NCBI GenBank assembly: GCA_945787635.1
Contig: CALZIK010000071.1
Coordinates: forward strand, 1-64,000
Length of the DNA: 64,000 bases
Source of the DNA: Thermoanaerobaculia bacterium
GTDB lineage: Bacteria > Acidobacteriota > Thermoanaerobaculia > Multivoradales > JAHEKO01
Direction: 5' to 3'
Below are positions 1 to 64,000 of the stretch, in pieces (positions within the stretch are counted from its first letter, which is position 1; every line of letters starts with the position of its first letter). The translations under genes were made by a program, and so were the position numbers. The notes beneath the pieces were generated by a model. That model was given only the letters and a program-made list of their open reading frames with translations, was not told the DNA's origin and made no database searches.

Positions 1-1
1 G

Positions 2-244
2 CTGGGCACGATGGCGGGTCTCCTCTCGATCCGTTCGGGAGCCGATCGGACGGCGGAATCGCCGGGTGCACCGGAGGCGCGGTTGCAGGCAGCGGCTGAA
101 GCCGCGCCGCAAGAGGCCGGCGGTCGTGCCGGCGTTTCCCTGCCGGCGATCGGCGCTGTGGCTCCGGCCGCGGCCCGGGTCTACGAGCTCGGCGAGGATG
201 ATTTTGCTCTGGTGATGGTGGTGCATGAGACCCTGGATCTCTAG
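2..244 (+). CDS. C-terminal end of an unidentified protein (possible anti-sigma factor), cut by window edge
   Basis: The reading frame is open from base 2 to the stop at 242-244, so about 80 C-terminal residues are visible and the true start is probably outside the window; an internal ATG at 11 is possible. The segment is rich in Ala, Gly and Glu and ends in a short hydrophobic strand, VYELGEDDFALVMVVHETLDL-like, which recalls the C-termini of zinc-finger (zf-HC2) anti-sigma factors. That resemblance is from memory and weak, because the diagnostic N-terminal zinc finger is not visible. The next gene starts inside its last 20 bases, so the two are probably cotranscribed. Confidence 0.45.
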   Translation: MGTMAGLLSIRSGADRTAESPGAPEARLQAAAEAAPQEAGGRAGVSLPAIGAVAPAAARVYELGEDDFALVMVVHETLDL

Positions 245-941
245 CACCGCCTGTGCGGCGGCTCTGCTCGTGCTGGCGCCGCTCGCCGCAGTGGCGCAAC
301 AGGCCCAGGACTCGCCGCCACTTGTGGCGTACGCCTACAACCTTCAGCATCGAGGCGCATCGGAGGCCCTCGAGCTCGTGCTGCCCCTTTTGTCGAGTCG
401 TGGAGCCGTGGAGCTTCAACCGAGCGGCAACGCCCTGGTGATTCGCGACACCGAAGGCGTGCTGCAATTGATTCGACCGCGTCTTCGAGCTTTCGATCAC
501 CCGTTCGATCCCCTGCGTATCCGGGTGCAGCTCATTCGAGCCGAGCCCACCGCGATGAGCTCCGGTCCCACGCCTGAGTTGCCCGCTGGTGTGCTGGCGC
601 GCTTGCGCGAGCTGCTCAAGTACGAGAGCTACTCGCTACTCGCGGGATCGGAGCTGCGGCTCGAGAACGGCATGGCGGTGGTTCACGATATCGGCGACAC
701 CTATCGAGTGGACTTTCGGCTGCGACACCTTCTGGCCGGCGAACGGGCTGCCCTCGAAGGGTTTCGCCTCTCGCGCAGCCGCGACGGCGATTTTGAGCCG
801 TTGATCCACGCCAACCTCAACCTCGACCTCGAGAAGCCCATGGTCCTTGGCCTGGCTCCGACCGAGGCCAGCGACACGGCTCTCATGCTCGTCATCGAGT
901 GCCTCTCCGAGCGCGTCGCCGAAACGGCAGAGAACAGGTAA
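225..941 (+). CDS. secreted protein resembling a secretin N-domain, first gene of the secretion operon
   Basis: This 238-residue protein begins with a Sec signal peptide: a basic N-terminus, a hydrophobic stretch around residues 8-22 and a likely cleavage after Ala-Val-Ala near residue 24. Residues 34-100 (AYNLQHRGASEALELVLPLL, then GNALVIRD) resemble the small alpha/beta N-domains of secretins, in which a helix of the form 'EALELV..LL' is followed by a strand ending 'N.LVI.D'. It carries no beta-barrel secretin domain. It starts 20 bases inside the preceding frame and ends 4 bases before gspF. It probably acts in the periplasm with the secretin encoded 5.7 kb downstream, but this is inference. 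Confidence 0.7.
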   Translation: MRPWISSTACAAALLVLAPLAAVAQQAQDSPPLVAYAYNLQHRGASEALELVLPLLSSRGAVELQPSGNALVIRDTEGVLQLIRPRLRAFDHPFDPLRIRVQLIRAEPTAMSSGPTPELPAGVLARLRELLKYESYSLLAGSELRLENGMAVVHDIGDTYRVDFRLRHLLAGERAALEGFRLSRSRDGDFEPLIHANLNLDLEKPMVLGLAPTEASDTALMLVIECLSERVAETAENR

Positions 942-945
942 CCGG

Positions 946-2172
946 ATGCAGTTCGTTTGCACGCTGGGTGACACGGAGGGACAGATCGTCCACGAGACGC
1001 ACGACGGCCGCTCCGAGCTCGCCGTGCGGTCCGAGTTGGAGCGCCGCGGATACCATATTCTGAAGATCCGCCGTCGGGGTTTACGGCTGCTTCCGAGCGT
1101 GGTGTGGCCGTCGTTTTCGAGCAGTAAGAAAAGGGTCCCCGACGAGGCCCTGCTGGTGTTCAACCAGGAGTTTGCGGCCTTGTTGCGCTCGGGTCTGCCG
1201 GTGTTGCAGGGGCTCAAGCTGATGGCGGAACGGCAACGCGAGCCGCTGCTGCGCGAGGTCCTCGAGGACGTCGTGTTGCAGGTGCAGGACGGAGCCGAGC
1301 TCTCGGCGGCCTTCGGCAAGCACGCCGAAGTTCTACCGACTCTTTTCCCGGCGACCCTCAAAGCGGGCGAGCGCAGCGGCGAGCTCGAAACCGTGGTGCG
1401 TCGTTTCGTTCGCTACCTCAAGCTCTTGACCGAAGCTCGTCGCAAGATCGTGTCGGCCCTGGTCTATCCGGCGGTCCTGGTCGGTCTTTCGATCATGCTC
1501 ATCGCGGTCATGACGATCTACGTCGTGCCGAAGTTCTCGGAGTTTTTCTCGGCGCTCAATTCCGAACTGCCCCTGCTCACCAGGATGACCCTTGGGCTTT
1601 CTCGTTTCATGAGCGCCAACTGGATACCGGTCGCCGCGGTGCTTGCGACCATCGTGGTGGTGGCCAAGCGTTGGTCGAACTCGCCCGCGGGAGAGCGGGT
1701 TTTCGATCGAACGAAGCTCAAAGTTCCCATCCTGGGCGCGATCTTTCGACGGCTGGCGATGTCCGAGTTCGCCCGCTCGTTGTCGACTCTTCTCGCCGGC
1801 GGCATTCCCGTGGTGCCAGCGCTCGAGGACTCGATCTCCGCGGTCGGAAACGCGTACATCCGTGGCGTCTTAACGCCAATGGTCCCAAAGGTGCGCGAGG
1901 GAGTTGCTCTCCACCGGGCGCTCGAGGAGGCCGGCGAGAGCCCCGAGATCGTGATCGAGATGACCAAGGTTGGCGAAGAGACGGGCAGCTTGGACGTGAT
2001 GCTCAGCAACGCCTCCGATTTTCTGGACGAGGAGGTCGATACGCTTCTCGAAAGGATTTTGGTTCTCGTCGAGCCGGTGATGTTGGTGCTGATGGGCATC
2101 ATCGTCGCGACTCTGCTGGTTTCGGTGTATCTGCCACTTTTCAGTATGCTGAGCCAAGTCGGGCCGAGATAG
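946..2172 (+). CDS. gspF: type II secretion / type IV pilus inner-membrane platform protein GspF/PilC
   Basis: The 408-residue product is the polytopic platform protein on which the assembly ATPase acts. It has two T2SSF domains, the first beginning near DEALLVFNQEFAALLRSGLP and the second near FARSLSTLLAGGIPVVPALE, each followed by 'GELE/GSLD' helices and membrane segments; the last membrane helix lies near the C-terminus (VMLVLMGIIVATLLVSVYLP). Length is normal for the family (about 400). The frame extends upstream to 847, but the ATG at 946 is preferred because it follows the previous stop by 4 bases and gives the normal N-terminus MQFVCTLGD. It is followed by gspE 11 bases downstream. Confidence 0.95.
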   Translation: MQFVCTLGDTEGQIVHETHDGRSELAVRSELERRGYHILKIRRRGLRLLPSVVWPSFSSSKKRVPDEALLVFNQEFAALLRSGLPVLQGLKLMAERQREPLLREVLEDVVLQVQDGAELSAAFGKHAEVLPTLFPATLKAGERSGELETVVRRFVRYLKLLTEARRKIVSALVYPAVLVGLSIMLIAVMTIYVVPKFSEFFSALNSELPLLTRMTLGLSRFMSANWIPVAAVLATIVVVAKRWSNSPAGERVFDRTKLKVPILGAIFRRLAMSEFARSLSTLLAGGIPVVPALEDSISAVGNAYIRGVLTPMVPKVREGVALHRALEEAGESPEIVIEMTKVGEETGSLDVMLSNASDFLDEEVDTLLERILVLVEPVMLVLMGIIVATLLVSVYLPLFSMLSQVGPR

Positions 2173-2183
2173 GAAAGAGATTT

Positions 2184-3812
2184 ATGGAAGACACTGTCTT
2201 TGCGGAAGCAGCGGTAGCGACGGCGCTCGATCGCGAGCACGAGGAAAAGCGCGCGGCGGAGCTGGCCGATCGCTATCAGCTCGAGTTCGTGCACCACGAC
2301 AAGTTCACCGTAGACAACGACCTGTTCCGCTCGATTCCCTTCGAAGTCATGCTCCGCTATGGCTTTATCCCCGAGAGCACGCATGAAGGCCGGATCACGA
2401 TCGTGGTTGCGGACCCGACCGACGTCACCAAGCTGGACGAGATCGAGCTACTCCTCGGGGGGGCGATCGACGTCAAGGTAGGGGCGCGGCCGTCGATCGA
2501 GGAAGTGCTTCAGAAGTCGGAGAGCGCGCAGCGGGTGCTCGACGACGCCACCGAGGACTTTCGCCTGCAACTGGTGCAGGACGACGGCGACAGTCAAGAA
2601 GTCCTTTCGATCGACCGCATTTCCGCCGACACCAGCCCGATCATCAAGCTCGTCGACTCGACCGTGCTCAACGCCATTCAGCGCCGAGCGAGCGACATTC
2701 ACATCGAAACGCGCGAGAGCGAAGTCATCATCAAGTATCGGATCGACGGTGTCCTCTATCAGGCGATGGAGCCGATCGACAAGCGCCACCATCAGACCAT
2801 CATCAGTCGAATCAAGGTCATGTCCGAGCTCGACATCGCCGAGAAGAGAGTGCCGCAGGATGGTCGATTCAAGCTCCGCTTCAAGGGGCGGACCATCGAC
2901 TTTCGAGTGTCGATCATGCCGTCCGTGCACGGGGAAGATTGCGTCATTCGAATCCTCGACAAGGAGTCGATCAACAAGGAGTTCCGCAACCTGCGCCTAC
3001 CGGTGCTGGGATTCGATGAAGGAACGATCCGCAAGCTGCGCAAGTTCATCCGTGAGCCCTACGGCATGGTTCTGGTCACCGGGCCCACCGGCTCGGGAAA
3101 GACCACCACCCTGTACGCGGCGTTGTCGGAGATTCAATCGACGGAAGACAAGATCGTCACGATCGAGGATCCGGTTGAATACCAGCTCAAGGGAATCACC
3201 CAGATACCCGTTAACGAGAAGAAAGGATTGACCTTCGCCCGAGGCCTGCGGTCGATCTTGCGTCACGATCCGGACAAAATCATGGTCGGAGAGATCCGAG
3301 ACGAAGAGACCGCTCAGATCGCGGTCCAGTCGGCCCTCACCGGGCACCTGGTGTTCACAACCGTTCATGCGAACAACGTGGTCGACGTGCTGGGTCGGTT
3401 CCTCAACATGCAAGTGGACCTATACAACTTCGTTTCGGCCTTGAACTGCATCCTGGCGCAGCGACTGGTGCGAAAGATCTGCAATCATTGCAAGGTCCCA
3501 GCTGAGGCCTCGACCGACCTTCTGGAGGAAAGCGGTATCGATCCCGCGACCCTCGGCGAGCGGGTTTTCTACGAGGGCGTGGGCTGCGTGGAATGCGGCG
3601 GGACCGGCTTTCACGGCCGCACCGCGATCTCGGAGTTGCTCGACCTGTCCGACAACATTCGCGAGTTGATTCTGGAGCGCCGGCCGGCCTCGGAGATCAA
3701 GCGAGCGGCGAGGCAAGAGGGAATGATGTTTCTGCGCGACTCGGCTCTGTTCGAGGTCTCGAGAGGAGTAACTACACTTCGTGAAATCAACAAAGTTACC
3801 TTCGTTGATTAA
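2184..3812 (+). CDS. gspE: type II secretion / type IV pilus assembly ATPase GspE/PilB
   Basis: The 542-residue hexameric ATPase powers pseudopilus extension at the cytoplasmic face of the inner membrane. An N-terminal MshEN-like domain is followed by the catalytic domain with Walker A GPTGSGKTTT near residue 300, an Asp box and Walker B region (DPDKIMVGEIRDEETA) and the His box (LTGHLVFTTVHANN). A tetracysteine zinc site, CNHC near 433 and CVEC near 468, is typical of GspE and PilB. The start is ATG 2184, preceded by an AGGAAAGAG ribosome-binding site at 2171-2179; the longer upstream frame reads through gspF and is spurious. The next gene begins 32 bases before its end. Confidence 0.97.
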   Translation: MEDTVFAEAAVATALDREHEEKRAAELADRYQLEFVHHDKFTVDNDLFRSIPFEVMLRYGFIPESTHEGRITIVVADPTDVTKLDEIELLLGGAIDVKVGARPSIEEVLQKSESAQRVLDDATEDFRLQLVQDDGDSQEVLSIDRISADTSPIIKLVDSTVLNAIQRRASDIHIETRESEVIIKYRIDGVLYQAMEPIDKRHHQTIISRIKVMSELDIAEKRVPQDGRFKLRFKGRTIDFRVSIMPSVHGEDCVIRILDKESINKEFRNLRLPVLGFDEGTIRKLRKFIREPYGMVLVTGPTGSGKTTTLYAALSEIQSTEDKIVTIEDPVEYQLKGITQIPVNEKKGLTFARGLRSILRHDPDKIMVGEIRDEETAQIAVQSALTGHLVFTTVHANNVVDVLGRFLNMQVDLYNFVSALNCILAQRLVRKICNHCKVPAEASTDLLEESGIDPATLGERVFYEGVGCVECGGTGFHGRTAISELLDLSDNIRELILERRPASEIKRAARQEGMMFLRDSALFEVSRGVTTLREINKVTFVD

Positions 3813-4743
3813 GAAGCTTCTCGGGCTCGATCCGGTGCGGATTGCTCCGCACGCGTTCTCGCTCGATGAGGGGTCCCTCTCGTACCTCAGCCTGGGCGAT
3901 GAAGGAGAGCTCTACTGCCGCGAGTGCGTACGCAAGGTCTTGCCCGAGGATTGCTTTCAGGCCGGGCCGTTGGGCGGCCGCCTCAAGGATGAGGAGAGCT
4001 TCACCAAGACTCTCGAGGCCCTTCTGGCGGACCTCACGCAGCAGCCGCAAGAGGCGTCTCTGGTGGTGCCGGACGATTGGATGCGGATGACCTTCGTCGA
4101 GGCGGAAGAATGGCCACGGCGGCGCGAAGAACAGCGCGAGGTGCTGCGTTTCAAGCTGAGCCGGGTGGTGCCTTTCCGAGTGCAGGAGTTACGTATCGCC
4201 ACCAAGCGGGTGCCGACTCTCGCTGGCGGGAAAGCGCATCGTTTTTTGGTCGGATTCGGAATCGACTCGGCTCTGGGGCAGGTCGAGCGAGCTTTCGAGA
4301 GCCGGGGCATTCGCATCGGCTGGCTGTCGAACGGCAGCCTGTCGATGTTGCAGGCGCTTCGAGCCGGGCTTGCGTCGGCTCCCCTGGGCGCGGTGTTGAA
4401 AGTCGACGATGGGCATTACTCATTGATCGTGACCCAGCGAGGCGAGCCGATCGTGTACCGCACCAAATCGATCGCCTCGGATGCCTCGTTGACGTCGGTG
4501 AGCCGGGAATTGCGTCTGACCAGGAGCTTCTTGCAGGAGCGGGTGTCGCCGGGGATCGTCAGCGACATCATTCTGGCCGCACCGGAGGCGCTGGAAAGCC
4601 AATGGGGCGGTTTGCTCGAGGAGGTCTTCGAACGACCCGCGTCGTCGCTTTCGCGCGAGTGGCCCGCGATTCCCGGCCTTGTGCGACTGACGACTCACGA
4701 AGCGGCTCCGATGCTGGGCGCCGCTTTGCGGGAGGTTGCCTGA
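3781..4743 (+). CDS. pilM: PilM-like (actin-fold) pilus/secretion assembly protein
   Basis: This 320-residue cytoplasmic protein sits between gspE and a pilN-like gene, the standard place for PilM or the cytoplasmic half of GspL. The N-terminus matches PilM-like proteins in order: a short basic lead, then SLDEGSLSYLSL-type actin-fold strands, with repeated strand-helix segments to the C-terminus; no membrane helix is seen. PilM binds the N-terminus of PilN and links the ATPase to the periplasmic ring. The start is probably GTG 3781, which overlaps gspE by 32 bases; in-frame TTG 3805 and GTG 3835 are alternatives. The family assignment rests largely on gene order. Confidence 0.8.
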   Translation: MKSTKLPSLIKKLLGLDPVRIAPHAFSLDEGSLSYLSLGDEGELYCRECVRKVLPEDCFQAGPLGGRLKDEESFTKTLEALLADLTQQPQEASLVVPDDWMRMTFVEAEEWPRRREEQREVLRFKLSRVVPFRVQELRIATKRVPTLAGGKAHRFLVGFGIDSALGQVERAFESRGIRIGWLSNGSLSMLQALRAGLASAPLGAVLKVDDGHYSLIVTQRGEPIVYRTKSIASDASLTSVSRELRLTRSFLQERVSPGIVSDIILAAPEALESQWGGLLEEVFERPASSLSREWPAIPGLVRLTTHEAAPMLGAALREVA

Positions 4744-4746
4744 CCA

Positions 4747-5436
4747 ATGAGCCTCAATCTGGCTCGACGGCCGTTTGTCAACCTCCGGCCGATTCGCCGG
4801 GTGGGCCTGATTCTCCTGGTCCTGGGAGCGGCGCTGGCAGTCGTCAACGGCTACCTGTACTGGAATCACCTTTCGGGCCAGGGCGCCGCCGCGACCGGGC
4901 TGCAAGACGTGGTGCGGGAACTCGAGCGCGAGACCGGCCTGTTGCGGGCGGCGGAGGCTCAACTTGCGGGGTTCGAGCCCACCGAACTGAATCAGAAGAT
5001 CGAGTTCGTCAATCTTCGGATTCGCCAACGGACGTTTTCCTGGAGCCGGCTGTTCGACCTGGTCGTCGAGGCTCTTCCCAGCGATGTGCGACTGACCAGC
5101 CTGTCGCCCCGTTTTGGCGATCCCTCGCAGCGCGGGCGTGAGGCGAGAAACCGGACCGATCTGGTGGGTCTGGAGATCCGCGGCGAAGCACGAACCTCGG
5201 AAGCACTGCTGGAATTCGTGGATCTCCTGTTTGCACACCGCGCGTTCTCGGATCCCGACCTCCATCAAGAGGCGATGAATCCGGATCGACGGGTCATCAC
5301 CTTTTCGATCTCGACGATGTATCGGCCGAGCCAGGACGCGCCGAGCCAGGACCCGCCGAGCCAGGATCGGCCGAGCCAGGACCCGCCGAGCCAGGACCTG
5401 CCGAGCGATGCAGAGGCCGCCCCGGAGAGCGAATGA
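4747..5436 (+). CDS. pilN: PilN-like inner-membrane assembly protein with a C-terminal PSQDx repeat tail
   Basis: The 229-residue protein has the classic PilN start, MSLNLARRPFVNLRPIRR (the PilM-binding motif), one membrane helix at about residues 18-36 and a long periplasmic helical and ferredoxin-like domain. It would form the PilMNO scaffold with its neighbours. Its last 35 residues are unusual: five tandem copies of a five-residue unit (PSQD plus Ala, Pro, Arg, Pro or Leu), encoded by a 15-bp tandem repeat, then an acidic end. It starts 3 bases after pilM and ends with an ATGA overlap with pilO. Canonical PilN proteins lack the repeated tail. Confidence 0.88.
   Translation: MSLNLARRPFVNLRPIRRVGLILLVLGAALAVVNGYLYWNHLSGQGAAATGLQDVVRELERETGLLRAAEAQLAGFEPTELNQKIEFVNLRIRQRTFSWSRLFDLVVEALPSDVRLTSLSPRFGDPSQRGREARNRTDLVGLEIRGEARTSEALLEFVDLLFAHRAFSDPDLHQEAMNPDRRVITFSISTMYRPSQDAPSQDPPSQDRPSQDPPSQDLPSDAEAAPESE
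5326..5400 (+). repeat. five tandem 15-bp repeats in the 3' end of the pilN-like gene
   Basis: The unit CCGAGCCAGGACNNG occurs five times head to tail, at 5326, 5341, 5356, 5371 and 5386. Copies 2 and 4 are identical; the others differ only in the last four bases. Each unit encodes PSQD plus one variable residue, so gain or loss of a unit keeps the frame. Confidence 0.95.
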
Positions 5437-6023
5437 ACAGCGCGGCTTGGAGAAACAACTTTCGCTTCTGGGTACCGGGGACGGTGGTGTTTGTCCTGAT
5501 GTCGGTTCTCCTGAGTGTTTTTGTGCTGCGGTTCTCCGACGCCGCCGCGGTGGCTCAAGCCCGTTTGACCCGCCGCGCCGAAGAGCTGGACTCGGTTCGC
5601 GCGAGGCGGTTGCAGGCCGAGGAAGCGGTGGAGCGGATCCGCTCGAGCGAGGCCGGGCTCGCGGAGTTCTACGGCGGCCGGCTCTCTTCGGAGAGCCGGT
5701 CGTTGACCGCGATCATCGGCGAGATCAAGGATCTCGCCGCTCGAGCCGGCATTCCGCCCGGGGCCTTGTCCTACGATCGCGAGCGCCTCGAGGGGCAGGA
5801 CGTCGCTCGTCGCTCGATCCGGTTTGCTGTCAATGGCAGCTATCAGCAACTGCGCCAGTTGATCAACTTCTTCGAGCTCTCCGATTCGTTTCTGATTCTC
5901 GACGAGATCGGCCTCAGCAGCAATGACGTGGAAGGGCCGCTCAGAATCAACCTGCAGCTGTCCACGCTTTTCACGGTCGGTTCGCAAGACGGCTCCGAGC
6001 CGGCAGCCAATCTGGAGAGCTGA
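5433..6023 (+). CDS. pilO: PilO-like inner-membrane assembly protein
   Basis: A 196-residue bitopic protein with one N-terminal membrane helix (about residues 12-33, WVPGTVVFVLMSVLLSVFVL), a periplasmic coiled coil rich in Arg, Glu and Ala (about 38-75) and a C-terminal ferredoxin-like domain ending in FELSDSFLILDEIGL and RINLQLSTLF strands. This is the usual PilO/GspM architecture, and PilO pairs with PilN in the periplasm. ATG 5433 overlaps the pilN stop by four bases (ATGA), implying translational coupling. The next gene starts three bases after the stop. Confidence 0.85.
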   Translation: MNSAAWRNNFRFWVPGTVVFVLMSVLLSVFVLRFSDAAAVAQARLTRRAEELDSVRARRLQAEEAVERIRSSEAGLAEFYGGRLSSESRSLTAIIGEIKDLAARAGIPPGALSYDRERLEGQDVARRSIRFAVNGSYQQLRQLINFFELSDSFLILDEIGLSSNDVEGPLRINLQLSTLFTVGSQDGSEPAANLES

Positions 6024-6026
6024 GTC

Positions 6027-6587
6027 GTGGATCGCAAGAAGGCACTGCTGGTGGTTCTGCTGCTCGTCGCGATCAGCCTCACGCTGCGCTCGATGTGGCC
6101 GATGCTGGCGCGGTTCGACGGCCCGGGAAGCGTGGCCTCCATGAGTGGATCGGTTTTCGATTCGGAAGCGATGAATCCTCAGCTGACCGAGTTGCGCCTG
6201 GCGGACCTCGAGTTGAAGGCGGCGGAGTACCATCCGGGTCGAGATCCCTTTCGCTTCGAGGTCAAGCCGCCTCCGGCTCCTCCGAAACCAGCTCCCGCGC
6301 CGCCGGTTCAGCAGGTCGCCCCGCCGCCTCGGCCCGCGACCCAAGCGAGGTCCACGAGCCCGCCCGCGCCGACGCCGCCTCCCGTGGACGTCAGGTATCT
6401 GGGCAGTTTTGGACCCGAGAGTCGAAAAATAGCCGTTTTTGGGGACGGAACGGACATCTACAACGTACGCAAGGGCGGTATCCTCAAGCAGCACTTCGTG
6501 GTCGAGAGCATCAACTACGAGTCGGCTGACTTGAAATACGTGAATTTTCCGCAGCTTCCACCGACCAGGCTGGCGGCTGGAGAGTGA
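6027..6587 (+). CDS. PilP/GspC-like bitopic protein linking the inner-membrane ring to the secretin
   Basis: The 186-residue product has one N-terminal membrane helix (residues 5-22), then the motif GRDPFRFE near residue 72, a Pro/Ala-rich linker (about 80-120) and a small beta domain (VDVRYLGSFGP, IAVFGDG, VRKGGILKQHFVVESINYES). 'GRDPF', a proline linker and a small beta domain match PilP and GspC, which contact the secretin N-domains. The GTG start at 6027 follows pilO by three bases. Sequence similarity is low, so the role rests on architecture and on position between pilO and the secretin gene. Confidence 0.7.
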   Translation: MDRKKALLVVLLLVAISLTLRSMWPMLARFDGPGSVASMSGSVFDSEAMNPQLTELRLADLELKAAEYHPGRDPFRFEVKPPPAPPKPAPAPPVQQVAPPPRPATQARSTSPPAPTPPPVDVRYLGSFGPESRKIAVFGDGTDIYNVRKGGILKQHFVVESINYESADLKYVNFPQLPPTRLAAGE

Positions 6588-6635
6588 GTGCCGGTTCCAT
6601 AGAGGACCGAGCGAGAACCAGACAAGGAATCAAGC

Positions 6636-9119
6636 ATGAAACGTGGATCACTTCTCATAACCTGCGCGGCTTTGTTGCTCGTGCTGGCGTGCACAGCCAA
6701 CCGGGCGTATCGCCTGGCGCAGGCTGCGGAAGACCAGGGCGACTGGGATCGAGCGGTCATCCACTATCTCGAGTTGTTGGATCAGTTCCCGAACCGTGTC
6801 GCCTACCGAACCGGGCTCTTGCGAGCCAAGATCCGCGCCTCCCAGCAGCACTTCGAGCGCGGCAAGAAATTCCAGGAGGCGAATGCGCTGCAGCGCGCGT
6901 TGGCCGAATTTCAGCAAGCCGTGCAGTTGGATCCGTCGAACCAGTACGCCCAGGTCGAGCTCGAAAAACTCAGAGACCAGCTCCTCAGGGCCGAGGACGA
7001 TCCGGTCCGGTTCAACACGCTACAGGACCTCAAGGAGAAGAACCGGGGCGCTCGTCCGCAACCTCCGGTTCTGAGTCCCCGATCTCACGAACCGATCTCG
7101 CTCGAGTTCCCCAAGGCGGTCTCGGTTTTCGACATCTACAAAGCGCTCGGAACCGCGTTCGGCATCAACATTCTGTTTGACCCCAAGTTGCGGGACCAGC
7201 AGATCGCGATCGAGCTTCGCGACGTCGTGGCGCAGGACGCTCTCGAGATTCTCATGCGCACCGCGAATCATTTCTACAAGGTGCTCGACGAGCAGTCGAT
7301 CATCGTGGTCGAGGATTCACCCCAGAACCGGCGCAACTACGAGGACCTCGTGATTCAGACGTTTTTCCTCTCGAACGCCGAGGTCAAGGACGTGATGACG
7401 ATGTTGCGCAGCCTGGTTGGTGCCAAAAACGTCGCCTCCAACGATCAGCTCAACGCGATTGTGCTGCGCGATACCGCCGACAAGGTGAAAGTCGCCGAGC
7501 GGATCATTCATACCAACGACAAAGCCCGGGGCGAGGTGGTCATCGACGTCGAGTTGCTCCAGATCAACGGCACCAAGCTCCGCGAGCTGGGCGTCGAGCT
7601 CTCGCAGAACTTCGTCGTGCAGTCCTTTAATTCGGGCTCCAGCGACGCCGCGTCCAGGGGCAGCTTGCGAGTATCAGACCTCGAGTTCATCAATCAGGGC
7701 AACTGGTTCGTGACGATTCCGAACATCACCTACGCGTTTCTGAAGAACAGTTCCGACGCGGAGCTTTTGGCCAGTCCTCAGATCCGAATCAGTGACGGAG
7801 AGCAGGCGACGCTCCACATCGGTGACCGGATCCCGATTCCGGTGACCTCGTTCAATACCAGCAATACCGTCGGAAGCTCGGTGATTCCGCTGACTTCGTT
7901 TCAATACCAGGACATCGGTATCCGCCTCGATCTCGAGCCGCGTATCCATCACAACAAGGAGATCTCGCTGCAGTTGCAGGTGGAGGTCAGCGACCTCAGC
8001 GGCTTCGTGGAGGGATCGGGCGGTCAGAACCAACCGATTATCGGAACCCGCACGATCGAGTCGACAATTCGGCTGAAGAACGGCGAGACCAACTTTCTCG
8101 CCGGTCTGATTCGCACCGGAGAGACCACCACCGTATCGGGCATTCCCGGGTTGAGCGACATTCCGGTCCTGGGCCGGTTGTTCTCCAACAAGAAAACCGA
8201 GCGCAATCGCACGGATCTGGTGCTGACCCTGACGCCGCACATCATTAGGACCCCCGACATCACCGAGGAGGATCTCCTGCCGATCTGGGTGGGCACCGAG
8301 GCGAACATCACGTTTCGAGGTGGCAGTCCGCGCGTCGAGTCCGAAGTCGAGGGACCGTTCGACGAGGGTTCCGGCGGCGACGCCGAACGGATTCGCGAAA
8401 TGATCCGCCGACGCATTCAGAATCTTCCGCGGGGCCTGCAGGATCGACAGCAGGAATCCGAAGAGGAGGAGCCGCCGACCGGAATCGATCTGGTGCCATC
8501 CGAAGATCCCGGTTTCGGGCGTGATCCGGACGAGGACAACGGAGACGACGACGACGGGGTCGCCGCGCGGCCGCTGGTGATCGTGCCGGACGGTTTTGCC
8601 GAGTTCCGAGCCGAGGTGTCGGATCTGGTGATGCGAACCCCCGAGTCCGCTCTGCCCGAGCAGCCCGAGTTGGAACCGCTGGCCGACGGTGTTCGACTCG
8701 CTCTGTCTCCAACCGTGGTCACCGCCCAGGTGGGCGACGCCTTTCGCGTCGAGGTTCTGGCTCAGGCCGCCGTGGAGGTCGCCCACTTGCCGCTGACGAT
8801 CGAGTTCGACCCCAGCGTCGTCAGCTTCGAGCGAGTTTCGCCCGGCGGCTTCCTGGGCCGTGACGACGAGATCGAGGTCCTGGCCACGTCTTCGACCGCG
8901 GGCCGGATCGTTCTCGGAGCCAGCCGGCTCGGAGCGTCGGGCGGCGCGACCGGAACCGGAGTGCTCGCGACGGTCGAGTTTCGTGCGCTCAAACCCGGCG
9001 AGACGGAGCTCAGTTTTTCTCGCGCGACCGCTCTTTCGCCGTCGCTCGAGTCGCTCGAGCCGGTCGAGCGGTGGCACGCCCTGGCGGTTGTTGACGCTCG
9101 CGCCAATGAAGGGAGCTGA
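6636..9119 (+). CDS. gspD: secretin (GspD/PilQ family) lipoprotein with N-terminal TPR and C-terminal cohesin-like domain
   Basis: This 827-residue protein forms the outer-membrane channel. It has a lipoprotein signal peptide with lipobox LVLAC (Cys 19); TPR-like helices (about 24-125, QAAEDQGDWDRAVIHYLELL, ALAEFQQAVQLDP); an N0/STN domain (about 150-222); an N1/NolW domain (about 231-290); and the secretin barrel with the typical GIPGLSDIPVLGRLF and LVLTLTPHII motifs (about 375-540). An acidic disordered linker leads to a cohesin-like beta-sandwich (about 686-815) starting LALSPTVVTAQVGDAFRVEV and including LPLTIEFDPSVVSFE. The start at ATG 6636 has an AAGGAA site at 6624-6629. The self-encoded lipobox may let it reach the outer membrane without a separate pilotin (inference). 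Confidence 0.95.
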   Translation: MKRGSLLITCAALLLVLACTANRAYRLAQAAEDQGDWDRAVIHYLELLDQFPNRVAYRTGLLRAKIRASQQHFERGKKFQEANALQRALAEFQQAVQLDPSNQYAQVELEKLRDQLLRAEDDPVRFNTLQDLKEKNRGARPQPPVLSPRSHEPISLEFPKAVSVFDIYKALGTAFGINILFDPKLRDQQIAIELRDVVAQDALEILMRTANHFYKVLDEQSIIVVEDSPQNRRNYEDLVIQTFFLSNAEVKDVMTMLRSLVGAKNVASNDQLNAIVLRDTADKVKVAERIIHTNDKARGEVVIDVELLQINGTKLRELGVELSQNFVVQSFNSGSSDAASRGSLRVSDLEFINQGNWFVTIPNITYAFLKNSSDAELLASPQIRISDGEQATLHIGDRIPIPVTSFNTSNTVGSSVIPLTSFQYQDIGIRLDLEPRIHHNKEISLQLQVEVSDLSGFVEGSGGQNQPIIGTRTIESTIRLKNGETNFLAGLIRTGETTTVSGIPGLSDIPVLGRLFSNKKTERNRTDLVLTLTPHIIRTPDITEEDLLPIWVGTEANITFRGGSPRVESEVEGPFDEGSGGDAERIREMIRRRIQNLPRGLQDRQQESEEEEPPTGIDLVPSEDPGFGRDPDEDNGDDDDGVAARPLVIVPDGFAEFRAEVSDLVMRTPESALPEQPELEPLADGVRLALSPTVVTAQVGDAFRVEVLAQAAVEVAHLPLTIEFDPSVVSFERVSPGGFLGRDDEIEVLATSSTAGRIVLGASRLGASGGATGTGVLATVEFRALKPGETELSFSRATALSPSLESLEPVERWHALAVVDARANEGS

Positions 9120-9589
9120 TGGTCAGGTTGAGGCGCTCCTGCGAGCGTGGATTCACGCTCGCCGAGATGGCGATGGTCGGAGCGATCTTGATCATCTTGG
9201 CGGCAATGGCGCTGCCGCTCGGCGGGCATACGCTCAAGCGGAGCAAGGAGGTCGAGCTGCGTACCAGCCTGCGAATCTTGCGTAACGCCATCGACGAGTA
9301 CAAACGTTTCAGCGACGGCGGTCTGATTCCGATCGAGTTGGGTACCGACGGCTATCCTCCCGACATGGAGGCCCTGATCGAAGGCGTGGACCTGGTCGGT
9401 CAGATCAACAAGCGCTTCCGGTTTCTGCGCCGGGTGCCGGTGGACCCGATGACCGGAGAAGCCGAATGGGGGATGCGCAGCTTCCAGGATGATTGGGACT
9501 CGAACTCGTGGGGAGGCGAGAATCTCTTCGACGTGTTTTCCTTGAGCGAGGGAGTGGGACTCAACGGAGTCCCGTACGCCGAATGGTAG
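9119..9589 (+). CDS. gspG: major-type pseudopilin (GspG-like)
   Basis: The 156-residue protein has a class III prepilin leader: a short basic segment, then Gly|FTLAEMAMVGAILIILAAMA, with the conserved Glu at mature position 5 and a hydrophobic helix. A C-terminal globular part contains DPMTGEAEWGMRSFQDD and similar GspG-like calcium-loop-type segments. It would be processed by a prepilin peptidase not encoded here. ATG 9119 overlaps the secretin stop by one base (TGATG). It is the first of three successive pseudopilin genes. Confidence 0.92.
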   Translation: MVRLRRSCERGFTLAEMAMVGAILIILAAMALPLGGHTLKRSKEVELRTSLRILRNAIDEYKRFSDGGLIPIELGTDGYPPDMEALIEGVDLVGQINKRFRFLRRVPVDPMTGEAEWGMRSFQDDWDSNSWGGENLFDVFSLSEGVGLNGVPYAEW

Positions 9590-10032
9590 CCCTCAGACTC
9601 AGTCGACGGTCGCGCGGGGCGGCGAAAGCCGCCGGTTTCACCCTGCTCGAGATGATCGTCGTCATCGCGATGATCGGCATCCTGGCCACGGTGGCGATGC
9701 CGGCCCTGAAGAACACTCCGGCTCGAGCGCGCGAGGCGGTGCTGCGCAACAACCTGCATGCTCTCAGGGACGTCATCGACCAGTACCACGCCGACAAGGG
9801 GGTTTATCCCCCGTCACTGGATGCGCTGGTCGACGAGGGCTACTTCCGCATCCTGCCCCGGGACCCGATGACCAAGGGCAGCGACACCTGGGTGGTCGAA
9901 TACGAAGAGCCGGACCCCGACATGATTCCCGCCGAGACCGACTACTCTGAAGACGGCGCTCCCGGAATCATCGACGTCAGGTCGGGATCCGACCGGACGA
10001 GCCTGGACGGCGAGCCCTTTAGCGAATGGTAA
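9583..10032 (+). CDS. second pseudopilin (GspG-like)
   Basis: A 149-residue prepilin with cleavage at Gly|FTLLEMIVVIAMIGILATVA, Glu at mature position 5, and a GspG-type globular domain (DQYHADKGVYPPSLDALVDEGY, PRDPMTKGSDTWVVEYEEPD). It is the most canonical of the three and the better candidate for the major pseudopilin. The start chosen is ATG 9583, which overlaps the previous stop by seven bases; the frame extends upstream to 9493, but that part overlaps the preceding gene and is not pilin-like. It ends 7 bases inside the next gene. Confidence 0.92.
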   Translation: MVALRLSRRSRGAAKAAGFTLLEMIVVIAMIGILATVAMPALKNTPARAREAVLRNNLHALRDVIDQYHADKGVYPPSLDALVDEGYFRILPRDPMTKGSDTWVVEYEEPDPDMIPAETDYSEDGAPGIIDVRSGSDRTSLDGEPFSEW

Positions 10033-10862
10033 CGGCCGGCACGCCAGAACGAGGCGGCGCCTGCGCGCGCCGCGGCAGCCGGGCCGGCTACAGTCTGGTC
10101 GCGCTCATGGTGATCGTGGCGGTGGTCAACATCGCCATCGCGGCGGCGCTGCCTTTGTGGAGCAAGGCGATCGAGCGCCAGAAGGAGGATGAGCTTGTCT
10201 TCCGGGGCCTTCAATATGCCGAGGCCATACGCGTTTTCCAGGTCCGAACCGGTCGCTTCCCGACCCGGCTCGAGGAGCTGATCGAGATCGAGCCACGCTG
10301 TATCCGGCAGCTCTGGCTGGATCCCATGAACGAGGAGCCGGAGTGGGGGTTGGTGCTGGCTCAGGCGGCGCAAACGGGGATCCAGGGCCAGCCGATCCAG
10401 GCCGGATCGGCTCCACAGCGCCGGCTGACGCGGAGGCAGCGTCGGGAACAGCAGCGTGCGGCCGGTCGAGGCCGGCAACCGGAGGGGCAGACGATTTCCC
10501 CGCGCCAGCGTATCGAGGGGCCGGGCGGCGGCCGTCGAGGCGTTCCCCGCGCCGGCCAGCAGGTCACTCTGGGGCCGATCATCGGTGTCCACAGTCTGAG
10601 CCCGGAGTCGGGCAGCAAGACCTTTGAAGGAAGCTCCAACTACACCGACTGGAAGTTCACCACCGAGTTACTTCCCCAGATCGAGCTCGGCGCCACCGGC
10701 GAGAACATCCCCCGGCTCCACAGCAACTGGATCGGGCGGGCGTTTCCCCAGGGTGCGCAGGAAGGTCTCGACGCCGGCTTGCCGGAGAGCCCGCTCGATC
10801 GAGACAAAGACCGGCGTTCCCGGCGCAGGCAGAAGCGGAGTCGGGACGACGACGAACGGTAG
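10026..10862 (+). CDS. atypical long pseudopilin without Glu5
   Basis: This 278-residue protein has a prepilin-like N-terminus (basic leader, GYSLVALMVIVAVVNIAIAAALPL helix from about residue 22), then a GspG-like segment (YAEAIRVFQVRTGRFPTRLEELI, LDPMNEEPEWGLV). It then has a Gln/Arg-rich, apparently disordered insertion (about 128-185) and a C-terminal portion ending in a highly basic Arg/Lys/Asp tail. The expected Glu at mature position 5 is replaced by Ala or Val, as in some minor pseudopilins such as GspK. It may sit at the pseudopilus tip (inference). The start overlaps the previous gene by seven bases. Confidence 0.85.
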   Translation: MVTAGTPERGGACARRGSRAGYSLVALMVIVAVVNIAIAAALPLWSKAIERQKEDELVFRGLQYAEAIRVFQVRTGRFPTRLEELIEIEPRCIRQLWLDPMNEEPEWGLVLAQAAQTGIQGQPIQAGSAPQRRLTRRQRREQQRAAGRGRQPEGQTISPRQRIEGPGGGRRGVPRAGQQVTLGPIIGVHSLSPESGSKTFEGSSNYTDWKFTTELLPQIELGATGENIPRLHSNWIGRAFPQGAQEGLDAGLPESPLDRDKDRRSRRRQKRSRDDDER

Positions 10863-10868
10863 CTGGCG

Positions 10869-11312
10869 ATGGCCTTGACGGTGCGAGTCCAGCGGCTGGC
10901 CCACGGCAGAGACCTCGAGCTGCCGGCCACCGCGTCCGAAGGCAGCGCCGGCCTGGATCTGCGGGCCGCTCTCGATCGCGAGCTCAACCTCGAGCCGGGC
11001 GAGCGCGCACAGATCCCGACCGGACTCGCAATCGAGATTCCGCAGGGCTGGGAGGGGCAGGTGCGGCCCAGAAGCGGCCTCGCGGCTCGCCACGGGATCG
11101 CGCTGGTCAACTCTCCCGGTACCATCGACAGCGACTATCGAGGCGAGGTCAAAGTGCTTCTGGTCAATTTGGGTCGCGAGCCGGTCCTCCTGAAGCGCGG
11201 GCAGCGCATCGCCCAGGTGGTCTTCGCGCCGGTCGCGCGGGTCCTGCTCGAGGAGGTCGACGTGCTCTCGCCGACCGAGCGGGACTCGGGAGGCTTCGGA
11301 TCGACCGGTTAG
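10869..11312 (+). CDS. dut: deoxyuridine 5'-triphosphate nucleotidohydrolase (dUTPase)
   Basis: The 147-residue trimeric dUTPase hydrolyses dUTP to dUMP and pyrophosphate, keeping uracil out of DNA and supplying dUMP for dTMP synthesis. All five family motifs are present in order: SAGLDLRA (motif 1), RPRSGLA (2), GTIDSDYRGE with the catalytic Asp (3), RGQRIAQVVF (4) and the C-terminal lid SGGFGSTG (5). Length is typical. It begins six bases after the last pseudopilin gene and so probably shares the secretion operon transcript, although its function is unrelated. Confidence 0.98.
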   Translation: MALTVRVQRLAHGRDLELPATASEGSAGLDLRAALDRELNLEPGERAQIPTGLAIEIPQGWEGQVRPRSGLAARHGIALVNSPGTIDSDYRGEVKVLLVNLGREPVLLKRGQRIAQVVFAPVARVLLEEVDVLSPTERDSGGFGSTG

Positions 11313-11320
11313 GCGGTGCC

Positions 11321-12061
11321 CTACCGGCGATGCACCGCCGTGGCGGTGGCTTGGTCCAGAGGTCGCACGACGATCTCATCGATGTTGACGTGCGCCGGTT
11401 GCGAGACCGCGAACAAGACGCACTGCGCGACGTCTTCGCCTCGCAGGGGCGTCATTCCCTTGTAGACCGCCTCGGCCCGCTCCCGATCGCCGTGGAAGCG
11501 AACCAGCGAGAACTCGGTCTCGACCAGGCCGGGCGAGATCTCGGTGACCCGGATCGGCTCGCCTAGCAGTTCGAGCCGCAGGGTCCTGGTGAGGGCGCGC
11601 TGAGCATGCTTGGCCGAGGTGTAGCCGGCGCCGCCGGAATAGGTCTCGAACCCGGCGATCGAGCCGAGCACCACGATGTGAGCGCGAGGGGCTCGCCGCA
11701 TTGCCGGCAGCAGGGCGCGGGTCACGCGCGCGGTCCCGAGGACGTTGGTCTTCCACATCTGCAGCCACTCCTCGTCGGAGCCAGCCTCGACCGTGTCCAG
11801 TCCCAGCGCTCCACCGGCGTTGTTGACCAGCAGATCGAGCGCCTTTGGGCAGGCGGCGACGAAAGCCTCGATGCTCTCGGCATCGGTGACGTCGAGGGGA
11901 TGGGCCCGGCCGCCGGTCTCCGAGGCGACCTCGGCCAGCCGCTCCATCCGACGCGCTCCCAGCACGACCTCGAACCCGGCCTGCGCCAGGGCGATCGCGG
12001 TCTCCCGGCCGATGCCCGAACTGGCGCCGGTGATCACCGCGGTTTGCCGAGCGCTCGTCAT
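11321..12061 (-). CDS. short-chain dehydrogenase/reductase (YdfG-like SDR)
   Basis: This 246-residue classical SDR has the Rossmann motif TGASSGIG near residue 10, the NNAG motif (LLVNNAGG), the catalytic Ser in VVLGSIAGFETYSGG, and YTSAK supplying Tyr and Lys. It resembles the YdfG branch that oxidises 3-hydroxy acids, L-serine or L-allo-threonine with NADP; the substrate cannot be fixed from sequence. The start used is ATG 12061, which overlaps the nth stop by four bases (ATGA); the frame runs upstream to 12172 inside nth and that part is rejected. It is the last gene of the minus-strand operon and converges on dut. Confidence 0.93.
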   Translation of the reverse strand: MTSARQTAVITGASSGIGRETAIALAQAGFEVVLGARRMERLAEVASETGGRAHPLDVTDAESIEAFVAACPKALDLLVNNAGGALGLDTVEAGSDEEWLQMWKTNVLGTARVTRALLPAMRRAPRAHIVVLGSIAGFETYSGGAGYTSAKHAQRALTRTLRLELLGEPIRVTEISPGLVETEFSLVRFHGDRERAEAVYKGMTPLRGEDVAQCVLFAVSQPAHVNIDEIVVRPLDQATATAVHRR

Positions 12062-12765
12062 AGCTCGGCCGATGGGCACAGATCGACCAGCGCGCAGCTT
12101 GCGCAGTCCGGCCTGCGGGAGTGGCAGACCTGGCGACCGTGGAAGATGAGCAGGTGAGCCCAGAGCGTCCACTCGGAGCGCGGAACCAGCTCCATCAGAT
12201 CCCGTTCGACTTTGACCGGGTCGGTGTTCTCGGAGAGCCCCAGCCGGCGCGAGAGGCGGCCGACGTGGGTATCGACGACGACGCCCTCGTTGAGGCCGAA
12301 GGCGTTGCCCAGAACAACATTGGCGGTCTTGCGCCCAACGCCCGGCAGCTTGACCAACTCGTCGAGCGAATTTGGTACTCGGCCGCGGTGTTCATCGACC
12401 AAGGCCTGCCCCAGGCCCTTCAGTGACTTCGCTTTGTTGCGGAAGAATCCGGTCGAGCGGATCATCTCCTCGAGTTGGGGCAGCGGGGCGTCGGCGTAGT
12501 TCGCCGCCTTCGGGTAGCGTTTGAACAACGCCGGAGTCACCTCGTTGACCCTCTTGTCGGTGCACTGGGCCGAGAGGATCGTGGCTACCGTGAGCTCGAG
12601 CGCGTTGCGGTGCTCGAGAGCACAGTGCGCGTCCGGGTGCTCTCGCTTCAGCCGGGCGAGGATCTCTTCGGTTCGCCGCTTCCGGGCGGGGCGGCTTTCG
12701 CGGCGAACCTTGGCCGGCGTTGTCCGGCCCCGGCTCGGTCTCGGCCTGGCTCCAGGGCCGGTCAT
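12058..12765 (-). CDS. nth: endonuclease III (DNA N-glycosylase/AP lyase)
   Basis: A 235-residue base-excision repair enzyme that removes oxidised pyrimidines. Diagnostic features are the helix-hairpin-helix LPGVGRKTANVVL with the catalytic Lys, the catalytic Asp in VVDTHVGRL, and a C-terminal [4Fe-4S] motif with exact C-x6-C-x2-C-x5-C spacing (CHSRRPDCASCALVDLC). A basic N-terminal extension of about 30 residues (Arg/Pro/Lys rich) is longer than in Escherichia coli. The start at ATG 12765 overlaps the upstream gene by four bases; an upstream in-frame start inside that gene is less likely. Confidence 0.97.
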   Translation of the reverse strand: MTGPGARPRPSRGRTTPAKVRRESRPARKRRTEEILARLKREHPDAHCALEHRNALELTVATILSAQCTDKRVNEVTPALFKRYPKAANYADAPLPQLEEMIRSTGFFRNKAKSLKGLGQALVDEHRGRVPNSLDELVKLPGVGRKTANVVLGNAFGLNEGVVVDTHVGRLSRRLGLSENTDPVKVERDLMELVPRSEWTLWAHLLIFHGRQVCHSRRPDCASCALVDLCPSAEL

Positions 12766-13103
12766 GAGTCGATGAAGGCGCTGACCAGCCAGTTGAAGAG
12801 GCCCAGCACCAATCCCCCGAGGATCGCGGGCAGGCACCCGTCGATGTAAAGGCCCGAGAGCAGCGCGGAGGCGATGTACAGCATGGCGCCGTTGATGACG
12901 ATGAAAAACAGCCCGAGGGTGAGAACCACCAGGGGCAGCGATAGCAGGGTGACCAGAGGCTTGACGATGAGGTTCAGCGCGCCCAGGACCAGCCCGGTCA
13001 GGAGCAGGTAGAGGATGCCTCCCGAGTAGTGGATCCCGGGTACGAGGTTTGCCGCGAGAACCACCCCGAGCCCGTTGAGCGCGATCTGGGCGAGCGCCTT
13101 CAT
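12762..13103 (-). CDS. small four-helix membrane protein, phage-holin-4 / YvlD family
   Basis: The 113-residue protein is almost entirely hydrophobic with four predicted membrane helices: an N-terminal one (residues 5-22), LYLLLTGLVLGALNLIV, LPLVVLTLGLFFIVINGAML and LPAILGGLVLGLFNWLV. The 'LNLIVKPLVTLLSLPL' signature is characteristic of the phage_holin_4_2/YvlD family, which despite its name is widespread in chromosomes and not evidence of a phage. Function is unknown. It overlaps nth by four bases and lies 31 bases after yqgE in the same operon. Confidence 0.9.
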   Translation of the reverse strand: MKALAQIALNGLGVVLAANLVPGIHYSGGILYLLLTGLVLGALNLIVKPLVTLLSLPLVVLTLGLFFIVINGAMLYIASALLSGLYIDGCLPAILGGLVLGLFNWLVSAFIDS

Positions 13104-13134
13104 CGAGCCTTCCGCCGCGCCCGCGCCGCCATCA

Positions 13135-13749
13135 TTAGTTGACTCCCGCCTCGGAGTCGTTGGGCGTCCAGGAAGGCAGGGTTTCGGGATCGACCCCGGC
13201 TCCTGCGAGAGCCCGCTCCCACACCGAATCGTGCTCGTCGGAAAACAGCAGGGGCTCGAGAACCGGTCCCACGATCCAGTCGTTTCGCAGGATCTCTTCC
13301 ATCAACTGGCCCGCGCCCCAGCCCGCGTACCCGAGATACAGACGCAGCTCGGGAGGCGGTTTTCGCGCCAGCCGTGAAAGGTCGCCCACGTGCTGGGTCA
13401 TCGACAAGCCCGGCAGCACGCAGGTCGTGGTCTGGTCGGGTGTCTCCGGCGCCGGCCGGGCGCCGGCCTGGCCGAAGAGCACGGTGCCCAGTTGAGGCTG
13501 CACCGGGCCTCCGAGGTAGGCGCAGATCGACGGATCGCCCGCCCATTCGATCTCGAGGCCATCGAGGATCTCGGCAACGGTCACGGTCGTCGGTCGGTTG
13601 AGGTTGAACCCGAAGCAGCCTTCGTCGTCGTAGTGAAGCAGCAGCACCACGCTCTTGTGGAAGAACGGGTCGAGGACCTGAGGCGTCGCGATCAGAAGGA
13701 GCGGCGTTTCGAGTTCTCGGCCCTCTTGAGTCTGTTGTTCTTGCTCCAC
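13135..13749 (-). CDS. yqgE: YqgE/AlgH (UPF0301) family protein
   Basis: This 204-residue protein carries the UPF0301 hallmarks LLIATPQVLDPFFHKSVVLL at the N-terminus, GFNLNRPT, a central YLGGPVQPQ and the C-terminal GYAGWGAGQLMEEI. The family is conserved but its biochemical role is unsettled; AlgH has been linked to alginate regulation in Pseudomonas. The start is GTG 13749. A TAAAAT hexamer ends seven bases before it, so the transcript may be leaderless. It heads the operon yqgE - small membrane protein - nth - SDR, directly beyond the terminator of the tRNA gene. Confidence 0.95.
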   Translation of the reverse strand: MEQEQQTQEGRELETPLLLIATPQVLDPFFHKSVVLLLHYDDEGCFGFNLNRPTTVTVAEILDGLEIEWAGDPSICAYLGGPVQPQLGTVLFGQAGARPAPETPDQTTTCVLPGLSMTQHVGDLSRLARKPPPELRLYLGYAGWGAGQLMEEILRNDWIVGPVLEPLLFSDEHDSVWERALAGAGVDPETLPSWTPNDSEAGVN

Positions 13750-13756
13750 CGGGAGG

Positions 13757-13762
13757 ATTTTA
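13757..13762 (-). promoter_or_regulatory. putative -10 element of yqgE (leaderless arrangement)
   Basis: The minus strand reads TAAAAT, then seven bases, then the GTG start of yqgE. A start point about seven bases from the hexamer would coincide with the start codon. Confidence 0.5.
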
Positions 13763-13774
13763 TCCCGCGCTATG

Positions 13775-13804
13775 AAAAAAGGCCGCTCGGCGTGAGCGGC
13801 CTTT
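13775..13804 (-). terminator. rho-independent terminator after the initiator tRNA gene
   Basis: A perfect 11-bp inverted repeat (arms 13778-13788 and 13794-13804, loop of five bases) is followed on the minus strand by six T residues at 13780-13775. It lies 10 bases downstream of the tRNA 3' end, the expected place, and separates it from yqgE. Confidence 0.92.
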
Positions 13805-13813
13805 CAAATCGAC

Positions 13814-15673
<1,860 letters not shown>

Positions 15674-15693
<20 letters not shown>

Positions 15694-17116
15694 TCCGCTC
15701 TCCCCGCGCGAGGGTGATCTTGAGTAGCGGCGGCGTGATCAGGGTCGTGACGATCACCATGATGACAACCGCCGAGAAGATCGTTCCCGAGATGACGGGC
15801 TTGCCGTGCAGAACGAGAGCGGCGCCGATCCCGGCGAAGATCAGGCCGACCTCGCCGCGGGGCACCATGCCGACCGCCACCGAGACACGGTCGAGTCCTT
15901 TCTCGACCACGCCGAAAGCGCAGATCATCTTACCGACGATGGCTCCGATCGAAAGCAGCGCCGCGAATCCCAGAACCTCGACCTGACCAAAGGTGGACAG
16001 ATCCACCTTGATGCCCATCAGTACGAAGAAAACCGGCACGAGGAAAATGTTGATCGGGTGGAGCAGTTCCTCGACGCTGTGATCGCCGCGATCTACAAAA
16101 TCGCGGTAGTGGACCTCGTCGAGGACCAGGCCGGCCGCGAACGCGCCCACGATCGGAGCCAGCTCGATGACGTTGGCGAGATAGGCGAGAAAGAAGCAGA
16201 ACGCCAGAGCCAGGCTCAGCAGCAGTCCGCGAATGCGCAGCCGGCTGGCCAGGCGAAACATCTTGGGCGAGAGCCAGCTGCCCACGACGATGGCGCCGAC
16301 CAGGAACGCGGTCGCCTTGAGAATGATGATCAAGACATCGGCCGTGGCCAGGGTCCCGCCGGTGTTGGCGGCGGAGATGACGCCGGAGACCACCGCCAGG
16401 ATGACCAGGCCGAGGACGTCGTCGATGACCGCGGCGCCGAGGATGATCTTCGCCTCTCGGGTCGAAACCTTGCCGAGGTCGGTGAGAACGCGGGCGGTGA
16501 TGCCGACGCTGGTGGCGCACAGCGTGGCGCCGATGAAGATGTGAACCAGGCTTTCTTCGGCGGGGAGAAGCCAGGAGGAAAGACCCCAGCCGACGAAGAA
16601 AGGAGCCACGACGCCGAGCATAGCCACGATCAGGCTCGAAGTTCCCACCGAGAGCATCTCCCGGATGTTCGATTCCATGCCGACTTCGAACAAGAGCAGC
16701 ACGACCCCGATCTCGGCGAGGATGGCGATACCCTCGTTCGTCGATAGAAAGTCGAGGCCGTGAAAACCCGCGAGGGCCAGATTCCCCAGCAGCACGCCGG
16801 CAAGCAGCTCTCCCAGCACCGCCGGCTGGTGGAACCGTTCGGCGAGCTCGCCGCCGAGCTTGGCGCCGACCAGGATGATCACCAGGCCGAGCAACACCGG
16901 GGTTACCGGGCTCTGGTGCCCGCCTCCCTCGGAGTGGCCGGCGGAGTGCGCCGCAGTCTCGGCTTGCCCGGCCTGGGCCGTATCTCCAGACTCCGGAGGC
17001 GTGGTTGCGACATCCGCAGCTGTCGGCTCGCTGCCGCCGGCTCCTACCTGCGTCAGCGTACCTGTCGCGAACAACACCAAACCACCCAGCAGAAGCGCCA
17101 GAACCGCTCGTCTCAT
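15674..17116 (-). CDS. cation:proton antiporter (CPA2 / KefB-like)
   Basis: This 480-residue integral membrane protein has a signal-like first helix, a periplasmic linker with several His residues (AAHSAGHSEGGGHQ, about 56-69) and about 12 further membrane helices forming a Na_H_Exchanger domain (about 72-475). Typical features are HQPAVLGELLAGVLLGNLAL, GVVAPFFVGW, the discontinuous-helix region ATSVGITARVLTDLG, and AAVIDDVLGLVIL with the ion-binding Asp pair. No TrkA-N or KefC regulatory domain follows. It exchanges K+ or Na+ for protons; the ion cannot be read from sequence. It converges on ftsB with a 20-base overlap. A strong AAGGAGGT site lies at 17130-17123. Confidence 0.93.
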
Positions 17117-17152
17117 GACCCGACCTCCTTCGTTTCAAGCAATGCGAGCGCG

Positions 17153-17161
17153 ATGCTACCA
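17153..17161 (-). promoter_or_regulatory. extended -10 promoter of the antiporter gene
   Basis: The minus strand carries TGGTAGCAT, an extended -10 (TGn plus TAGCAT at 17158-17153). It lies about 36 bases before the start codon, with the AAGGAGGT ribosome-binding site in between. Confidence 0.5.
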
Positions 17162-17259
17162 TCCGCGTTCAGGGTTTTCGCCGGGCGCACCGACTGAGGA
17201 GTAACGCCACCCGGAAGACACGGCGACCCTCGAATGCGATCATGCCGGCCGAGCGGGAC

Positions 17260-17265
17260 TAGACT
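17260..17265 (+). promoter_or_regulatory. putative -10 element of mfd (leaderless arrangement)
   Basis: TAGACT ends seven bases before the GTG at 17273, the preferred mfd start. No ribosome-binding site is visible between them. Confidence 0.45.
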
Positions 17266-17272
17266 ACGTGCC

Positions 17273-20200
17273 GTGGCCGACACCTGGCATCCGGATTCCG
17301 CGCGGCTGAGGTCTTCCGAGGCCTACGGCCGCCTGCGCGACGAGCTGGGGCCGGCCTCGGGCCTGCCGGTCGAGGCCGCCGCCTGGGTGCAGGGACTTCT
17401 GTCCGACGATCTCGCCCGAACGTCGCTGGTCGTCGTTCCGCGGGAGTCGGCGGCACTGGCGTGGAGAGCTTCGGCGCGGCTGTTCGGGCACGGAGCGGCG
17501 TTTTTTTCACCGCCTTCCCTGACCCCGTACCAGTCGACCGCGGTTCCGGTCTCGATCGCGGCGCGCGAGATCGTGGCGCTCGACCGGCTCGGCACCCAGC
17601 AGGTCCGAACCCTGATCTCGACCCCCGCCGGGCTGTTTCGGAGGCTCCCCTCGGTGGCCTCGCTGACCGAGCGAACGATCTTCTTCCGGCGAGGCGACCG
17701 GCTCGAGCTCGAGGCGCTGGTCGCGAGCCTCTCCCGGCTCGGCTTCGAGCGCCTCGACCTGGTCGGCGATGTCGGCGAGTACGCCGTCCGCGGTGGGATC
17801 GTCGATTGCTTTCCACCCGGTCGTGAAGGGCCGGTGCGGATTGACTTCTTCGGCGACCAGGTGGAATCTCTGCGCCTCTTCGACCCCGGAGACCAGCGAT
17901 CTCGGGGCGAGATCGCGGAGGTCCGGATTCTGCCGCTCGGTCTCTTCGAAAACGGAACCGACCGGATGGCCGAGCTCGGAGCTCTCCTGCTCGGCGAGGA
18001 TCCCGAGCGCCTGGATCGGGACGAGATCGCCCGCTTGGAGGGGCTTCTCGAGGGCGTGCCGTTTCCGGGGTGGGAAGAGCTCTTGCCGGTTCTCGAGCGC
18101 GACAACGTGACCCTGCTCGACTGGCTGGGCTCCGATCCGCTGACACTGGCCTTCGAGCCCGACGAGATCGACGCCGAAGTCGCGGGCTATGCCGAGCGGC
18201 TGGCGCTCGATCGCGAGCGCAAGCACGACGCGGGAGAGAGAGCCTTGCCCGAGGATCAACTCCTGGTTCCGGCCGCCTCGGTCGAAGCGTTGGTGGGTGC
18301 CGCCCAGGTCAGGATCGCCAACAGCGTCAGCGAACCCGGCGCGATCGATTTCGGCGCCAGCTCGACCGAACTCTTTCACCATCAGCTGCAGCGGTTTCCG
18401 TCCGAGGTGGCGGGGGCGCGCGCTCGCGGCGAGCGGCCGGTCATTGCGGCGCCCGCGGAGCACCGCGGCCGCCTCGAAGCGTTTTGCGAGAGCTACAGGC
18501 TCGCCATCGGGTCGGCGGGAGTCGAGGTGGTCACCGGTGAGATCGGACGCGGTTTTCGACTGCCGGCGGCCCGGCTGGTGCTGTACTCGGAAGAGCAGCT
18601 GTTCCGCCGCGTCGCCCCCCGTCGCCGCCCCAAGGGTGGTTCGGTCTTTTTCTCCAGCCTCCGGGATCTGAAGATCGGGGACTTCGTGGTTCATCAGGAT
18701 CACGGCATCGGTCAGTTCATCGGCCTGCGTAGCCTGGGCGGCTTAATCGAAGACGATTCCCATATTCCGGAGACCCTCAGAGCACTGGAGCGCGGTGGGG
18801 CGCCGGGAGGCGTCGAGGCGCTCGAAATTCAATACTCGGGCGAGCGCACTCTGCTCCTGCCGCCTTCCGGGCTCGACCGGATCCAGCGCTATCTCGGTTT
18901 TGAGGGCGTCGCGCCCAAGCTGGACCGCCTGGGCGGAACCTCGTGGGCCCGCAAGAAGCAGCGCGTCAAGGCGGGCATGCGACGCATGGCGGGCGACTTG
19001 CTCAAGCTCTACGCCGAGCGTCAACTGGCCGAGGCACCGGTGATGGCTCCCGACAGCGACCTGCAGCGCCAGTTCGACGACGCGTTCGACTACGAGCCCA
19101 CCGAAGACCAGGTCCAGGCCATCGGCGCCGTGAGGCAGGATCTCGAAGCCTCGAGGCCAATGGACCGGCTGCTTTGCGGCGACGTCGGTTTCGGCAAGAC
19201 CGAAGTCGCGATGCGCGCGGCGTTCAAGGTGGTTGACAGCGGCTACCAGGTGGCCGTGCTGGCGCCGACCACCATTCTCGCCGATCAACACCTGGAGACC
19301 TTCCGCAAGCGGATGGCCGGATTTCCTGTCGAGGTGGACATGGTCTCGCGTTTTCGAAGCGCGACCGAGATCGCGTTGGTGCGCGATCGGCTCCGAGCCG
19401 GCCGCGTCGACGTCCTGATCGGGACGCACCGTCTCTTGAGCGCCGACCTCGAGTTCCCCAAGCTGGGGCTACTGGTCATCGACGAGGAGCAGCGTTTCGG
19501 TGTCGCCCAGAAGGAGCGTCTGCGCAAGCTCAAGAAAGACGTCCACGTGCTGGCCATGACCGCGACACCCGTACCGAGGACGCTCCAGCTGTCGCTCGCG
19601 GGTGTTCGAGATCTGTCGACCATCGAAACGCCGCCTCGCGATCGCATGTCGGTGGAAACGGCGATCGTGCCGTTCGGTCAACAACTGGTGCGAGAAGCCA
19701 TCGAGTACGAGCTCGATCGCAACGGTCAGATCTTCTACGTCTACAACCGGGTCGAGAGCATCGAGGAGATGTCCGAGCAATTGCAGGAGATCTGCCCGCG
19801 AGCGCGAATCGTCATAGGTCACGGTCAGCTGGGCGAGGGCGAGCTGGCGCGGCGGATGCACGCTTTTACCGATGGGGAATACGACGTACTGCTGGCGAGC
19901 ACGATCATCGAGAACGGCATCGACATCCCCAACGTCAATACCATTCTCGTGCATCGCGCCGATCGGTTCGGATTGGCCCAGCTCTACCAGTTGCGCGGTC
20001 GGGTCGGCCGTAGCCGGCGGCTGGCGTATTGTTATCTGTTGACGCCTCCTCGGCAGTCGCTCACCGCACTGTCGCGCAAGCGCCTGGAAGCGATCCGCGA
20101 GTTTACCGAGCTGGGCGCGGGTTTTCGGGTCGCGGCGCGCGACCTCGAGATTCGTGGCGCCGGCGACCTTCTGGGTGCCGAGCAGAGCGGCCATATCGAG

Positions 20201-20704
20201 GCGGTCGGGTTGGAGACCTACCTCAAGATGCTGGAAGAGACGGTGCGCGAGCTGCAGGGCGAAGAGATCGCCGAGACAGTGTCGACCGCGGTCGAGATGC
20301 CCTTCGAGCTCAGCGTGCCCGAGGGCTACATCGCCGAACAGAACCTGAGGCTCGAGCTCTATCGCCAGATCGCCGCGGGAAAAGCCTCACCCGACGAGCT
20401 GGTCGCCGAGCTGCGCGACCGGTTTGGCGAGCCGCCGGAAGCGGTTCATCGACTGCTCGAGGTGTCGGCTCTCAAACAGCTTGCCGAGGGGTTGCGTATT
20501 CAGTCGGTCACCGGCGGCTCGGGCGTGCTCAAGATTCGGTTCAGGCAGGACACGCGGATCGAGGCCGAGCAGCTGATTCGATTCGTCGGCGAGCGCCCGG
20601 AGCTGACCTTCAGCCCGACCGGAGTGCTAACTTGGACCGGCGTGCCCGACGACAACCTGGTGGCGCGCGCGCGTGAAGCCCTGGAAGTGCTGGCGCCACA
20701 GTGA
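17273..20704 (+). CDS. mfd: transcription-repair coupling factor Mfd
   Basis: The 1143-residue DNA translocase removes stalled RNA polymerase and recruits UvrA. In order it shows UvrB-like N-terminal domains, a CarD-like RNA-polymerase interaction domain (KIGDFVVHQDHGIGQF, about residue 467), a superfamily 2 helicase core with GDVGFGKT (about 636), DEEQ box (about 737) and TATPVPRTLQLSLAGVRDLS, and a C-terminal TRCF domain (MPFELSVPEGYIAEQNLRLE). GTG 17273 is chosen because of the -10-like TAGACT just before it; an upstream in-frame ATG at 17234 would add 13 residues. Its stop overlaps the next gene (GTGA). Confidence 0.97.
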   Translation: MADTWHPDSARLRSSEAYGRLRDELGPASGLPVEAAAWVQGLLSDDLARTSLVVVPRESAALAWRASARLFGHGAAFFSPPSLTPYQSTAVPVSIAAREIVALDRLGTQQVRTLISTPAGLFRRLPSVASLTERTIFFRRGDRLELEALVASLSRLGFERLDLVGDVGEYAVRGGIVDCFPPGREGPVRIDFFGDQVESLRLFDPGDQRSRGEIAEVRILPLGLFENGTDRMAELGALLLGEDPERLDRDEIARLEGLLEGVPFPGWEELLPVLERDNVTLLDWLGSDPLTLAFEPDEIDAEVAGYAERLALDRERKHDAGERALPEDQLLVPAASVEALVGAAQVRIANSVSEPGAIDFGASSTELFHHQLQRFPSEVAGARARGERPVIAAPAEHRGRLEAFCESYRLAIGSAGVEVVTGEIGRGFRLPAARLVLYSEEQLFRRVAPRRRPKGGSVFFSSLRDLKIGDFVVHQDHGIGQFIGLRSLGGLIEDDSHIPETLRALERGGAPGGVEALEIQYSGERTLLLPPSGLDRIQRYLGFEGVAPKLDRLGGTSWARKKQRVKAGMRRMAGDLLKLYAERQLAEAPVMAPDSDLQRQFDDAFDYEPTEDQVQAIGAVRQDLEASRPMDRLLCGDVGFGKTEVAMRAAFKVVDSGYQVAVLAPTTILADQHLETFRKRMAGFPVEVDMVSRFRSATEIALVRDRLRAGRVDVLIGTHRLLSADLEFPKLGLLVIDEEQRFGVAQKERLRKLKKDVHVLAMTATPVPRTLQLSLAGVRDLSTIETPPRDRMSVETAIVPFGQQLVREAIEYELDRNGQIFYVYNRVESIEEMSEQLQEICPRARIVIGHGQLGEGELARRMHAFTDGEYDVLLASTIIENGIDIPNVNTILVHRADRFGLAQLYQLRGRVGRSRRLAYCYLLTPPRQSLTALSRKRLEAIREFTELGAGFRVAARDLEIRGAGDLLGAEQSGHIEAVGLETYLKMLEETVRELQGEEIAETVSTAVEMPFELSVPEGYIAEQNLRLELYRQIAAGKASPDELVAELRDRFGEPPEAVHRLLEVSALKQLAEGLRIQSVTGGSGVLKIRFRQDTRIEAEQLIRFVGERPELTFSPTGVLTWTGVPDDNLVARAREALEVLAPQ

Positions 20705-21531
20705 ACCACACGATCGCCAATCCGATTGCCGCAGCCGCCGTCCTCCTGCTGGCGGCGGGTTGCGGACCGGGCGCTCCCGCCGCCGACGTTGCCGCGCAGG
20801 TCGGCGCCCAGCGAGTGCCCTACGCCGAGTTCGAGGCCTATCTGGCCGCCAATGCGATTGTGGATGCTCCCTCGCTCGACAGCCGGGTCCTTTCCCGCCT
20901 CCTCGACCAGTTCCTCGACGAACTGCTTTTGAGGCGGCTCGCCGAGGAGGAGGGCATGCCCGGTGGCGCCAGCCGAGCAGGAGTTGCGGAGCTGGTCGCC
21001 CAGGCCAGCCAGGCGGTCGAGCGCGCCGAGATCGACCAGTTCTTCAACACCAATCGCGACCGCTTTCAAGAGCCGGAGCGAGTGCGCGTGCGACAGATCC
21101 TGGTGGAGGACCGCGGCACCGCCGAGCTCGCCGCTCGAGAGCTTGCCTCCGGCGCGCCCTTCGAGGACGTGGCTCGCGAGCTTTCGCAAGGCCCTAAGGC
21201 AAAGCTGGGCGGAGACCAGGGTGTTCTGGGTCGAGAGGACCTGCCGCCCGAGATCGCGGATCGGATTTTCGGTCTGGCGGCGGACGAGGTCAGCGAGATC
21301 GTCGCCGCCGACTATGGCTTCCATATCTTTCAGGTTACGGAGCGGCTCGCGCCCACGGACATGCCTCTTGAGGCGGTGGAGCCGACGATCCTCGACGAGC
21401 TTAGGGACCGCAAACGCGGCCAGGCCATCACCGCTCTCCGCGAGCGGGCCGCCAAGCGGTACAATGCCAGCGTTTACTCGAGGAACCTGCCGTTCCGGTA
21501 CGAGGGGCGATACCAGGGGAAAAATGGATAG
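20701..21531 (+). CDS. lipoprotein peptidyl-prolyl isomerase (parvulin/PpiC type)
   Basis: A 276-residue lipoprotein with signal peptide and lipobox LLAAGC (Cys about 21), a SurA_N/trigger-like helical domain (about 45-115) and a parvulin domain (about 120-225: VRVRQILVEDRGTAELAARE, ELSQGPKAKLGGDQGVLGRE, DYGFHIFQV). Parvulins accelerate proline isomerisation; here the protein would help fold outer-membrane or secreted proteins at a membrane face of the periplasm. GTG 20701 overlaps mfd by four bases, and the end overlaps the next SurA-like gene by eight. It resembles PrsA and SurA in layout. Confidence 0.93.
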   Translation: MNHTIANPIAAAAVLLLAAGCGPGAPAADVAAQVGAQRVPYAEFEAYLAANAIVDAPSLDSRVLSRLLDQFLDELLLRRLAEEEGMPGGASRAGVAELVAQASQAVERAEIDQFFNTNRDRFQEPERVRVRQILVEDRGTAELAARELASGAPFEDVARELSQGPKAKLGGDQGVLGREDLPPEIADRIFGLAADEVSEIVAADYGFHIFQVTERLAPTDMPLEAVEPTILDELRDRKRGQAITALRERAAKRYNASVYSRNLPFRYEGRYQGKNG

Positions 21532-22600
21532 AAAACGCATTCTCACGGCCGCACTGCTGGTGGCCGCGCAAGCACTGTTGCCAACCGGGCCAGCGATGGC
21601 CGAAACCAACCGAATCGTGCTTCGGGTCAACGATCGGATCGCGACCCTCTATGACTACGAGAAGCTGAAGCTGGACCGCATTCGAAACCTGGCCCGATCG
21701 AACCTCTCCGAGGAAGAGCGCCAACAGCTGATGGCGCAGGTCGGACCCGAGACCATGCGCGCGCTTTTCGAAGAGATGCTGCTGCTGTCGCGCGCCGATC
21801 AGCTCTCGATCAGGATCCCGCCGTCCGAGCTGCAGGCGGCGCTCGAGAGAACCAAGGAGAGCTTCGGTATTCGAACCGACGAAGAATACGAAGAGGCGTT
21901 GCGCCAGTCGGGCATGACCCGCGACGCTCTTCGCCAGCAGATCGAAAACGGCATGAGGATGCGTGAGGTTTTCGGGATCGAGGTGTACTCGGATATCGCC
22001 GTGGAGGAAGAAGACCTTCGCCGCTACTACGGGAATCACCCAGAGGAGTTCCGGACCCAGGCGGCGCTTCAGCTGCGCGAGGTCGTCGTGCTCGAGTCGA
22101 GCACGCTCGACTCGAGCGAACGAAGTGAGCTGGCCCAGAGGCTCCGGGAGGCGATCGCGGCGGGTGAAGCCGAGGCTCTACTCATGGAATCCGAGGCGGC
22201 GGGCTCGACCACCGGCTGGATTGACCTGGGCTGGGTCCAGGTTGGAGATCTGGACCCGCAACTGGAGGGCGCGGTCGAGAAGCTCGAGGCCGGGCAGGTA
22301 AGCGAGGCCACAGCGGCCCGGGGCGGGCTCCACTTGCTGCAGCTGGTCGAGCGTCGAGACGCGCGGCTCAGGGAGTTCTCGGAGGTACGCCAGGAGCTCG
22401 CGGCCGCCGAGCGCGACCGGCGTTTTCAGAAGAAGCAGGCCGAGTACATGAGCCGGCTCGAGAAGACCGCGTTCATCGTGTCGAATCCGCCACCCGAAGC
22501 GGCTGACTATCGTGGCCAGGGGGGCGACGCACCCTCTCCGAGCGACGGTCTGGCACCGGTGTCGGAGCCGACCGAAAGCACCGCGGCCGAGAGCGGGTAA
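21524..22600 (+). CDS. SurA-like periplasmic chaperone/peptidyl-prolyl isomerase
   Basis: This 358-residue protein has a signal peptide (MDRKRILTAALLVAAQALL, cleavage near AMA|ETN), a SurA N-terminal domain (NRIVLRVNDRIATLYDYEKLK to about 150) and a parvulin-like domain (about 185-285, QLREVVVLESS, GWIDLGWVQVGDLDP, ARGGLHLLQLVERRD), then a helix and a low-complexity tail. SurA escorts beta-barrel proteins to the outer membrane. ATG 21524 is eight bases inside the preceding gene, so the two are coupled. The longer upstream frame (to 20963) is out-of-frame shadow of that gene. Confidence 0.9.
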   Translation: MDRKRILTAALLVAAQALLPTGPAMAETNRIVLRVNDRIATLYDYEKLKLDRIRNLARSNLSEEERQQLMAQVGPETMRALFEEMLLLSRADQLSIRIPPSELQAALERTKESFGIRTDEEYEEALRQSGMTRDALRQQIENGMRMREVFGIEVYSDIAVEEEDLRRYYGNHPEEFRTQAALQLREVVVLESSTLDSSERSELAQRLREAIAAGEAEALLMESEAAGSTTGWIDLGWVQVGDLDPQLEGAVEKLEAGQVSEATAARGGLHLLQLVERRDARLREFSEVRQELAAAERDRRFQKKQAEYMSRLEKTAFIVSNPPPEAADYRGQGGDAPSPSDGLAPVSEPTESTAAESG

Positions 22601-22672
22601 ACGCCGCCCGAGCGCGCACGCCCCACGCTCGCTCGCGTTGGTTTTACGCCCCGTTTTCGGGTCTGCCGAGAT

Positions 22673-22712
22673 GTGGACCAAAATGGACAGAAGTGGAGCC
22701 CGATGGTAAAGT
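22673..22712 (+). promoter_or_regulatory. mraZ promoter overlapping a four-copy TGG operator (probable MraZ box)
   Basis: TGG triplets at 22674, 22684, 22694 and 22704 stand exactly 10 bp apart, three of them as TGGA, with five-base spacers between five-base boxes, as in the TGGGN repeats bound by Escherichia coli MraZ. The second box supplies a -35 (TGGACA, 22684-22689). After a 17-base spacer comes TAAAGT (22707-22712), preceded by TGG as an extended -10. The rest of the 145-base gap between the SurA-like gene and mraZ shows nothing else clear. Confidence 0.8.
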
Positions 22713-22745
22713 CGGTCGGGTTTCCGAAGAAGGTGACGTCTGCTC

Positions 22746-23186
22746 ATGTTTCGTGGAAGTGCGCCAGCCAAGATCGACGACAAGGGGCGGCTGAAAGTCC
22801 CGACGTCGTTTCGCCGTTTGCTCGAAGAGCGCTATGGCCGAGAGGTCTTCATCACCTCCGTCGTCGGTGATTCCGTCCAGCTCTATCCGCTGGCCGTCTG
22901 GGAGGATTTCGAGCTGCGACTCGCCAACCTTCCATCCACGGATCGCACCAAGCGCCGCTACCTCGAGCGCGTGGCCTACTTCGGCCAGCAGGCGCGGCTC
23001 GACTCCCAAGGGCGAGTCGTGGTCCCGCCGCTTCTGCGGGAGAGCGCCGACATGACCGGCGAAGTGGTGGTTGCCGGGCGCCTGGATCACCTCGAGGTCT
23101 GGAACCACGAGCGATTGCTGGCGCGCTTCCGGGATCAGCCCTTCACCGATGACGATTTCGAGTATCTGAGCGAACGCGGGATCTGA
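22746..23186 (+). CDS. mraZ: transcriptional regulator MraZ
   Basis: The 146-residue protein has two SpoVT/AbrB-type DNA-binding repeats: MFRGSAPAKIDDKGRLKVPT at the start and QQARLDSQGRVVVPPLLR near residue 80, with the paired (D/S)xxGR motif. MraZ forms a ring and represses its own dcw operon through direct TGG repeats; a matching four-copy repeat lies 40-70 bases upstream. It is the first gene of the dcw cluster and is followed 30 bases later by rsmH, the invariant order. Length is normal. Confidence 0.98.
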   Translation: MFRGSAPAKIDDKGRLKVPTSFRRLLEERYGREVFITSVVGDSVQLYPLAVWEDFELRLANLPSTDRTKRRYLERVAYFGQQARLDSQGRVVVPPLLRESADMTGEVVVAGRLDHLEVWNHERLLARFRDQPFTDDDFEYLSERGI

Positions 23187-23216
23187 CCCGCATCGAACTC
23201 CATTGAAGCGACTTGC

Positions 23217-24149
23217 GTGCAGCACATACCAGTTCTTCTCGGCGAGGTTCTCGCCTACCTCCAACCCGAGCGCGGCGGGTTGTTCGTGGATTGCACGGTC
23301 GGTCTGGGTGGTCACTGCGAAGCGATTCTCGAACGCCACTCGGACGCCCGCGTGCTGGGTATCGACCGTGATCCGAGAGCGCTCGAGATGGCTCGCGAGC
23401 GCTTGCGGGTCTTCGGCTCGCGAGTGCGGCTGGTCGAGGCCGACTTCGGCGATCTCGCGCGAGTCCTCGCCGACGAAGGCGCGGAGCCCGCGGCCGGAGT
23501 GCTCGCGGACCTTGGAGTCTCGACGCTGCAGCTCGACACCGCCGCGCGGGGTTTCAGCTTCAGACGGGATGGGCCGCTCGATATGCGCATGGGAAACCAA
23601 GGTCCGACGGCAGCAGACGTCGTCAACAAATATTCGGAGGAAGCGTTGCGAAACATCATTTGGGAGTACGGCGAAGAACGACAGGCTCGTCGAATAGCGA
23701 GGGCACTGACAGAGGCTCGCGATGAAAGGCCGCTCGAGACCACCGATGACCTGAAGCGGGTCGTCTATCGAGCCAAGGGACGCTCTTCCGGACGGCCCGG
23801 CCGAAGGGAGGGGCGTGTGGATCCTGCAACCCGGGTCTTTCAAGCTCTCAGAATCGAGGTGAACCGTGAGCTCGCGCGTCTCGAGCAGCTGCTCGAGGAT
23901 GTCGTGAAGCTGATCGAGAGCGAGGGTAGGTTGGTGGTGATCTCGTACCACAGCCTCGAGGATCGCCTGGTCAAGAACTCACTTCGCAATCTCGCTCGCG
24001 GGAAGATCGACGAGATCACCGGCCGGTCTCACTCCGAGACCAAAGTGATCGAGGTCCTGACCAAGAAGCCGGTTCGGCCCACCGCAGAGGAAGTGGCGGT
24101 CAACCCGCGAGCCCGTTCGGCTCGGCTTCGCGCGGCCCGGAGGCTTTAG
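23217..24149 (+). CDS. rsmH: 16S rRNA (cytosine-1402-N4)-methyltransferase
   Basis: The 310-residue SAM-dependent enzyme methylates C1402 in the ribosomal P site. Evidence: HIPVLLGEVLAYLQPERGG, the SAM-binding FVDCTVGLGGHCEAIL, GIDRDPRALEMA, ADLGVSTLQLDTAARGFSFR with DMRMG, and the C-terminal VISYHSLEDRLVKNSLR and PRARSARLRAARR. The start is GTG 23217. It is classically the second gene of the dcw cluster; ftsL follows after seven bases. Confidence 0.98.
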   Translation: MQHIPVLLGEVLAYLQPERGGLFVDCTVGLGGHCEAILERHSDARVLGIDRDPRALEMARERLRVFGSRVRLVEADFGDLARVLADEGAEPAAGVLADLGVSTLQLDTAARGFSFRRDGPLDMRMGNQGPTAADVVNKYSEEALRNIIWEYGEERQARRIARALTEARDERPLETTDDLKRVVYRAKGRSSGRPGRREGRVDPATRVFQALRIEVNRELARLEQLLEDVVKLIESEGRLVVISYHSLEDRLVKNSLRNLARGKIDEITGRSHSETKVIEVLTKKPVRPTAEEVAVNPRARSARLRAARRL

Positions 24150-24156
24150 TCGAGAC

Positions 24157-24501
24157 GTGAAGCGCGCCTATGCCGTGGTACGGCCGGTCTTCAATGACTA
24201 TCTGATCCGAGAGCGCGATCGCCGCCGCCGCCGGGACCTCCTGTGGGTGGCGGCGGTTCTGCTTCCCGTGGCGGTCTGCGCTCTGGTCTACGTTTGGCTC
24301 CACGTCGAGGTCTTGCGCGTCGGATACCGGATTCACGAGCTCGAGCAGCAGCTCGAGCAACGGGTGGAGCTCGAACGCCGGCTCGGCCTCGAGGCCGCAT
24401 ATCTCCAGAGCCCGCGGCGAATCGAAGAGCGTGCGGTACGAGAGCTGGGCATGTCGGCCCCGGACTCCGAGCAGCTCTTGTTCGTGGAGGCGACGCCGTG
24501 A
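24157..24501 (+). CDS. ftsL: FtsL-like cell division protein
   Basis: A 114-residue bitopic protein: basic cytoplasmic head (RDRRRRRDLL), one membrane helix (about 28-48) and a leucine-zipper-like coiled coil (VLRVGYRIHELEQQLEQRVE) ending in QSPRRIEERAVRELGMSAP, the FtsL/DivIC pattern. Sequence is poorly conserved in this family, so the name rests on topology and on its place between rsmH and ftsI. It should form the FtsQLB complex with ftsB (15349) and ftsQ (34008). The GTG start at 24157 follows rsmH by seven bases. Confidence 0.87.
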   Translation: MKRAYAVVRPVFNDYLIRERDRRRRRDLLWVAAVLLPVAVCALVYVWLHVEVLRVGYRIHELEQQLEQRVELERRLGLEAAYLQSPRRIEERAVRELGMSAPDSEQLLFVEATP

Positions 24502-26450
24502 ACATCCGGTTGGCCGCCTTTCTGATCGCGATGGCTCTTTGGACAGCCGTCATTTCGGCTCGACTGGTCGAGTTGCAGGTCGTCGAGCACGAGGCCTACG
24601 CGAAGCGCGCCCTGGATCAACAGCAGAAAACCGTCGAGCTGGCGCCCCCCAGGGGCACGCTCTTCGACGCGCGCGGGCGCAAGCTGGCCGTCTCGGTCGC
24701 GGTGGACTCGGCCTATGTGCTGCCCCACGAGGTGGCGGATGCTGAAGCGGCGGCCCAACGGATCGCGGAGGTTTTGGGCTGGTCGAAAAAAACGGTTCTC
24801 GCGCGCCTGACCGACGATCGTCGCTGGCTCTGGCTGGCCCGCCAGCTCGATCCGCCGGCCGCAGACGCACTGCACGCGCTCGACCTCGAGGGTGTCAACT
24901 TCGTCAGCGAGAGCAAGCGGTTCTATCCGCTCGAGGAGATGGCCGGACCGGTTCTGGGTTTCGTGGGTACCGATCACTCGGGGCTGGCAGGGTTGGAGGC
25001 GACCTACGATTCGGTGGTCTCCGGTGAGCCGGTGCGGCGCAAGCTCCTGAGGGACGCTCTCGACGGTCGGGTGGTGGCGCCCGGGTTCTCGTTCATCGAC
25101 GCCGCGCCTGGAGCCGATCTGCACCTGACTCTCGACGCGACGGTGCAGTACGTGGTCGAGGACGAGCTGGGGCGAGCTCTCGATGCCACCGGCGCCAAGT
25201 CGGGAGTGGTCGTGATGCTGCGGCCCGAGACCGGAGCGGTTCTGGCGATGGCGTCGTTGCCGGCCTTTGATCCCAACCGGTTCGGCGCCTATGACTCGAG
25301 CCAATGGAAAAACGCCGCGATCGAAAGCGCCTACGAGCCCGGCTCCACCTTCAAGGCGGTGGTCGCTTCCGCGGTCCTCGACCGGAACCTCGTCGATCCG
25401 ATGGACGTAATCGACTGCGAGCAAGGTGCGATCACCCTCGGATCGACCAGGATCGGGGATCACAAGCGTTTTGGCAAGCTGACCTTTCGCGAGGTAGTCG
25501 CGCGGTCGAGCAATGTCGGCGCGATCAAGACCGGGCTGCTGCTCGAGCGCTCCGACTTCTACGACGCCGTGCGCCGGTTCGGATTCGGGGACGGGACCGG
25601 CATCGACTTGCCGGGTGAGAGCGCGGGCATCGTGCGCCCGGTCGAGAGATGGTCGAAGTACGAAGCGGCCTATCTGTCGATCGGCCAGGGAGTCTCGGTG
25701 ACGCCGCTGCAGCTGGCCAGGGCTTTCGGCGCCCTTGCCAACGGTGGCTATCTGGTCGAGCCGCATTTGGTCGGTTTCATAGATCGAGGCGGTCGCCGGC
25801 TGAGTCCGGAGCGCTCTGCTCCGAGCGGCCCGATCGCGGGCGCGTCGACGCTGCGGTCATTGACTCGTCTGCTCGAGGCAGTGGTCGAGGAAGGCGGGGG
25901 AACCGCAGCGGCGGTTGCCGGCTACCGGGTCGCCGGCAAGACCGGCACGGCCCAGAAGGCGCAGCCGGGAGCCGGCTATTTCGCCGATCGCCATGTGGCG
26001 AGCTTTGTCGGTTTCGTTCCGTCCCGCGCGCCCGAGGTCGTGGCGCTGGTGATTCTCGACGAGCCCAAGGGGAAATACTACGGAGGCGAAGTGGCCGCTC
26101 CGGTTTTCAGCGCCATCATGACGCGAGTCCTGCCCTATCTGGGAGTGGCGCCCGGTGTTGCGGAGCCTCCGCCCGGTCGGTTCGAGCCCGCGAGCCCGGT
26201 GGCGGAGAGCCCGCCGGCGCTGCTGGTCAGAACCGTACCTCCCGAACCGGTCGAGGGCGCGGGTACCTACGACTCGGTTCCCGACTTGCGCGGATTGACG
26301 GCGAGAGAGGCAATCGGAGAGCTGGCGAGAGCGGGCCTGGTTCCCACGCTCCACGGCAGTGGATTCGTCGAAGCTCAGGTTCCGCTACCGGGTCAACCGC
26401 TGGAGCAAGCCGGAGGAAAGGTCGAACTCTGGCTCGGAGCGAGATCTTGA
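24498..26450 (+). CDS. ftsI: division-specific peptidoglycan transpeptidase FtsI (PBP3) with a C-terminal PASTA domain
   Basis: The 650-residue class B penicillin-binding protein cross-links septal peptidoglycan. It has an N-terminal membrane helix (about 3-20), a PBP dimer domain, and a transpeptidase domain with all three motifs: SxxK as STFK (YEPGSTFKAVVAS, about residue 287), SSN (ARSSNVGAIK) and KTGT (VAGKTGTAQ). One PASTA domain (about 590-650, SVPDLRGLTAREAIGELARAG) ends the protein, as in SpoVD/PBP2x of Gram-positives, whereas proteobacterial FtsI lacks it. GTG 24498 overlaps ftsL by four bases; the longer frame to 24243 overlaps ftsL and is rejected. Confidence 0.96.
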   Translation: MNIRLAAFLIAMALWTAVISARLVELQVVEHEAYAKRALDQQQKTVELAPPRGTLFDARGRKLAVSVAVDSAYVLPHEVADAEAAAQRIAEVLGWSKKTVLARLTDDRRWLWLARQLDPPAADALHALDLEGVNFVSESKRFYPLEEMAGPVLGFVGTDHSGLAGLEATYDSVVSGEPVRRKLLRDALDGRVVAPGFSFIDAAPGADLHLTLDATVQYVVEDELGRALDATGAKSGVVVMLRPETGAVLAMASLPAFDPNRFGAYDSSQWKNAAIESAYEPGSTFKAVVASAVLDRNLVDPMDVIDCEQGAITLGSTRIGDHKRFGKLTFREVVARSSNVGAIKTGLLLERSDFYDAVRRFGFGDGTGIDLPGESAGIVRPVERWSKYEAAYLSIGQGVSVTPLQLARAFGALANGGYLVEPHLVGFIDRGGRRLSPERSAPSGPIAGASTLRSLTRLLEAVVEEGGGTAAAVAGYRVAGKTGTAQKAQPGAGYFADRHVASFVGFVPSRAPEVVALVILDEPKGKYYGGEVAAPVFSAIMTRVLPYLGVAPGVAEPPPGRFEPASPVAESPPALLVRTVPPEPVEGAGTYDSVPDLRGLTAREAIGELARAGLVPTLHGSGFVEAQVPLPGQPLEQAGGKVELWLGARS

Positions 26451-26464
26451 GGATCGAAGAGGTC

Positions 26465-27928
26465 ATGCGCGCATCGGAGCTCATTCGCGGACTGCCGATC
26501 GAAGCCCGCGATGTGGACTTCGAGGTCACGGGCTTGATGCACGACTCTCGTCGGGTCAAGGCCGGCGATCTCTTCGTCGCGCTGGTCGGAGAACGTTTCG
26601 ACGGGCGCGCGTTCGTCGGCGAAGCGCGCGAGCGCGGCGCCGTGGGAGTGCTCTCCGTCGGAGAGGCCCCGGCGGGCTTCGAGGGCCCGTGGCTGCGCAC
26701 CGGCGATCCCCGGGCGATGATGGCTCCGCTCTCGGCGCGACTCCACGAGCATCCCGATCGCCGGCTCCTGATGGTCGGGGTGACCGGCACCAACGGCAAG
26801 TCAACGGTCTGCGCGCTGGTGGCCTCGATCCTCTCGCATGCCAAGCTGCCCGCCGCGACGATCGGCACGCTCGGCTTTCAGTTCGGTGAGCTCTCGGCGA
26901 GCTCGCCGCGAACCACGCCGGAGGCGACCGACCTCTATCCGCTGCTCACCCGGGTGATCGAGGACGGCGGCCGGGCCGCGGTGATGGAAGTGTCCTCGCA
27001 TGCCCTGGCTCTCGAGCGGGCGACGAGCCTCGAGTTCGACGTCGCGGTGTTCACCAACCTGTCTCGCGACCACTTCGATTTTCACCGCGGTTTCGAGGAC
27101 TACTTCGCAGCCAAGCGCAGGCTGTTTGCGCAGCTGAAGCCGGCAGGGCGCGCGGTGGTCAATCTGGACGACCCCTACGGACGCGAGCTGCGCGATCAAA
27201 TCACTCGCGAGGGACGCGAGGTGCTGACTTTTGGCGAAGGTTCGGGAGCGGACGTTTCGGTGATCGAGGCCGGGCTGTCGATCGATCGAACCACGGCGCG
27301 GTTGCAGACGCCCAGGGGCGAGCTGGCGCTGTCGTCATCGCTGCGCGGGCGATTCAATCTGCTCAACGTGCTGGCCGCCGTGGCGGTGGGGGAGGCCCTG
27401 GCGCTAGCCCCAAAGAGCATCGGCGCGGGAATCGAGGCGTTGGGACCGGTCGTCGGCCGCCTCGAGCCGGTCGACTGCGGCCAGCCGTTTCCAGCGTTCA
27501 TCGACTATGCGCACACCGACGCTGCTCTGAGGGCAAGCCTGGGCTCGCTTCGCGAGATCGCGAGCGGACGAAAAATCGTTTGCGTTTTCGGCTGTGGCGG
27601 AGATCGCGATCCCGGCAAGCGAGCTCTCATGGGTCAGGTGGTGGGTGAGCTGGCCGACTTGCCGATCGTCACCTCCGATAATCCTCGGCGCGAGGATCCG
27701 ATGCAGATCATCGCGGCGGTCAAGGAGGGCCTGGAGCGAAGCGGCAACCAGGCGTACCGGGTCGTCCCCGACCGGCGCGAAGCGATCCGCCGCGCGGTGT
27801 CGGTGGCAGACGAGGGCTGGGTGGTTCTCGTGGCCGGCAAGGGACACGAGCAGGGACAGGAAGTGGGAAGCGAAGTCCGGCAGCTTTCCGATCACCAGGA
27901 ACTGAAGCGCGCCTTGGAGGCCAAGTAG
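26465..27928 (+). CDS. murE: UDP-N-acetylmuramoyl-L-alanyl-D-glutamate:meso-diaminopimelate ligase
   Basis: This 487-residue Mur ligase adds the third peptide residue to the UDP-MurNAc-dipeptide. It shows the N-terminal MurE domain (VTGLMHDSRRVKAGDLFVAL), the ATP-binding loop VTGTNGKSTV, the carbamylated-Lys region, and the DNPR motif (SDNPRREDP), which selects meso-diaminopimelate rather than lysine. ATG 26465 gives the typical start MRASELIRGLP; TTG 26447 is an alternative that would overlap ftsI by four bases. mraY follows after two bases, so murF, normally here, is absent. Confidence 0.95.
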   Translation: MRASELIRGLPIEARDVDFEVTGLMHDSRRVKAGDLFVALVGERFDGRAFVGEARERGAVGVLSVGEAPAGFEGPWLRTGDPRAMMAPLSARLHEHPDRRLLMVGVTGTNGKSTVCALVASILSHAKLPAATIGTLGFQFGELSASSPRTTPEATDLYPLLTRVIEDGGRAAVMEVSSHALALERATSLEFDVAVFTNLSRDHFDFHRGFEDYFAAKRRLFAQLKPAGRAVVNLDDPYGRELRDQITREGREVLTFGEGSGADVSVIEAGLSIDRTTARLQTPRGELALSSSLRGRFNLLNVLAAVAVGEALALAPKSIGAGIEALGPVVGRLEPVDCGQPFPAFIDYAHTDAALRASLGSLREIASGRKIVCVFGCGGDRDPGKRALMGQVVGELADLPIVTSDNPRREDPMQIIAAVKEGLERSGNQAYRVVPDRREAIRRAVSVADEGWVVLVAGKGHEQGQEVGSEVRQLSDHQELKRALEAK

Positions 27929-27930
27929 AC

Positions 27931-29016
27931 GTGCTCTACCACCTTCTGTTTCCGCTGAGCGATCGGTTCGCGGCTTTCAACGTCTTTCGATACATCACCT
28001 TCCGATCTGCGGGAGCTGTGGTCACCGCGGTGCTGCTTTCACTGCTGCTCGGCCCTTGGTTCATTCGCAAGCTTCAGGGCCTGTCGATCGGGCAGAGCAT
28101 TCGCGCCGAGGGACCCGAGCGGCACCACGCGAAGGCCGGGACCCCCACAATGGGCGGCTTGCTGATCTTGTTCGCGGTTACGGTTTCAACTTTGCTGTGG
28201 GCAAAGCTCGACGATCCGCTGATCTGGCTGACGCTCGGAGTCACGTTGTCGTTCGGGGCGATCGGCTTCACCGACGACTGGCTCAAGATCCGGAGGCGCA
28301 AGAACCTCGGCCTCAACGCCGCGACCAAGTTCGCGCTGCAGCTCGTCGTCGCCGGAACCGCGGCGACGGTCATTCTGTCGCTCCCCGACGAGTTCGCGGT
28401 GGCCTCGACGGTCGTGTTGCCTTTCTTCAAGACGGCGGTGATCGACATCGGCTGGCTCTACGTTCCCTTTGTCGCCCTGCTGCTCGCGGGCGCGTCGAAC
28501 GCGGTCAATCTGACCGACGGTCTCGACGGGCTGGCGATCGGCGCGGTTTTGATCGCAGCGGCGACCTACGGCATCTTCAGCTACGTGGCCGGCAACGCGG
28601 TCGTGGCCGGCTATCTCCAAGTGCCGTTCGTCGGCGGCGTCGGCGAGGTCGCGGTTTTTTGCAGCGCGCTGGTGGGCGCGAGCATCGGATTTCTCTGGTT
28701 CAACGCCCACCCGGCCGAGATCTTCATGGGCGATGTCGGGTCCCTGGCGCTCGGCGGCGCGATCGGCACGGTGGCGGTGCTGTCCAAGCAGGAGATCGTT
28801 CTGGTCCTGGTGGGAGGGCTGTTCGTGCTGGAGGCCCTGTCGGTGATCATTCAGGTCTCGTCGTTCAAGCTGACCGGAAAGCGCGTCTTTCGAATGGCGC
28901 CGATTCATCATCACTTCGAGCTCAGTGGATGGTCAGAGCCGAAGATCATCGTGCGGTTCTGGATTCTCGCGTTTCTGTTTTCACTCGTTGGCCTCTCGAC
29001 CCTGAAGCTACGATGA
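27931..29016 (+). CDS. mraY: phospho-N-acetylmuramoyl-pentapeptide transferase (lipid I synthase)
   Basis: The 361-residue polytopic enzyme transfers phospho-MurNAc-pentapeptide to undecaprenyl phosphate. It shows about ten membrane helices and the family motifs RHHAKAGTPTMGGLL, GFTDDWLKI with the catalytic Asp pair, NAVNLTDGLDGLA, and FMGDVGSLALGG, ending in MAPIHHHFELSGWSEPKI (the HHH motif). GTG 27931 starts two bases after murE. It ends in an ATGA overlap with murD. Confidence 0.98.
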   Translation: MLYHLLFPLSDRFAAFNVFRYITFRSAGAVVTAVLLSLLLGPWFIRKLQGLSIGQSIRAEGPERHHAKAGTPTMGGLLILFAVTVSTLLWAKLDDPLIWLTLGVTLSFGAIGFTDDWLKIRRRKNLGLNAATKFALQLVVAGTAATVILSLPDEFAVASTVVLPFFKTAVIDIGWLYVPFVALLLAGASNAVNLTDGLDGLAIGAVLIAAATYGIFSYVAGNAVVAGYLQVPFVGGVGEVAVFCSALVGASIGFLWFNAHPAEIFMGDVGSLALGGAIGTVAVLSKQEIVLVLVGGLFVLEALSVIIQVSSFKLTGKRVFRMAPIHHHFELSGWSEPKIIVRFWILAFLFSLVGLSTLKLR

Positions 29017-30425
29017 CCTTCGAGCACCAGCAACGCACACTGAACCGGGTTCTGGTCTACGGCCTGGGGTCTTCAGGCATCGCAGCCGTCGGTCTGTTGA
29101 GGAGCCGGGGCGTTGCCGTCCTCGGTGTTGACCGGCGTCGTCAAGAAGAGATCGATCTCGCCGCCCTGGCCGGCCCCGGCGGCGAGATCGGAGTCGAGCT
29201 GGCGCTCGGCAGCGAACCGGTCGATCTGCCGCCCGACATCGACGCGGTGGTGGTCAGCCCCGGCGTGTCGCTCGATCGCCCACTGCTCGTCGACGCGGGC
29301 GACAAGGGTGTTCCGATCCTGGCCGAGGTGGAGCTCGCGTTTCCCCTTCTCAACGGCCCGGTGGTGGGTATCACCGGCAGCAACGGCAAGAGCACGACCA
29401 CCGCGATGACCGGGGCGTTGCTGCGGGCCGCGGGCTTCGAGGTCGAGGTCTGCGGCAACATCGGAGTGCCTCTGGCCTCCGTGGTCGACGGCCCCGGCGG
29501 CAGGATCTTCGTGGTCGAGCTGTCGAGCTTCCAGCTCGAAACGGTGGCGACCTTCCGGCCACGGGCGGCAGCTCTGCTCAATATTTCCCCGGATCACCTG
29601 GACCGTCACAAGAACATGGCCGGCTACGTGGCCGCAAAGACCAACCTCTTTGCCCGCCAGGCGCGTGAAGACTGCGCGGTGCTCAACGCCGATGACCCTC
29701 TGGTGAGAGAGGTCGGGACGCGCGCTCGCAAGAGGTTCTTCTCGCGGCTCGGGAAGGTCGAGGATGGCTGCCACCTCGACGGCGACCGGGTCGTTGAAAT
29801 CGATCCCGTCGAGGGTTCAACCGAGCTCTTCAAGCGGTCCGATGTCGCGCAGCAAGGCGAGCACAATCTCGAGAATGCCATGGCCGCGGCCCTTCTGGCG
29901 CGGGCGATGGGTGCGGCGCCGGCCGGATTCAGCGCAGCGCTGGCGAGGTTCGAGGGGCTTTCCCACCGGATGGAAACCGTCGCGCTTCTCGACGGCGTGC
30001 AGTGGATTGACGATTCCAAGGGCACCAACGTGAGCGCGGTTTTAAAGTCGCTCGGCTCGTTGCCCGACGGAAGCGTGCATCTGATTCTCGGCGGTCGCGG
30101 CAAGGGCGAGAGCTTCGAGCCGCTCACTGAACTGGTGGCGCGCAAAGCCCGCCGGGTCTATCTGATCGGCGAGGCTTCGGGAGAGCTTTCACGGACGCTC
30201 GACGGCGCCGTCCTCGAAGAGGTCGGGGATCTGGAGGAGGCCGTCACGCGAGCTGCTCGCGAAGCGAGCGACGGCGAGTCCGTGCTGCTCTCGCCGGCCT
30301 GCACCAGCTTCGATCAGTACGCGAACTTCGCCGCGCGCGGCGATCACTTCAAGCGCCTGGTGCTGGCGCTGGTCGCGGCCAAGGCCCGCTCGAGCGGCGG
30401 CTCGACTGGAGCATCGGATGGCTAA
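29013..30425 (+). CDS. murD: UDP-N-acetylmuramoyl-L-alanine:D-glutamate ligase
   Basis: The 470-residue Mur ligase adds D-glutamate to UDP-MurNAc-L-Ala. It has an N-terminal Rossmann-like domain (VLVYGLGSSGIAAVGLL), the ATP loop GITGSNGKSTTTAM, VVELSSFQLE and NISPDHLDRH typical of MurD, and a C-terminal ligase domain (DDSKGTNVSAVLKSL, LILGGRGKG, LLSPACTSFDQYANFAARG). ATG 29013 overlaps mraY by four bases; the longer frame to 28056 is a shadow within mraY. It overlaps ftsW by eight bases. Confidence 0.97.
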   Translation: MTFEHQQRTLNRVLVYGLGSSGIAAVGLLRSRGVAVLGVDRRRQEEIDLAALAGPGGEIGVELALGSEPVDLPPDIDAVVVSPGVSLDRPLLVDAGDKGVPILAEVELAFPLLNGPVVGITGSNGKSTTTAMTGALLRAAGFEVEVCGNIGVPLASVVDGPGGRIFVVELSSFQLETVATFRPRAAALLNISPDHLDRHKNMAGYVAAKTNLFARQAREDCAVLNADDPLVREVGTRARKRFFSRLGKVEDGCHLDGDRVVEIDPVEGSTELFKRSDVAQQGEHNLENAMAAALLARAMGAAPAGFSAALARFEGLSHRMETVALLDGVQWIDDSKGTNVSAVLKSLGSLPDGSVHLILGGRGKGESFEPLTELVARKARRVYLIGEASGELSRTLDGAVLEEVGDLEEAVTRAAREASDGESVLLSPACTSFDQYANFAARGDHFKRLVLALVAAKARSSGGSTGASDG

Positions 30426-31503
30426 GAAGCTTGCATTCGACGCCGTGCTTTTCACGACGATCCTGATCCTGGTGGTCTTTGGCCTGACGATCGTCTATTC
30501 GGCGAGCGCGGCGACCGCCAAGAGCGATCAGGGATCGGAGGCCGCCTTGATGATGAAGCAGGCGTTCGCCGCCGCCGTCGGCGTGGTCGCGATGTGGCTC
30601 CTGATGCACTTCGACTATCAGCTCTTCGGTCGCAAGAGGGTGATCTGGAGCCTGTTTGCGATCACCGCGACTCTGCTCGGCCTGGCACTTATGGCGCCGG
30701 CCCTCAACAACACGAATCGTTGGTTGGTTGTCGCCGGCATGTCGTTTCAGCCGTCGGAGCTGGCGAAGTTCGCCGTCGTGCCTCTGGTGGCCTACCAGCT
30801 GGCCAAGACCGACACCTTGCGAGAGAACCGCCGGTTCGTGGTGCCGGCGATGTTGACCGCGGGCACGCTGGCAGTTCTGGTTCTGCTGGGTCGCGACCTC
30901 GGGACCGCCGCCATCCTGGTCGCCACGACGGCGCTCTTGTTCTTTCTTGCCGGCCTGCCGCTATGGCGGATCCTGGCTGCCGCGGGCCTTGTGGTGCCGG
31001 TGATCGTCGCTTCGATCGTCTTCGAGCCCTACCGGCGCGCGAGGTGGCTGGCGTTTCTCGACCCGGAGGCGGACCCCTTGGGCTCGGGCTTTCAGGCGCT
31101 GCAGTCGCTGATCGCCGTCGGCTCGGGTGGCTCCTTCGGTCTCGGGCTGGGGCAGGGCGTCCAGAAGCTCCATTTCCTGCCCTATCCCCACTCGGATTTC
31201 GTGTTCTCGATCATCGCCGAGGAGCTCGGTCTGGTTGGATGCCTGTTTCTGGTCGCTCTGTTCGGTGTTCTGCTCTGGCGGGGCGCGCGAGCCGGCCGCC
31301 GGGCGCCGGATCCGCTCGGTCGCTATCTGGCCTGGGGTCTGACCGGCGGCCTCTGCCTTCAAGCGGCGATCCACGTCAGCGTGGCGCTGGCTCTCCTGCC
31401 GGCCACTGGAATCACCCTGCCCTTCGTCTCCTACGGCGGCTCCTCACTGGTGCTGAGCTTGGCCTCCTGCGGAGTCATTCTGAACGTGTCTCAGCATGGA
31501 TGA
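30418..31503 (+). CDS. ftsW: septal peptidoglycan glycosyltransferase FtsW (SEDS family)
   Basis: A 361-residue membrane protein with about ten helices that polymerises lipid II at the septum together with FtsI. SEDS motifs include the VYSASAA start region, FQPSELAKFAVV, the catalytic-loop region LLGRDLGTAAIL with its Asp, PYPHSDFVFSIIAEELG, and the C-terminal GITLPFVSYGGSSL. It begins eight bases inside murD and ends eight bases inside murG, so translation is coupled both ways. Position between murD and murG marks it as FtsW rather than RodA. Confidence 0.96.
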   Translation: MAKKLAFDAVLFTTILILVVFGLTIVYSASAATAKSDQGSEAALMMKQAFAAAVGVVAMWLLMHFDYQLFGRKRVIWSLFAITATLLGLALMAPALNNTNRWLVVAGMSFQPSELAKFAVVPLVAYQLAKTDTLRENRRFVVPAMLTAGTLAVLVLLGRDLGTAAILVATTALLFFLAGLPLWRILAAAGLVVPVIVASIVFEPYRRARWLAFLDPEADPLGSGFQALQSLIAVGSGGSFGLGLGQGVQKLHFLPYPHSDFVFSIIAEELGLVGCLFLVALFGVLLWRGARAGRRAPDPLGRYLAWGLTGGLCLQAAIHVSVALALLPATGITLPFVSYGGSSLVLSLASCGVILNVSQHG

Positions 31504-32614
31504 TGAGGGTCAACGTGAGCAACCGGCAGCGGTTCATGTCCTCATGGCTGGAGGGGGCACCGCCGGACATGTTTTTCCGGCGCTTGCCGTGGCCGCCGAG
31601 CTCGACCGCAGGGGGCACAAGGTGAGCTGGGCCGGCCGATCGGACAGCATGGAAGAGAACCTGGTCGTGGCGGCCGGCCTCGAGTTTCACGAGCTGGGGG
31701 CACGGCCCTGGGTCGGCAAGGGCGTCGTTGCCAAGGCCGCAGCGGCCGCGACCCTGGGCTGGTCGAGCCTTCGCGGAAGAAGCCTCGTGCGCCGGCTCGC
31801 CGCCGACGCGGTCCTGGGCACCGGAGGCTACGTTTCGGCGCCCGCCCTGCTCGGCGCTCGACTCGCCGGGCGACCGGCGTTCCTCTTCGAGCCCAATGCC
31901 CAGGCCGGATCCGCCAACCGGCTGATGGCACGCTGGTCGACCTCGGCGTTCATCGCGCACGAGGCCACCGCGCGGCAGTTGGCCTGCCCGGCCGAGGTCA
32001 CTGGAATTCCGGTCCGCTCGCAGTTTCACTCGATTGGCCCGCTGCCGGAAGGACGACCGCATCTGCTGGTCCTCGGAGGCAGCCAGGGGGCGCGACAGAT
32101 CAACGAGCTGATGCCCGCGATCGTGGAGCGCCTGATCGCCGAGCTGCCGGACTTGACGGTCACCCACCAGGCGGGCGGTGTTCATGTCGATGCGGTCGAG
32201 TCCGGCTATCGAGCGCTGGGCTCGATTGCGACTACCGGCGGCCCGGTGTCGGTCGTGCCCTTCATCGATGGCGTCGCGGCCGCCATGGCGGCCGCCCACC
32301 TGGTGGTGTCGCGGGCGGGGGCTCTGGCCACCGCCGAGCTGGCGGCCGCCGGACGACCGGCGATTCTGGTCCCTCTCACCGCGGCCGGAGCGGGTCATCA
32401 GCGGTTCAACGCCGAGCGGATGGAGATCGAGGGAGCCGCGCTGGCTCTTTCGGGGGACCGCCTCGACGGCGACCGCCTCGGAGACGCGATCCTCACGCTA
32501 CTGCGGGATCGCCCGAGGCTCGAGGCGATGTCGTCGTCGGCGAGGGCGCTGGCGAATCCGAACGCCGCCGCCCGCATCGCGGAAGTACTGGCCACCGCCG
32601 GAGGTCGACGCTGA
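31496..32614 (+). CDS. murG: lipid II synthase (UDP-GlcNAc:lipid I N-acetylglucosamine transferase)
   Basis: The 372-residue GT-B glycosyltransferase adds GlcNAc to lipid I at the inner face of the membrane. Signatures are the glycine-rich loop VLMAGGGTAGHVFPALAVA, the second one LVLGGSQGARQINE, and the UDP-binding C-terminal segment VVSRAGALATAELAAAGRPAILVPL. It overlaps ftsW by eight bases and murC by one (TGATG). An eleven-residue polar extension precedes the first strand, so a slightly later start cannot be excluded, but no better one is visible. Confidence 0.97.
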   Translation: MDDEGQREQPAAVHVLMAGGGTAGHVFPALAVAAELDRRGHKVSWAGRSDSMEENLVVAAGLEFHELGARPWVGKGVVAKAAAAATLGWSSLRGRSLVRRLAADAVLGTGGYVSAPALLGARLAGRPAFLFEPNAQAGSANRLMARWSTSAFIAHEATARQLACPAEVTGIPVRSQFHSIGPLPEGRPHLLVLGGSQGARQINELMPAIVERLIAELPDLTVTHQAGGVHVDAVESGYRALGSIATTGGPVSVVPFIDGVAAAMAAAHLVVSRAGALATAELAAAGRPAILVPLTAAGAGHQRFNAERMEIEGAALALSGDRLDGDRLGDAILTLLRDRPRLEAMSSSARALANPNAAARIAEVLATAGGRR

Positions 32615-34011
32615 TGTTTCGCCAGTTCGCGGACTTGAAGAGCGTTCACTTCATCGGCATCGGTGGCGCCGGCATGAGCGGCATCGCCGAAGTGCTGGTC
32701 GACTATGAGTTGACCGTCTCGGGTTGCGACCTGCACGACAGTGAAGCCACGCGGCGGCTCGCGAAGCTGGGCGTGGCGGTCGAGGTCGGCCATTCTCCCG
32801 CGCACCTCGAGAATGTCGATCTGGTGGTTGTGTCGTCGGCGGTCGACGAAAGCAATGTCGAGGTTCGCGGCGCGCGCGAGCGGGGCGTCACCGTCGTCCG
32901 GAGAGCGGAGATGCTGGCCGAGCTCATGCGGCTCAAGTACGGGATCGCGATAGCCGGCACCCATGGCAAGACCACGACGACGTCGCTGGTGGGAACGCTC
33001 CTGACCGAGGCCGGTCTCGACCCGACGGTAATCGTCGGCGGTCGTCTACGAGTCTCGGGTACCGGCGCGCGCCTCGGGCGCAGTGAATATCTGGTTGCCG
33101 AGGCCGACGAGTTCGATCGCAGCTTTCTGCGCCTCCAGCCGGTCCTGGCGGTGGTGACTTCGATCGACGCCGACCATCTCGATACCTACGGCGATCTCGA
33201 CGAGATCTGCAACGCCTTCGTCGAGTTCGCGTCCAAGGTGCCCTTCTTCGGAGAGTTGATCGTCTGCCTGGACGACCCCAATGTCCGCAAGGTGTTGCCG
33301 CGGTTGAGCGATCGGCGAACGCTGACCTACGGGTTCTCGCCACACGCGGACTTGTCCGCGCGGGACGTTCGGCAGGGCGACGGCGCAACCACCTTCGTGG
33401 TTCACTCCGCGGCCGAGGGGACGCTCGGAGAGTTGAGGATTCCACTCCCGGGAAGGCACAACGTTCAGAACGCCCTGGCCGCGGTCGCCGTGGGCAGGGC
33501 GGTCGGGCTCGACTTCGACGCCATCGTATCGGCGCTCGAGAGCTTTTCCGGTGTCCATCGCAGGTTCGAGCGGCTTGGCAGCTGGAGGGGAGCGGAGGTG
33601 GTTGACGACTACGCCCACCATCCCACCGAGGTGGCCGCGACCCTCGAGGCGGCTCGTGCGACGTTTTCCGGTCGGCGGCTTCATGTCGTTTTTCAGCCTC
33701 ATCTCTACAGCCGCACGCGCGAGCAAGCCGAGGCCTTCGGTCTGGCGCTAATGGCGGCGGACCATGCGATCGTCACCGAGATCTATGCCTCTCGGGAAGC
33801 GCCGATCGAAGGAGTGACCAGCCAGCTGGTCAGCGATGCCGCGAGACGGAGTGGCCACCAACGGGTCGAGGACGCGGTGGACTTCGTCGAGGCCCGCGCG
33901 CTGCTGGAGGCATCGGTCGAGGCCGGAGATGTGGTCATAACGATGGGAGCGGGCGACGTGGTTCGGTTGGCTGCCGAACTCGCCGCCGGAGACGCCGAGG
34001 AGGTCTCGTGA
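32614..34011 (+). CDS. murC: UDP-N-acetylmuramate:L-alanine ligase
   Basis: The 465-residue enzyme adds L-alanine to UDP-MurNAc. Typical features are VHFIGIGGAGMSGIAEVL at the start, the ATP loop IAGTHGKTTTTSLVG, EADEFDRSFL, SIDADHLDTYGDL, RRFERLG and DDYAHHPTEVAATL, and VVFQPHLYSRT. Length and order are normal for MurC. It follows murG with a one-base overlap and overlaps ftsQ by four bases (GTGA). murB and ddl, often found directly after murC, are not here. Confidence 0.98.
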   Translation: MFRQFADLKSVHFIGIGGAGMSGIAEVLVDYELTVSGCDLHDSEATRRLAKLGVAVEVGHSPAHLENVDLVVVSSAVDESNVEVRGARERGVTVVRRAEMLAELMRLKYGIAIAGTHGKTTTTSLVGTLLTEAGLDPTVIVGGRLRVSGTGARLGRSEYLVAEADEFDRSFLRLQPVLAVVTSIDADHLDTYGDLDEICNAFVEFASKVPFFGELIVCLDDPNVRKVLPRLSDRRTLTYGFSPHADLSARDVRQGDGATTFVVHSAAEGTLGELRIPLPGRHNVQNALAAVAVGRAVGLDFDAIVSALESFSGVHRRFERLGSWRGAEVVDDYAHHPTEVAATLEAARATFSGRRLHVVFQPHLYSRTREQAEAFGLALMAADHAIVTEIYASREAPIEGVTSQLVSDAARRSGHQRVEDAVDFVEARALLEASVEAGDVVITMGAGDVVRLAAELAAGDAEEVS

Positions 34012-34853
34012 GCGATCACCAGCGGATGGCGCCTCTCGATGCCCCAAAGCCCGAGCCGTTCCGGCGGCGTCAGTTCGTTGCGCCGCATCGGCGCCGCAAG
34101 CTGATCTTCCGCCTGATCAAGCCGTTCATGGCCGCGCTCGCGATCGTCGGTTTGCCGAGCGTCCTGGTCGGCTGGATTCTGCTTTCGGACCAATTCGCGG
34201 TCCGCGGGGTCAGCATCGTCGTGGGCGACAGGGTCTCGGCGGCCTGGGCCTCGGAGCGGTTGCGCGTTTTCGAGGGCCGAAACCTGCTCTCGGTGGGCGT
34301 CGACGAGGTCGAACGGACGCTCGGAGAGCATCCTTGGGTGGAGGGTGTCCGTATCGACCGGCGGCCGCCGAGCGAGCTCGAGGTGAAGATCCTCGAGAAG
34401 CACCCGGCGGCCCTCCTGGTTCAGGGCGAGACCCTGGTTTTCGTGGACCGGTCCGGGGGGGTGATCGGACCGTACGACCCGGGCGTCGACCCTGGAGATC
34501 TGGTCGTCCTCTCGATCCCCGAAGACCAATCGGATCTGGTGGTCGCGGGACTGGCGTTGATAGCCGAGTGGCGAGGTAAGGGACTACCTTGGATCGAAGG
34601 CCTCTCGGAGGTTCAGGCGCTGACCGCGACGGATTTCAAAGTGATCACGGCCGCGCTGCCTTGCCCGCTCTTTGTCTCCTCGGTCAACCTGGCCGACGGA
34701 CTGGCTTCGCTGGTGCGGTACGGACCGCGGATCGAACAAGAAATGACCCGGTTTCCCCAGGTTGGGGCGATCGATTTGAGATTCCACGGACGGATTGTCT
34801 TTCAACCCGCGGCGCCGGCGCCGCGTAACTTAGAGGGCGAAACGAATGCCTAA
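34008..34853 (+). CDS. ftsQ: cell division protein FtsQ/DivIB
   Basis: The 281-residue bitopic protein has a basic cytoplasmic head (about 1-40), one membrane helix (about 42-62, PFMAALAIVGLPSVLVGWIL), a POTRA domain (about 66-135, FAVRGVSIVVGDRVSAAWAS, NLLSVGVDEVERTLGEHPWV, RRPPSELEVKILEKHPAALL) and a beta domain. It would hold FtsB and FtsL in the divisome. GTG 34008 overlaps murC by four bases, and the end overlaps ftsA by eight. Confidence 0.93.
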   Translation: MSDHQRMAPLDAPKPEPFRRRQFVAPHRRRKLIFRLIKPFMAALAIVGLPSVLVGWILLSDQFAVRGVSIVVGDRVSAAWASERLRVFEGRNLLSVGVDEVERTLGEHPWVEGVRIDRRPPSELEVKILEKHPAALLVQGETLVFVDRSGGVIGPYDPGVDPGDLVVLSIPEDQSDLVVAGLALIAEWRGKGLPWIEGLSEVQALTATDFKVITAALPCPLFVSSVNLADGLASLVRYGPRIEQEMTRFPQVGAIDLRFHGRIVFQPAAPAPRNLEGETNA

Positions 34854-36084
34854 GCCAAACTCCCAAACCGTCGTAATCGACATCGGCTCGTCGAAAGTCG
34901 GCGTCCTGATTGGTCAAGTCAACGAGCACGGGTTCATGGAGGTTGTCGGCAAAGGCCACGCTCCGAATCGCGGCACTCGTAAGGGTCATGTCGTTAACGT
35001 CGAGGCCACCGTCGAGGCTCTCAAGAAGGCCACCGAAGAGGCCGAGGTCATGGCGGGCGTCGAGGTCGAGCAGGCGTATGTCGGTATCGCCGGCACCGAC
35101 ACTCGTTGCGTCAACTCGCGAGGTATGGTTTCAGTGGCTCGCAAGAACCTCGAGATCAACCGGCTGGACATCGAGCGTTCCCTCGAAGCCGCACAGGCGG
35201 CCGCTCTGCCCTCGGACCGCGAGATCCTGCACGCGATTCCGCGAGAGTTCATCGTTGACGAACAGGGCGGGATCGCCGATCCGATCGGCATGATGGGTTC
35301 ACGACTCGAGGTGGCCGTGCACTTGGTTACTTGCAATCGGACTCGCACCAAGACGCTTTTGACGTGCATCAACCGAGCCGGTATCGAGGCCATCGAGATG
35401 GTGTTCGAACCGCTCGCGACCGCCGAGGCGGCTTTGACCCACGATGAGAGAGAGCTCGGCGTACTGCTGCTCGATATCGGCTCCGGAACTACCGAATATG
35501 CGTACTTCAGCGAGGGCGAAGTGCAGCATAGTGGCGTTCTGCCGGTCGGCTCTGGGCACTTTACGAACGATCTGGCTATGGTCTTGCGCACGCCCTTTGC
35601 CGAGGCCGAACAGATCAAGATCCGCTACGGGTGCTGTCTGGCCGGAATGCTCGGCGAGGAGCAGGGAATCTCGATCCCCGCGGTTGCGGGGGGGCCACCC
35701 CGAGTGGTTCCCAAAGCCGAGCTCTGCCAGATCCTGCAGCCGAGGGCCGAGGAGATTCTGTCGCTGGTGCGCGACGATCTGCTACGGGCCGGGGTAGAAA
35801 GCAATCTGCGCGGAGGAGTGGTGCTGACTGGCGGCGGCGCCCAGCTCGACGGCCTCCTGGAGATGGCCGAACAGATCTTCGACACCGGAGTACGCTACGG
35901 GCTGCCCCAGGGGCTCGGAGGTCTGGTGGACGTGATCAGCTCGCCGGTGTGGACCACGGCGTCGGGACTGCTGCTTTATGGCCAGGCATCGGAAATGAAT
36001 CGGCTGCGCAAGTCGAATCGCAGGGAATCGTCCGTGCGATCGATGATGGGCAGCTTGAAAGAAATGTTTTCGGACTTACTCTGA
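34846..36084 (+). CDS. ftsA: cell division protein FtsA
   Basis: The 412-residue actin-like protein tethers FtsZ to the membrane. It shows VVIDIGSSKVGVLIG (phosphate 1), an SHS2/1C domain region (about 85-165), VLLLDIGSGTTEYAYF (phosphate 2) and VVLTGGGAQLDGLLEMAE (adenosine loop). The extreme C-terminus (VRSMMGSLKEMFSDLL) is the amphipathic membrane-targeting helix. It overlaps ftsQ by eight bases and is followed by ftsZ after 29 bases, the standard order. Confidence 0.98.
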   Translation: MPKPNSQTVVIDIGSSKVGVLIGQVNEHGFMEVVGKGHAPNRGTRKGHVVNVEATVEALKKATEEAEVMAGVEVEQAYVGIAGTDTRCVNSRGMVSVARKNLEINRLDIERSLEAAQAAALPSDREILHAIPREFIVDEQGGIADPIGMMGSRLEVAVHLVTCNRTRTKTLLTCINRAGIEAIEMVFEPLATAEAALTHDERELGVLLLDIGSGTTEYAYFSEGEVQHSGVLPVGSGHFTNDLAMVLRTPFAEAEQIKIRYGCCLAGMLGEEQGISIPAVAGGPPRVVPKAELCQILQPRAEEILSLVRDDLLRAGVESNLRGGVVLTGGGAQLDGLLEMAEQIFDTGVRYGLPQGLGGLVDVISSPVWTTASGLLLYGQASEMNRLRKSNRRESSVRSMMGSLKEMFSDLL

Positions 36085-36113
36085 GGTGATTCGATTTTTC
36101 AAAGGAGCTCGAC

Positions 36114-37442
36114 ATGATTTTATTTAGTGACCAGGATTTGGACGGCGAACTGCCGATCACCTTGGAAGACGACATGGTGCCGGCGAGGATCAAGGTTCTC
36201 GGCATCGGGGGAGGAGGCGGCAACGCGGTCAACCGGATGATCGACGCGCGCATGGGCGGCATCCAGTTCATCGCCGCCAACACCGACCTCCAAGCTCTGC
36301 GCAAATGCCGGGCGCCGCAAAAACTCCAGCTGGGCACGGCCCTGACCAGAGGTCTGGGCGCCGGCGGAGATCCCGAGGTGGGGCGCAAGTCGGCGCTCGA
36401 GGACACCGAGCGAATCCTCGAGATGCTGCAGGGAGCAGATATGGTGTTTCTCACCGCCGGACTCGGTGGCGGCACTGGCACCGGCGCCATGCCGATCGCG
36501 GCATCCCTTGCAGCCGAGATCGGCGCGCTGACCGTGGCGGTCGTGACCAAGCCGTTCGAGTTTGAGGGGCGCCGTCGGATGGAGCAAGCCGAGCGAGGTC
36601 TCGAGGAGCTCGCCGGCGCCGTCGATACGCTGATCACGATACCCAACGAGCGGCTGCTGAATTTTGTCGAGCGAGGCACGCCGCTTTCGGAAGCTTTCCG
36701 GATCGCCGACGACGTCCTCCGGCAGGCCGTCCAGGGGATCAGCGACCTGATCACGGTGCCCGGCGAGGTCAACGTCGACTTCGCCGACGTCAAGACGGTC
36801 ATGACCGGCATGGGCATGGCGCTCATGGGCACGGGCGTTGCGAAAGGTGAGAAGCGGGCGATGGAGGCGGCTCAGGCCGCGATCTCGTCGCCGCTACTCG
36901 AGGAGACTTCTATCGAGGGCGCCAGAGGCGTGCTGCTCAACATCTCGGGCGGCCGCAACCTGGCTCTGGACGAGGTCGCCGAAGCCGCGCGGGTGATTTC
37001 CGATGCCGTCGATCCGGACGCGCACATCATCTCGGGCATGGTGATCGACGAGTCGCTCGAAGATGAAATGAAGGTCACGGTGATCGCCACCGGCTTCGCC
37101 GGCAGCGAGCGGCGGGTTTCTGAGCAGAGCATTGCGGTCGAGGACGACTTTTTCAGTCCCCAGCCGGCGGCTCCATCCGAACCGCAGCAGCGGGCTCCGC
37201 TCGAGTCGCAGCCTCTGAGGCCGATCCCGCCGACTTCGGCGCAGCCCCCGATGCAGCAGCGTTCCGCTCAGCAACTGCGAGTACCGACGGAACAGCCGCA
37301 GCCCGAAGAGCCCGAGGAGTTGCCCTTCTATCGGAAAGTGATCGCGCAGTCTCGAGGCGAAGATCCGAACGGTTTCGGTCCGAACTGGTCGAACGTCGAT
37401 GATTTCGACATCCCGACCGTGCTGCGCAAGCAGATGGACTAG
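36114..37442 (+). CDS. ftsZ: cell division GTPase FtsZ
   Basis: The 442-residue tubulin homologue forms the Z-ring. It has [15 protein letters not shown] (N-terminal nucleotide loop), the tubulin signature GGGTGTG (about residue 118), [11 protein letters not shown]-like synergy loop ([20 protein letters not shown]), a Gln/Pro-rich linker (about 345-410) and the conserved C-terminal peptide [12 protein letters not shown] that binds FtsA. A strong AAAGGAG site at about 36100-36106 precedes ATG 36114, stronger than for the upstream genes and consistent with high expression. A 25-residue acidic extension precedes the core domain. Confidence 0.99.
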
Positions 37443-37472
37443 AGCCCGTCGAGCTCGGGCGAGGAGTGCGAC

Positions 37473-38036
37473 GTGCGGTGGTCGAGGCGAGAGCGGCGTT
37501 GGTGGTTCGCCTCACTGGCTCTGGTCATCCTCATCTATTCGACCCTCTACATCGTCCGGACGCCGACCGAGTTCCTGCGCGAGCGCAACCTCCTGCGCCC
37601 GGCCGTTGCGACGGCATTCATTTCCGCTGCCTTGCCATTGTTGTGGCTGGTGAGGCGCAGTCGCCCCGGCGCGCGGGAGAAAGCCGTTCTGGTCGTCTGC
37701 GGCGGCCTGTTTGTCTGGCTGATTCGGCTCGCCGAGCTACCCGAGGAGAGAATCCATTTTCTCGAATACGGGCTGCTGGGTGGCATGTTGTTTCAGGCGA
37801 GTCGGCTGCGGGCCGAGAGGCTCGGCCGTTCGGGCTCTCGTGCCGAGCTGGGCGCCGCCGTCCTGGCGATGGTCCTTGCTGGCCTGGCCGGCTGGGGCGA
37901 CGAGGGCATCCAGGCGGTTCTGCCGAATCGCTACTACGATCTGCGAGACATCGTCTTCAATGTCGTGAGCAGCACCGTTGCGGTCGCGGCACTCTGGCTG
38001 TCCTCGAGGGCACGAGCACTCGATCGGCGCGTCTGA
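37473..38036 (+). CDS. VanZ-like membrane protein
   Basis: A 187-residue protein with four to five hydrophobic helices (about 10-27, 41-60, 68-85, 125-142, 160-178). The segment ERIHFLEYGLLGGMLF followed by DEGIQAVLPNRYYDLRDIVFNVVSS is the conserved VanZ family core. VanZ gives low-level teicoplanin resistance by an unknown mechanism, and most chromosomal homologues are uncharacterised. The GTG start is 30 bases after ftsZ and no terminator is evident between them, so cotranscription with the dcw cluster is possible. Confidence 0.85.
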   Translation: MRWSRRERRWWFASLALVILIYSTLYIVRTPTEFLRERNLLRPAVATAFISAALPLLWLVRRSRPGAREKAVLVVCGGLFVWLIRLAELPEERIHFLEYGLLGGMLFQASRLRAERLGRSGSRAELGAAVLAMVLAGLAGWGDEGIQAVLPNRYYDLRDIVFNVVSSTVAVAALWLSSRARALDRRV

Positions 38037-38055
38037 GCGAGCCGGCGGCGGCTTC

Positions 38056-38064
38056 TGCTAGCAT
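38056..38064 (+). promoter_or_regulatory. extended -10 promoter before the SPFH/zinc-ribbon operon
   Basis: TGCTAGCAT (TG at 38056, TAGCAT at 38059-38064) lies about 44 bases before the first ATG of the operon, with AGGAGG at 38095-38100. The same nonamer occurs at 62410-62418, and TGGTAGCAT before the antiporter gene. Confidence 0.5.
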
Positions 38065-38107
38065 TTCGTTTCCTGACGTTTTCGGGTCGGGTACAGGAGG
38101 CACTCGA

Positions 38108-38635
38108 ATGGCGAATGGCTACGAATCAGCTGAACAGCAGAGGAACTGGCTCGAGCGGCTGGTCGCTCGGATTCCGGGCTTCAAGGGGTATCAGGATCGT
38201 GAGCTGAGGCGGGATGTCGATCGCATGCAGCGCGAGCACATCTCCGGCGAGCTCGGCGGCCTCAAGGCGCAGGTTCGAGGCCGGGCTCGGGACTACACCG
38301 ACGCTGGCCAGATCGGGCTGCTGCATCTCTTCGATCGCCTCGATCGCAAGCTCGACGGCGTCTCGCAGGCGGTTCGATTCGCTGAATACGGCGCCAGCGG
38401 CCTGTTCGACGTCGTCAAGATATACGAAGAAGAGCTGGCCAAGCTGTACGAGTTCGACCTGGCTTTTCTCGACGATGTGGCGGCGCTGCGGGGTGACTTG
38501 GAGTCGATTCCGGCTCCGGGCGGTGGCGACGCCGCCGGGGCGGCGGCTCGTGCTCAGGACCGTCTGGATGCCATGGCGAGTCGCTGGGCCGACCGCCGGA
38601 ATGTGATTGGCGACGTCGTCAAGGCGTCCTCCTAA
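38108..38635 (+). CDS. uncharacterised helical protein, first gene of the SPFH/zinc-ribbon operon
   Basis: This 175-residue soluble protein is predicted to be almost all helical. A conserved-looking N-terminal segment reads LVARIPGFKGYQDRELRRDV, followed by MQREHISGELGGLKAQVRG, and then helices rich in Leu, Asp and Arg (LLHLFDRLDRKLDGVSQAVR). It has no signal peptide or membrane helix. The start is ATG 38108 behind a strong AGGAGG at 38095-38100; the upstream frame from 37466 runs through the VanZ-like gene and is rejected. It precedes an SPFH gene by 40 bases. I do not recognise a named domain. By position it could stand where PspA stands in the Bacillus ydjFGHI operon, but it is not an obvious PspA homologue. 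Confidence 0.85.
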   Translation: MANGYESAEQQRNWLERLVARIPGFKGYQDRELRRDVDRMQREHISGELGGLKAQVRGRARDYTDAGQIGLLHLFDRLDRKLDGVSQAVRFAEYGASGLFDVVKIYEEELAKLYEFDLAFLDDVAALRGDLESIPAPGGGDAAGAAARAQDRLDAMASRWADRRNVIGDVVKASS

Positions 38636-38675
38636 ACCCGTCCCATCGAGATCACTCCACGGAAGGTACACGATC

Positions 38676-39743
38676 ATGAGAATCATTCAGCACGTCGACC
38701 CCACCGGGAACGCCATGGTGGCCCGGGTACCGGCCAGCGGCACCGCCGCCATCGAGTTGGGCAGCCAGTTGATTGTCGAAGAGAGCCAGCAGGCGGTCTT
38801 CTTTCGCGACGGCAAGGCTCTCGACACTTTCGGTCCGGGCCGCCACACGCTGGCGACCATGAACCTGCCGCTTTTGGGCAAGCTCCTGGGACTTCCGTTC
38901 GAGGGGAAGTCACCGTTTCAAGCGGCGGTGGTGTTCGTATCGACCAAGACGTTCCTGGACCTCAAGTGGGGAACCAAGGAGCCGGTCGCCTATCGCGACA
39001 AGGAACTGGCGATGGTCCGTCTGCGCGCGTTCGGTAAGTTCGCGGTGCGGATCACCAACTCGCAGCAGTTCGTCAACGAGGTTGTCGGTACCCAGGGCGT
39101 CTACACCACCGACGGTGTCGAAGCGTACTTCAAGGACGTGATCGTGGCGCGTCTCACCGACCTTCTGGGTGAGAACCTCGATTCGATCTTCGACCTACCC
39201 AAGGTCTATGACGAGCTCGGTATGGGCCTCAAGGCGCGGGTCAGCGAGGATTTCGAGAAGTACGGCATCGATCTGGTCGATCTCTACCTGGGCGCGATCA
39301 CGCCGCCCGAAGAGGTGCAAAAGCAGATCGACGAGCGCGGTGGCATGGAAGCCGTCGGCGACATGAACCAGTACTTGAAGTTCAAGGCCGCCCAGGCGAT
39401 GGGTGATGCCGCCAAGCAGAGTGGCGGCGAGGCCGGCGGCGGAGTCGGCGCCGGTCTGGGAGTGGGCATGGGCGCCGGCATGGGGATGATGCTTCCGCAG
39501 ATGATGAAAGAGGCCATGTCATCCGGCGGAGGCTCGGGCGCGCCTGCGCCCGACGGCTCCACTGGCGCTCAGGGAGGCCAGCAGCCACCGGCGTCGTCCG
39601 GGGCGGCGGGTGCAGTTGTGGCCGGGGCAGCCGGGGCAGCCGAGGCGGCCGCAACAGGCTCGAAGTTTTGTCACGAGTGCGGCGGCGGCCTGCCCGGGGG
39701 CGCCAAGTTCTGCCCGTCCTGCGGAACCAAGGTCTCCGGCTAG
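38676..39743 (+). CDS. SPFH-domain protein with C-terminal zinc ribbon (YdjI/'virion core' type)
   Basis: The 355-residue protein starts with an SPFH/band-7-like domain (about 1-225): IELGSQLIVEESQQAVFFRDGKAL, GPGRHTLATMNLPLL, FVSTKTFLDLKWGTKEPVAY, ITNSQQFVNEVVG, YGIDLVDLYLGAITPPEEVQ. A Gly/Met/Ala-rich linker (about 250-330) follows, and then a zinc ribbon with Cys pairs CHECG and CPSCG. This is the architecture of Bacillus subtilis YdjI, a cytosolic SPFH protein that links PspA to the membrane. Start ATG 38676 has GGAAGG at 38661-38666; the frame to 38607 is unsupported. Confidence 0.93.
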   Translation: MRIIQHVDPTGNAMVARVPASGTAAIELGSQLIVEESQQAVFFRDGKALDTFGPGRHTLATMNLPLLGKLLGLPFEGKSPFQAAVVFVSTKTFLDLKWGTKEPVAYRDKELAMVRLRAFGKFAVRITNSQQFVNEVVGTQGVYTTDGVEAYFKDVIVARLTDLLGENLDSIFDLPKVYDELGMGLKARVSEDFEKYGIDLVDLYLGAITPPEEVQKQIDERGGMEAVGDMNQYLKFKAAQAMGDAAKQSGGEAGGGVGAGLGVGMGAGMGMMLPQMMKEAMSSGGGSGAPAPDGSTGAQGGQQPPASSGAAGAVVAGAAGAAEAAATGSKFCHECGGGLPGGAKFCPSCGTKVSG

Positions 39744-39757
39744 TCGATCGTGCCGCC

Positions 39758-40534
39758 GTGGTAACTCGGGCGGACCAAGAGCCACCGCGGGTAACCTGTC
39801 CCCAGTGCGGTGGTGACAACGCGCTGCGCTCGGGGGAGAGCTTTCTCGCCTGCGAGTTCTGTGGAACCACGCTGTTTCTCGATCGCGCCGAGATCATCGG
39901 CCGGTATCGCCTGCCCAGGTTGATCGATGGCGACGAAGCAAAGGCCGCGCTGCGCCGGTGGATGGCCGGCAACCACACGGTCAAGGATCTCGATCGTAAG
40001 AGCACGGTGGATTCGCCGGTCGCCGTGACCTTCCCGATGTGGTTGTTTCGTTCCCGCCAGGCCGGCCGCGAATCGGCGACCGTGGAGCCGGCCGCGCCGA
40101 CCCCGATTCCGGTGCTGGCGGATCTCGCCATCCCGGCCGGCAGCCTCGAGCCGTTCGAAGGACCGGAGGAAGGCGCCGAGGCGGTTCCCGTGGGCGTGCC
40201 GCTCGAGACCGCGAGAACCTGGGTGGAACAGCGGGGGGTTGACCCCAAGCAAGTGACCGAAGTGGCTCTGGTCGAGATTCCGCTCTGGCGCGCCGGCTAC
40301 GAGTTCGGCGGCAAGCGGTACCAGGCCGTCGTCGAAGGTTCCACGGGTAACGTTCTCGCGTCGGTCTATCCTGAAAAAGCCGAAAGCCCGTACATTTTGG
40401 TAGCGATCCTCGGACTGGTGCTCTTCGGCATCGAAGGCCTGATCATCTCCAATCCCTTTGCCAAACTGCTCGCCTACGCCGTGACCAGCGTCCCGTTGCT
40501 GCTGGTCGCCTGGTGGGTGACGCGGAGAGTATGA
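39758..40534 (+). CDS. zinc-ribbon membrane protein A of the SPFH operon
   Basis: The 258-residue protein opens with a zinc ribbon (CPQCGG ... CEFCG, about residues 13-35), has a soluble alpha/beta part with VAVTFPMWLFRS and VEIPLWRAGYEFGGKRYQAV, and ends in two hydrophobic helices (about 208-228 and 233-253), giving a cytosolic head on a membrane anchor. The PLWxxxY...YQxxV...G motif recurs in the next gene, so the two are paralogues. Similar zinc-ribbon proteins accompany SPFH genes in Firmicutes (YdjG and YdjH). GTG 39758 begins 14 bases after the SPFH gene; it ends in an ATGA overlap. The frame to 39668 lies in the SPFH gene and is rejected. Confidence 0.85.
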   Translation: MVTRADQEPPRVTCPQCGGDNALRSGESFLACEFCGTTLFLDRAEIIGRYRLPRLIDGDEAKAALRRWMAGNHTVKDLDRKSTVDSPVAVTFPMWLFRSRQAGRESATVEPAAPTPIPVLADLAIPAGSLEPFEGPEEGAEAVPVGVPLETARTWVEQRGVDPKQVTEVALVEIPLWRAGYEFGGKRYQAVVEGSTGNVLASVYPEKAESPYILVAILGLVLFGIEGLIISNPFAKLLAYAVTSVPLLLVAWWVTRRV

Positions 40535-41649
40535 AGCCTCTCTCCGAGCCGCCGCCCCCGCTTCCCGCCCCCGAGGCCTCGAGTGGCGCCGAGAACGGGC
40601 TCGAAGAGGTTCCGCACCGGCTCTCCGATCGGGTCGAGGGCCTGACCTGCCCCAATTGCGGCGGGACTCTCGCCGTCGACAGCGGTCTGCGCGTGGTCTT
40701 TTGCGAATACTGCCGCACCCCGCTCTTGGTCTCGAGCGAGACCGGAGCGCGGCGCTTCGCGGTCGAGCCTCAGATCGGGGCCGATCGGGCGAAGACGGTG
40801 GCCCGTGAGTGGCTGACGAAGGGGATGAGAAAAGACCCCAAGCTGCGTCGAGAGGCGCGACTCGGCGAGGCCGTGCTCTGCTTCTTGCCGTTCTATCGAG
40901 TGCGCGCGGACTGCGTAGGCGTGGCGCTCGGAACCGAGCTGCGGCAGCGCACCGTGGGCTCGGGAAAGAACCGCCGGGTCGAGACCTATGAGGTCGATGT
41001 CGAGCGGAAGGTGGGCCAGAGCCATGACCGGACCTACCCGGCCGTGGACGTCTCCGAGTGGGGCCTCCAGCGCGTCAATCTGGTCGGCGATCCTCTGGTG
41101 CCGTTCGAGGCGAGCTCGCTCAGGCGCCGGGGAATGGTGTTCGAGCCGACCGGCTCCGAGCAACGGGTCTTCAATGCCGCCATCGAGCGGTTTCGCACCG
41201 CGACCAATCCCGCCGCCGGCTTGAAGAAGGTTCGGTTCGAGTTTCTGGAGACCGTGCGCGAGCGGCTCTCGGTCATCTACTACCCATTGTGGGTCGTGCG
41301 CTATCACTACCGGGATCGCGCGTATCAGATTCTGGTCGACGCCGAAGATGGGTCCCTGGCTTACGGTAAGGCGCCCGGCAACGATTTCTTCCGGGCCGCC
41401 ATGCTGGTGCTGGCCGAGGCCGGCGCGGTTTTTATCGCGACCACGGCGCTTCAGTTCGCTGGAGAAGGTTGTCTCGCGGTGGCTGCGGTGTTCGGCATTG
41501 GTCTGTCGATCGTGCTTTGGGGCTGGAAGCACTTTCGCTATGGAGGTGTGGTGATCGAGGGCACCGGCGTCGAGCCGGTCACCCGGGCTACGAGGTTCGA
41601 CAAGCTCAACCGCTGGTTGCGGGGTGGGCGCGGAGATGAGCTCAGGTGA
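40531..41649 (+). CDS. zinc-ribbon membrane protein B of the SPFH operon
   Basis: A 372-residue protein with a Pro-rich lead, a zinc ribbon (LTCPNCGG ... CEYCR, about 39-63), two alpha/beta segments (AVLCFLPFYRVRADCVGVAL; VIYYPLWVVRYHYRDRAYQI followed by DAEDGSLAYGKAP) and one or two hydrophobic helices near residues 288-335. It is a longer paralogue of protein A. ATG 40531 overlaps A by four bases and the stop overlaps C by four, so A, B and C are translationally coupled. No enzyme motif is visible; a scaffold or membrane-recruitment role is inferred. Confidence 0.85.
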   Translation: MKPLSEPPPPLPAPEASSGAENGLEEVPHRLSDRVEGLTCPNCGGTLAVDSGLRVVFCEYCRTPLLVSSETGARRFAVEPQIGADRAKTVAREWLTKGMRKDPKLRREARLGEAVLCFLPFYRVRADCVGVALGTELRQRTVGSGKNRRVETYEVDVERKVGQSHDRTYPAVDVSEWGLQRVNLVGDPLVPFEASSLRRRGMVFEPTGSEQRVFNAAIERFRTATNPAAGLKKVRFEFLETVRERLSVIYYPLWVVRYHYRDRAYQILVDAEDGSLAYGKAPGNDFFRAAMLVLAEAGAVFIATTALQFAGEGCLAVAAVFGIGLSIVLWGWKHFRYGGVVIEGTGVEPVTRATRFDKLNRWLRGGRGDELR

Positions 41650-42308
41650 GCCGGGGAGTGGACAGCCGACCGGCCGAATCGAAGGGCTTCGAGCTCGTGC
41701 CGCTCGACTGCCCGACCTGCGGAGCGGCGCTGGCCGCGGCGGGCGAGGATGTGATTTTCTATTGTACCGCCTGTCGCAACGGCTACAGATACCAGGCGGA
41801 GCTGCCCCACCTGGCCAGGCTCGAGGTCCAGTTCATCGCGGCGTCGAACGTCACGGCCGAGCGGTATATGCCATTTTGGGTGCTCGAGGCCCATGTCGAA
41901 CTAGGGAGCCGGCAGGCGGGACGCAGCATGCCGAGCCTGATCCAGTCGGTCTTCGGAGGACGTGGAGGCTCGTCGGTGGGAGATGTCGAGTTCGTGGTGC
42001 CCGCGTTCCAGATCGACCTCGATGCCACCGTCGAGTTAGCGAGACGCTACACCCGGGAGCTCCCGGGCCTGGGAGAGAAGATCGGCGAGCGGTTGATCGG
42101 AGGCTGCTATGGGGTCGAAGACGCGCGGAAGCTGGCGCATTTCGCGGTGGTCGCCGGCGAAGTCGACAAACCCGACACGCTGAGGAATCTGGAGTACTCG
42201 ATCCGGTTCGGAGGCTCTCGACTTCTCGGCGTACCCTTTGCGCGCGAGGGCGAGAACTGGAAGGATGCCGTCTTCGGCATTCGGGCTCTGAATCTCGAAT
42301 CGACATGA
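41646..42308 (+). CDS. zinc-ribbon protein C of the SPFH operon
   Basis: The 220-residue protein has a zinc ribbon (LDCPTCGAAL ... FYCTACRNGY, about 18-46) and a soluble alpha/beta domain with NVTAERYMPFWVLEAHVEL and VEFVVPAFQIDLDATVELARR. No membrane helix is seen, unlike A and B, so it may be the cytosolic partner. The 'PFW/PFY' strand matches the same strand in A and B. GTG 41646 overlaps B by four bases, and the stop overlaps the E1 gene by four. Confidence 0.83.
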   Translation: MSRGVDSRPAESKGFELVPLDCPTCGAALAAAGEDVIFYCTACRNGYRYQAELPHLARLEVQFIAASNVTAERYMPFWVLEAHVELGSRQAGRSMPSLIQSVFGGRGGSSVGDVEFVVPAFQIDLDATVELARRYTRELPGLGEKIGERLIGGCYGVEDARKLAHFAVVAGEVDKPDTLRNLEYSIRFGGSRLLGVPFAREGENWKDAVFGIRALNLEST

Positions 42309-44365
42309 CCGGGCATCCCTCACTCCTCAGATACGCTTATATGCGGCTGGCGCGAGATCTGGATGCCCGGTTCGAGTCGCTGCTTCTCACCGGGCGAGTC
42401 TCGAAGTGGTACAGCGCGATCGGTAACGAGGCCACCACCGTGCCGGCGGGGCTCGCCATCGAGCCGGGGGATGCGTTGTGCACTCTGCACCGGGACCTCG
42501 GAGCGATTCTGGCGACCTACCTCGATCCGTCGCGTACTTTTCCGGGCCTGGGCTTCGGACAGCCGGACGGTAGGCGGCCGGACCCGGTCGAACTGCTCGA
42601 ACGGCTGGCATGTCAGCTTCTGGGCAAGGCCGCGGGCTTCTCGCAGGGCGTCGAGCGGTCGTTTCACTACGGCTACCTGGCGCCCGAGGCCGGCATTCTG
42701 CACGTCGGCATGATCAGTCATCTGGGTGCCATGATCCCGGTGGCCGCGGGTTGCGCGTTCGCCATGAAGCAGAGCGGCTCGGATCGGGTGGCGATCAACT
42801 TCATCGGAGATGGCGGCACCTCCACCGGCGACTTTCACGAAGGCCTGAACATGGCGGCGGTATGGCGGCTGCCGCTGGTGCTGATAGTCGAGAACAATCG
42901 ATACGCCTTCTCGACACCGGTCGAAGCGCAGTACGCCGGAGCGAGGCTGAGTGATCGGGGCCGGGGATACGGAATGGCGGCGGAGACCGTCGATGGCAAC
43001 GATCCGGATGAAGTCTCCAAAGCCGTCGCTCGAGCGGTGACCAGGGCGCGCTCCGGGGACGGACCGACCCTGATCGAAGCGATGGTCGGGAGGATGCGGG
43101 GCCACAGCGAGGGCGACGACTCCTTGAAGGTCGTGCCGCGGCGAGAGCTGGATCAGTATCTCGCCGCCGATCCCGTGCCGGGCTATGCCGAGCGTTTGCG
43201 GGGAGAGGGAGTTCTGGACTTCGATACCCAGGACGCCATTGCCGGGCGCTGCCGTTTCTTGATCGATTCGGCGCTCGACACAGCCATCGACGCGCCCCCA
43301 CCTGAGGCTGGAACTGCGAGCCGGCCGGCGCTGGCTCCGGCTCCGGCGCCCGAGCGCGCCTCTAGAATGCAATCCGAGGATCCGGCGCTGTCCGAGGCTC
43401 AAGTCAGCTACGTGGACGCAATCCGCGAGGCACTCTCGGAGGAAATGGCCCGTGACGATCGGTTGATTCTCATGGGGCAGGACATAGGCCGCTTCGAAGG
43501 CGCGTTTCGGGTCACCCGAGGACTTCACGAGCGCTGGCCCCGGCGGGTCTTGGATACCCCCATCGCCGAGAGCGGCACCATCGGAATCGCCATCGGAGCG
43601 GCGCTGTTGGGCTACCGGGTGGTCGTCGAAATGCAGTTCGCCGACTTCGTGTCCTGCGGCTTCAATCAGATAGTCAACGTTGCCGCCAAGCTCTTCTATC
43701 GCTGGCAGGTTCCGTGTCCGATCGTGATTCGGTTGCCCTCAGGGGGCGGGGTCGGCGCCGGGCCCTTCCACTCGCAGAATCCGGAAGCATGGTTTGCGCA
43801 CGTGGCCGGGCTCAAGGTCGTCTGTCCGGCCGGGGCTCAAGATGCGAGGGCGCTGTTGAAGGCGGCGATCCGGGATCCCAATCCGGTGATCTTTTGCGAG
43901 CACAAGTTCCTCTATCGAAGGGTCAAGGAGACCCTGCCCGGCGAGTGGGACGTGGCGCCGCTCGGAATCGCCGCGATCCGGCGGTCGGGCACCGACCTGA
44001 CGCTGATCGGGTACGGCGCCAGCACCTGGACCTGCCTCGAGGCGGCGAAACGGTTGGATGAAGAGAGCGTCTCCGCGGAGGTCATCGACCTTCGCACCCT
44101 GGTGCCACTCGACTGGGAGACCATCGAAGCGTCGGTGCGCCGGACCGGAAGGGCGGTCATCGTCCACGAGGCGCAACGCACTGCCGGATTCGGAGCGGAG
44201 GTAGCGGCGGAGATCTCCGAGCGAGCTTTTGCCTGGCTGGACGGACCGGTCAAGCGCGTGGCATATCCGGATCGGCCGGTGCCTTACGGTCGTGGATTGG
44301 AGCAGTCGCTTCTGCCCGACGCCGATCGGGTGATCGCAGCGGTTCGGGAAACGCTTTCGTTCTGA
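42305..44365 (+). CDS. fused 2-oxoacid dehydrogenase E1 alpha and beta subunits (thiamine diphosphate)
   Basis: The 686-residue protein joins an E1 alpha half (about 1-325) and an E1 beta half (about 365-686) through an Ala/Pro linker (PPPEAGTASRPALAPAPAPE). The alpha half has the thiamine diphosphate motif GDGGTSTGDFHEGLNMAAVW ending in ENNRYAFSTP; the beta half shows SYVDAIREALSEEMARDDRL, MGQDIGRFEGAFRVTRGLHE, DTPIAESGTIGIAIGAAL, PSGGGVGAGPFHSQ and EAQRTAGFGAE. It decarboxylates a 2-oxoacid (branched-chain or pyruvate type) and passes the acyl group to an E2, not encoded here. ATG 42305 overlaps zinc-ribbon gene C by four bases; the frame to 41624 is spurious. Confidence 0.93.
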   Translation: MTGHPSLLRYAYMRLARDLDARFESLLLTGRVSKWYSAIGNEATTVPAGLAIEPGDALCTLHRDLGAILATYLDPSRTFPGLGFGQPDGRRPDPVELLERLACQLLGKAAGFSQGVERSFHYGYLAPEAGILHVGMISHLGAMIPVAAGCAFAMKQSGSDRVAINFIGDGGTSTGDFHEGLNMAAVWRLPLVLIVENNRYAFSTPVEAQYAGARLSDRGRGYGMAAETVDGNDPDEVSKAVARAVTRARSGDGPTLIEAMVGRMRGHSEGDDSLKVVPRRELDQYLAADPVPGYAERLRGEGVLDFDTQDAIAGRCRFLIDSALDTAIDAPPPEAGTASRPALAPAPAPERASRMQSEDPALSEAQVSYVDAIREALSEEMARDDRLILMGQDIGRFEGAFRVTRGLHERWPRRVLDTPIAESGTIGIAIGAALLGYRVVVEMQFADFVSCGFNQIVNVAAKLFYRWQVPCPIVIRLPSGGGVGAGPFHSQNPEAWFAHVAGLKVVCPAGAQDARALLKAAIRDPNPVIFCEHKFLYRRVKETLPGEWDVAPLGIAAIRRSGTDLTLIGYGASTWTCLEAAKRLDEESVSAEVIDLRTLVPLDWETIEASVRRTGRAVIVHEAQRTAGFGAEVAAEISERAFAWLDGPVKRVAYPDRPVPYGRGLEQSLLPDADRVIAAVRETLSF

Positions 44366-44387
44366 GGGCGCGCGGGCTCGGGCTCGG

Positions 44388-44984
44388 CTACTGCGTCACA
44401 GGGGCCGGTGGGTCCGCCTGCGCCGAAAGGTCGTATCCCAGCCACAGGAACGCCACCGGGCGCCCGCCGTCCCCCTGAATCGGGCCCGCAAGCTCGATTT
44501 CGCCACTGCCACCGAAGTTTCGAACCTCGATGCCAGTGGTGCCCCTGGCCCAGTCGCCGCGTTCGTCGATTCTGCCCGTGGCGGCTAGCTTCTCGTCGCT
44601 CGAGGCGAGCACCAGACCCGTGGGGGTCAAGATATGCACGAAGGTAACGTTGGTGTCTTCGAGCAGGTTGCTCTTGGCCCGGCTGACATAGTTGCCCCAG
44701 CGGGAGGCGACCGCTGACCGAATACCGGCCTCGAAGGAGCGAAACACCGCCTTGGCCTCGCGCACTTCGTGCTCGCGCTCGCGCCGCGTGAAGTCCTCCT
44801 CGCGTCGCTCGGTCTGCCTCCTCTGCTGGTCCTCGGACACCGCGACCCGGGTGCTGAATTCTTCCTCGAGCTGCGCGCGGTGGCGGTCGAGGCGGCTACC
44901 GGACCAGATCACGGTGCCGACGAGCAGCACCAGGAACACGACGACCGTGATCGTCTCCCACAAAACCCGCTCTGCCGTAGCCAT
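44388..44984 (-). CDS. membrane-anchored coiled-coil protein with a possible sensor domain
   Basis: A 198-residue protein with one N-terminal membrane helix (about 11-29), a highly charged coiled coil (about 35-80, QRRQTERREEDFTRREREHE) and a C-terminal extracytoplasmic domain with strands such as VTFVHILTPTGLVLASSDEK and GEIELAGPI. The last part resembles small Cache/PAS-like sensor domains (speculative). There is no kinase or methyl-accepting part. It has its own likely promoter, a GGAG site and a small hairpin in the leader, and faces the end of the E1 gene 22 bases away. Confidence 0.75.
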   Translation of the reverse strand: MATAERVLWETITVVVFLVLLVGTVIWSGSRLDRHRAQLEEEFSTRVAVSEDQQRRQTERREEDFTRREREHEVREAKAVFRSFEAGIRSAVASRWGNYVSRAKSNLLEDTNVTFVHILTPTGLVLASSDEKLAATGRIDERGDWARGTTGIEVRNFGGSGEIELAGPIQGDGGRPVAFLWLGYDLSAQADPPAPVTQ

Positions 44985-45008
44985 TCGGACAAAAACTCCT
45001 GCAACGAT

Positions 45009-45032
45009 GCCGTGTTACGGCACAGTGTACCA
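45009..45032 (-). promoter_or_regulatory. extended -10 promoter and leader hairpin of the coiled-coil gene
   Basis: The minus strand shows TGGTACACT (45032-45024), an extended -10. A short inverted repeat, GCCGT-GTT-ACGGC (45009-45021), follows directly in the leader. Confidence 0.45.
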
Positions 45033-45046
45033 TCGTGCGACGACGA

Positions 45047-45460
45047 CTATCGATCGGCGAGCCGAAAGACGAAGCGCAGCCCCGAGTACACCTCGCTGAT
45101 CGCGCAGACCTTGTTGTCGACCAGGCCCGCTTCGAGGCCGGCCTTCTGCACGACCGCGAAATCGACGTCGGTGGCGACGCCGGAGCTTTTCTTCGGCCAG
45201 GCGACCCACAGGCCGCCGCTCTTGTCGAGCCGGGCGACGAGGCGGGGGAGGCGCCGCAGGAGGTCAGAGGCGTCCCTGGGGAAAAAGAGCAAAATGTCGG
45301 CCCGGCCGCGCAATCGGGGGTTCAACCGGACGCCCTGGGGGAGGGCGCCGAGCCATCGCTCGAGCCCGGCGGGAGCGGAGACCGGAACCACCCGGAGGCC
45401 CGGCTTGATGCCGAGCTTCTTGGGCAGTGGAGTCGCGGAATAGCCGGCGGTGCTGGCCAT
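45047..45460 (-). CDS. DUF3052 family protein
   Basis: The 137-residue soluble protein starts AGYSATPLPKKLGIKPGLRV and has the alternating strands and helices of the DUF3052 family (DILLFFPRDASDLLRRLPRL, GGLWVAWPKKSSGVATDV). No function is established. The Gly-rich first loop and Rossmann-like alternation are visible, but no catalytic residues are known. It lies 23 bases after argS on the same strand and is probably cotranscribed with it. Confidence 0.88.
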   Translation of the reverse strand: MASTAGYSATPLPKKLGIKPGLRVVPVSAPAGLERWLGALPQGVRLNPRLRGRADILLFFPRDASDLLRRLPRLVARLDKSGGLWVAWPKKSSGVATDVDFAVVQKAGLEAGLVDNKVCAISEVYSGLRFVFRLADR

Positions 45461-45483
45461 GGGGTGCGAACGTCGAGAGTCCC

Positions 45484-47403
45484 CTACATCCGCTCCGGGA
45501 CGGGTAGCCCCATGATCTCGCAGAGTGTGCGCAGAGCCTTGGAAAAGGCCTGAGTCGCGGCCAGGCGGGTCGCCCGCCGGTCGGGGTCCGGCTCCTGGAG
45601 AATCGGATGGCGATGGTAGAGGGCGTTGAACTTTTGCGCCAGGTCGAGGGCGAAGCGTGCGATCTGCGAGAGCTCGAGAGATTCGGCGGCGACCTCGATC
45701 CGGTCGCGAACCTCCGCGGTCTGATAGATCAGCTCCCAGAGATCGTCGTCCCAGAGCTCGGCTGGAATCTCTGCCGCGGTCTGGGGCGAGACTTCGCTGT
45801 CGAGGCCCTCCTCGGAGAGCCGCCGGCAGATGTTGGCCGCTCGGACCAGCGAGTACTGGAGGTAGGGTCCGGAGTCGCCCTCGAAGCTCAGGGCTTCGTC
45901 AAAGTCGAAGGCGATGACCCTGTTCGTCGTGGTCTTGACCATGAAGAAGCGTAGCGCCGCCCGAGCGATGAGTCGCGCCCGCTCTTCCAGCTCCTGGCTT
46001 TCCAGCTCGGCGTCGCGGGCCGCGATCTCGTCGCGGCTCTTGGCTTCGAGCTGGTCCAAGAGGTCGTCGGCTTTGACCCCGATACCCTTGCGACCCGACA
46101 TCTCGAGTCGCTTGCCGTCGTCGGTCGCCCCGCCTTGGCCGAGCTGGTCAGCGGCGGCGGGAGAGAGAGCGACCATCTCGTAGGCGAAGTGGATGGAGCG
46201 GGCGGCTTCTTCGGTGTGATTCAGACGTTCCAGCCCGGCTCGTACGACCTTCTGGAGATAGGCCTGGCGCGTGTCGATCACGTTGATCACGCGGGCGGCC
46301 CGGCCGAAATCGGGGTGGTCGTCGACGCCGTCGAGAACCGATTCCCAGACTTTCTCTTCGTTCCAGTACCGGTACCTGAAGTCCATGTCGAGCAGGCCGA
46401 ACTTCCACAACTGGTACGCGATGTCCTTGCCCACGTAGGTTACCGTTCCGTCCGAGCGCACGATGACCTTGTCGGGATCCTCGAGGCCCGCGAACTCGGA
46501 GCTCTCGGCGAGCGGCATGACCCAGCAGCCGGCGTTCTTGCCGTCGGTTTCGAGGCGGATGGCGCCCGCTTGCCTCAGGCTTTCGAATGCCTGGCTAAAG
46601 AACTCGAGGCCGAGAATGGCGCTCTCCCGGGTCAGTAGATCGTAGTCGACTCCGAGCCGGCGCATCGTCTTGAGGTGACGCGAGACGATCCGGCGGGCGA
46701 TCAGCCGGCCCAGATCCGCGCGGAGCCCGTTGCCGGCTTCGAGCTCGTGGAGGGTCTTGCGGCGAAACTCCTGACGCGCGGGGTCGTCTTCGTACCAGCG
46801 GCCCACCTCCGCGTACAGATCCCAGCAGGTGTAGTCGAAGGGCTCGGGGAGCGCGCTGACCGTGGCCAGGTCCATACCCCTGAGGTCGGCGAACCCGACC
46901 ACCACATCGGCCAGCTGGACGCCGGTATCGTCGATGTAGTTCTGAATCTCGACGCGGTGGCCGAGAGCACGCAGGGAACGCACCAACACGTCGCCGAGGA
47001 CCGCGTTTCTCAGGTGACCGATGTGCGCTGCCTTGTTGGGATTGATGTTGGTGTGCTCGACGATGATCTTTTCGCCCTCGGCGGAGGTAGTCTCGATCGG
47101 CGACTCGCGAAGCAAGGCGGCGGCGAAGGTGCTGCGATCGAGATAGAAGTTGAGAAACCCTGGCCCTTCTATTCGAACCTCACGAACGCCCACCGGCAGC
47201 TCGAGACCGGCGGCGATCTCTTCGCCGATCTGGCGCGGGTTCTTTTTGACCTCCCGAGCCAGCTGCAAGGCTCCCGGGAAGGCCAGGTCGCCCAGCTCCC
47301 GGCGTGGCGGAACTTCGGGTCGCGCCGTATGCGAAACGCCATACAGTGCCTCGATCCGGGCCTGAATGCGCTCCGCCAGAGAGTCTCGAAGAGCCGTCAA
47401 CAT
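45484..47403 (-). CDS. argS: arginyl-tRNA synthetase
   Basis: The 639-residue class I synthetase charges tRNA-Arg. It has the N-terminal Add-1 domain (to about 100), the HIGH signature in NPNKAAHIGHLRNAVLGD, the ArgRS-specific QNYIDDTGVQ, a KMSKS-equivalent GKRLEMSGRKG, and a C-terminal DALR anticodon-binding domain ending in CEIMGLPVPERM. The start is ATG 47403. A TACACT hexamer lies only ten bases upstream, so the mRNA may lack a conventional leader. Confidence 0.98.
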   Translation of the reverse strand: MLTALRDSLAERIQARIEALYGVSHTARPEVPPRRELGDLAFPGALQLAREVKKNPRQIGEEIAAGLELPVGVREVRIEGPGFLNFYLDRSTFAAALLRESPIETTSAEGEKIIVEHTNINPNKAAHIGHLRNAVLGDVLVRSLRALGHRVEIQNYIDDTGVQLADVVVGFADLRGMDLATVSALPEPFDYTCWDLYAEVGRWYEDDPARQEFRRKTLHELEAGNGLRADLGRLIARRIVSRHLKTMRRLGVDYDLLTRESAILGLEFFSQAFESLRQAGAIRLETDGKNAGCWVMPLAESSEFAGLEDPDKVIVRSDGTVTYVGKDIAYQLWKFGLLDMDFRYRYWNEEKVWESVLDGVDDHPDFGRAARVINVIDTRQAYLQKVVRAGLERLNHTEEAARSIHFAYEMVALSPAAADQLGQGGATDDGKRLEMSGRKGIGVKADDLLDQLEAKSRDEIAARDAELESQELEERARLIARAALRFFMVKTTTNRVIAFDFDEALSFEGDSGPYLQYSLVRAANICRRLSEEGLDSEVSPQTAAEIPAELWDDDLWELIYQTAEVRDRIEVAAESLELSQIARFALDLAQKFNALYHRHPILQEPDPDRRATRLAATQAFSKALRTLCEIMGLPVPERM

Positions 47404-47413
47404 GGCGGCGGGG

Positions 47414-47419
47414 AGTGTA
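47414..47419 (-). promoter_or_regulatory. putative -10 element of argS
   Basis: TACACT on the minus strand, ten bases before the ATG at 47403, with no ribosome-binding site between. Confidence 0.4.
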
Positions 47420-47451
47420 CCTCATGGGTGTGAGCCACCGGCCCGGATAGC

Positions 47452-47460
47452 TGATATGAT
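47452..47460 (+). promoter_or_regulatory. extended -10 promoter of the macro-domain gene
   Basis: TGATATGAT (TG at 47452, TATGAT at 47455-47460) is one of the best -10 matches in the window. It lies 30 bases before ATG 47491, with AAGGAA in between. Confidence 0.55.
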
Positions 47461-47490
47461 TGGCGGCTCGTAGCCAAGGAACTTAGGCCG

Positions 47491-48033
47491 ATGGGAAAGA
47501 ACCACGTCAAAATACAGCTGAACGGTACCCAGCTCGAGCTGCTCGAGGGCGACATCACCGAACTCGATGTCGATGCGGTTGTAAATCCCGCAAACGAAGA
47601 TCTCAAGCTCGGAGCGGGGGTGGCCGGCGCCATTCTCAAGAAGGGCGGGCGGTCGATCCAGAAAGAGTGCAATCGCATCGGCGGAACGTCGGTGGGAACC
47701 GCGGTCATCACCGGCGCCGGCGCCCTCGATGCCAAACACGTCATTCACGCGGTTGGCCCGAAAATGGGCGACGGCGACGAGGATCGCAAGCTGTCGTCTG
47801 CGGTGCGCTCGGCCCTGGCCCTGGCGGATCGCCACGGGCTGAAGTCGATCGCGGTGCCCGCCATCTCAACCGGTGTCTTCGGTGTCCCCATCGATCGGTG
47901 TGCTCGGGTGACCCTGACCGAGATTCACCGCTACCTTCAGGGTGGCACAAAGCTCGACCGGGTGGTGGTTTGCCTGTTCGACTCCGAGGTCTTCGGTACT
48001 TTCCGCAAAGAGCTGCGGCGCGGCTTCCGTTAG
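47491..48033 (+). CDS. macro domain (ADP-ribose-binding) protein
   Basis: The 180-residue protein is a single macro domain: LLEGDITELDVDAVVNPANE with the Asn/Asp of the binding loop, a Gly-rich loop GAGVAGAILKKGG, GTAVITGAGAL, and AVPAISTGVFGVPIDRCARV. Macro domains bind or hydrolyse ADP-ribose derivatives such as O-acetyl-ADP-ribose or ADP-ribosylated side chains. It is a lone gene between divergent argS and convergent gpmI, with its own promoter, so its cellular substrate cannot be inferred from context. Confidence 0.95.
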   Translation: MGKNHVKIQLNGTQLELLEGDITELDVDAVVNPANEDLKLGAGVAGAILKKGGRSIQKECNRIGGTSVGTAVITGAGALDAKHVIHAVGPKMGDGDEDRKLSSAVRSALALADRHGLKSIAVPAISTGVFGVPIDRCARVTLTEIHRYLQGGTKLDRVVVCLFDSEVFGTFRKELRRGFR

Positions 48034-48061
48034 GGCCGGCGGTCGGCCTCCGAGCTGTCGA

Positions 48062-49699
48062 CTACCGAAGCAGTGACCTGCCGGTCATCGCTTCCGGCTG
48101 ATCGAGCCCCATCAACTCGAGAATCGTCGGGAAGACGTCGGCAAGACGGCCGGCGCTTCGCAAGCTGGGCGACGGCCGGTCCGGGCTCCCACTGGCCGCG
48201 TCGCGCAGCGCCGGATCGACGACGATGCATTCCACGTCGTAGGTCGTGTGAGCGGTATGGGGAGCTTCGGTCTCGGGATCCCACATCTGCTCCGAGTTAC
48301 CGTGATCGGCGGTCACGATGAGCTTGCCGCCCCGCTCGAGCGCGGCTTCGGTGATCTCCCTCACGCATCCGTCGACGACCTCAGCGGCTCGGATCGCGGC
48401 CTCCAACTTTCCGGTGTGACCCACCATATCCGTGTTCGCGAAATTGACCAGGATGAAATCTTCGCCGTCGTCGGCTCGGATTCGCTCGAGCACCATCCGG
48501 CAAACCTCGGCGGCGCTCATCTCCGGCTGGAGATCGTAGGTAACGACTCGGGGAGACTGCGCCGTACCGCGACGCTCTCCGGGGAAGGGCTCGTCGCGGT
48601 AGTCGTTGAAAAAAAACGTGACGTGTGGCGCCTTCTCGGTCTCGGCGCAGCGAAACTGCGTGAGCCCCCGATCGGCCAGGTGGGCGCCGGCGATCGACGC
48701 CATCTTCGGCGGCTTGGGGAAGGCGATCTCGACCAGGTTCTCGAGGCCCTGCTCGTAGGAGGTCATCGTGACGTAGCGCAGCTCGAGACGGTCGCCGCGA
48801 TCGAAGCCCCGCTCTCCGGTGTCGGGCGACGGGGCGACATGACCCAGAAACGGGTCCATGACGAAGGCTCGCGTGATCTCTCGGGGGCGGTCGCCGCGAT
48901 AGTTGTAGAAGACCACGGTATCGCCGTCGTCGATTCGCGAGGCCGATGGATCCGCGCCGATCGTTCGCGGGGAAACGAATTCATCACCCTGCAGGCCGGG
49001 TTTGATGGGATGGTCGTAGTAGTCCTGCATCGCCGAGGCGGCGTCTTGAAAATGGGGCGGCGGGTCGCCGCGGCCGGTCAGACAATCGTACGCAGCGGCC
49101 ACCCTTTCCCAGCGGTTGTCCCGGTCCATGGCCCAGTAGCGGCCGCAGATCGACGCGACCCGGCCGACGCCCAGGTCGCGACAGGTTTCTTCGACCCGGC
49201 GGACGTAGCCGAGTCCGGTGAACGGTCCGGTGTCCCGGCCGTCGGTGAAGAGGTGGATCCAGACGAGCTCCTGATCGCGGCGCTTGGCGAGCTCGAGCAG
49301 GGCATAGAGGTGGTCGAGGAGGGCGTGAACCCCCGCGTCCGAGGCGAGCCCCATCAAATGCAGCGCAGAGCCGCCCTCGCGAGCCGCGTCGACGGCGCCG
49401 GTCAGAACCGGGTTCTCGAAGAACCCGCCCTCCCGGATCGCCTTGGTGATTCGCACCGACTCCTGGTTGACGATGCGCCCTGCGCCGAGATTCTGATGCC
49501 CGACTTCGCTGTTGCCCATGGTGCCCTCGGGGAGGCCGACGTCCTCGCCGCTGGTCCGGATCAGCGTCCAGGGGTAGTCGCGCAGCAGCCCATCGCAGAA
49601 AGGTGTCGAGGCCAGCTTGATGGCGTTGAAGGCATCGTGCTCGGGATGGGGGTTGCGTCCCCAGCCGTCGCGGACGATCAGGATCACCGGCTTGGTCAC
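48062..49699 (-). CDS. gpmI: 2,3-bisphosphoglycerate-independent phosphoglycerate mutase
   Basis: The 545-residue manganese-dependent enzyme interconverts 3- and 2-phosphoglycerate. It belongs to the alkaline phosphatase superfamily: ILIVRDGWG start, the phosphorylated Ser in GTMGNSEVGHQNLGAGR, HLFTDGRDT, NYRGDRPREITRAF, NFANTDMVGHTG and VTADHGNSEQMWDP. GTG 49699 overlaps the upstream gene by four bases. It supplies the substrate of the enolase encoded at 14.05 kb. Confidence 0.98.
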   Translation of the reverse strand: MTKPVILIVRDGWGRNPHPEHDAFNAIKLASTPFCDGLLRDYPWTLIRTSGEDVGLPEGTMGNSEVGHQNLGAGRIVNQESVRITKAIREGGFFENPVLTGAVDAAREGGSALHLMGLASDAGVHALLDHLYALLELAKRRDQELVWIHLFTDGRDTGPFTGLGYVRRVEETCRDLGVGRVASICGRYWAMDRDNRWERVAAAYDCLTGRGDPPPHFQDAASAMQDYYDHPIKPGLQGDEFVSPRTIGADPSASRIDDGDTVVFYNYRGDRPREITRAFVMDPFLGHVAPSPDTGERGFDRGDRLELRYVTMTSYEQGLENLVEIAFPKPPKMASIAGAHLADRGLTQFRCAETEKAPHVTFFFNDYRDEPFPGERRGTAQSPRVVTYDLQPEMSAAEVCRMVLERIRADDGEDFILVNFANTDMVGHTGKLEAAIRAAEVVDGCVREITEAALERGGKLIVTADHGNSEQMWDPETEAPHTAHTTYDVECIVVDPALRDAASGSPDRPSPSLRSAGRLADVFPTILELMGLDQPEAMTGRSLLR

Positions 49700-50124
49700 G
49701 AGACCAGGTAGGCGTTGGCCCGGATCTGGATCCGCGCCCTGGGAGCGAAGCCACTGCCCGAGACCTCGAACGCGGTGGAGGAGCCCAGTATCGGCAGAAC
49801 GATCCAGCCGTCGAACGTGCCGCCGGCATTGTAGGGAGGCACCACCGGCTCGATCTCGGCGAGCTTGATCCAGTGGCTCTCCTCCTCGTCGAGGCTGCAG
49901 CTCAGCTCGACGTACGCGTGATCGAGGTCGATCGCCCGATTCGCCGACGGGTGCCAGAGGGAGAATACGAAGCGAACTTCGTCGAAGCCAATTGTCTTGA
50001 GCCGGTCCTTGCCGTCGGCAGACAGGCTGAACGAGAATCTGCCCGAGCTGTCGGTGGCGAAGATCTCAGGAGTCGGATCGAACCGGAACTGAGCCGGCTC
50101 CAGCTTGCCGTTGGAGAGCTTCAC
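49696..50124 (-). CDS. conserved-looking hypothetical protein between gpmI and a KDPG-aldolase-like gene
   Basis: The 142-residue protein appears to be a beta-rich soluble domain (FRFDPTPEIFATDSSGRFSF, VRFVFSLWHPSANRAIDLDH, GGTFDGWIVLPILGSS, RIQIRANAYLVS). There is no signal peptide, membrane helix or metal-binding motif. I do not recognise a family. GTG 50124 overlaps the aldolase-like gene by four bases, and its stop overlaps gpmI by four, so translation is tightly coupled with sugar-acid and glycolytic genes. Confidence 0.75.
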   Translation of the reverse strand: MKLSNGKLEPAQFRFDPTPEIFATDSSGRFSFSLSADGKDRLKTIGFDEVRFVFSLWHPSANRAIDLDHAYVELSCSLDEEESHWIKLAEIEPVVPPYNAGGTFDGWIVLPILGSSTAFEVSGSGFAPRARIQIRANAYLVS

Positions 50125-50789
50125 GATCGAGCGGCTTTGATGGCGTCTGCGATTCGCAGCCGGGTCGAGTCGGCGTCCGAACCGAGCAGCTGCGCTCCCA
50201 GGCCGAAAGCGACCGCTCCCGCATCGCGATAGGCGGGAATCTCGCCGGGGCCGAAGCCGCCGGCGGCTAGAATCGGAATGTCCGGCAACGGCTGGCGGAT
50301 TGTGGCCAGGTAGGCGGCGCCTCCAACCGGCGGCAGAGGGTAGGCCTTGACCAGGTCCGCGCCGAGCCCGGCCGCGGTCACGATCTCCGATGGCGTCAAG
50401 GCTCCGATCACCAGGAAAACACCCGCCTCACGGGCGACCTCGGCCACCTCGGGAGCCACATTGGGAGTGATCAGGAACTCGGCGCCGGCGGCGAGGGCCT
50501 GGCGGGCGCGGTCGGCGTTCGTAACTGTGCCCATGCCGAGCCACGGAGGTCCCTCGCCGGCCCGCTCAGCGACCAGCGACCGCACCACCTCGAGTGCACC
50601 CGGCACCGTAAAGGTGATCTCGATGAGCTCGACGCCGCCTTCTCGAAACGCTCGGGCCTGCCGAAACGCCTCGTCGGTGCTCTCGGTTCGAACGACGCCG
50701 AAAAGAGGTGCCGACGCCACGCTCTGCGCGACGCCGCTGCGAAGGTCACGCCGTGACAGGGGAGCTCGAATCGGGCTTGCCGTCGTCAT
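50121..50789 (-). CDS. eda: KDPG/KHG aldolase-like protein
   Basis: A 222-residue TIM-barrel aldolase of the 2-keto-3-deoxy-6-phosphogluconate/4-hydroxy-2-oxoglutarate family. It has the catalytic Glu region GGVELIEITFTVPGA, GMGTVTNADRARQALAAGAEF, and the Schiff-base Lys in DLVKAYPLPPVGG, with AAGGFGPGEIPAY binding phosphate. It would cleave KDPG to pyruvate and glyceraldehyde-3-phosphate, feeding lower glycolysis (gpmI, eno). The Lys motif reads VKAYP rather than the usual VKLFP, so the substrate may differ. It is 16 bases after trmJ. Confidence 0.9.
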   Translation of the reverse strand: MTTASPIRAPLSRRDLRSGVAQSVASAPLFGVVRTESTDEAFRQARAFREGGVELIEITFTVPGALEVVRSLVAERAGEGPPWLGMGTVTNADRARQALAAGAEFLITPNVAPEVAEVAREAGVFLVIGALTPSEIVTAAGLGADLVKAYPLPPVGGAAYLATIRQPLPDIPILAAGGFGPGEIPAYRDAGAVAFGLGAQLLGSDADSTRLRIADAIKAARS

Positions 50790-50805
50790 CGGGTGGCAGA
50801 TCGTA

Positions 50806-51585
50806 TCACGCGCCCGAGGATTCCCCGGACGGCGAATCGTCGGTTGGAAGCGCCCCTCGTCGCTCGCCCACGGCGTGCTCGAGCCGCCGGCACAAGCCCC
50901 GCAGAATCGCCACTTCGCGCTGCGTCAGGCGCGCCCGGCCGGCGAGCCGTCGGAGGTCTCGCACGACCCCTTCGTAGGTGGAGTCTCTGGCGAATCCGAC
51001 CGTTCGCAGCGCCGAGTCGACGTGATCGAAGAGCCCCGCGACCTCGCCGCCGGTCGCCTCCGGTGAGGCTAGCTCAGCTGGACCGGCGGGATCCACGTTA
51101 CGTCGGCGCGCGGCGAAGAGCTCGTGCGCGACGATCAGGACGGCCTGCGCCAGGTTGAGCGTCGGCTGCTTCGAAGCCGTGGGAATACGGACGATCGTGC
51201 CGCAGAGCGACAGCTCCTCGATGGTGAGCCCCGAGCGCTCCGGTCCGAACACCAGGGCCGTCCGGGTCGAGCAACGGCGGGAGAAGAGATCCGCCAGCTG
51301 CCGAGGCTCGATCACCGGAGTGCGCGTCGATCGCTCGCGGTGCGAGCTGGTTCCGACCACTAGCTGATAGGGAGCGATCGCCTCCGCCACCGAGGCCCGG
51401 CGCTCGGCGGTTTCGAGAATCTCTCGAGCTCCCACGGCACGCGCGAGGGCTCGCTGGCCGATCGCGACCGCCGGTTCGACCAGCACCAGACGTTCGAGGC
51501 CCATGTTGGCCATCGCTCTCGCCACTGCGCCCACGTTGCCCTCCTCGCTGGGGCGCACCAAAATCACTGCCGGCGTCTCCTCCAT
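50806..51585 (-). CDS. trmJ: tRNA/rRNA 2'-O-methyltransferase (TrmJ-like, SPOUT)
   Basis: The 259-residue protein matches TrmJ: ILVRPSEEGNVGAVARAMANMG at the start, a SPOUT knot with VFGPERSGLTIEEL and IPTASKQPTLNLAQAVLI, and a C-terminal helical extension (about 175-250) as in TrmJ. TrmJ methylates the ribose of nucleotide 32 in tRNA. It heads the operon trmJ - KDPG-aldolase-like - hypothetical - gpmI. TAGAGT ends nine bases before the ATG. Confidence 0.92.
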   Translation of the reverse strand: MEETPAVILVRPSEEGNVGAVARAMANMGLERLVLVEPAVAIGQRALARAVGAREILETAERRASVAEAIAPYQLVVGTSSHRERSTRTPVIEPRQLADLFSRRCSTRTALVFGPERSGLTIEELSLCGTIVRIPTASKQPTLNLAQAVLIVAHELFAARRRNVDPAGPAELASPEATGGEVAGLFDHVDSALRTVGFARDSTYEGVVRDLRRLAGRARLTQREVAILRGLCRRLEHAVGERRGALPTDDSPSGESSGA

Positions 51586-51594
51586 CGATGGCGC

Positions 51595-51600
51595 ACTCTA
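51595..51600 (-). promoter_or_regulatory. putative -10 element of trmJ operon
   Basis: TAGAGT on the minus strand, nine bases before ATG 51585, in a near-leaderless arrangement. Confidence 0.4.
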
Positions 51601-51637
51601 TCGCGCGGTCAGGGCTCTTCGGGGGCGTTGGCCGGCT

Positions 51638-51646
51638 TGATAGACT
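51638..51646 (+). promoter_or_regulatory. extended -10 promoter of the small 51.7-kb gene
   Basis: TGATAGACT (TG at 51638, TAGACT at 51641-51646), followed by GGAGG at 51654-51658 and ATG 51672. Confidence 0.45.
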
Positions 51647-51671
51647 GTCGATCGGAGGCGCTACAAACCGC

Positions 51672-51980
51672 ATGATGACAGACAAAGCTCCGCGTTCGTA
51701 TCTGATATTCACCGGCACGGGCCCGATTCTGGTGCTCTCCAGCTACCCCAAGCTCACCGACGGCCGGCTCATCGAGAAGCTCCGCTACAAGGGCATCGAC
51801 AAGTTTCTCGCCTACGAAGTCGACCTTGCTGCCGTCAAAGAGCACTACGGCGTTTCGTTCGAGAACGTGATGGACAACCTGGACGGAGTCGAGGACATCC
51901 GGGTGCTGGACTTCAACGGCCATCAGATTATGGCGAACTTTTCGCTTCAGGAACTCGGCGACCCCATCAAATTCGGTTAG
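51672..51980 (+). CDS. small conserved-looking protein of unknown function
   Basis: The 102-residue soluble protein reads SYLIFTGTGPILVLSSYPKL near its start, then KLRYKGIDKFLAYEVDLAAV, YGVSFENVMDNLDGVEDIRV and LDFNGHQIMANF, with alternating strands and helices typical of a small folded domain. No cysteines, signal peptide or known motif. ATG 51672 (or 51675) is used because GGAGG lies 13-17 bases upstream; the frame extends to 51588 without support. It stands alone, and its stop codon begins a 24-bp imperfect inverted repeat. Confidence 0.75.
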   Translation: MMTDKAPRSYLIFTGTGPILVLSSYPKLTDGRLIEKLRYKGIDKFLAYEVDLAAVKEHYGVSFENVMDNLDGVEDIRVLDFNGHQIMANFSLQELGDPIKFG

Positions 51981-52053
51981 GGTCGCGTCCCGCGCCCACA
52001 TCTACGGCGTTGCAGGGTCGCCTTGTGTCTATGGACGCGGGCCGCGATCCTAA
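51977..52053 (+). repeat. 24-bp imperfect inverted repeat at the end of the small gene
   Basis: Arms 51977-52000 and 52030-52053 pair at 20 of 24 positions plus one G-U wobble, with a 29-base loop. The first arm starts at the stop codon. It could be a transcript 3' end structure, but no T-run follows. Confidence 0.8.
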
Positions 52054-52073
52054 TCGAAATTGATGTGTTGTAG

Positions 52074-52130
52074 CGGTCGACGCCTCTGTCGACCGAATCT
52101 GATAGTGGCGGTCGACGCCCCCGTCGACCG
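52074..52130 (+). repeat. two near-identical stem-loops (CGGTCGAC-N6-GTCGACCG)
   Basis: Copy 1 is at 52074-52095 and copy 2 at 52109-52130. Both have the same perfect 8-bp stem CGGTCGAC/GTCGACCG; the six-base loops differ (GCCTCT versus GCCCCC). They fill the 172-base gap between convergent genes and look like an interspersed palindromic element. Confidence 0.9.
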
Positions 52131-52152
52131 TCTTCCCTCCCGCCTGGTCTTG

Positions 52153-52740
52153 CTACGCCCTGAACTCCAGCAGCGAATACCCCAGCTTCCGGAATAGCCG
52201 GTACAACGTCGGCACCGGGAGGCCCACGACGTTGGTGTAGTTGCCGGTGACGCTCTCGACGAAGAGTGAGCCCAGGCCCTGGATAGCGTAGGAACCCGCC
52301 TTGTCGAGCGGCTCGCCGGTGGCGACGTACCAGGTGATCTCTTCGGTGGTCATCGGAGCGAGGCGGACGCACGAGCGGACCAGCTCGCAGCGGGCGCGGC
52401 CGCCGCCATCGTGAAGAGCAACCGCGGTGAGCACCTCGTGCTCGCGGCCAGCCAGGGTGGCGAGCATTTCGCTCGCGTGCCGGGGGTCGTCGGGTTTGGT
52501 CAGCACCGCTTCGTCGATGACGACGATGGTGTCGGCGGCCACGACCAGCGCGTTCGGTCGGGACCGCGCGCGGGCCTTTTCGCCGGCGACCCGCACAACG
52601 TAGGTCTCGGGAATCTCTCCGGGAAGCCGGCTTTCATCGATCTCGGCGGGCTCGATCTCGAACTCGAGTCCGAGCTCGGAGAGGATGGTCGAGCGCCGCG
52701 GCGATAACGAGGCCAGGACCAGCTGGGGCTGTTTTGCCAC
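52153..52740 (-). CDS. maf: Maf-family nucleoside triphosphate pyrophosphatase
   Basis: The 195-residue protein has the Maf signature LASLSPRRSTILSELGLEFE, ESRLPGEIPETYVVRVAGEKA, VVAADTIVV, and DKAGSYAIQGLGSLFVESVTGNYTNVVGLP. Maf proteins hydrolyse dTTP, UTP or modified nucleotides and can arrest septation when overproduced. GTG 52740 lies six bases after the second VWA gene, so it is the third gene of that operon. Confidence 0.96.
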   Translation of the reverse strand: MAKQPQLVLASLSPRRSTILSELGLEFEIEPAEIDESRLPGEIPETYVVRVAGEKARARSRPNALVVAADTIVVIDEAVLTKPDDPRHASEMLATLAGREHEVLTAVALHDGGGRARCELVRSCVRLAPMTTEEITWYVATGEPLDKAGSYAIQGLGSLFVESVTGNYTNVVGLPVPTLYRLFRKLGYSLLEFRA

Positions 52741-52746
52741 CGGGAT

Positions 52747-55116
52747 CTAAGGGTAGTACCCGGGAGGGTGCTTGACCTCGAGACCCTCGCCCGCAACCTC
52801 GACCCGGATCTGCCGGAACTCGCCTCTCTCTATCTGGGGCGACTGGTAGCCAAGGAGGTACTGGGATCGCAGTTCTCGTTCGATCTGGGCGTAAATTCGA
52901 TCGAGCTTACGCGTGTTCGGGATCGAGAAGCTCTCGCCTCCGGTCTCGTGAGCCAAGCGCCGGAGAATCGATTGAGCCTCGACATCGCGGTTCGAGAGCC
53001 CGAGGCCGATCGTGTAGATCGCGACCCCGGAGCGGCGGGCGTAGTCGAGGGCGTCGTCAAATGAAAACTCGGAAACCGAGTCGGCGCCGTCCGACAACAG
53101 GATCAAGGCGCGCTTTCCGCGCAATCCGGCCATGTAGTAGAGCCCGTAGATGAGCGTGTCGTAGAGCGACGTCTCGCCGCTGGCCTCGATTCCCGCGAGA
53201 CCGTTGTTGAGGTGCGCGAGATTGTTGGTGAGCGAAACGCGCAGCACGGGCGTGTCGCTGAAGACGATGACCGCGGCCCGGTCCTTGGGCTCGAGGACGC
53301 TCTCGAAGAACGAGGCTGCGGCTTTCTCTACTTCTTCGATCTCCTCGATCATCGACTCTGAGCTGTCCAGGACAACGACCGCGTTGATCGGCAGGTTGTC
53401 GACGGTCTCGAACCGCCGGATCTCTTGCGCGACGCCGTCCTCGAAGACGCCGAAATCCTCGCGAGCGAGCCCCTCGATCGCTTCGCCCTGCGGGTCGAGC
53501 ACGCTGGCGTAGATCTCGACGAAGGCGACCTCGATGGCGTCCACGGTGCTCTTGGTGTTGAGGACCACGAGATCCTCCGCGGAGTGACCGTCTTCGAGCA
53601 CCGCGACTGCGCGAAGGTACGCGGATGCCGGGGTCTCGGAGGGATCGAAGGTATGGACGAACGGCGCTTGGTAGAGCCTTGCGACCAGGCGTTCGTTCCA
53701 GAAGAGGTCCACGTGGGAGAGCTCTTCCCCGAGCGGAGTGTCGACTTCGGCATGCACGCTCAAACCGGGCCTGGAGGCGCTTCCGGAGCGGGGGCTGATC
53801 AATCGGATCGCGAATCGGTGCGGCCCCGAGTTGACCGCGATTCGATCGCGGGCGAGTTCGGTGCCCTGCGCGTCGAAGGCGACCGCTTCGACTGTCCGCG
53901 GTCGTGGCATCGGGCCGAGATCGAGCTCCAGGGAAAAGGGTTTTCGGTTCTTGGTCATCACGAGTTGGCCGTCCAGAAAGAAGCGCACCTTGGATACGCT
54001 GGTTCCAGCGGTGATTGTGTCGAATCTCCGGGTTCCGATCAGGTAGCCGTCCGGTGGCGGCAGGATCTTGAAGAGCTGTCGTTCGGGCTTGGCGGGCGAT
54101 GGAGACTCGTCTTTTGCGACGACCGTGGGAACGTCAAACTCCCGCTCAGTCCGGTAGAAGTGGTTGCGCGCGAGGTCGTGGAGCTTGAGCACCATGCGAT
54201 AGTGGCCGGGAGCTAGATGCCGCCGTGCGTTGAGCCGCACGACCTCCTCGCCTGCGGCGGTTCCGGAATAGAGAAACCGAAAGTCATCGACCTCTGCCTC
54301 ACCCAGAACGACGCCGGTGAGGAGCATGGCGCGGGTCGCGGCCGGAGCCGCTCCCGGTTCCGGCTGGTAACCGGGAATACGCAGGTTGAGCTCGACGGCG
54401 GTCTCCTCGCCTACGGCCTCGGGGAAATCAAGGTCCACCGAGGCTTCGAATCGTTCGGCTCCGTCGGGGAGTAGGGTGGTTTCGGTCAGAAACTCATCGA
54501 CCCAGCCGTCATCGCCCGGTTTGAGCTCGGGCGAAGACGCCGTCGTGTTCTCGAGAGCGGCCACCAATTCCGCGCCGCGCTCACATCGGAGGATCTCCTC
54601 CCGTGCACTCCGGCCGCCGGCGTCTTCGAGGAGCGCTTGCCAGTCCCCCGGCTGCCACCGCCTCCACTCGCCGCCGATCGCCACAAAGACTACCGTGCTC
54701 GAGCCGTCTTCGGCGTAGTGCCAAACCTCGTGCTCGAGGACCGGGGTCGGGCAGATGTTGGCGAGCCGGTAGAGCGGTGGACCCACGATCAGGAAGAGCC
54801 GCGCCCGGTCGGAGTCGAAATCGGAGAACTCGCTTCCAGCGAGCAACAGCCGCCGGTTCCACCGCTCGCGTGCCGCCGGTTCCCTGGTTTTCCAGAACCG
54901 CTCCACAAACCGCTCGCGGGTCTTTGGGCTCTCGAGCGCGCGAAAGAACCTCGCCTCCCGCTCCGACAGGAGCAGCTCGATCGGTTCGGTGATCGGTCCG
55001 CCTGGGGCTCGGGTCGCTCCGGCAACGGCTTCGGTCTTCGATTGAGCGACCGTCGCGGACGGCGCGAGCCAGAGCAGCGCGGCGAAAGCGCACGCCGCGG
55101 CGCGAATGAGGTTCAA
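52747..55116 (-). CDS. secreted VWA protein with GWxTD-like N-terminus (second of two paralogues)
   Basis: The 789-residue protein has a signal peptide (about 1-24), a GWxTD-like domain (ELLLSEREARFFRALESPKT, ERFVERFWKTREPAARERWN, LFLIVGPP), repeated Ig-like beta domains (about 200-540) and a C-terminal VWFA domain of the acidobacterial type with MIDAS DSSES (about residue 583), SGETSLYDTLIYGL and LILLSDGADS. It would sit in the periplasm or on the surface and bind ligands through a divalent metal. The start codon is TTG (55116), overlapping the stop of its upstream paralogue by four bases. Confidence 0.9.
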   Translation of the reverse strand: MNLIRAAACAFAALLWLAPSATVAQSKTEAVAGATRAPGGPITEPIELLLSEREARFFRALESPKTRERFVERFWKTREPAARERWNRRLLLAGSEFSDFDSDRARLFLIVGPPLYRLANICPTPVLEHEVWHYAEDGSSTVVFVAIGGEWRRWQPGDWQALLEDAGGRSAREEILRCERGAELVAALENTTASSPELKPGDDGWVDEFLTETTLLPDGAERFEASVDLDFPEAVGEETAVELNLRIPGYQPEPGAAPAATRAMLLTGVVLGEAEVDDFRFLYSGTAAGEEVVRLNARRHLAPGHYRMVLKLHDLARNHFYRTEREFDVPTVVAKDESPSPAKPERQLFKILPPPDGYLIGTRRFDTITAGTSVSKVRFFLDGQLVMTKNRKPFSLELDLGPMPRPRTVEAVAFDAQGTELARDRIAVNSGPHRFAIRLISPRSGSASRPGLSVHAEVDTPLGEELSHVDLFWNERLVARLYQAPFVHTFDPSETPASAYLRAVAVLEDGHSAEDLVVLNTKSTVDAIEVAFVEIYASVLDPQGEAIEGLAREDFGVFEDGVAQEIRRFETVDNLPINAVVVLDSSESMIEEIEEVEKAAASFFESVLEPKDRAAVIVFSDTPVLRVSLTNNLAHLNNGLAGIEASGETSLYDTLIYGLYYMAGLRGKRALILLSDGADSVSEFSFDDALDYARRSGVAIYTIGLGLSNRDVEAQSILRRLAHETGGESFSIPNTRKLDRIYAQIERELRSQYLLGYQSPQIERGEFRQIRVEVAGEGLEVKHPPGYYP

Positions 55117-57629
55117 GGGTAGTAACCGCGCAGAGTTTTGGCGTCCAGGCCCGTTTCGGCCAAGTCGACCTCGATGGAGCGGAAATCGTCGGAGCTCGAC
55201 GTGTTGGTGGACTGATAGGCAAGGTAGTAGCGTGATCGCAGCTCGCGCTGGATTTCCTGATAGACCTGCTCGAGCTCGGCGACCCCTTCGATCAGGAAAA
55301 TGCGACCGCCGGTCTCCTCCGTCAGCCGGCGCAGCTGCTTCGGTGTGTCACCCTGCCTTTTGGTCAGGTCGAGGCCGATCGCGTAGATCGCGACCCCGGC
55401 GCGCCGCGCGTATTCGAGGGTGTTTTCGAAGCTGAAGCGCGAGTGCTCGTCCTTGCCATCCGAGAGGATGATCAGGGCCCGCTGGCCCTTGATGCCGTTG
55501 AAATAGTAGAGAGCGAAGATCAGGCTGTCGTAGAGCGCCGTGCCGCGTTCGGCTCGCAATCCGGCCAGGCTTCCGGCCAAAACGTCAACGTTATTGGTGA
55601 ACTTCGCGGCGAGATGGGGATGGTCGTTGAAGGTGATCAGACTCGCGCGATCCTTCTTGGTGATCGCCTCTTGGAAGAACTTGAGGGCGGCGAGCTGGGC
55701 GGATTCGAGGTTCTCCTCCATCGAGGCCGAGACATCGACCAGGATGCCCGCGTGGATCGGAAGATTGGTGACCCGATCGAAGCGCAACGGCGTTTGCGAT
55801 ACTCCGTCCTCGCGAATCAAGAAATCCCTTTCTCCGAGCGTGTCGACCGGGCGAAGCTCCTTGTTGAGGACCGAAACGTACAGTTCGACGAACTGGACGT
55901 CGACCTCTTCCAGGTAGTCGGGAGCGTTGACGAAGACGAGATCCTCCGTGGAGTTGCCGTCGGGCTGGAAGGCGACCGCCCGAACGTAGGCCACCTGACC
56001 GACTTCGGGCAGAGTGATGGGGAAGGTATAGGGCGGCTGATAGAGGCTCGCGACCAGGTCTTCGTTGAGATAGAACTCGACGCGTTCGACCACCCGATCC
56101 TCTGGCACCTGGAGCTCGGCCTCGGCACGAAGACTTCGCTGGTACTTGCGCCCCCGCCGGGGCTCGACAAGGCGAATGTCGAAGCGATGCGATCCCGAGT
56201 TGAGCGACACTTCATCTCGCGCGAGCTCGCTGCCGTTGGCGTCGTAGGCCGTGGCCACCAGGTTGCGCATCCGGGGCAGGTTACCCATGTCCAACTCGAC
56301 GCTGAATGGGGGAGCGTTCTTGGTGAGCACCTGCTTGCCGTCGAGTGAAAACTCGACCCTGGCGATATCCTCGCCGATCGCCAGCGTGTCGACCCTGAGC
56401 TTGCCGGTCTGCAGGTCGTCGCCGGGAGGCACGATCCTGATCGTGGTATCTCCAGACGCGATGGCGGCGTTGGCTTCCGCCAGGATTCGGGCGCTTTCTT
56501 CGTCCTGAGGCGGGCTGGAGTAGATGGTCGTCACCGTGGGCACGTCGATCTCACGGTCGAGCCGGAAATAGGCCTTGGCGTTCGAGTCCTCGAGGCGAAG
56601 AATCATGCGGTAGTCGCCGGCGCGCAGATAGCGCTCGAAGACGAACGGAATGGCCTCTTCGCCTACCGCCGCCGCCGGGTGGTTGAAGCTGTATCGGAAA
56701 CTGTCAAAAAGCTTGTCGTCTCGGAGGACCTCGCCCACCAGGGTGAGGTTGAAGGACTCGTGGTCGCCCAGGGTGGCGGTCTGGAGTTTGTCTCGATCGA
56801 CCGAGATCAGCCCCTGAAGCACCGTGCGAGTCTTGTGGCGGCCGGGGTACGCGAAGCTCACTTCGGCCGGAAAGCTGGCGGAGCCCTCCGGCACCTCGGT
56901 CGAGTACGCGCCGAAAGTCTGCGCCCATTCGCCCGAAGGTCCCCGAGGCGGGGTCAAGACGTTCGCAGCGAGCATCGTAAAGCTCATTTGCCCTTGCCGG
57001 GCCGCGAACGAGATGGCGCTCACCAGCGCGTCGCCGTCGGTGGCGCCACAGCCGCTGGCCATGTCCTGGATGAGCTCGGGTCTGGTTCCGGAGAACCGAT
57101 AGAGGGTTTCCAGCCCCTCCACGGGCTGCCACAGGCGATAACGACCGAGCCCTCCCGGCTGGTAGAAGAGTAGGATGATCTCGTTGCCGACGGTCTCCGC
57201 GCGTCGGTAGTACCAGACCTCGGCGGGCCACAGATCGAGGCAGCGAACCTTGATGAGCGCGTCCGGGAGGCCGTTGAGCAGCATGACTTCGGCGCGCTCG
57301 CCGGTCAGATCACCGAAGGTCGCGTAGATCTCCGCAAGTCGGGCGTCCCACCTCTCTTTGAACTCGTTGCGGGCCGTGTCCGGATACGGGTCCCGGATGC
57401 GCCAGAAGCGCTCGATGAACGCATCGCGCTGATAGTCCTTCTCGAGCGCCAGGAAGGTCTGCCGCTCCTCCTTGCTGATGATCAGCCGAACTTCCTCGAG
57501 CCACGTCTTGTACTGCTCCGGCAGATCGTCCGGAACGGGGGTCTTTTTGGCGAGTGAAGCCGGTGCGGCCAGCAGGCACAGCAACAGCAGTCCGGCGAGG
57601 CCGCGCTGGAGGATCGTCGGGCGGATCAT
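55113..57629 (-). CDS. secreted VWA protein with GWxTD-like N-terminus (first of two paralogues)
   Basis: The 838-residue protein has a signal peptide (about 1-27), a clear GWxTD domain (TWLEEVRLIISKEERQTFLA, YQRDAFIERFWRIRDPYPDT, FKERWDARLAEIYATFGDLT), Ig-like beta domains in the middle and a VWFA domain with MIDAS DVSAS (about 630), GTALYDSLIFALYYF and ALIILSDGKDEHS, ending in RELRSRYYLAYQS and DAKTLRGYYP. The end segment (RS.Y.L.YQS) is shared with its downstream paralogue. The family is typical of Acidobacteriota; its function is not established. TAGGAT ends six bases before ATG 57629. Confidence 0.92.
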   Translation of the reverse strand: MIRPTILQRGLAGLLLLCLLAAPASLAKKTPVPDDLPEQYKTWLEEVRLIISKEERQTFLALEKDYQRDAFIERFWRIRDPYPDTARNEFKERWDARLAEIYATFGDLTGERAEVMLLNGLPDALIKVRCLDLWPAEVWYYRRAETVGNEIILLFYQPGGLGRYRLWQPVEGLETLYRFSGTRPELIQDMASGCGATDGDALVSAISFAARQGQMSFTMLAANVLTPPRGPSGEWAQTFGAYSTEVPEGSASFPAEVSFAYPGRHKTRTVLQGLISVDRDKLQTATLGDHESFNLTLVGEVLRDDKLFDSFRYSFNHPAAAVGEEAIPFVFERYLRAGDYRMILRLEDSNAKAYFRLDREIDVPTVTTIYSSPPQDEESARILAEANAAIASGDTTIRIVPPGDDLQTGKLRVDTLAIGEDIARVEFSLDGKQVLTKNAPPFSVELDMGNLPRMRNLVATAYDANGSELARDEVSLNSGSHRFDIRLVEPRRGRKYQRSLRAEAELQVPEDRVVERVEFYLNEDLVASLYQPPYTFPITLPEVGQVAYVRAVAFQPDGNSTEDLVFVNAPDYLEEVDVQFVELYVSVLNKELRPVDTLGERDFLIREDGVSQTPLRFDRVTNLPIHAGILVDVSASMEENLESAQLAALKFFQEAITKKDRASLITFNDHPHLAAKFTNNVDVLAGSLAGLRAERGTALYDSLIFALYYFNGIKGQRALIILSDGKDEHSRFSFENTLEYARRAGVAIYAIGLDLTKRQGDTPKQLRRLTEETGGRIFLIEGVAELEQVYQEIQRELRSRYYLAYQSTNTSSSDDFRSIEVDLAETGLDAKTLRGYYP

Positions 57630-57635
57630 CGCTCA

Positions 57636-57641
57636 ATCCTA
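57636..57641 (-). promoter_or_regulatory. putative -10 element of the VWA operon (leaderless arrangement)
   Basis: TAGGAT on the minus strand, exactly six bases before ATG 57629, so transcription would be expected to begin at the start codon. Confidence 0.5.
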
Positions 57642-57673
57642 TGGCCGGCGGATTCCAAGGTGCAAATCAGCGC

Positions 57674-57679
57674 TAGAAT
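57674..57679 (+). promoter_or_regulatory. putative -10 element of the cysteine desulfurase operon
   Basis: TAGAAT on the plus strand, nine bases before ATG 57689. Confidence 0.45.
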
Positions 57680-57688
57680 CAAGCGCCC

Positions 57689-58861
57689 ATGGCCGCCGTC
57701 TATCTCGATCACAACGCGACCACTCCGCTCGATCCACGAGTGCTGGAGGTGATGTTGCCGTGGATGTCGGGAGGCCCCGGCAATCCGTCCTCCGTGCATT
57801 CTTTCGGACAGCGTGCCCGCGAAGCCGTGGACGGTGCGCGGGATGCAGTCGCTCGAAGCCTGGGTGGAGTACCGCCGGAGTGGGTGTTCACGGCTTCGGG
57901 CACCGAGGCCAACAACGCGGTTCTGTTGGGTCTGGCTCACCATTGGCAAGCTCGTGCAAAAGACCTGCCGGGCCATTTGGTGATCTCCGCGGTGGAGCAT
58001 CCCTCAATCCTGCGAGCTGCGGACCGGCTCGAGGCCTCGGGCTTTCGGGTGACCCGGATCGCACCCGACAGTGACGGCGCGGTGGACGGGGAGCGGGTCG
58101 CAGAGGCCCTCGAGGACGCGACCTTTCTCGTATGCCTGATGCTCGCCAACAACGAGGTCGGTTCGATTCAGCCGGTCGGGCGGGTGGCCGAATTGTGCCG
58201 CGAGCGCGGCATTCCGGTTCTCTGCGATGCGGTGCAGGCGGTCGGCAAGATCCCGGTCTCGGTCCGGGAGTTGGGCGTCGATTATCTGACTCTGGGCGCA
58301 CACAAGTTCTACGGTCCGTTGGGAGCGGCGGCCTTGTGGGTGCGCGGGGGCGCGGCTTTCGAGAGCTACCTGGTTGGTGGCGGCCAGGAGCGCCGGCGCC
58401 GGGCCGGGACGGAGAACGTACCCGCCGTGGTTGGGCTCGGGAAGGCCTTGGAGCTCGCGGTGGCGGAGCTCGACGAGCGAGCCGCCGCAATGTCGGCCAT
58501 GCGTGACCGTTTCGAGGCCGGCCTCGGGGCGCTCGGGGACGTGTCGATTCATGCCCGCGGAACCGCGAGATTGCCGAACACTTCCAATATCGCGTTTCAC
58601 GGTGTTGCCGCCGACAGCCTGATGATCCGGCTGGATCTCGAGGGTTTCGCGGTCTCCGCCGGCTCGGCCTGCTCCTCGGGCAAGCCCGAGCCGTCGGCGA
58701 CTTTGACCGCGATGGGGATCGACCCGAGCACGGCTCTGAGCTCGCTGCGAGTGAGTTTTGGAACCACCAATTCGCTCGCGGAGACGGACCGGTTTCTCGA
58801 AGTGCTCGAGCGCCAGCTCGCCGCGGTGCGCAGCCACACGCGGGCGGCCGCTGGTATCTGA
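57689..58861 (+). CDS. cysteine desulfurase (NifS/IscS family)
   Basis: The 390-residue pyridoxal-phosphate enzyme removes sulfur from cysteine. Evidence: VYLDHNATTPLDPRVLEVML, GNPSSVHSFGQRAREAVDGA, TASGTEANNAVLLG, the Lys Schiff-base region LTLGAHKFYGPLGAAAL, and the catalytic Cys loop SAGSACSSGKPEPS, short as in class I enzymes (IscS/NifS). Followed by mnmA after 43 bases, it probably supplies sulfur for tRNA 2-thiouridine, and perhaps also for iron-sulfur clusters such as that of Nth. Confidence 0.96.
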   Translation: MAAVYLDHNATTPLDPRVLEVMLPWMSGGPGNPSSVHSFGQRAREAVDGARDAVARSLGGVPPEWVFTASGTEANNAVLLGLAHHWQARAKDLPGHLVISAVEHPSILRAADRLEASGFRVTRIAPDSDGAVDGERVAEALEDATFLVCLMLANNEVGSIQPVGRVAELCRERGIPVLCDAVQAVGKIPVSVRELGVDYLTLGAHKFYGPLGAAALWVRGGAAFESYLVGGGQERRRRAGTENVPAVVGLGKALELAVAELDERAAAMSAMRDRFEAGLGALGDVSIHARGTARLPNTSNIAFHGVAADSLMIRLDLEGFAVSAGSACSSGKPEPSATLTAMGIDPSTALSSLRVSFGTTNSLAETDRFLEVLERQLAAVRSHTRAAAGI

Positions 58862-58904
58862 TGACGGGGGCGACGCCGGGCGCGATGGCGGAGACCCGCC
58901 CGAG

Positions 58905-60011
58905 ATGACGCCACTGACCGCGGTCGCGATGAGTGGCGGCCTCGACTCGTCGGTCACGGCCTGGCTGCTTGCCGCGGGAGGTGAGCCGGTCGTGGGGCTG
59001 TCGATGCTGCTCTGGGATCGATCGCACGAGACCACCCACGGCCGCTGTTGCGGCGCGCTGGACCTGGGCGATGCCCGGCGGGTGGCGCGTCAGTGCGGGA
59101 TTGCGCACTACACGCTTTCGATGGAAGAGGAGTTCCGGCGTCACGTGGTCGATCCATTTGTCGACGACTACCTCGCCGGGCGCACACCGATTCCCTGCAC
59201 TCGCTGCAACACCTGGGTCAAGTTCGATCTCTTTCTGGAAAAGGCCCGGAGCCTGGGCGCCGATCGAATGGCGACGGGTCACTACGCCAGGATCGTCGAA
59301 GGGGAGGACGGCTTCGAGCTCCACCGTGCCCGCCACGCGGCCAAGGATCAGAGTTACTACCTCTTCGAGCTGACCCAGAAACAGCTGGCCGCTTCTCGCT
59401 TCCCGCTCGGCGACATGACCAAGGAGGCGGTGCGCGGGCTGGCTCGCGAAGCCGGCCTGTCCGTCGCTGAAAAGGGCGAATCGATGGAGATCTGTTTCGT
59501 CTCCGGTGGCATCCGTGAGTTCGTTGAAGAGGAAGTCGAGGCCCGCTCGGAACAGGTTGTACCGGCGAAAGCGGGCGCTCCGGCGCAGGTCGTGGACCGG
59601 GAGGGTGCGATCCTGGGCGAAGGTGATCCCTACTACCGCTACACCGTCGGTCAGCGCCGGGGCCTGGGGGTCGCCACCGGCGAGAGACTCTACGTTCTCG
59701 GCATACGGCCCGGGCGGAACCAGGTCGTGGTGGGGGCCGAACAGGAGTTGTTGTCGAGCGGGTTGACGGGGCGCAAGGTGCACTGGATCGGCCGACCTCC
59801 GGAGAGTTCTCTCGAGGCTACGGTCAAGATTCGGTCGCGGCACCCAGGAGTGCTCTCCCACATCCAGCCCGATCGCGCAGGCGGGGCGCGAATCGACTTC
59901 GCCGAGCCGCAGTCCGCGGTGGCGCCGGGGCAGGCCGCCGTCTTCTACTCGGGAACGCGGGTTCTGGGCGGTTGCTGGATCGAAGCGGGTCTCGGGCCCG
60001 GCTGGACCTGA
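58905..60011 (+). CDS. mnmA: tRNA-specific 2-thiouridylase MnmA
   Basis: The 368-residue enzyme makes 2-thiouridine at the wobble position of Lys, Glu and Gln tRNAs. It has the PP-loop motif VAMSGGLDSSVTAWLL, the first catalytic Cys in TPIPCTRCNTWVKFD, MATGHYARI, AAKDQSYYLFEL, GLSVAEKGESMEICFVSGG with the second Cys, and the C-terminal TVGQRRGLGV and beta-barrel domain. ATG 58905 gives a start close to the PP-loop; the frame to 58758 overlaps the desulfurase gene and is rejected. Confidence 0.96.
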   Translation: MTPLTAVAMSGGLDSSVTAWLLAAGGEPVVGLSMLLWDRSHETTHGRCCGALDLGDARRVARQCGIAHYTLSMEEEFRRHVVDPFVDDYLAGRTPIPCTRCNTWVKFDLFLEKARSLGADRMATGHYARIVEGEDGFELHRARHAAKDQSYYLFELTQKQLAASRFPLGDMTKEAVRGLAREAGLSVAEKGESMEICFVSGGIREFVEEEVEARSEQVVPAKAGAPAQVVDREGAILGEGDPYYRYTVGQRRGLGVATGERLYVLGIRPGRNQVVVGAEQELLSSGLTGRKVHWIGRPPESSLEATVKIRSRHPGVLSHIQPDRAGGARIDFAEPQSAVAPGQAAVFYSGTRVLGGCWIEAGLGPGWT

Positions 60012-60036
60012 GGCCGCATCCGCCGCCTCGGATCCG

Positions 60037-60726
60037 CTAGCTCGGTGGCCGCTTGGGGCCTGCCCCGAGCACGATCACGTACTCCCCCCGGGGCTTTTTC
60101 TCACGCAGCCGTTCGACGACATCGCCAAGGCTTCCACGAACCACTTCCTCATGGAGCTTGGTGAGCTCGCGTCCGACCGCCGCCGGGCGATCGCCCAACA
60201 CCGCCAACGCGTCTTCGAGGCTCGGGATCAGCCGGTGGGGCGACTCGAAGAAGACCAGCGTATGTCCGAGTACCGAGAAGCGCTCGAAGAAACTGCGCCG
60301 TTTGCCGGTTTTGGGCGGCGCGAACCCCGCGAAGGTGAACGGATACGGCGGCAGCGCGGAAACCACGAGGGCGGCGAGCACGGCCGAGGGCCCGGGCACC
60401 GCTTCGACTCGGATGTCGAGAGCGGCGCACTCGCGCACCAGAAGATAGCCCGGGTCGGAAAGCAGTGGTGTTCCGGCGTCGCTGACCAGCACGATCGACC
60501 GGCCCGCCTCGAGGTCCGAGACGAGAACCGGCAGGCGGTCCCGTTCATTGTGCTCGTGGAGCGAGATCATGCGCTTCTTGAAGCCCAGGTGTTCGAGCAG
60601 CGCGCCGGTTCGGCGGGTGTCCTCACAGGCGATGATGTCGGCGGCCTCGAGAGCCGTGCGCGCTCGCTCGCTCAGGTCCGCGAGATTACCGATCGGGGTG
60701 GCGACCACTGTCAGGCGGCCGCTCAA
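60037..60726 (-). CDS. rsmI: 16S rRNA (cytidine-1402-2'-O)-methyltransferase
   Basis: The 229-residue tetrapyrrole-methylase-fold enzyme methylates the ribose of C1402, the same nucleotide whose base is modified by RsmH encoded at 23.2 kb. Motifs are VVATPIGNLADLSERA, CEDTRRTGALLEHLG, LVSDAGTPLLSDPGYLLV, VPGPSAVLAAL and VFFESPHRL. The start codon is TTG 60726, which overlaps the nadE stop by four bases. Confidence 0.96.
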   Translation of the reverse strand: MSGRLTVVATPIGNLADLSERARTALEAADIIACEDTRRTGALLEHLGFKKRMISLHEHNERDRLPVLVSDLEAGRSIVLVSDAGTPLLSDPGYLLVRECAALDIRVEAVPGPSAVLAALVVSALPPYPFTFAGFAPPKTGKRRSFFERFSVLGHTLVFFESPHRLIPSLEDALAVLGDRPAAVGRELTKLHEEVVRGSLGDVVERLREKKPRGEYVIVLGAGPKRPPS

Positions 60727-61559
60727 TCGCGCGGTATCTCACGATCCAGGTTGATCGCGCTGCCCGAGAGCCGGGCGATCAACATCAGGCGGCGCTTGAA
60801 CCGATTGTTCCGCTCGAGCTGCTCGATTCGGGTCACTACATCGGTGTCGTACCCGCGCTCGACGACTTCCCCCGCGGAGAGTCCGCGGTCGAACATCAGG
60901 TAGAGGACCTCGTCCGCGGTGCGGTAGGCGAATCCGAGCTCGCCCTCGTCCGTCTGGCCCGGCCAGAGATCGGCCGAGGGCTTTTTCTCGACGACCTGCT
61001 TGGGCAGGCTGAGGTGTTCCGCGAGTTGCCACACCTGCTGCTTGTAGAGGTCGCCGAGCGGGTTGATCGAGCTGGCGTTGTCGCCGAAAATCGTCGAGTA
61101 GCCCAGCAAGATCTCGGTCTTGTTCGAAGTGCCGAGCACCAGAGCGCGGCGCTTCTTGGCCTGATCGAAGAGAATGCCCATTCGCTCACGGGCCATCTTG
61201 TTGCCGCGGCGCAGCTGCTCGGCGTCGGTCTCGTTCTCGTCGAAGTACGCGTCGATCATCGGTGAGATGTCGATCGTCCGAGTTTCGACCGCGAGCTGCG
61301 CCGCGACCTCTCGGCCGTCCTCGGTCGACTCGGCCGCGGAGGTGCGGTACGGCAGCAGGAGAGCGAGGACGCGATCCGGTCCCAGAGCGCGAGCGGCGAG
61401 CGCCGTGGCCAGAGCCGAGTCCACGCCGCCCGAGAGCCCCACCACGACTCCTTCGGTACCGGTCGTTTGGACCGCGTCCTTGATAAAGCTCGATAGGACG
61501 CGCTCGGCGAGCTCGGCGTTGAGGCGCAAGCGGTCCCGAACGTCTTCTTTGCGGATCAT
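60723..61559 (-). CDS. nadE: NAD+ synthetase (ammonia-dependent type domain)
   Basis: The 278-residue enzyme adenylates and amidates nicotinic acid adenine dinucleotide to NAD+. It has the PP-loop VVGLSGGVDSALATALA, GTSNKTEILLGYSTIFGD, NPLGDLYKQQVWQLAEHL, and SADLWPGQTDEGELGF. It contains only the synthetase domain; the gene directly upstream, overlapping by four bases (ATGA), encodes a nitrilase-fold protein that matches the glutaminase domain of two-domain NadE enzymes. Confidence 0.96.
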   Translation of the reverse strand: MIRKEDVRDRLRLNAELAERVLSSFIKDAVQTTGTEGVVVGLSGGVDSALATALAARALGPDRVLALLLPYRTSAAESTEDGREVAAQLAVETRTIDISPMIDAYFDENETDAEQLRRGNKMARERMGILFDQAKKRRALVLGTSNKTEILLGYSTIFGDNASSINPLGDLYKQQVWQLAEHLSLPKQVVEKKPSADLWPGQTDEGELGFAYRTADEVLYLMFDRGLSAGEVVERGYDTDVVTRIEQLERNNRFKRRLMLIARLSGSAINLDREIPRD

Positions 61560-62374
61560 TGGACACCCTCGATGTCGCTGCGCGTGGCGTGAACCAGAGG
61601 CAGCCGCCAGCGCAGTCTGTCGACTTCGCGGACATCGATCTCGGCGATCAGCAGAGTCTCGTCGAGAAAGGGAGCGCGCTCGACGATCTCTCCGCCCGGC
61701 CTGACGACGTGGCTGCCGCCGGTGTAGAAGGAGCCTTCCTCCCAGCCGACGCGGTTGCAGTAGACCACCCAGCAGGTATTGACCAAGGCGGTCGAGCGAG
61801 TCAGGGCTTCCCAGGAATCCTGGCTCTCCGGAGTCTCTCCGGGACCGAGGTGCCCCGGGCTGGCGGATATGACCACCACGATCTTGGCGCCCGCGAGTGC
61901 CAGCCCTCGAGCGAGGTGCGGATGCCAGAGGTCCTCGCAGATCAAGATGCCCAGCCCATCGGCGGCCGGGGCCAGGTGATTCCCCGGTCCGAAGAACCGA
62001 CCCTCCTGGAAGATTCCGTAGGTCGGCAGGTAGAGCTTGCGGTGGGTGTGAGCGATCTTTCCGGCGCGCAGCAGAAGGGCGGTGTTGTAGAGCACTCCTT
62101 TGCGGTCTTCCTCGACCAGGCCGACCACAACGCTCATCTTGCCGGCGGCGGCCAGGAGCCGGCTGACGATCTCGGAATCATCGGGCCGCTCCGCCACCTT
62201 GCCGGTCAGATGCAGGAGCCGATAGCCGGTGAGTGAGAGCTCGGGGAAGACCAAGAGGTCCACGCCGCTCTCGCGAGCGCGCTCGATCCACCCCAGGTGT
62301 CGCTCGAGGTTCGCCGCGAGGTCACCCAGGCGGGCGTCGATCTGCGCGATCCCTAGGGTGATCTGGGTGGACAT
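61556..62374 (-). CDS. nitrilase-fold amidohydrolase, probable glutaminase partner of NadE
   Basis: A 272-residue CN-hydrolase protein with an intact catalytic triad: Glu in LLVFPELSLTGYRLLH, Lys in THRKLYLPTYGIFQEGRFF and Cys in LGILICEDLWHPHLARG. The Lys region 'HRKLYLPTYGIFQE' and the Cys region resemble the glutaminase domain of glutamine-dependent NAD+ synthetases, which passes ammonia to the synthetase site. It overlaps nadE by four bases. An independent amidase function is possible. No clear ribosome-binding site precedes the ATG at 62374. Confidence 0.9.
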   Translation of the reverse strand: MSTQITLGIAQIDARLGDLAANLERHLGWIERARESGVDLLVFPELSLTGYRLLHLTGKVAERPDDSEIVSRLLAAAGKMSVVVGLVEEDRKGVLYNTALLLRAGKIAHTHRKLYLPTYGIFQEGRFFGPGNHLAPAADGLGILICEDLWHPHLARGLALAGAKIVVVISASPGHLGPGETPESQDSWEALTRSTALVNTCWVVYCNRVGWEEGSFYTGGSHVVRPGGEIVERAPFLDETLLIAEIDVREVDRLRWRLPLVHATRSDIEGVQ

Positions 62375-62408
62375 AGCGGTGGAAAGCGGAGGTGTGCGCA
62401 GCGACCCT

Positions 62409-62418
62409 ATGCTAGCAT
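62409..62418. promoter_or_regulatory. palindromic, possibly bidirectional -10 (ATGCTAGCAT)
   Basis: The 10-bp self-complementary sequence contains TGCTAGCAT on both strands, an extended -10 in each direction, between the divergent nitrilase-like gene (start 62374) and the SurA-N-like gene (start 62426). Confidence 0.5.
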
Positions 62419-62425
62419 GCCGAGC

Positions 62426-63166
62426 GTGAAAAAGCCTTATATCACAATGGTTTTTGCGGTTCTCGTGAGCGTTGCCACCGCTGCCCAGACAGGTGGAGAA
62501 ACGCCCGCGGAGGGTCCTGCGCCGGCCGAGTTGGTGGATCGGATCGTGGCCGTTGTGGACGAGGATCCCATTCTGGCGTCCGATCTCGATCGGGCGATTG
62601 GACTCGGTCTGGTGTCACCGGAAAGCGGCGAGAGCGAAATGGCGTTCCGAAGGCGAGCCCTGGATCTCCTGCTCGAAGAGCGGCTTCGAGCTCACGAAGT
62701 CGATCGGTTCGGTTTCACCGAGATCTCACTCACCGAGGTCGAGGAGGCCCTCGGCGCGCTGAAGTCGGCGTTTGCCAGCGAGCGAGCCTTTGAGGGCCGG
62801 CTTGCGGAGCTCGGTTTGAGCATCGACGACGTGCGACAGATCGTCGCGCGACAGATCATGGTGTTGACCTATGTCGATGAACGGCTGGGGCCCAGGGTGT
62901 TCGTCAGCCTCGACGACATTCGCGGCTACTACGACTCGGTGCTGACGCCCGAGATGGAGCGCACCGGCGGTGTGCTGCCGCCCTTGGCCGAGGTGCGCGA
63001 GCAGATCCGGCGCGTGCTCCGCGAGGAGCGGCTCAACAGTGAGATCGAGCGCTGGACGCGCGAGCTGCGCCTCGAAGCCGATATCGAAGACTACTTCGAG
63101 CCGATGGCGGAAGCGGCCGGCGACGTCTCGATCGGCGTGCGCGCCGAGCCGGAATCCGGCGAGTAG
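62426..63166 (+). CDS. SurA N-terminal-like periplasmic protein without a parvulin domain
   Basis: The 246-residue protein begins with a signal peptide (VKKPYITMVFAVLVSVATAA, cleaved before QTGG), then a SurA_N-like domain (LVDRIVAVVDEDPILASDLDRA, MAFRRRALDLLLEERL, ISLTEVEEAL) and a helical C-terminus with PPLAEVREQIRRVLREERLN. No parvulin domain is present, so it is at most a chaperone-like SurA relative. GTG 62426 is preferred over ATG 62417 because it gives a better signal peptide and lies seven bases after the TAGCAT hexamer. Its 3' end overlaps the convergent transglycosylase gene by 76 bases. Confidence 0.85.
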   Translation: MKKPYITMVFAVLVSVATAAQTGGETPAEGPAPAELVDRIVAVVDEDPILASDLDRAIGLGLVSPESGESEMAFRRRALDLLLEERLRAHEVDRFGFTEISLTEVEEALGALKSAFASERAFEGRLAELGLSIDDVRQIVARQIMVLTYVDERLGPRVFVSLDDIRGYYDSVLTPEMERTGGVLPPLAEVREQIRRVLREERLNSEIERWTRELRLEADIEDYFEPMAEAAGDVSIGVRAEPESGE

Positions 63167-64000
63167 AGCCGCGCGTAGTGCTCGCGGCTCTCGAGGACCT
63201 TGCGGAGATACTCCCGGGTTTCGGGAAAGCCGACCTTGCTGAAGTACTCCTCGGGCTCCTGGCTGAAGCAGTATGACTGCCATAGAGTGGCCTGGTTCTC
63301 ACCGGCGTTGTAAGCGGCGACCACGGCGTAGGGTTGATCCACGTAGCGGTCTTCTAGCTCCGCTAGGTACGCGGCCCCCAGAGTCAGCGCGAGCTCGGGC
63401 CGGTGGAGATCTTCGGCGGTCACGGTCTCGAGGCCGATCTTGACGCCGAGTCGTTCCGCGGTAGGCAGGACGAACTGGGCCAGGCCGCGAGCCGCCGCCG
63501 CCGAGATCGCTTCTGAGTCGAACCGGCTTTCCTCGCGAACGATGGCGGCCAGAAGAAACGGGTCGACTCCAGCCTGCCGACTGCGGTCGGTGATCAGCTC
63601 CCGGAAATGCAGGGGATAGGCCGATCGACGCAAGACGTTCGGAAGCAGGTCGATCGGCACTTCGCTCACCGCGCGTTGAAAAAGAATTTCGGCGATCCGT
63701 AGGGCGGGCCTCAGGCTTCCGGCGCGCTCGAGCAGGTCGACCGCGGTCAGGCCGAGGTCCGGCTCGGCGATCGAGAAGTGCTTGAGCATCGCCGGCTCGC
63801 CCTCGCCCCAGAGGCCGAGAGCTAGAAGCAGTTCCTCTGGACGCGCGAGACTTGCTTTCCACAGCGGCCAGTCCGCCGGGTCTGTCAAGGTGGCTTGCAG
63901 GAACGACCGAGCCGCGGGCTTCGAGGCCAGCCTGCTGATGAGTCGCTCGCGCGCCGACCGGGCGTCGGCGTCGTCGGCGGGGAGAAGCAGAATCGCGCTG
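63091..64000 (-). CDS. lytic transglycosylase (SLT family), cut by window edge
   Basis: The frame is open from its stop at 63093-63091 to the window end, giving at least 302 residues without the N-terminus. The SLT domain has the catalytic Glu in AIVREESRFDSEAISAAAAR, GLAQFVLPTAERLG, and AYLAELEDRY with VVAAYNAGE. Preceding helical segments (LERAGSLRPALRIAEILFQR) suggest the helical-repeat (SLT70-like) arrangement. It cleaves peptidoglycan glycosidic bonds to anhydromuropeptides. It converges on the SurA-N-like gene with a 76-base overlap. Confidence 0.93.
   Translation of the reverse strand, partial: SAILLLPADDADARSARERLISRLASKPAARSFLQATLTDPADWPLWKASLARPEELLLALGLWGEGEPAMLKHFSIAEPDLGLTAVDLLERAGSLRPALRIAEILFQRAVSEVPIDLLPNVLRRSAYPLHFRELITDRSRQAGVDPFLLAAIVREESRFDSEAISAAAARGLAQFVLPTAERLGVKIGLETVTAEDLHRPELALTLGAAYLAELEDRYVDQPYAVVAAYNAGENQATLWQSYCFSQEPEEYFSKVGFPETREYLRKVLESREHYARLYSPDSGSARTPIETSPAASAIGSK

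Follow-up and report, generated by a model that had tools for sequence, protein, structure and literature searches.

Why should three stem-loops, two of them almost identical, be packed between the ends of two convergent genes? The question is raised by positions 51965 to 52130 of the 64-kb stretch of DNA (the window), in which a sequence-only reading had noticed twin palindromes similar in style to REP elements, and had proposed that they belong to a mobile or amplified intergenic family that may also stop transcription from both sides.

Genes around the three hairpins

The convergent arrangement of the flanking genes was as first described. A small conserved gene from the ORF list (51588-51980, + strand), for which an in-frame ATG at 51672 is the likelier start by inspection, faces a gene on the - strand (52153-52740) encoding a Maf-like nucleotide pyrophosphatase (PF02545, 191 bits; TIGR00172, 165 bits). 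The small gene has no Pfam or NCBIfam match, and matches to it were found in 18 of the 21 genomes searched, its own included. Upstream of it, a gene on the - strand (50806-51585) encodes an RNA methylase of the SpoU family (PF00588, 90 bits) that was used as a synteny anchor. Between the small gene and the Maf gene there are 172 bases, and all three hairpins fit into this gap and the 3' end of the small gene, whose last codons lie within a hairpin arm. As a whole, the stretch 51965-52150 (186 nt) folds with z values of -6.6 on the + strand and -7.3 on the - strand, with none of 200 shuffles as stable.

The twin palindromes are copies of a GTAG-tagged REP family

The twin palindromes are real, with CGGTCGAC-N6-GTCGACCG occurring at 52074-52095 around the loop GCCTCT and at 52109-52130 around the loop GCCCCC, 35 bp from start to start. 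The pattern GGTCGAC-N3-12-GTCGACC has two matches in the window, the twins themselves, against 0.01 expected, and none of 100 shuffles contained two. The true repeat unit is longer than noticed earlier, comprising 26 nt that include GTAG or GTGG in front of the stem, and the two copies are 88% identical. REP element 1 (52070-52095, + strand) is built from a GTAG tag, a C, the stem GGTCGAC/GTCGACC, a G and its GCCTCT loop, whereas REP element 2 (52105-52130, + strand) has a GTGG tag, the same stem and the GCCCCC loop; they score 43.9 and 33.4 bits, respectively, with a PWM whose training set includes both. Element 2 lies 35 bp downstream of element 1 in the same orientation, so that the two form a head-to-tail doublet, and the rest of the window holds no copy with a PWM score of at least 12.

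Outside the window the pattern is abundant: 214 exact copies were counted in the 4.36-Mb assembly (203 contigs), compared to a single one for the reversed control pattern, and the element is thus anything but unique to this site. For a closer look at its structure, 60 stretches around listed places were used (62 regions without C196, with two C112 regions merged), which amount to 250,560 bases with 168 exact copies in 76 clusters. Because not every place was listed (for the main loop type, 100 out of 138), these stretches favor contigs up to C126; the total of 214 is complete. Of the 168 exact copies, 146 have GTAG in front of the stem, separated from it by a single base (142 have GTAGC), and none has CTAC in the mirrored position on the opposite side. 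Copies were oriented by this tag, the loop sequence playing no part, and the loops (GTCCCT, GCCCCT, GTCTCT, CTCCGT and variants) follow the orientation of the tag with few exceptions.

The PWM, trained on copies from the same 60 stretches, found 234 copies in them and none when they were reversed. In 18 of the 234, the loop-closing stem pair (12-19) reads G-C rather than C-G, which produces the variant stem GGTCGAG/CTCGACC, and the other seven stem pairs together showed one double change, the palindrome being kept by compensatory change. A contig end is found no farther than 300 bp from 78 of the 234 copies, 24 such ends being involved (on contigs C20, C70, C107, C112 and C122, among others); REP arrays thus seem to interrupt the assembly, and copies are probably more numerous than counted. 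The twin palindromes are two head-to-tail copies of this genome's GTAG-tagged REP family.

Arrangement of the copies and their position between genes

Neighboring copies within 120 bp of each other are head-to-tail in 102 of 143 pairs, most commonly at spacings of 34-36, 39, 43 and 44 bp, and the window doublet belongs to this same-way, 35-bp kind. For inverted pairs, the spacing peaks are 34 and 62 bp; on contig C70 (L139) such pairs alternate, forming units of 96 bp.

Genes around the copies were called with a home-made codon-usage gene finder. Leaving aside 72 copies at stretch edges, 142 of the other 162 are intergenic and 20 lie in predicted CDS; 18 of these 20 fall in ORFs no longer than 447 nt, and 17 of the 18 copies are in ORFs that hold at least two. 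The distinct intergenic sites (n = 57) comprise 30 codirectional, 20 convergent and 7 divergent gaps. Convergent gaps are in excess with respect to the gene pairs of the window (20/57 vs 6/61; Fisher test, p-value: 0.0015), a baseline that is one 64-kb window including this site, the only convergent one among its 17 gaps of at least 40 bp. In the codirectional gaps, the REP is nearer to the upstream stop than to the next start in 16 of 30, which is no clear bias, and its orientation shows no clear preference with respect to the genes (18 opposite, 10 same, 2 mixed). The comparison with gene 3' ends that the sequence-only reading had suggested thus places the sampled copies mostly between genes, with more convergent gaps than in the baseline.

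A transposase gene flanked by REPs

Two Y1 transposases over the Pfam cut-off are encoded in this genome, on contigs C112 and C97. The C112 protein (L016/L303, 157 aa) scores 92.4 bits with NF047646 (cut-off 80), is over the cut-off for PF01797, matches the structure of E. coli TnpA-REP (4er8, E 2.5e-6), and carries the motifs DHLH, WQRSFFDHVVR and YIVNNP. REPs flank its gene on both sides, inverted and within about 45 bp; the nearest one downstream has a degenerate tag and the next a full GTAG. Inverted REPs flanking a cognate RAYT were seen at this locus and at L304. As far as the available parts of the sources describe RAYT/TnpA-REP proteins (Nunvar et al. 2010, PMC2817692; PMC6006769; 4er8), the C112 RAYT is like them in its HuH motif, its WQ...D-H...R residues, its Y-x-x-x-N-P motif and its two inverted flanking REPs. 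The region described for GTAG recognition, in the available text of PMC6006769, comprises W94, Q95, E100 (replaced by D in certain subclasses), H101 and R104, and the spacing of W, Q, D, H and R in the C112 RAYT fits these residues. The same text names Acidobacteria for RAYT Class 3, whose Y motif is another one and whose structures are atypical.

Among the 80 matches listed for the C112 RAYT, the best ones, with 57-60% identity, are two RAYTs of one Acidobacteria MAG; the other 78 share at most 44% identity with it and are mostly proteobacterial. A plasmid search with the RAYT yielded 7 records, each below 60% identity. The genome studied here and an Acidobacteria MAG belong to the same genus, and the two closest RAYT loci of the congener G002 are letter-identical to parts of contigs of the Acidobacteria bacterium isolate B78T1B8; on this ground the organism studied here is assigned to Acidobacteriota. 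One G002 RAYT (its contig C97), 57% identical to the C112 RAYT, has the same REP family on both sides, with the stems GGTCGAC and GGTCGAG. Beside its second RAYT (its contig C41, locus L034), GTAG-tagged REPs are found on one side only, with the stems CGGTCGTG, CGGTCGCG and CGGTCGGC (L034:1241-1354). The different stems beside these paralogous RAYTs suggest that stems are RAYT-specific.

The genome studied here carries, then, both a REP and the transposase gene by which it is probably spread. Its other Y1 transposase (contig C97, L017/L309) was discarded as a REP mover, as it is over the Pfam cut-off but below that of NF047646 and has no REP nearby. This second gene is bordered by repeated GGTGGCACCTC-like motifs (L017, about 1070-1120 and 2445-2500). 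These borders are perhaps of the inverted-repeat type for which Acidobacteria have been named: in the available part of PMC3733652, TIRYTs are RAYT-like transposases flanked by long inverted repeats.

REPs in related genomes and age of the doublet

Counted by the stem pattern, with the tag not part of the count, 128 copies were found in G009, a genome of the same family that is 86% complete. It encodes two proteins matching NF047646, neither of them with a GGTCGAC REP nearby and one, of 295 aa, of another type. The congener G001 has 15 stem copies and three places matching NF047646, none with a GGTCGAC REP nearby. These two cases indicate that the GGTCGAC stem is not always paired with a flanked RAYT. 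Of the 58 other genomes of the order that were searched, 55 have 0-6 stem matches, about as many as the controls in some.

The order of small gene, methylase gene and Maf gene is kept in both congeners, G001 and G002. In 17 relatives, these two included, the small-gene locus holds no REP at the PWM threshold, and none was seen in the aligned orthologous gaps of G001 and G002. Since both orthologous gaps are without REPs, the doublet is, most simply, newer than the split from the congeners; its loss in both of them is a possible alternative to its gain in the lineage studied here. The congeners have diverged (53-59% identity in the small protein), which makes the insertion point unreadable to the base.

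The first stem-loop belongs to another family

The remaining stem-loop had been described as a 24-bp inverted repeat beginning at the stop codon of the small gene. A stem-loop is indeed present, but that size was too small: the fold pairs 51965-52065 (+ strand) in a long imperfect hairpin of 101 nt and 38 pairs, with the stop codon (51978-51980) inside its left arm. One family for all three stem-loops was discarded, because in blastn searches of its own genome this hairpin finds only itself, with no second copy, and because it matches the model of another family.

This model, R1, matches the window at 51977-52054 (40.5 bits, E 2e-7), with 53 central model positions replaced by a single base and the CGTACT tip missing. 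R1 was built from 27 hairpins taken from 69 candidates (some sites on both strands), which were picked for the CGTACT tip and, mostly, for GCGTT and GCCTTG-type boxes; the constancy of tip and boxes in the alignment is partly by construction, since both were used for picking. Independently of this picking, R1 finds the window hairpin, whose tip is missing. In the alignment of the 27 copies, 21 of 29 predicted pairs have at least one double compensatory change. Members of the family have asymmetric boxes, CTGCnGCGTT on the left and CCTTGCATC on the right, and a CGTACT-AGTACG tip; other copies are found at L149:1953-2081 (with a second tip at 2131-2147), L197:1371-1501 and L283-L290. A larger hairpin is located at the orthologous stop codon of G002, and its left half and tip at that of G001; the boxes common to these two and to hairpins elsewhere are ATCTGCnGCGTT (left), CGTACTnnnAGTACGCC (tip) and GCCTTGCATCT (right). 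Among 17 orthologous small-gene loci, only those of G001 and G002 match R1. The hairpin at 51965-52065 is an eroded, shrunken member of a separate long-hairpin family and not a REP.

R1 has at least 11 matches in this genome and at least 103 in G003, both lower bounds with 114 candidates scored per genome, and among 30 genomes of the order, 21, this one included, contain matches. A further 29 genomes were selected from the sources of the 80 RAYT matches, and 3 of them have weaker matches: a Desulfobulbaceae MAG accounts for 11, and the two others, both betaproteobacterial MAGs, for 1 and 2. The six copies viewed from these three fold into long hairpins whose boxes are similar and whose arms differ, and contamination of the MAGs is a possible source. 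Most of 36 copies from G023 and G002 are intergenic (31, in 9 convergent, 19 codirectional and 3 divergent gaps), with 2 in predicted CDS and 3 at edges. No Rfam family was found at gathering score for five long-hairpin loci, and the seven Rfam matches of positions 51900-52250 are each below their own gathering score, five of them to miRNA models. Literature searches with 12- to 18-letter words from the hairpin or the REP found no work on bacterial repeats, as judged by titles.

ERIC-type elements are long intergenic imperfect palindromes of more than 100 nt, dispersed between genes. By their description, the long hairpins are like them in being longer than 100 nt, imperfect, and dispersed between genes, and differ from them in the asymmetric boxes and the CGTACT-AGTACG tip. 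We tentatively propose, at somewhat less than even chances, that the first stem-loop represents a family of long hairpin elements, about 130-250 nt in size, that crosses phyla and is as yet undescribed, in which two short asymmetric boxes and, in the acidobacterial copies, the short tip hairpin are kept, and the long outer arms differ between subfamilies yet remain paired, here and in one congener enclosing the stop codon of the preceding gene. Such elements would be mobile or gene-conversion-spread 3'-end hairpins of Acidobacteriota, some Proteobacteria and Desulfobacterota, beside which REPs would settle later.

Alternative explanations

The transcriptional role included in the sequence-only reading could be taken as the whole explanation, with the three hairpins acting as a bidirectional terminator, or as a stabilizer of RNA 3' ends, that is kept by selection between the convergent genes, their status as repeats being incidental. 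The convergent placement here and at 20 of the 57 REP sites is in line with this, as are the very stable folds on both strands and the presence of a long hairpin at the corresponding stop codon of G002 and of part of one at that of G001. On the other hand, a scan for terminator-like sites (a GC hairpin followed by a T-run, with loops of 3-8) found none in 51600-52800, where 0.6 are expected from shuffles, the REPs are absent from the orthologous gap of both congeners, and 7 of the 57 sites are divergent. One-sided conservation of the tag would also be superfluous in a terminator, and we regard this explanation as unlikely.

Far less probable is a REPIN or BIME nature of the doublet, in which REPs form inverted pairs and move as one unit. 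Inverted pairs at 34 and 62 bp do alternate in the 96-bp units at L139, but both window copies are on the + strand, no other copy reaches a PWM score of 12 in the window, and the shared orientation rules this reading out for the doublet, which differs from those units in being head-to-tail.

That the palindromes arose by chance from the composition of a GC-rich genome, to which the GC-rich stem and the near-control counts in some of the 55 low-count genomes of the order could point, is refuted by the control pattern (214 copies vs 1), the shuffles (0/100) and the one-sided tag.

A known type of system and a proposed origin for the doublet

In the available part of PMC3733652 (Di Nocera et al. 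2013), GTAG-REPs are 20-40 bp palindromes of high copy number with an unpaired GTAG at one end, located mostly between convergent or codirectional genes, and their RAYT genes are flanked by REPs. The REPs studied here are like this super-family in palindrome, one-end tag, copy number, placement and flanked RAYT, a likeness of general features. To liken the twin elements to REPs in style only, as was done at first, is therefore an understatement, since the elements fit GTAG-REPs in their tag, size and copy number, in their location outside genes, in the compensatory changes of their stems and in flanking a RAYT gene: they are a GTAG-REP family with its RAYT, which is a known type of system. A difference lies in the arrangement, as GTAG families are, in the same part of PMC3733652, mostly without the head-to-tail dominance seen in this genome (102/143 pairs). 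No description of a REP/RAYT system in Acidobacteriota was found among the matches listed in the literature, in the parts available and with species-level tables outside this scope.

Taken as a whole, the locus is very probably explained by a GTAG-REP doublet that was spread by the flanked RAYT, became tandem through local duplication and was added beside an older hairpin. By analogy with known RAYTs, the transposase would bind the GTAG tag and the hairpin as single-stranded DNA, and would cleave and re-ligate next to them, thereby spreading REPs into intergenic gaps, where selection may tolerate the copies. Tandem doublets could arise by local duplication of the 34-44 bp unit, through the RAYT itself or by replication slippage. 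The doublet lies just outside the long hairpin, and the two congeners carry this hairpin, complete or partial, at the corresponding stop codon without REPs; the comparison suggests that in this lineage the REPs joined an older 3'-end hairpin. Any effect of the REPs on transcript ends would be secondary.

These results place a REP/RAYT system in Acidobacteriota, with its tag, its flanked transposase and stems that differ between paralogous RAYTs. The congener MAG, in which two RAYTs neighbor REPs with a common GTAG tag and different stems, offers a natural pair for asking which part of a RAYT recognizes the stem, and the head-to-tail arrays bear on the origin of tandem REP doublets. The long hairpin is the less understood part of the locus, and its family may deserve description as an intergenic element class of its own.
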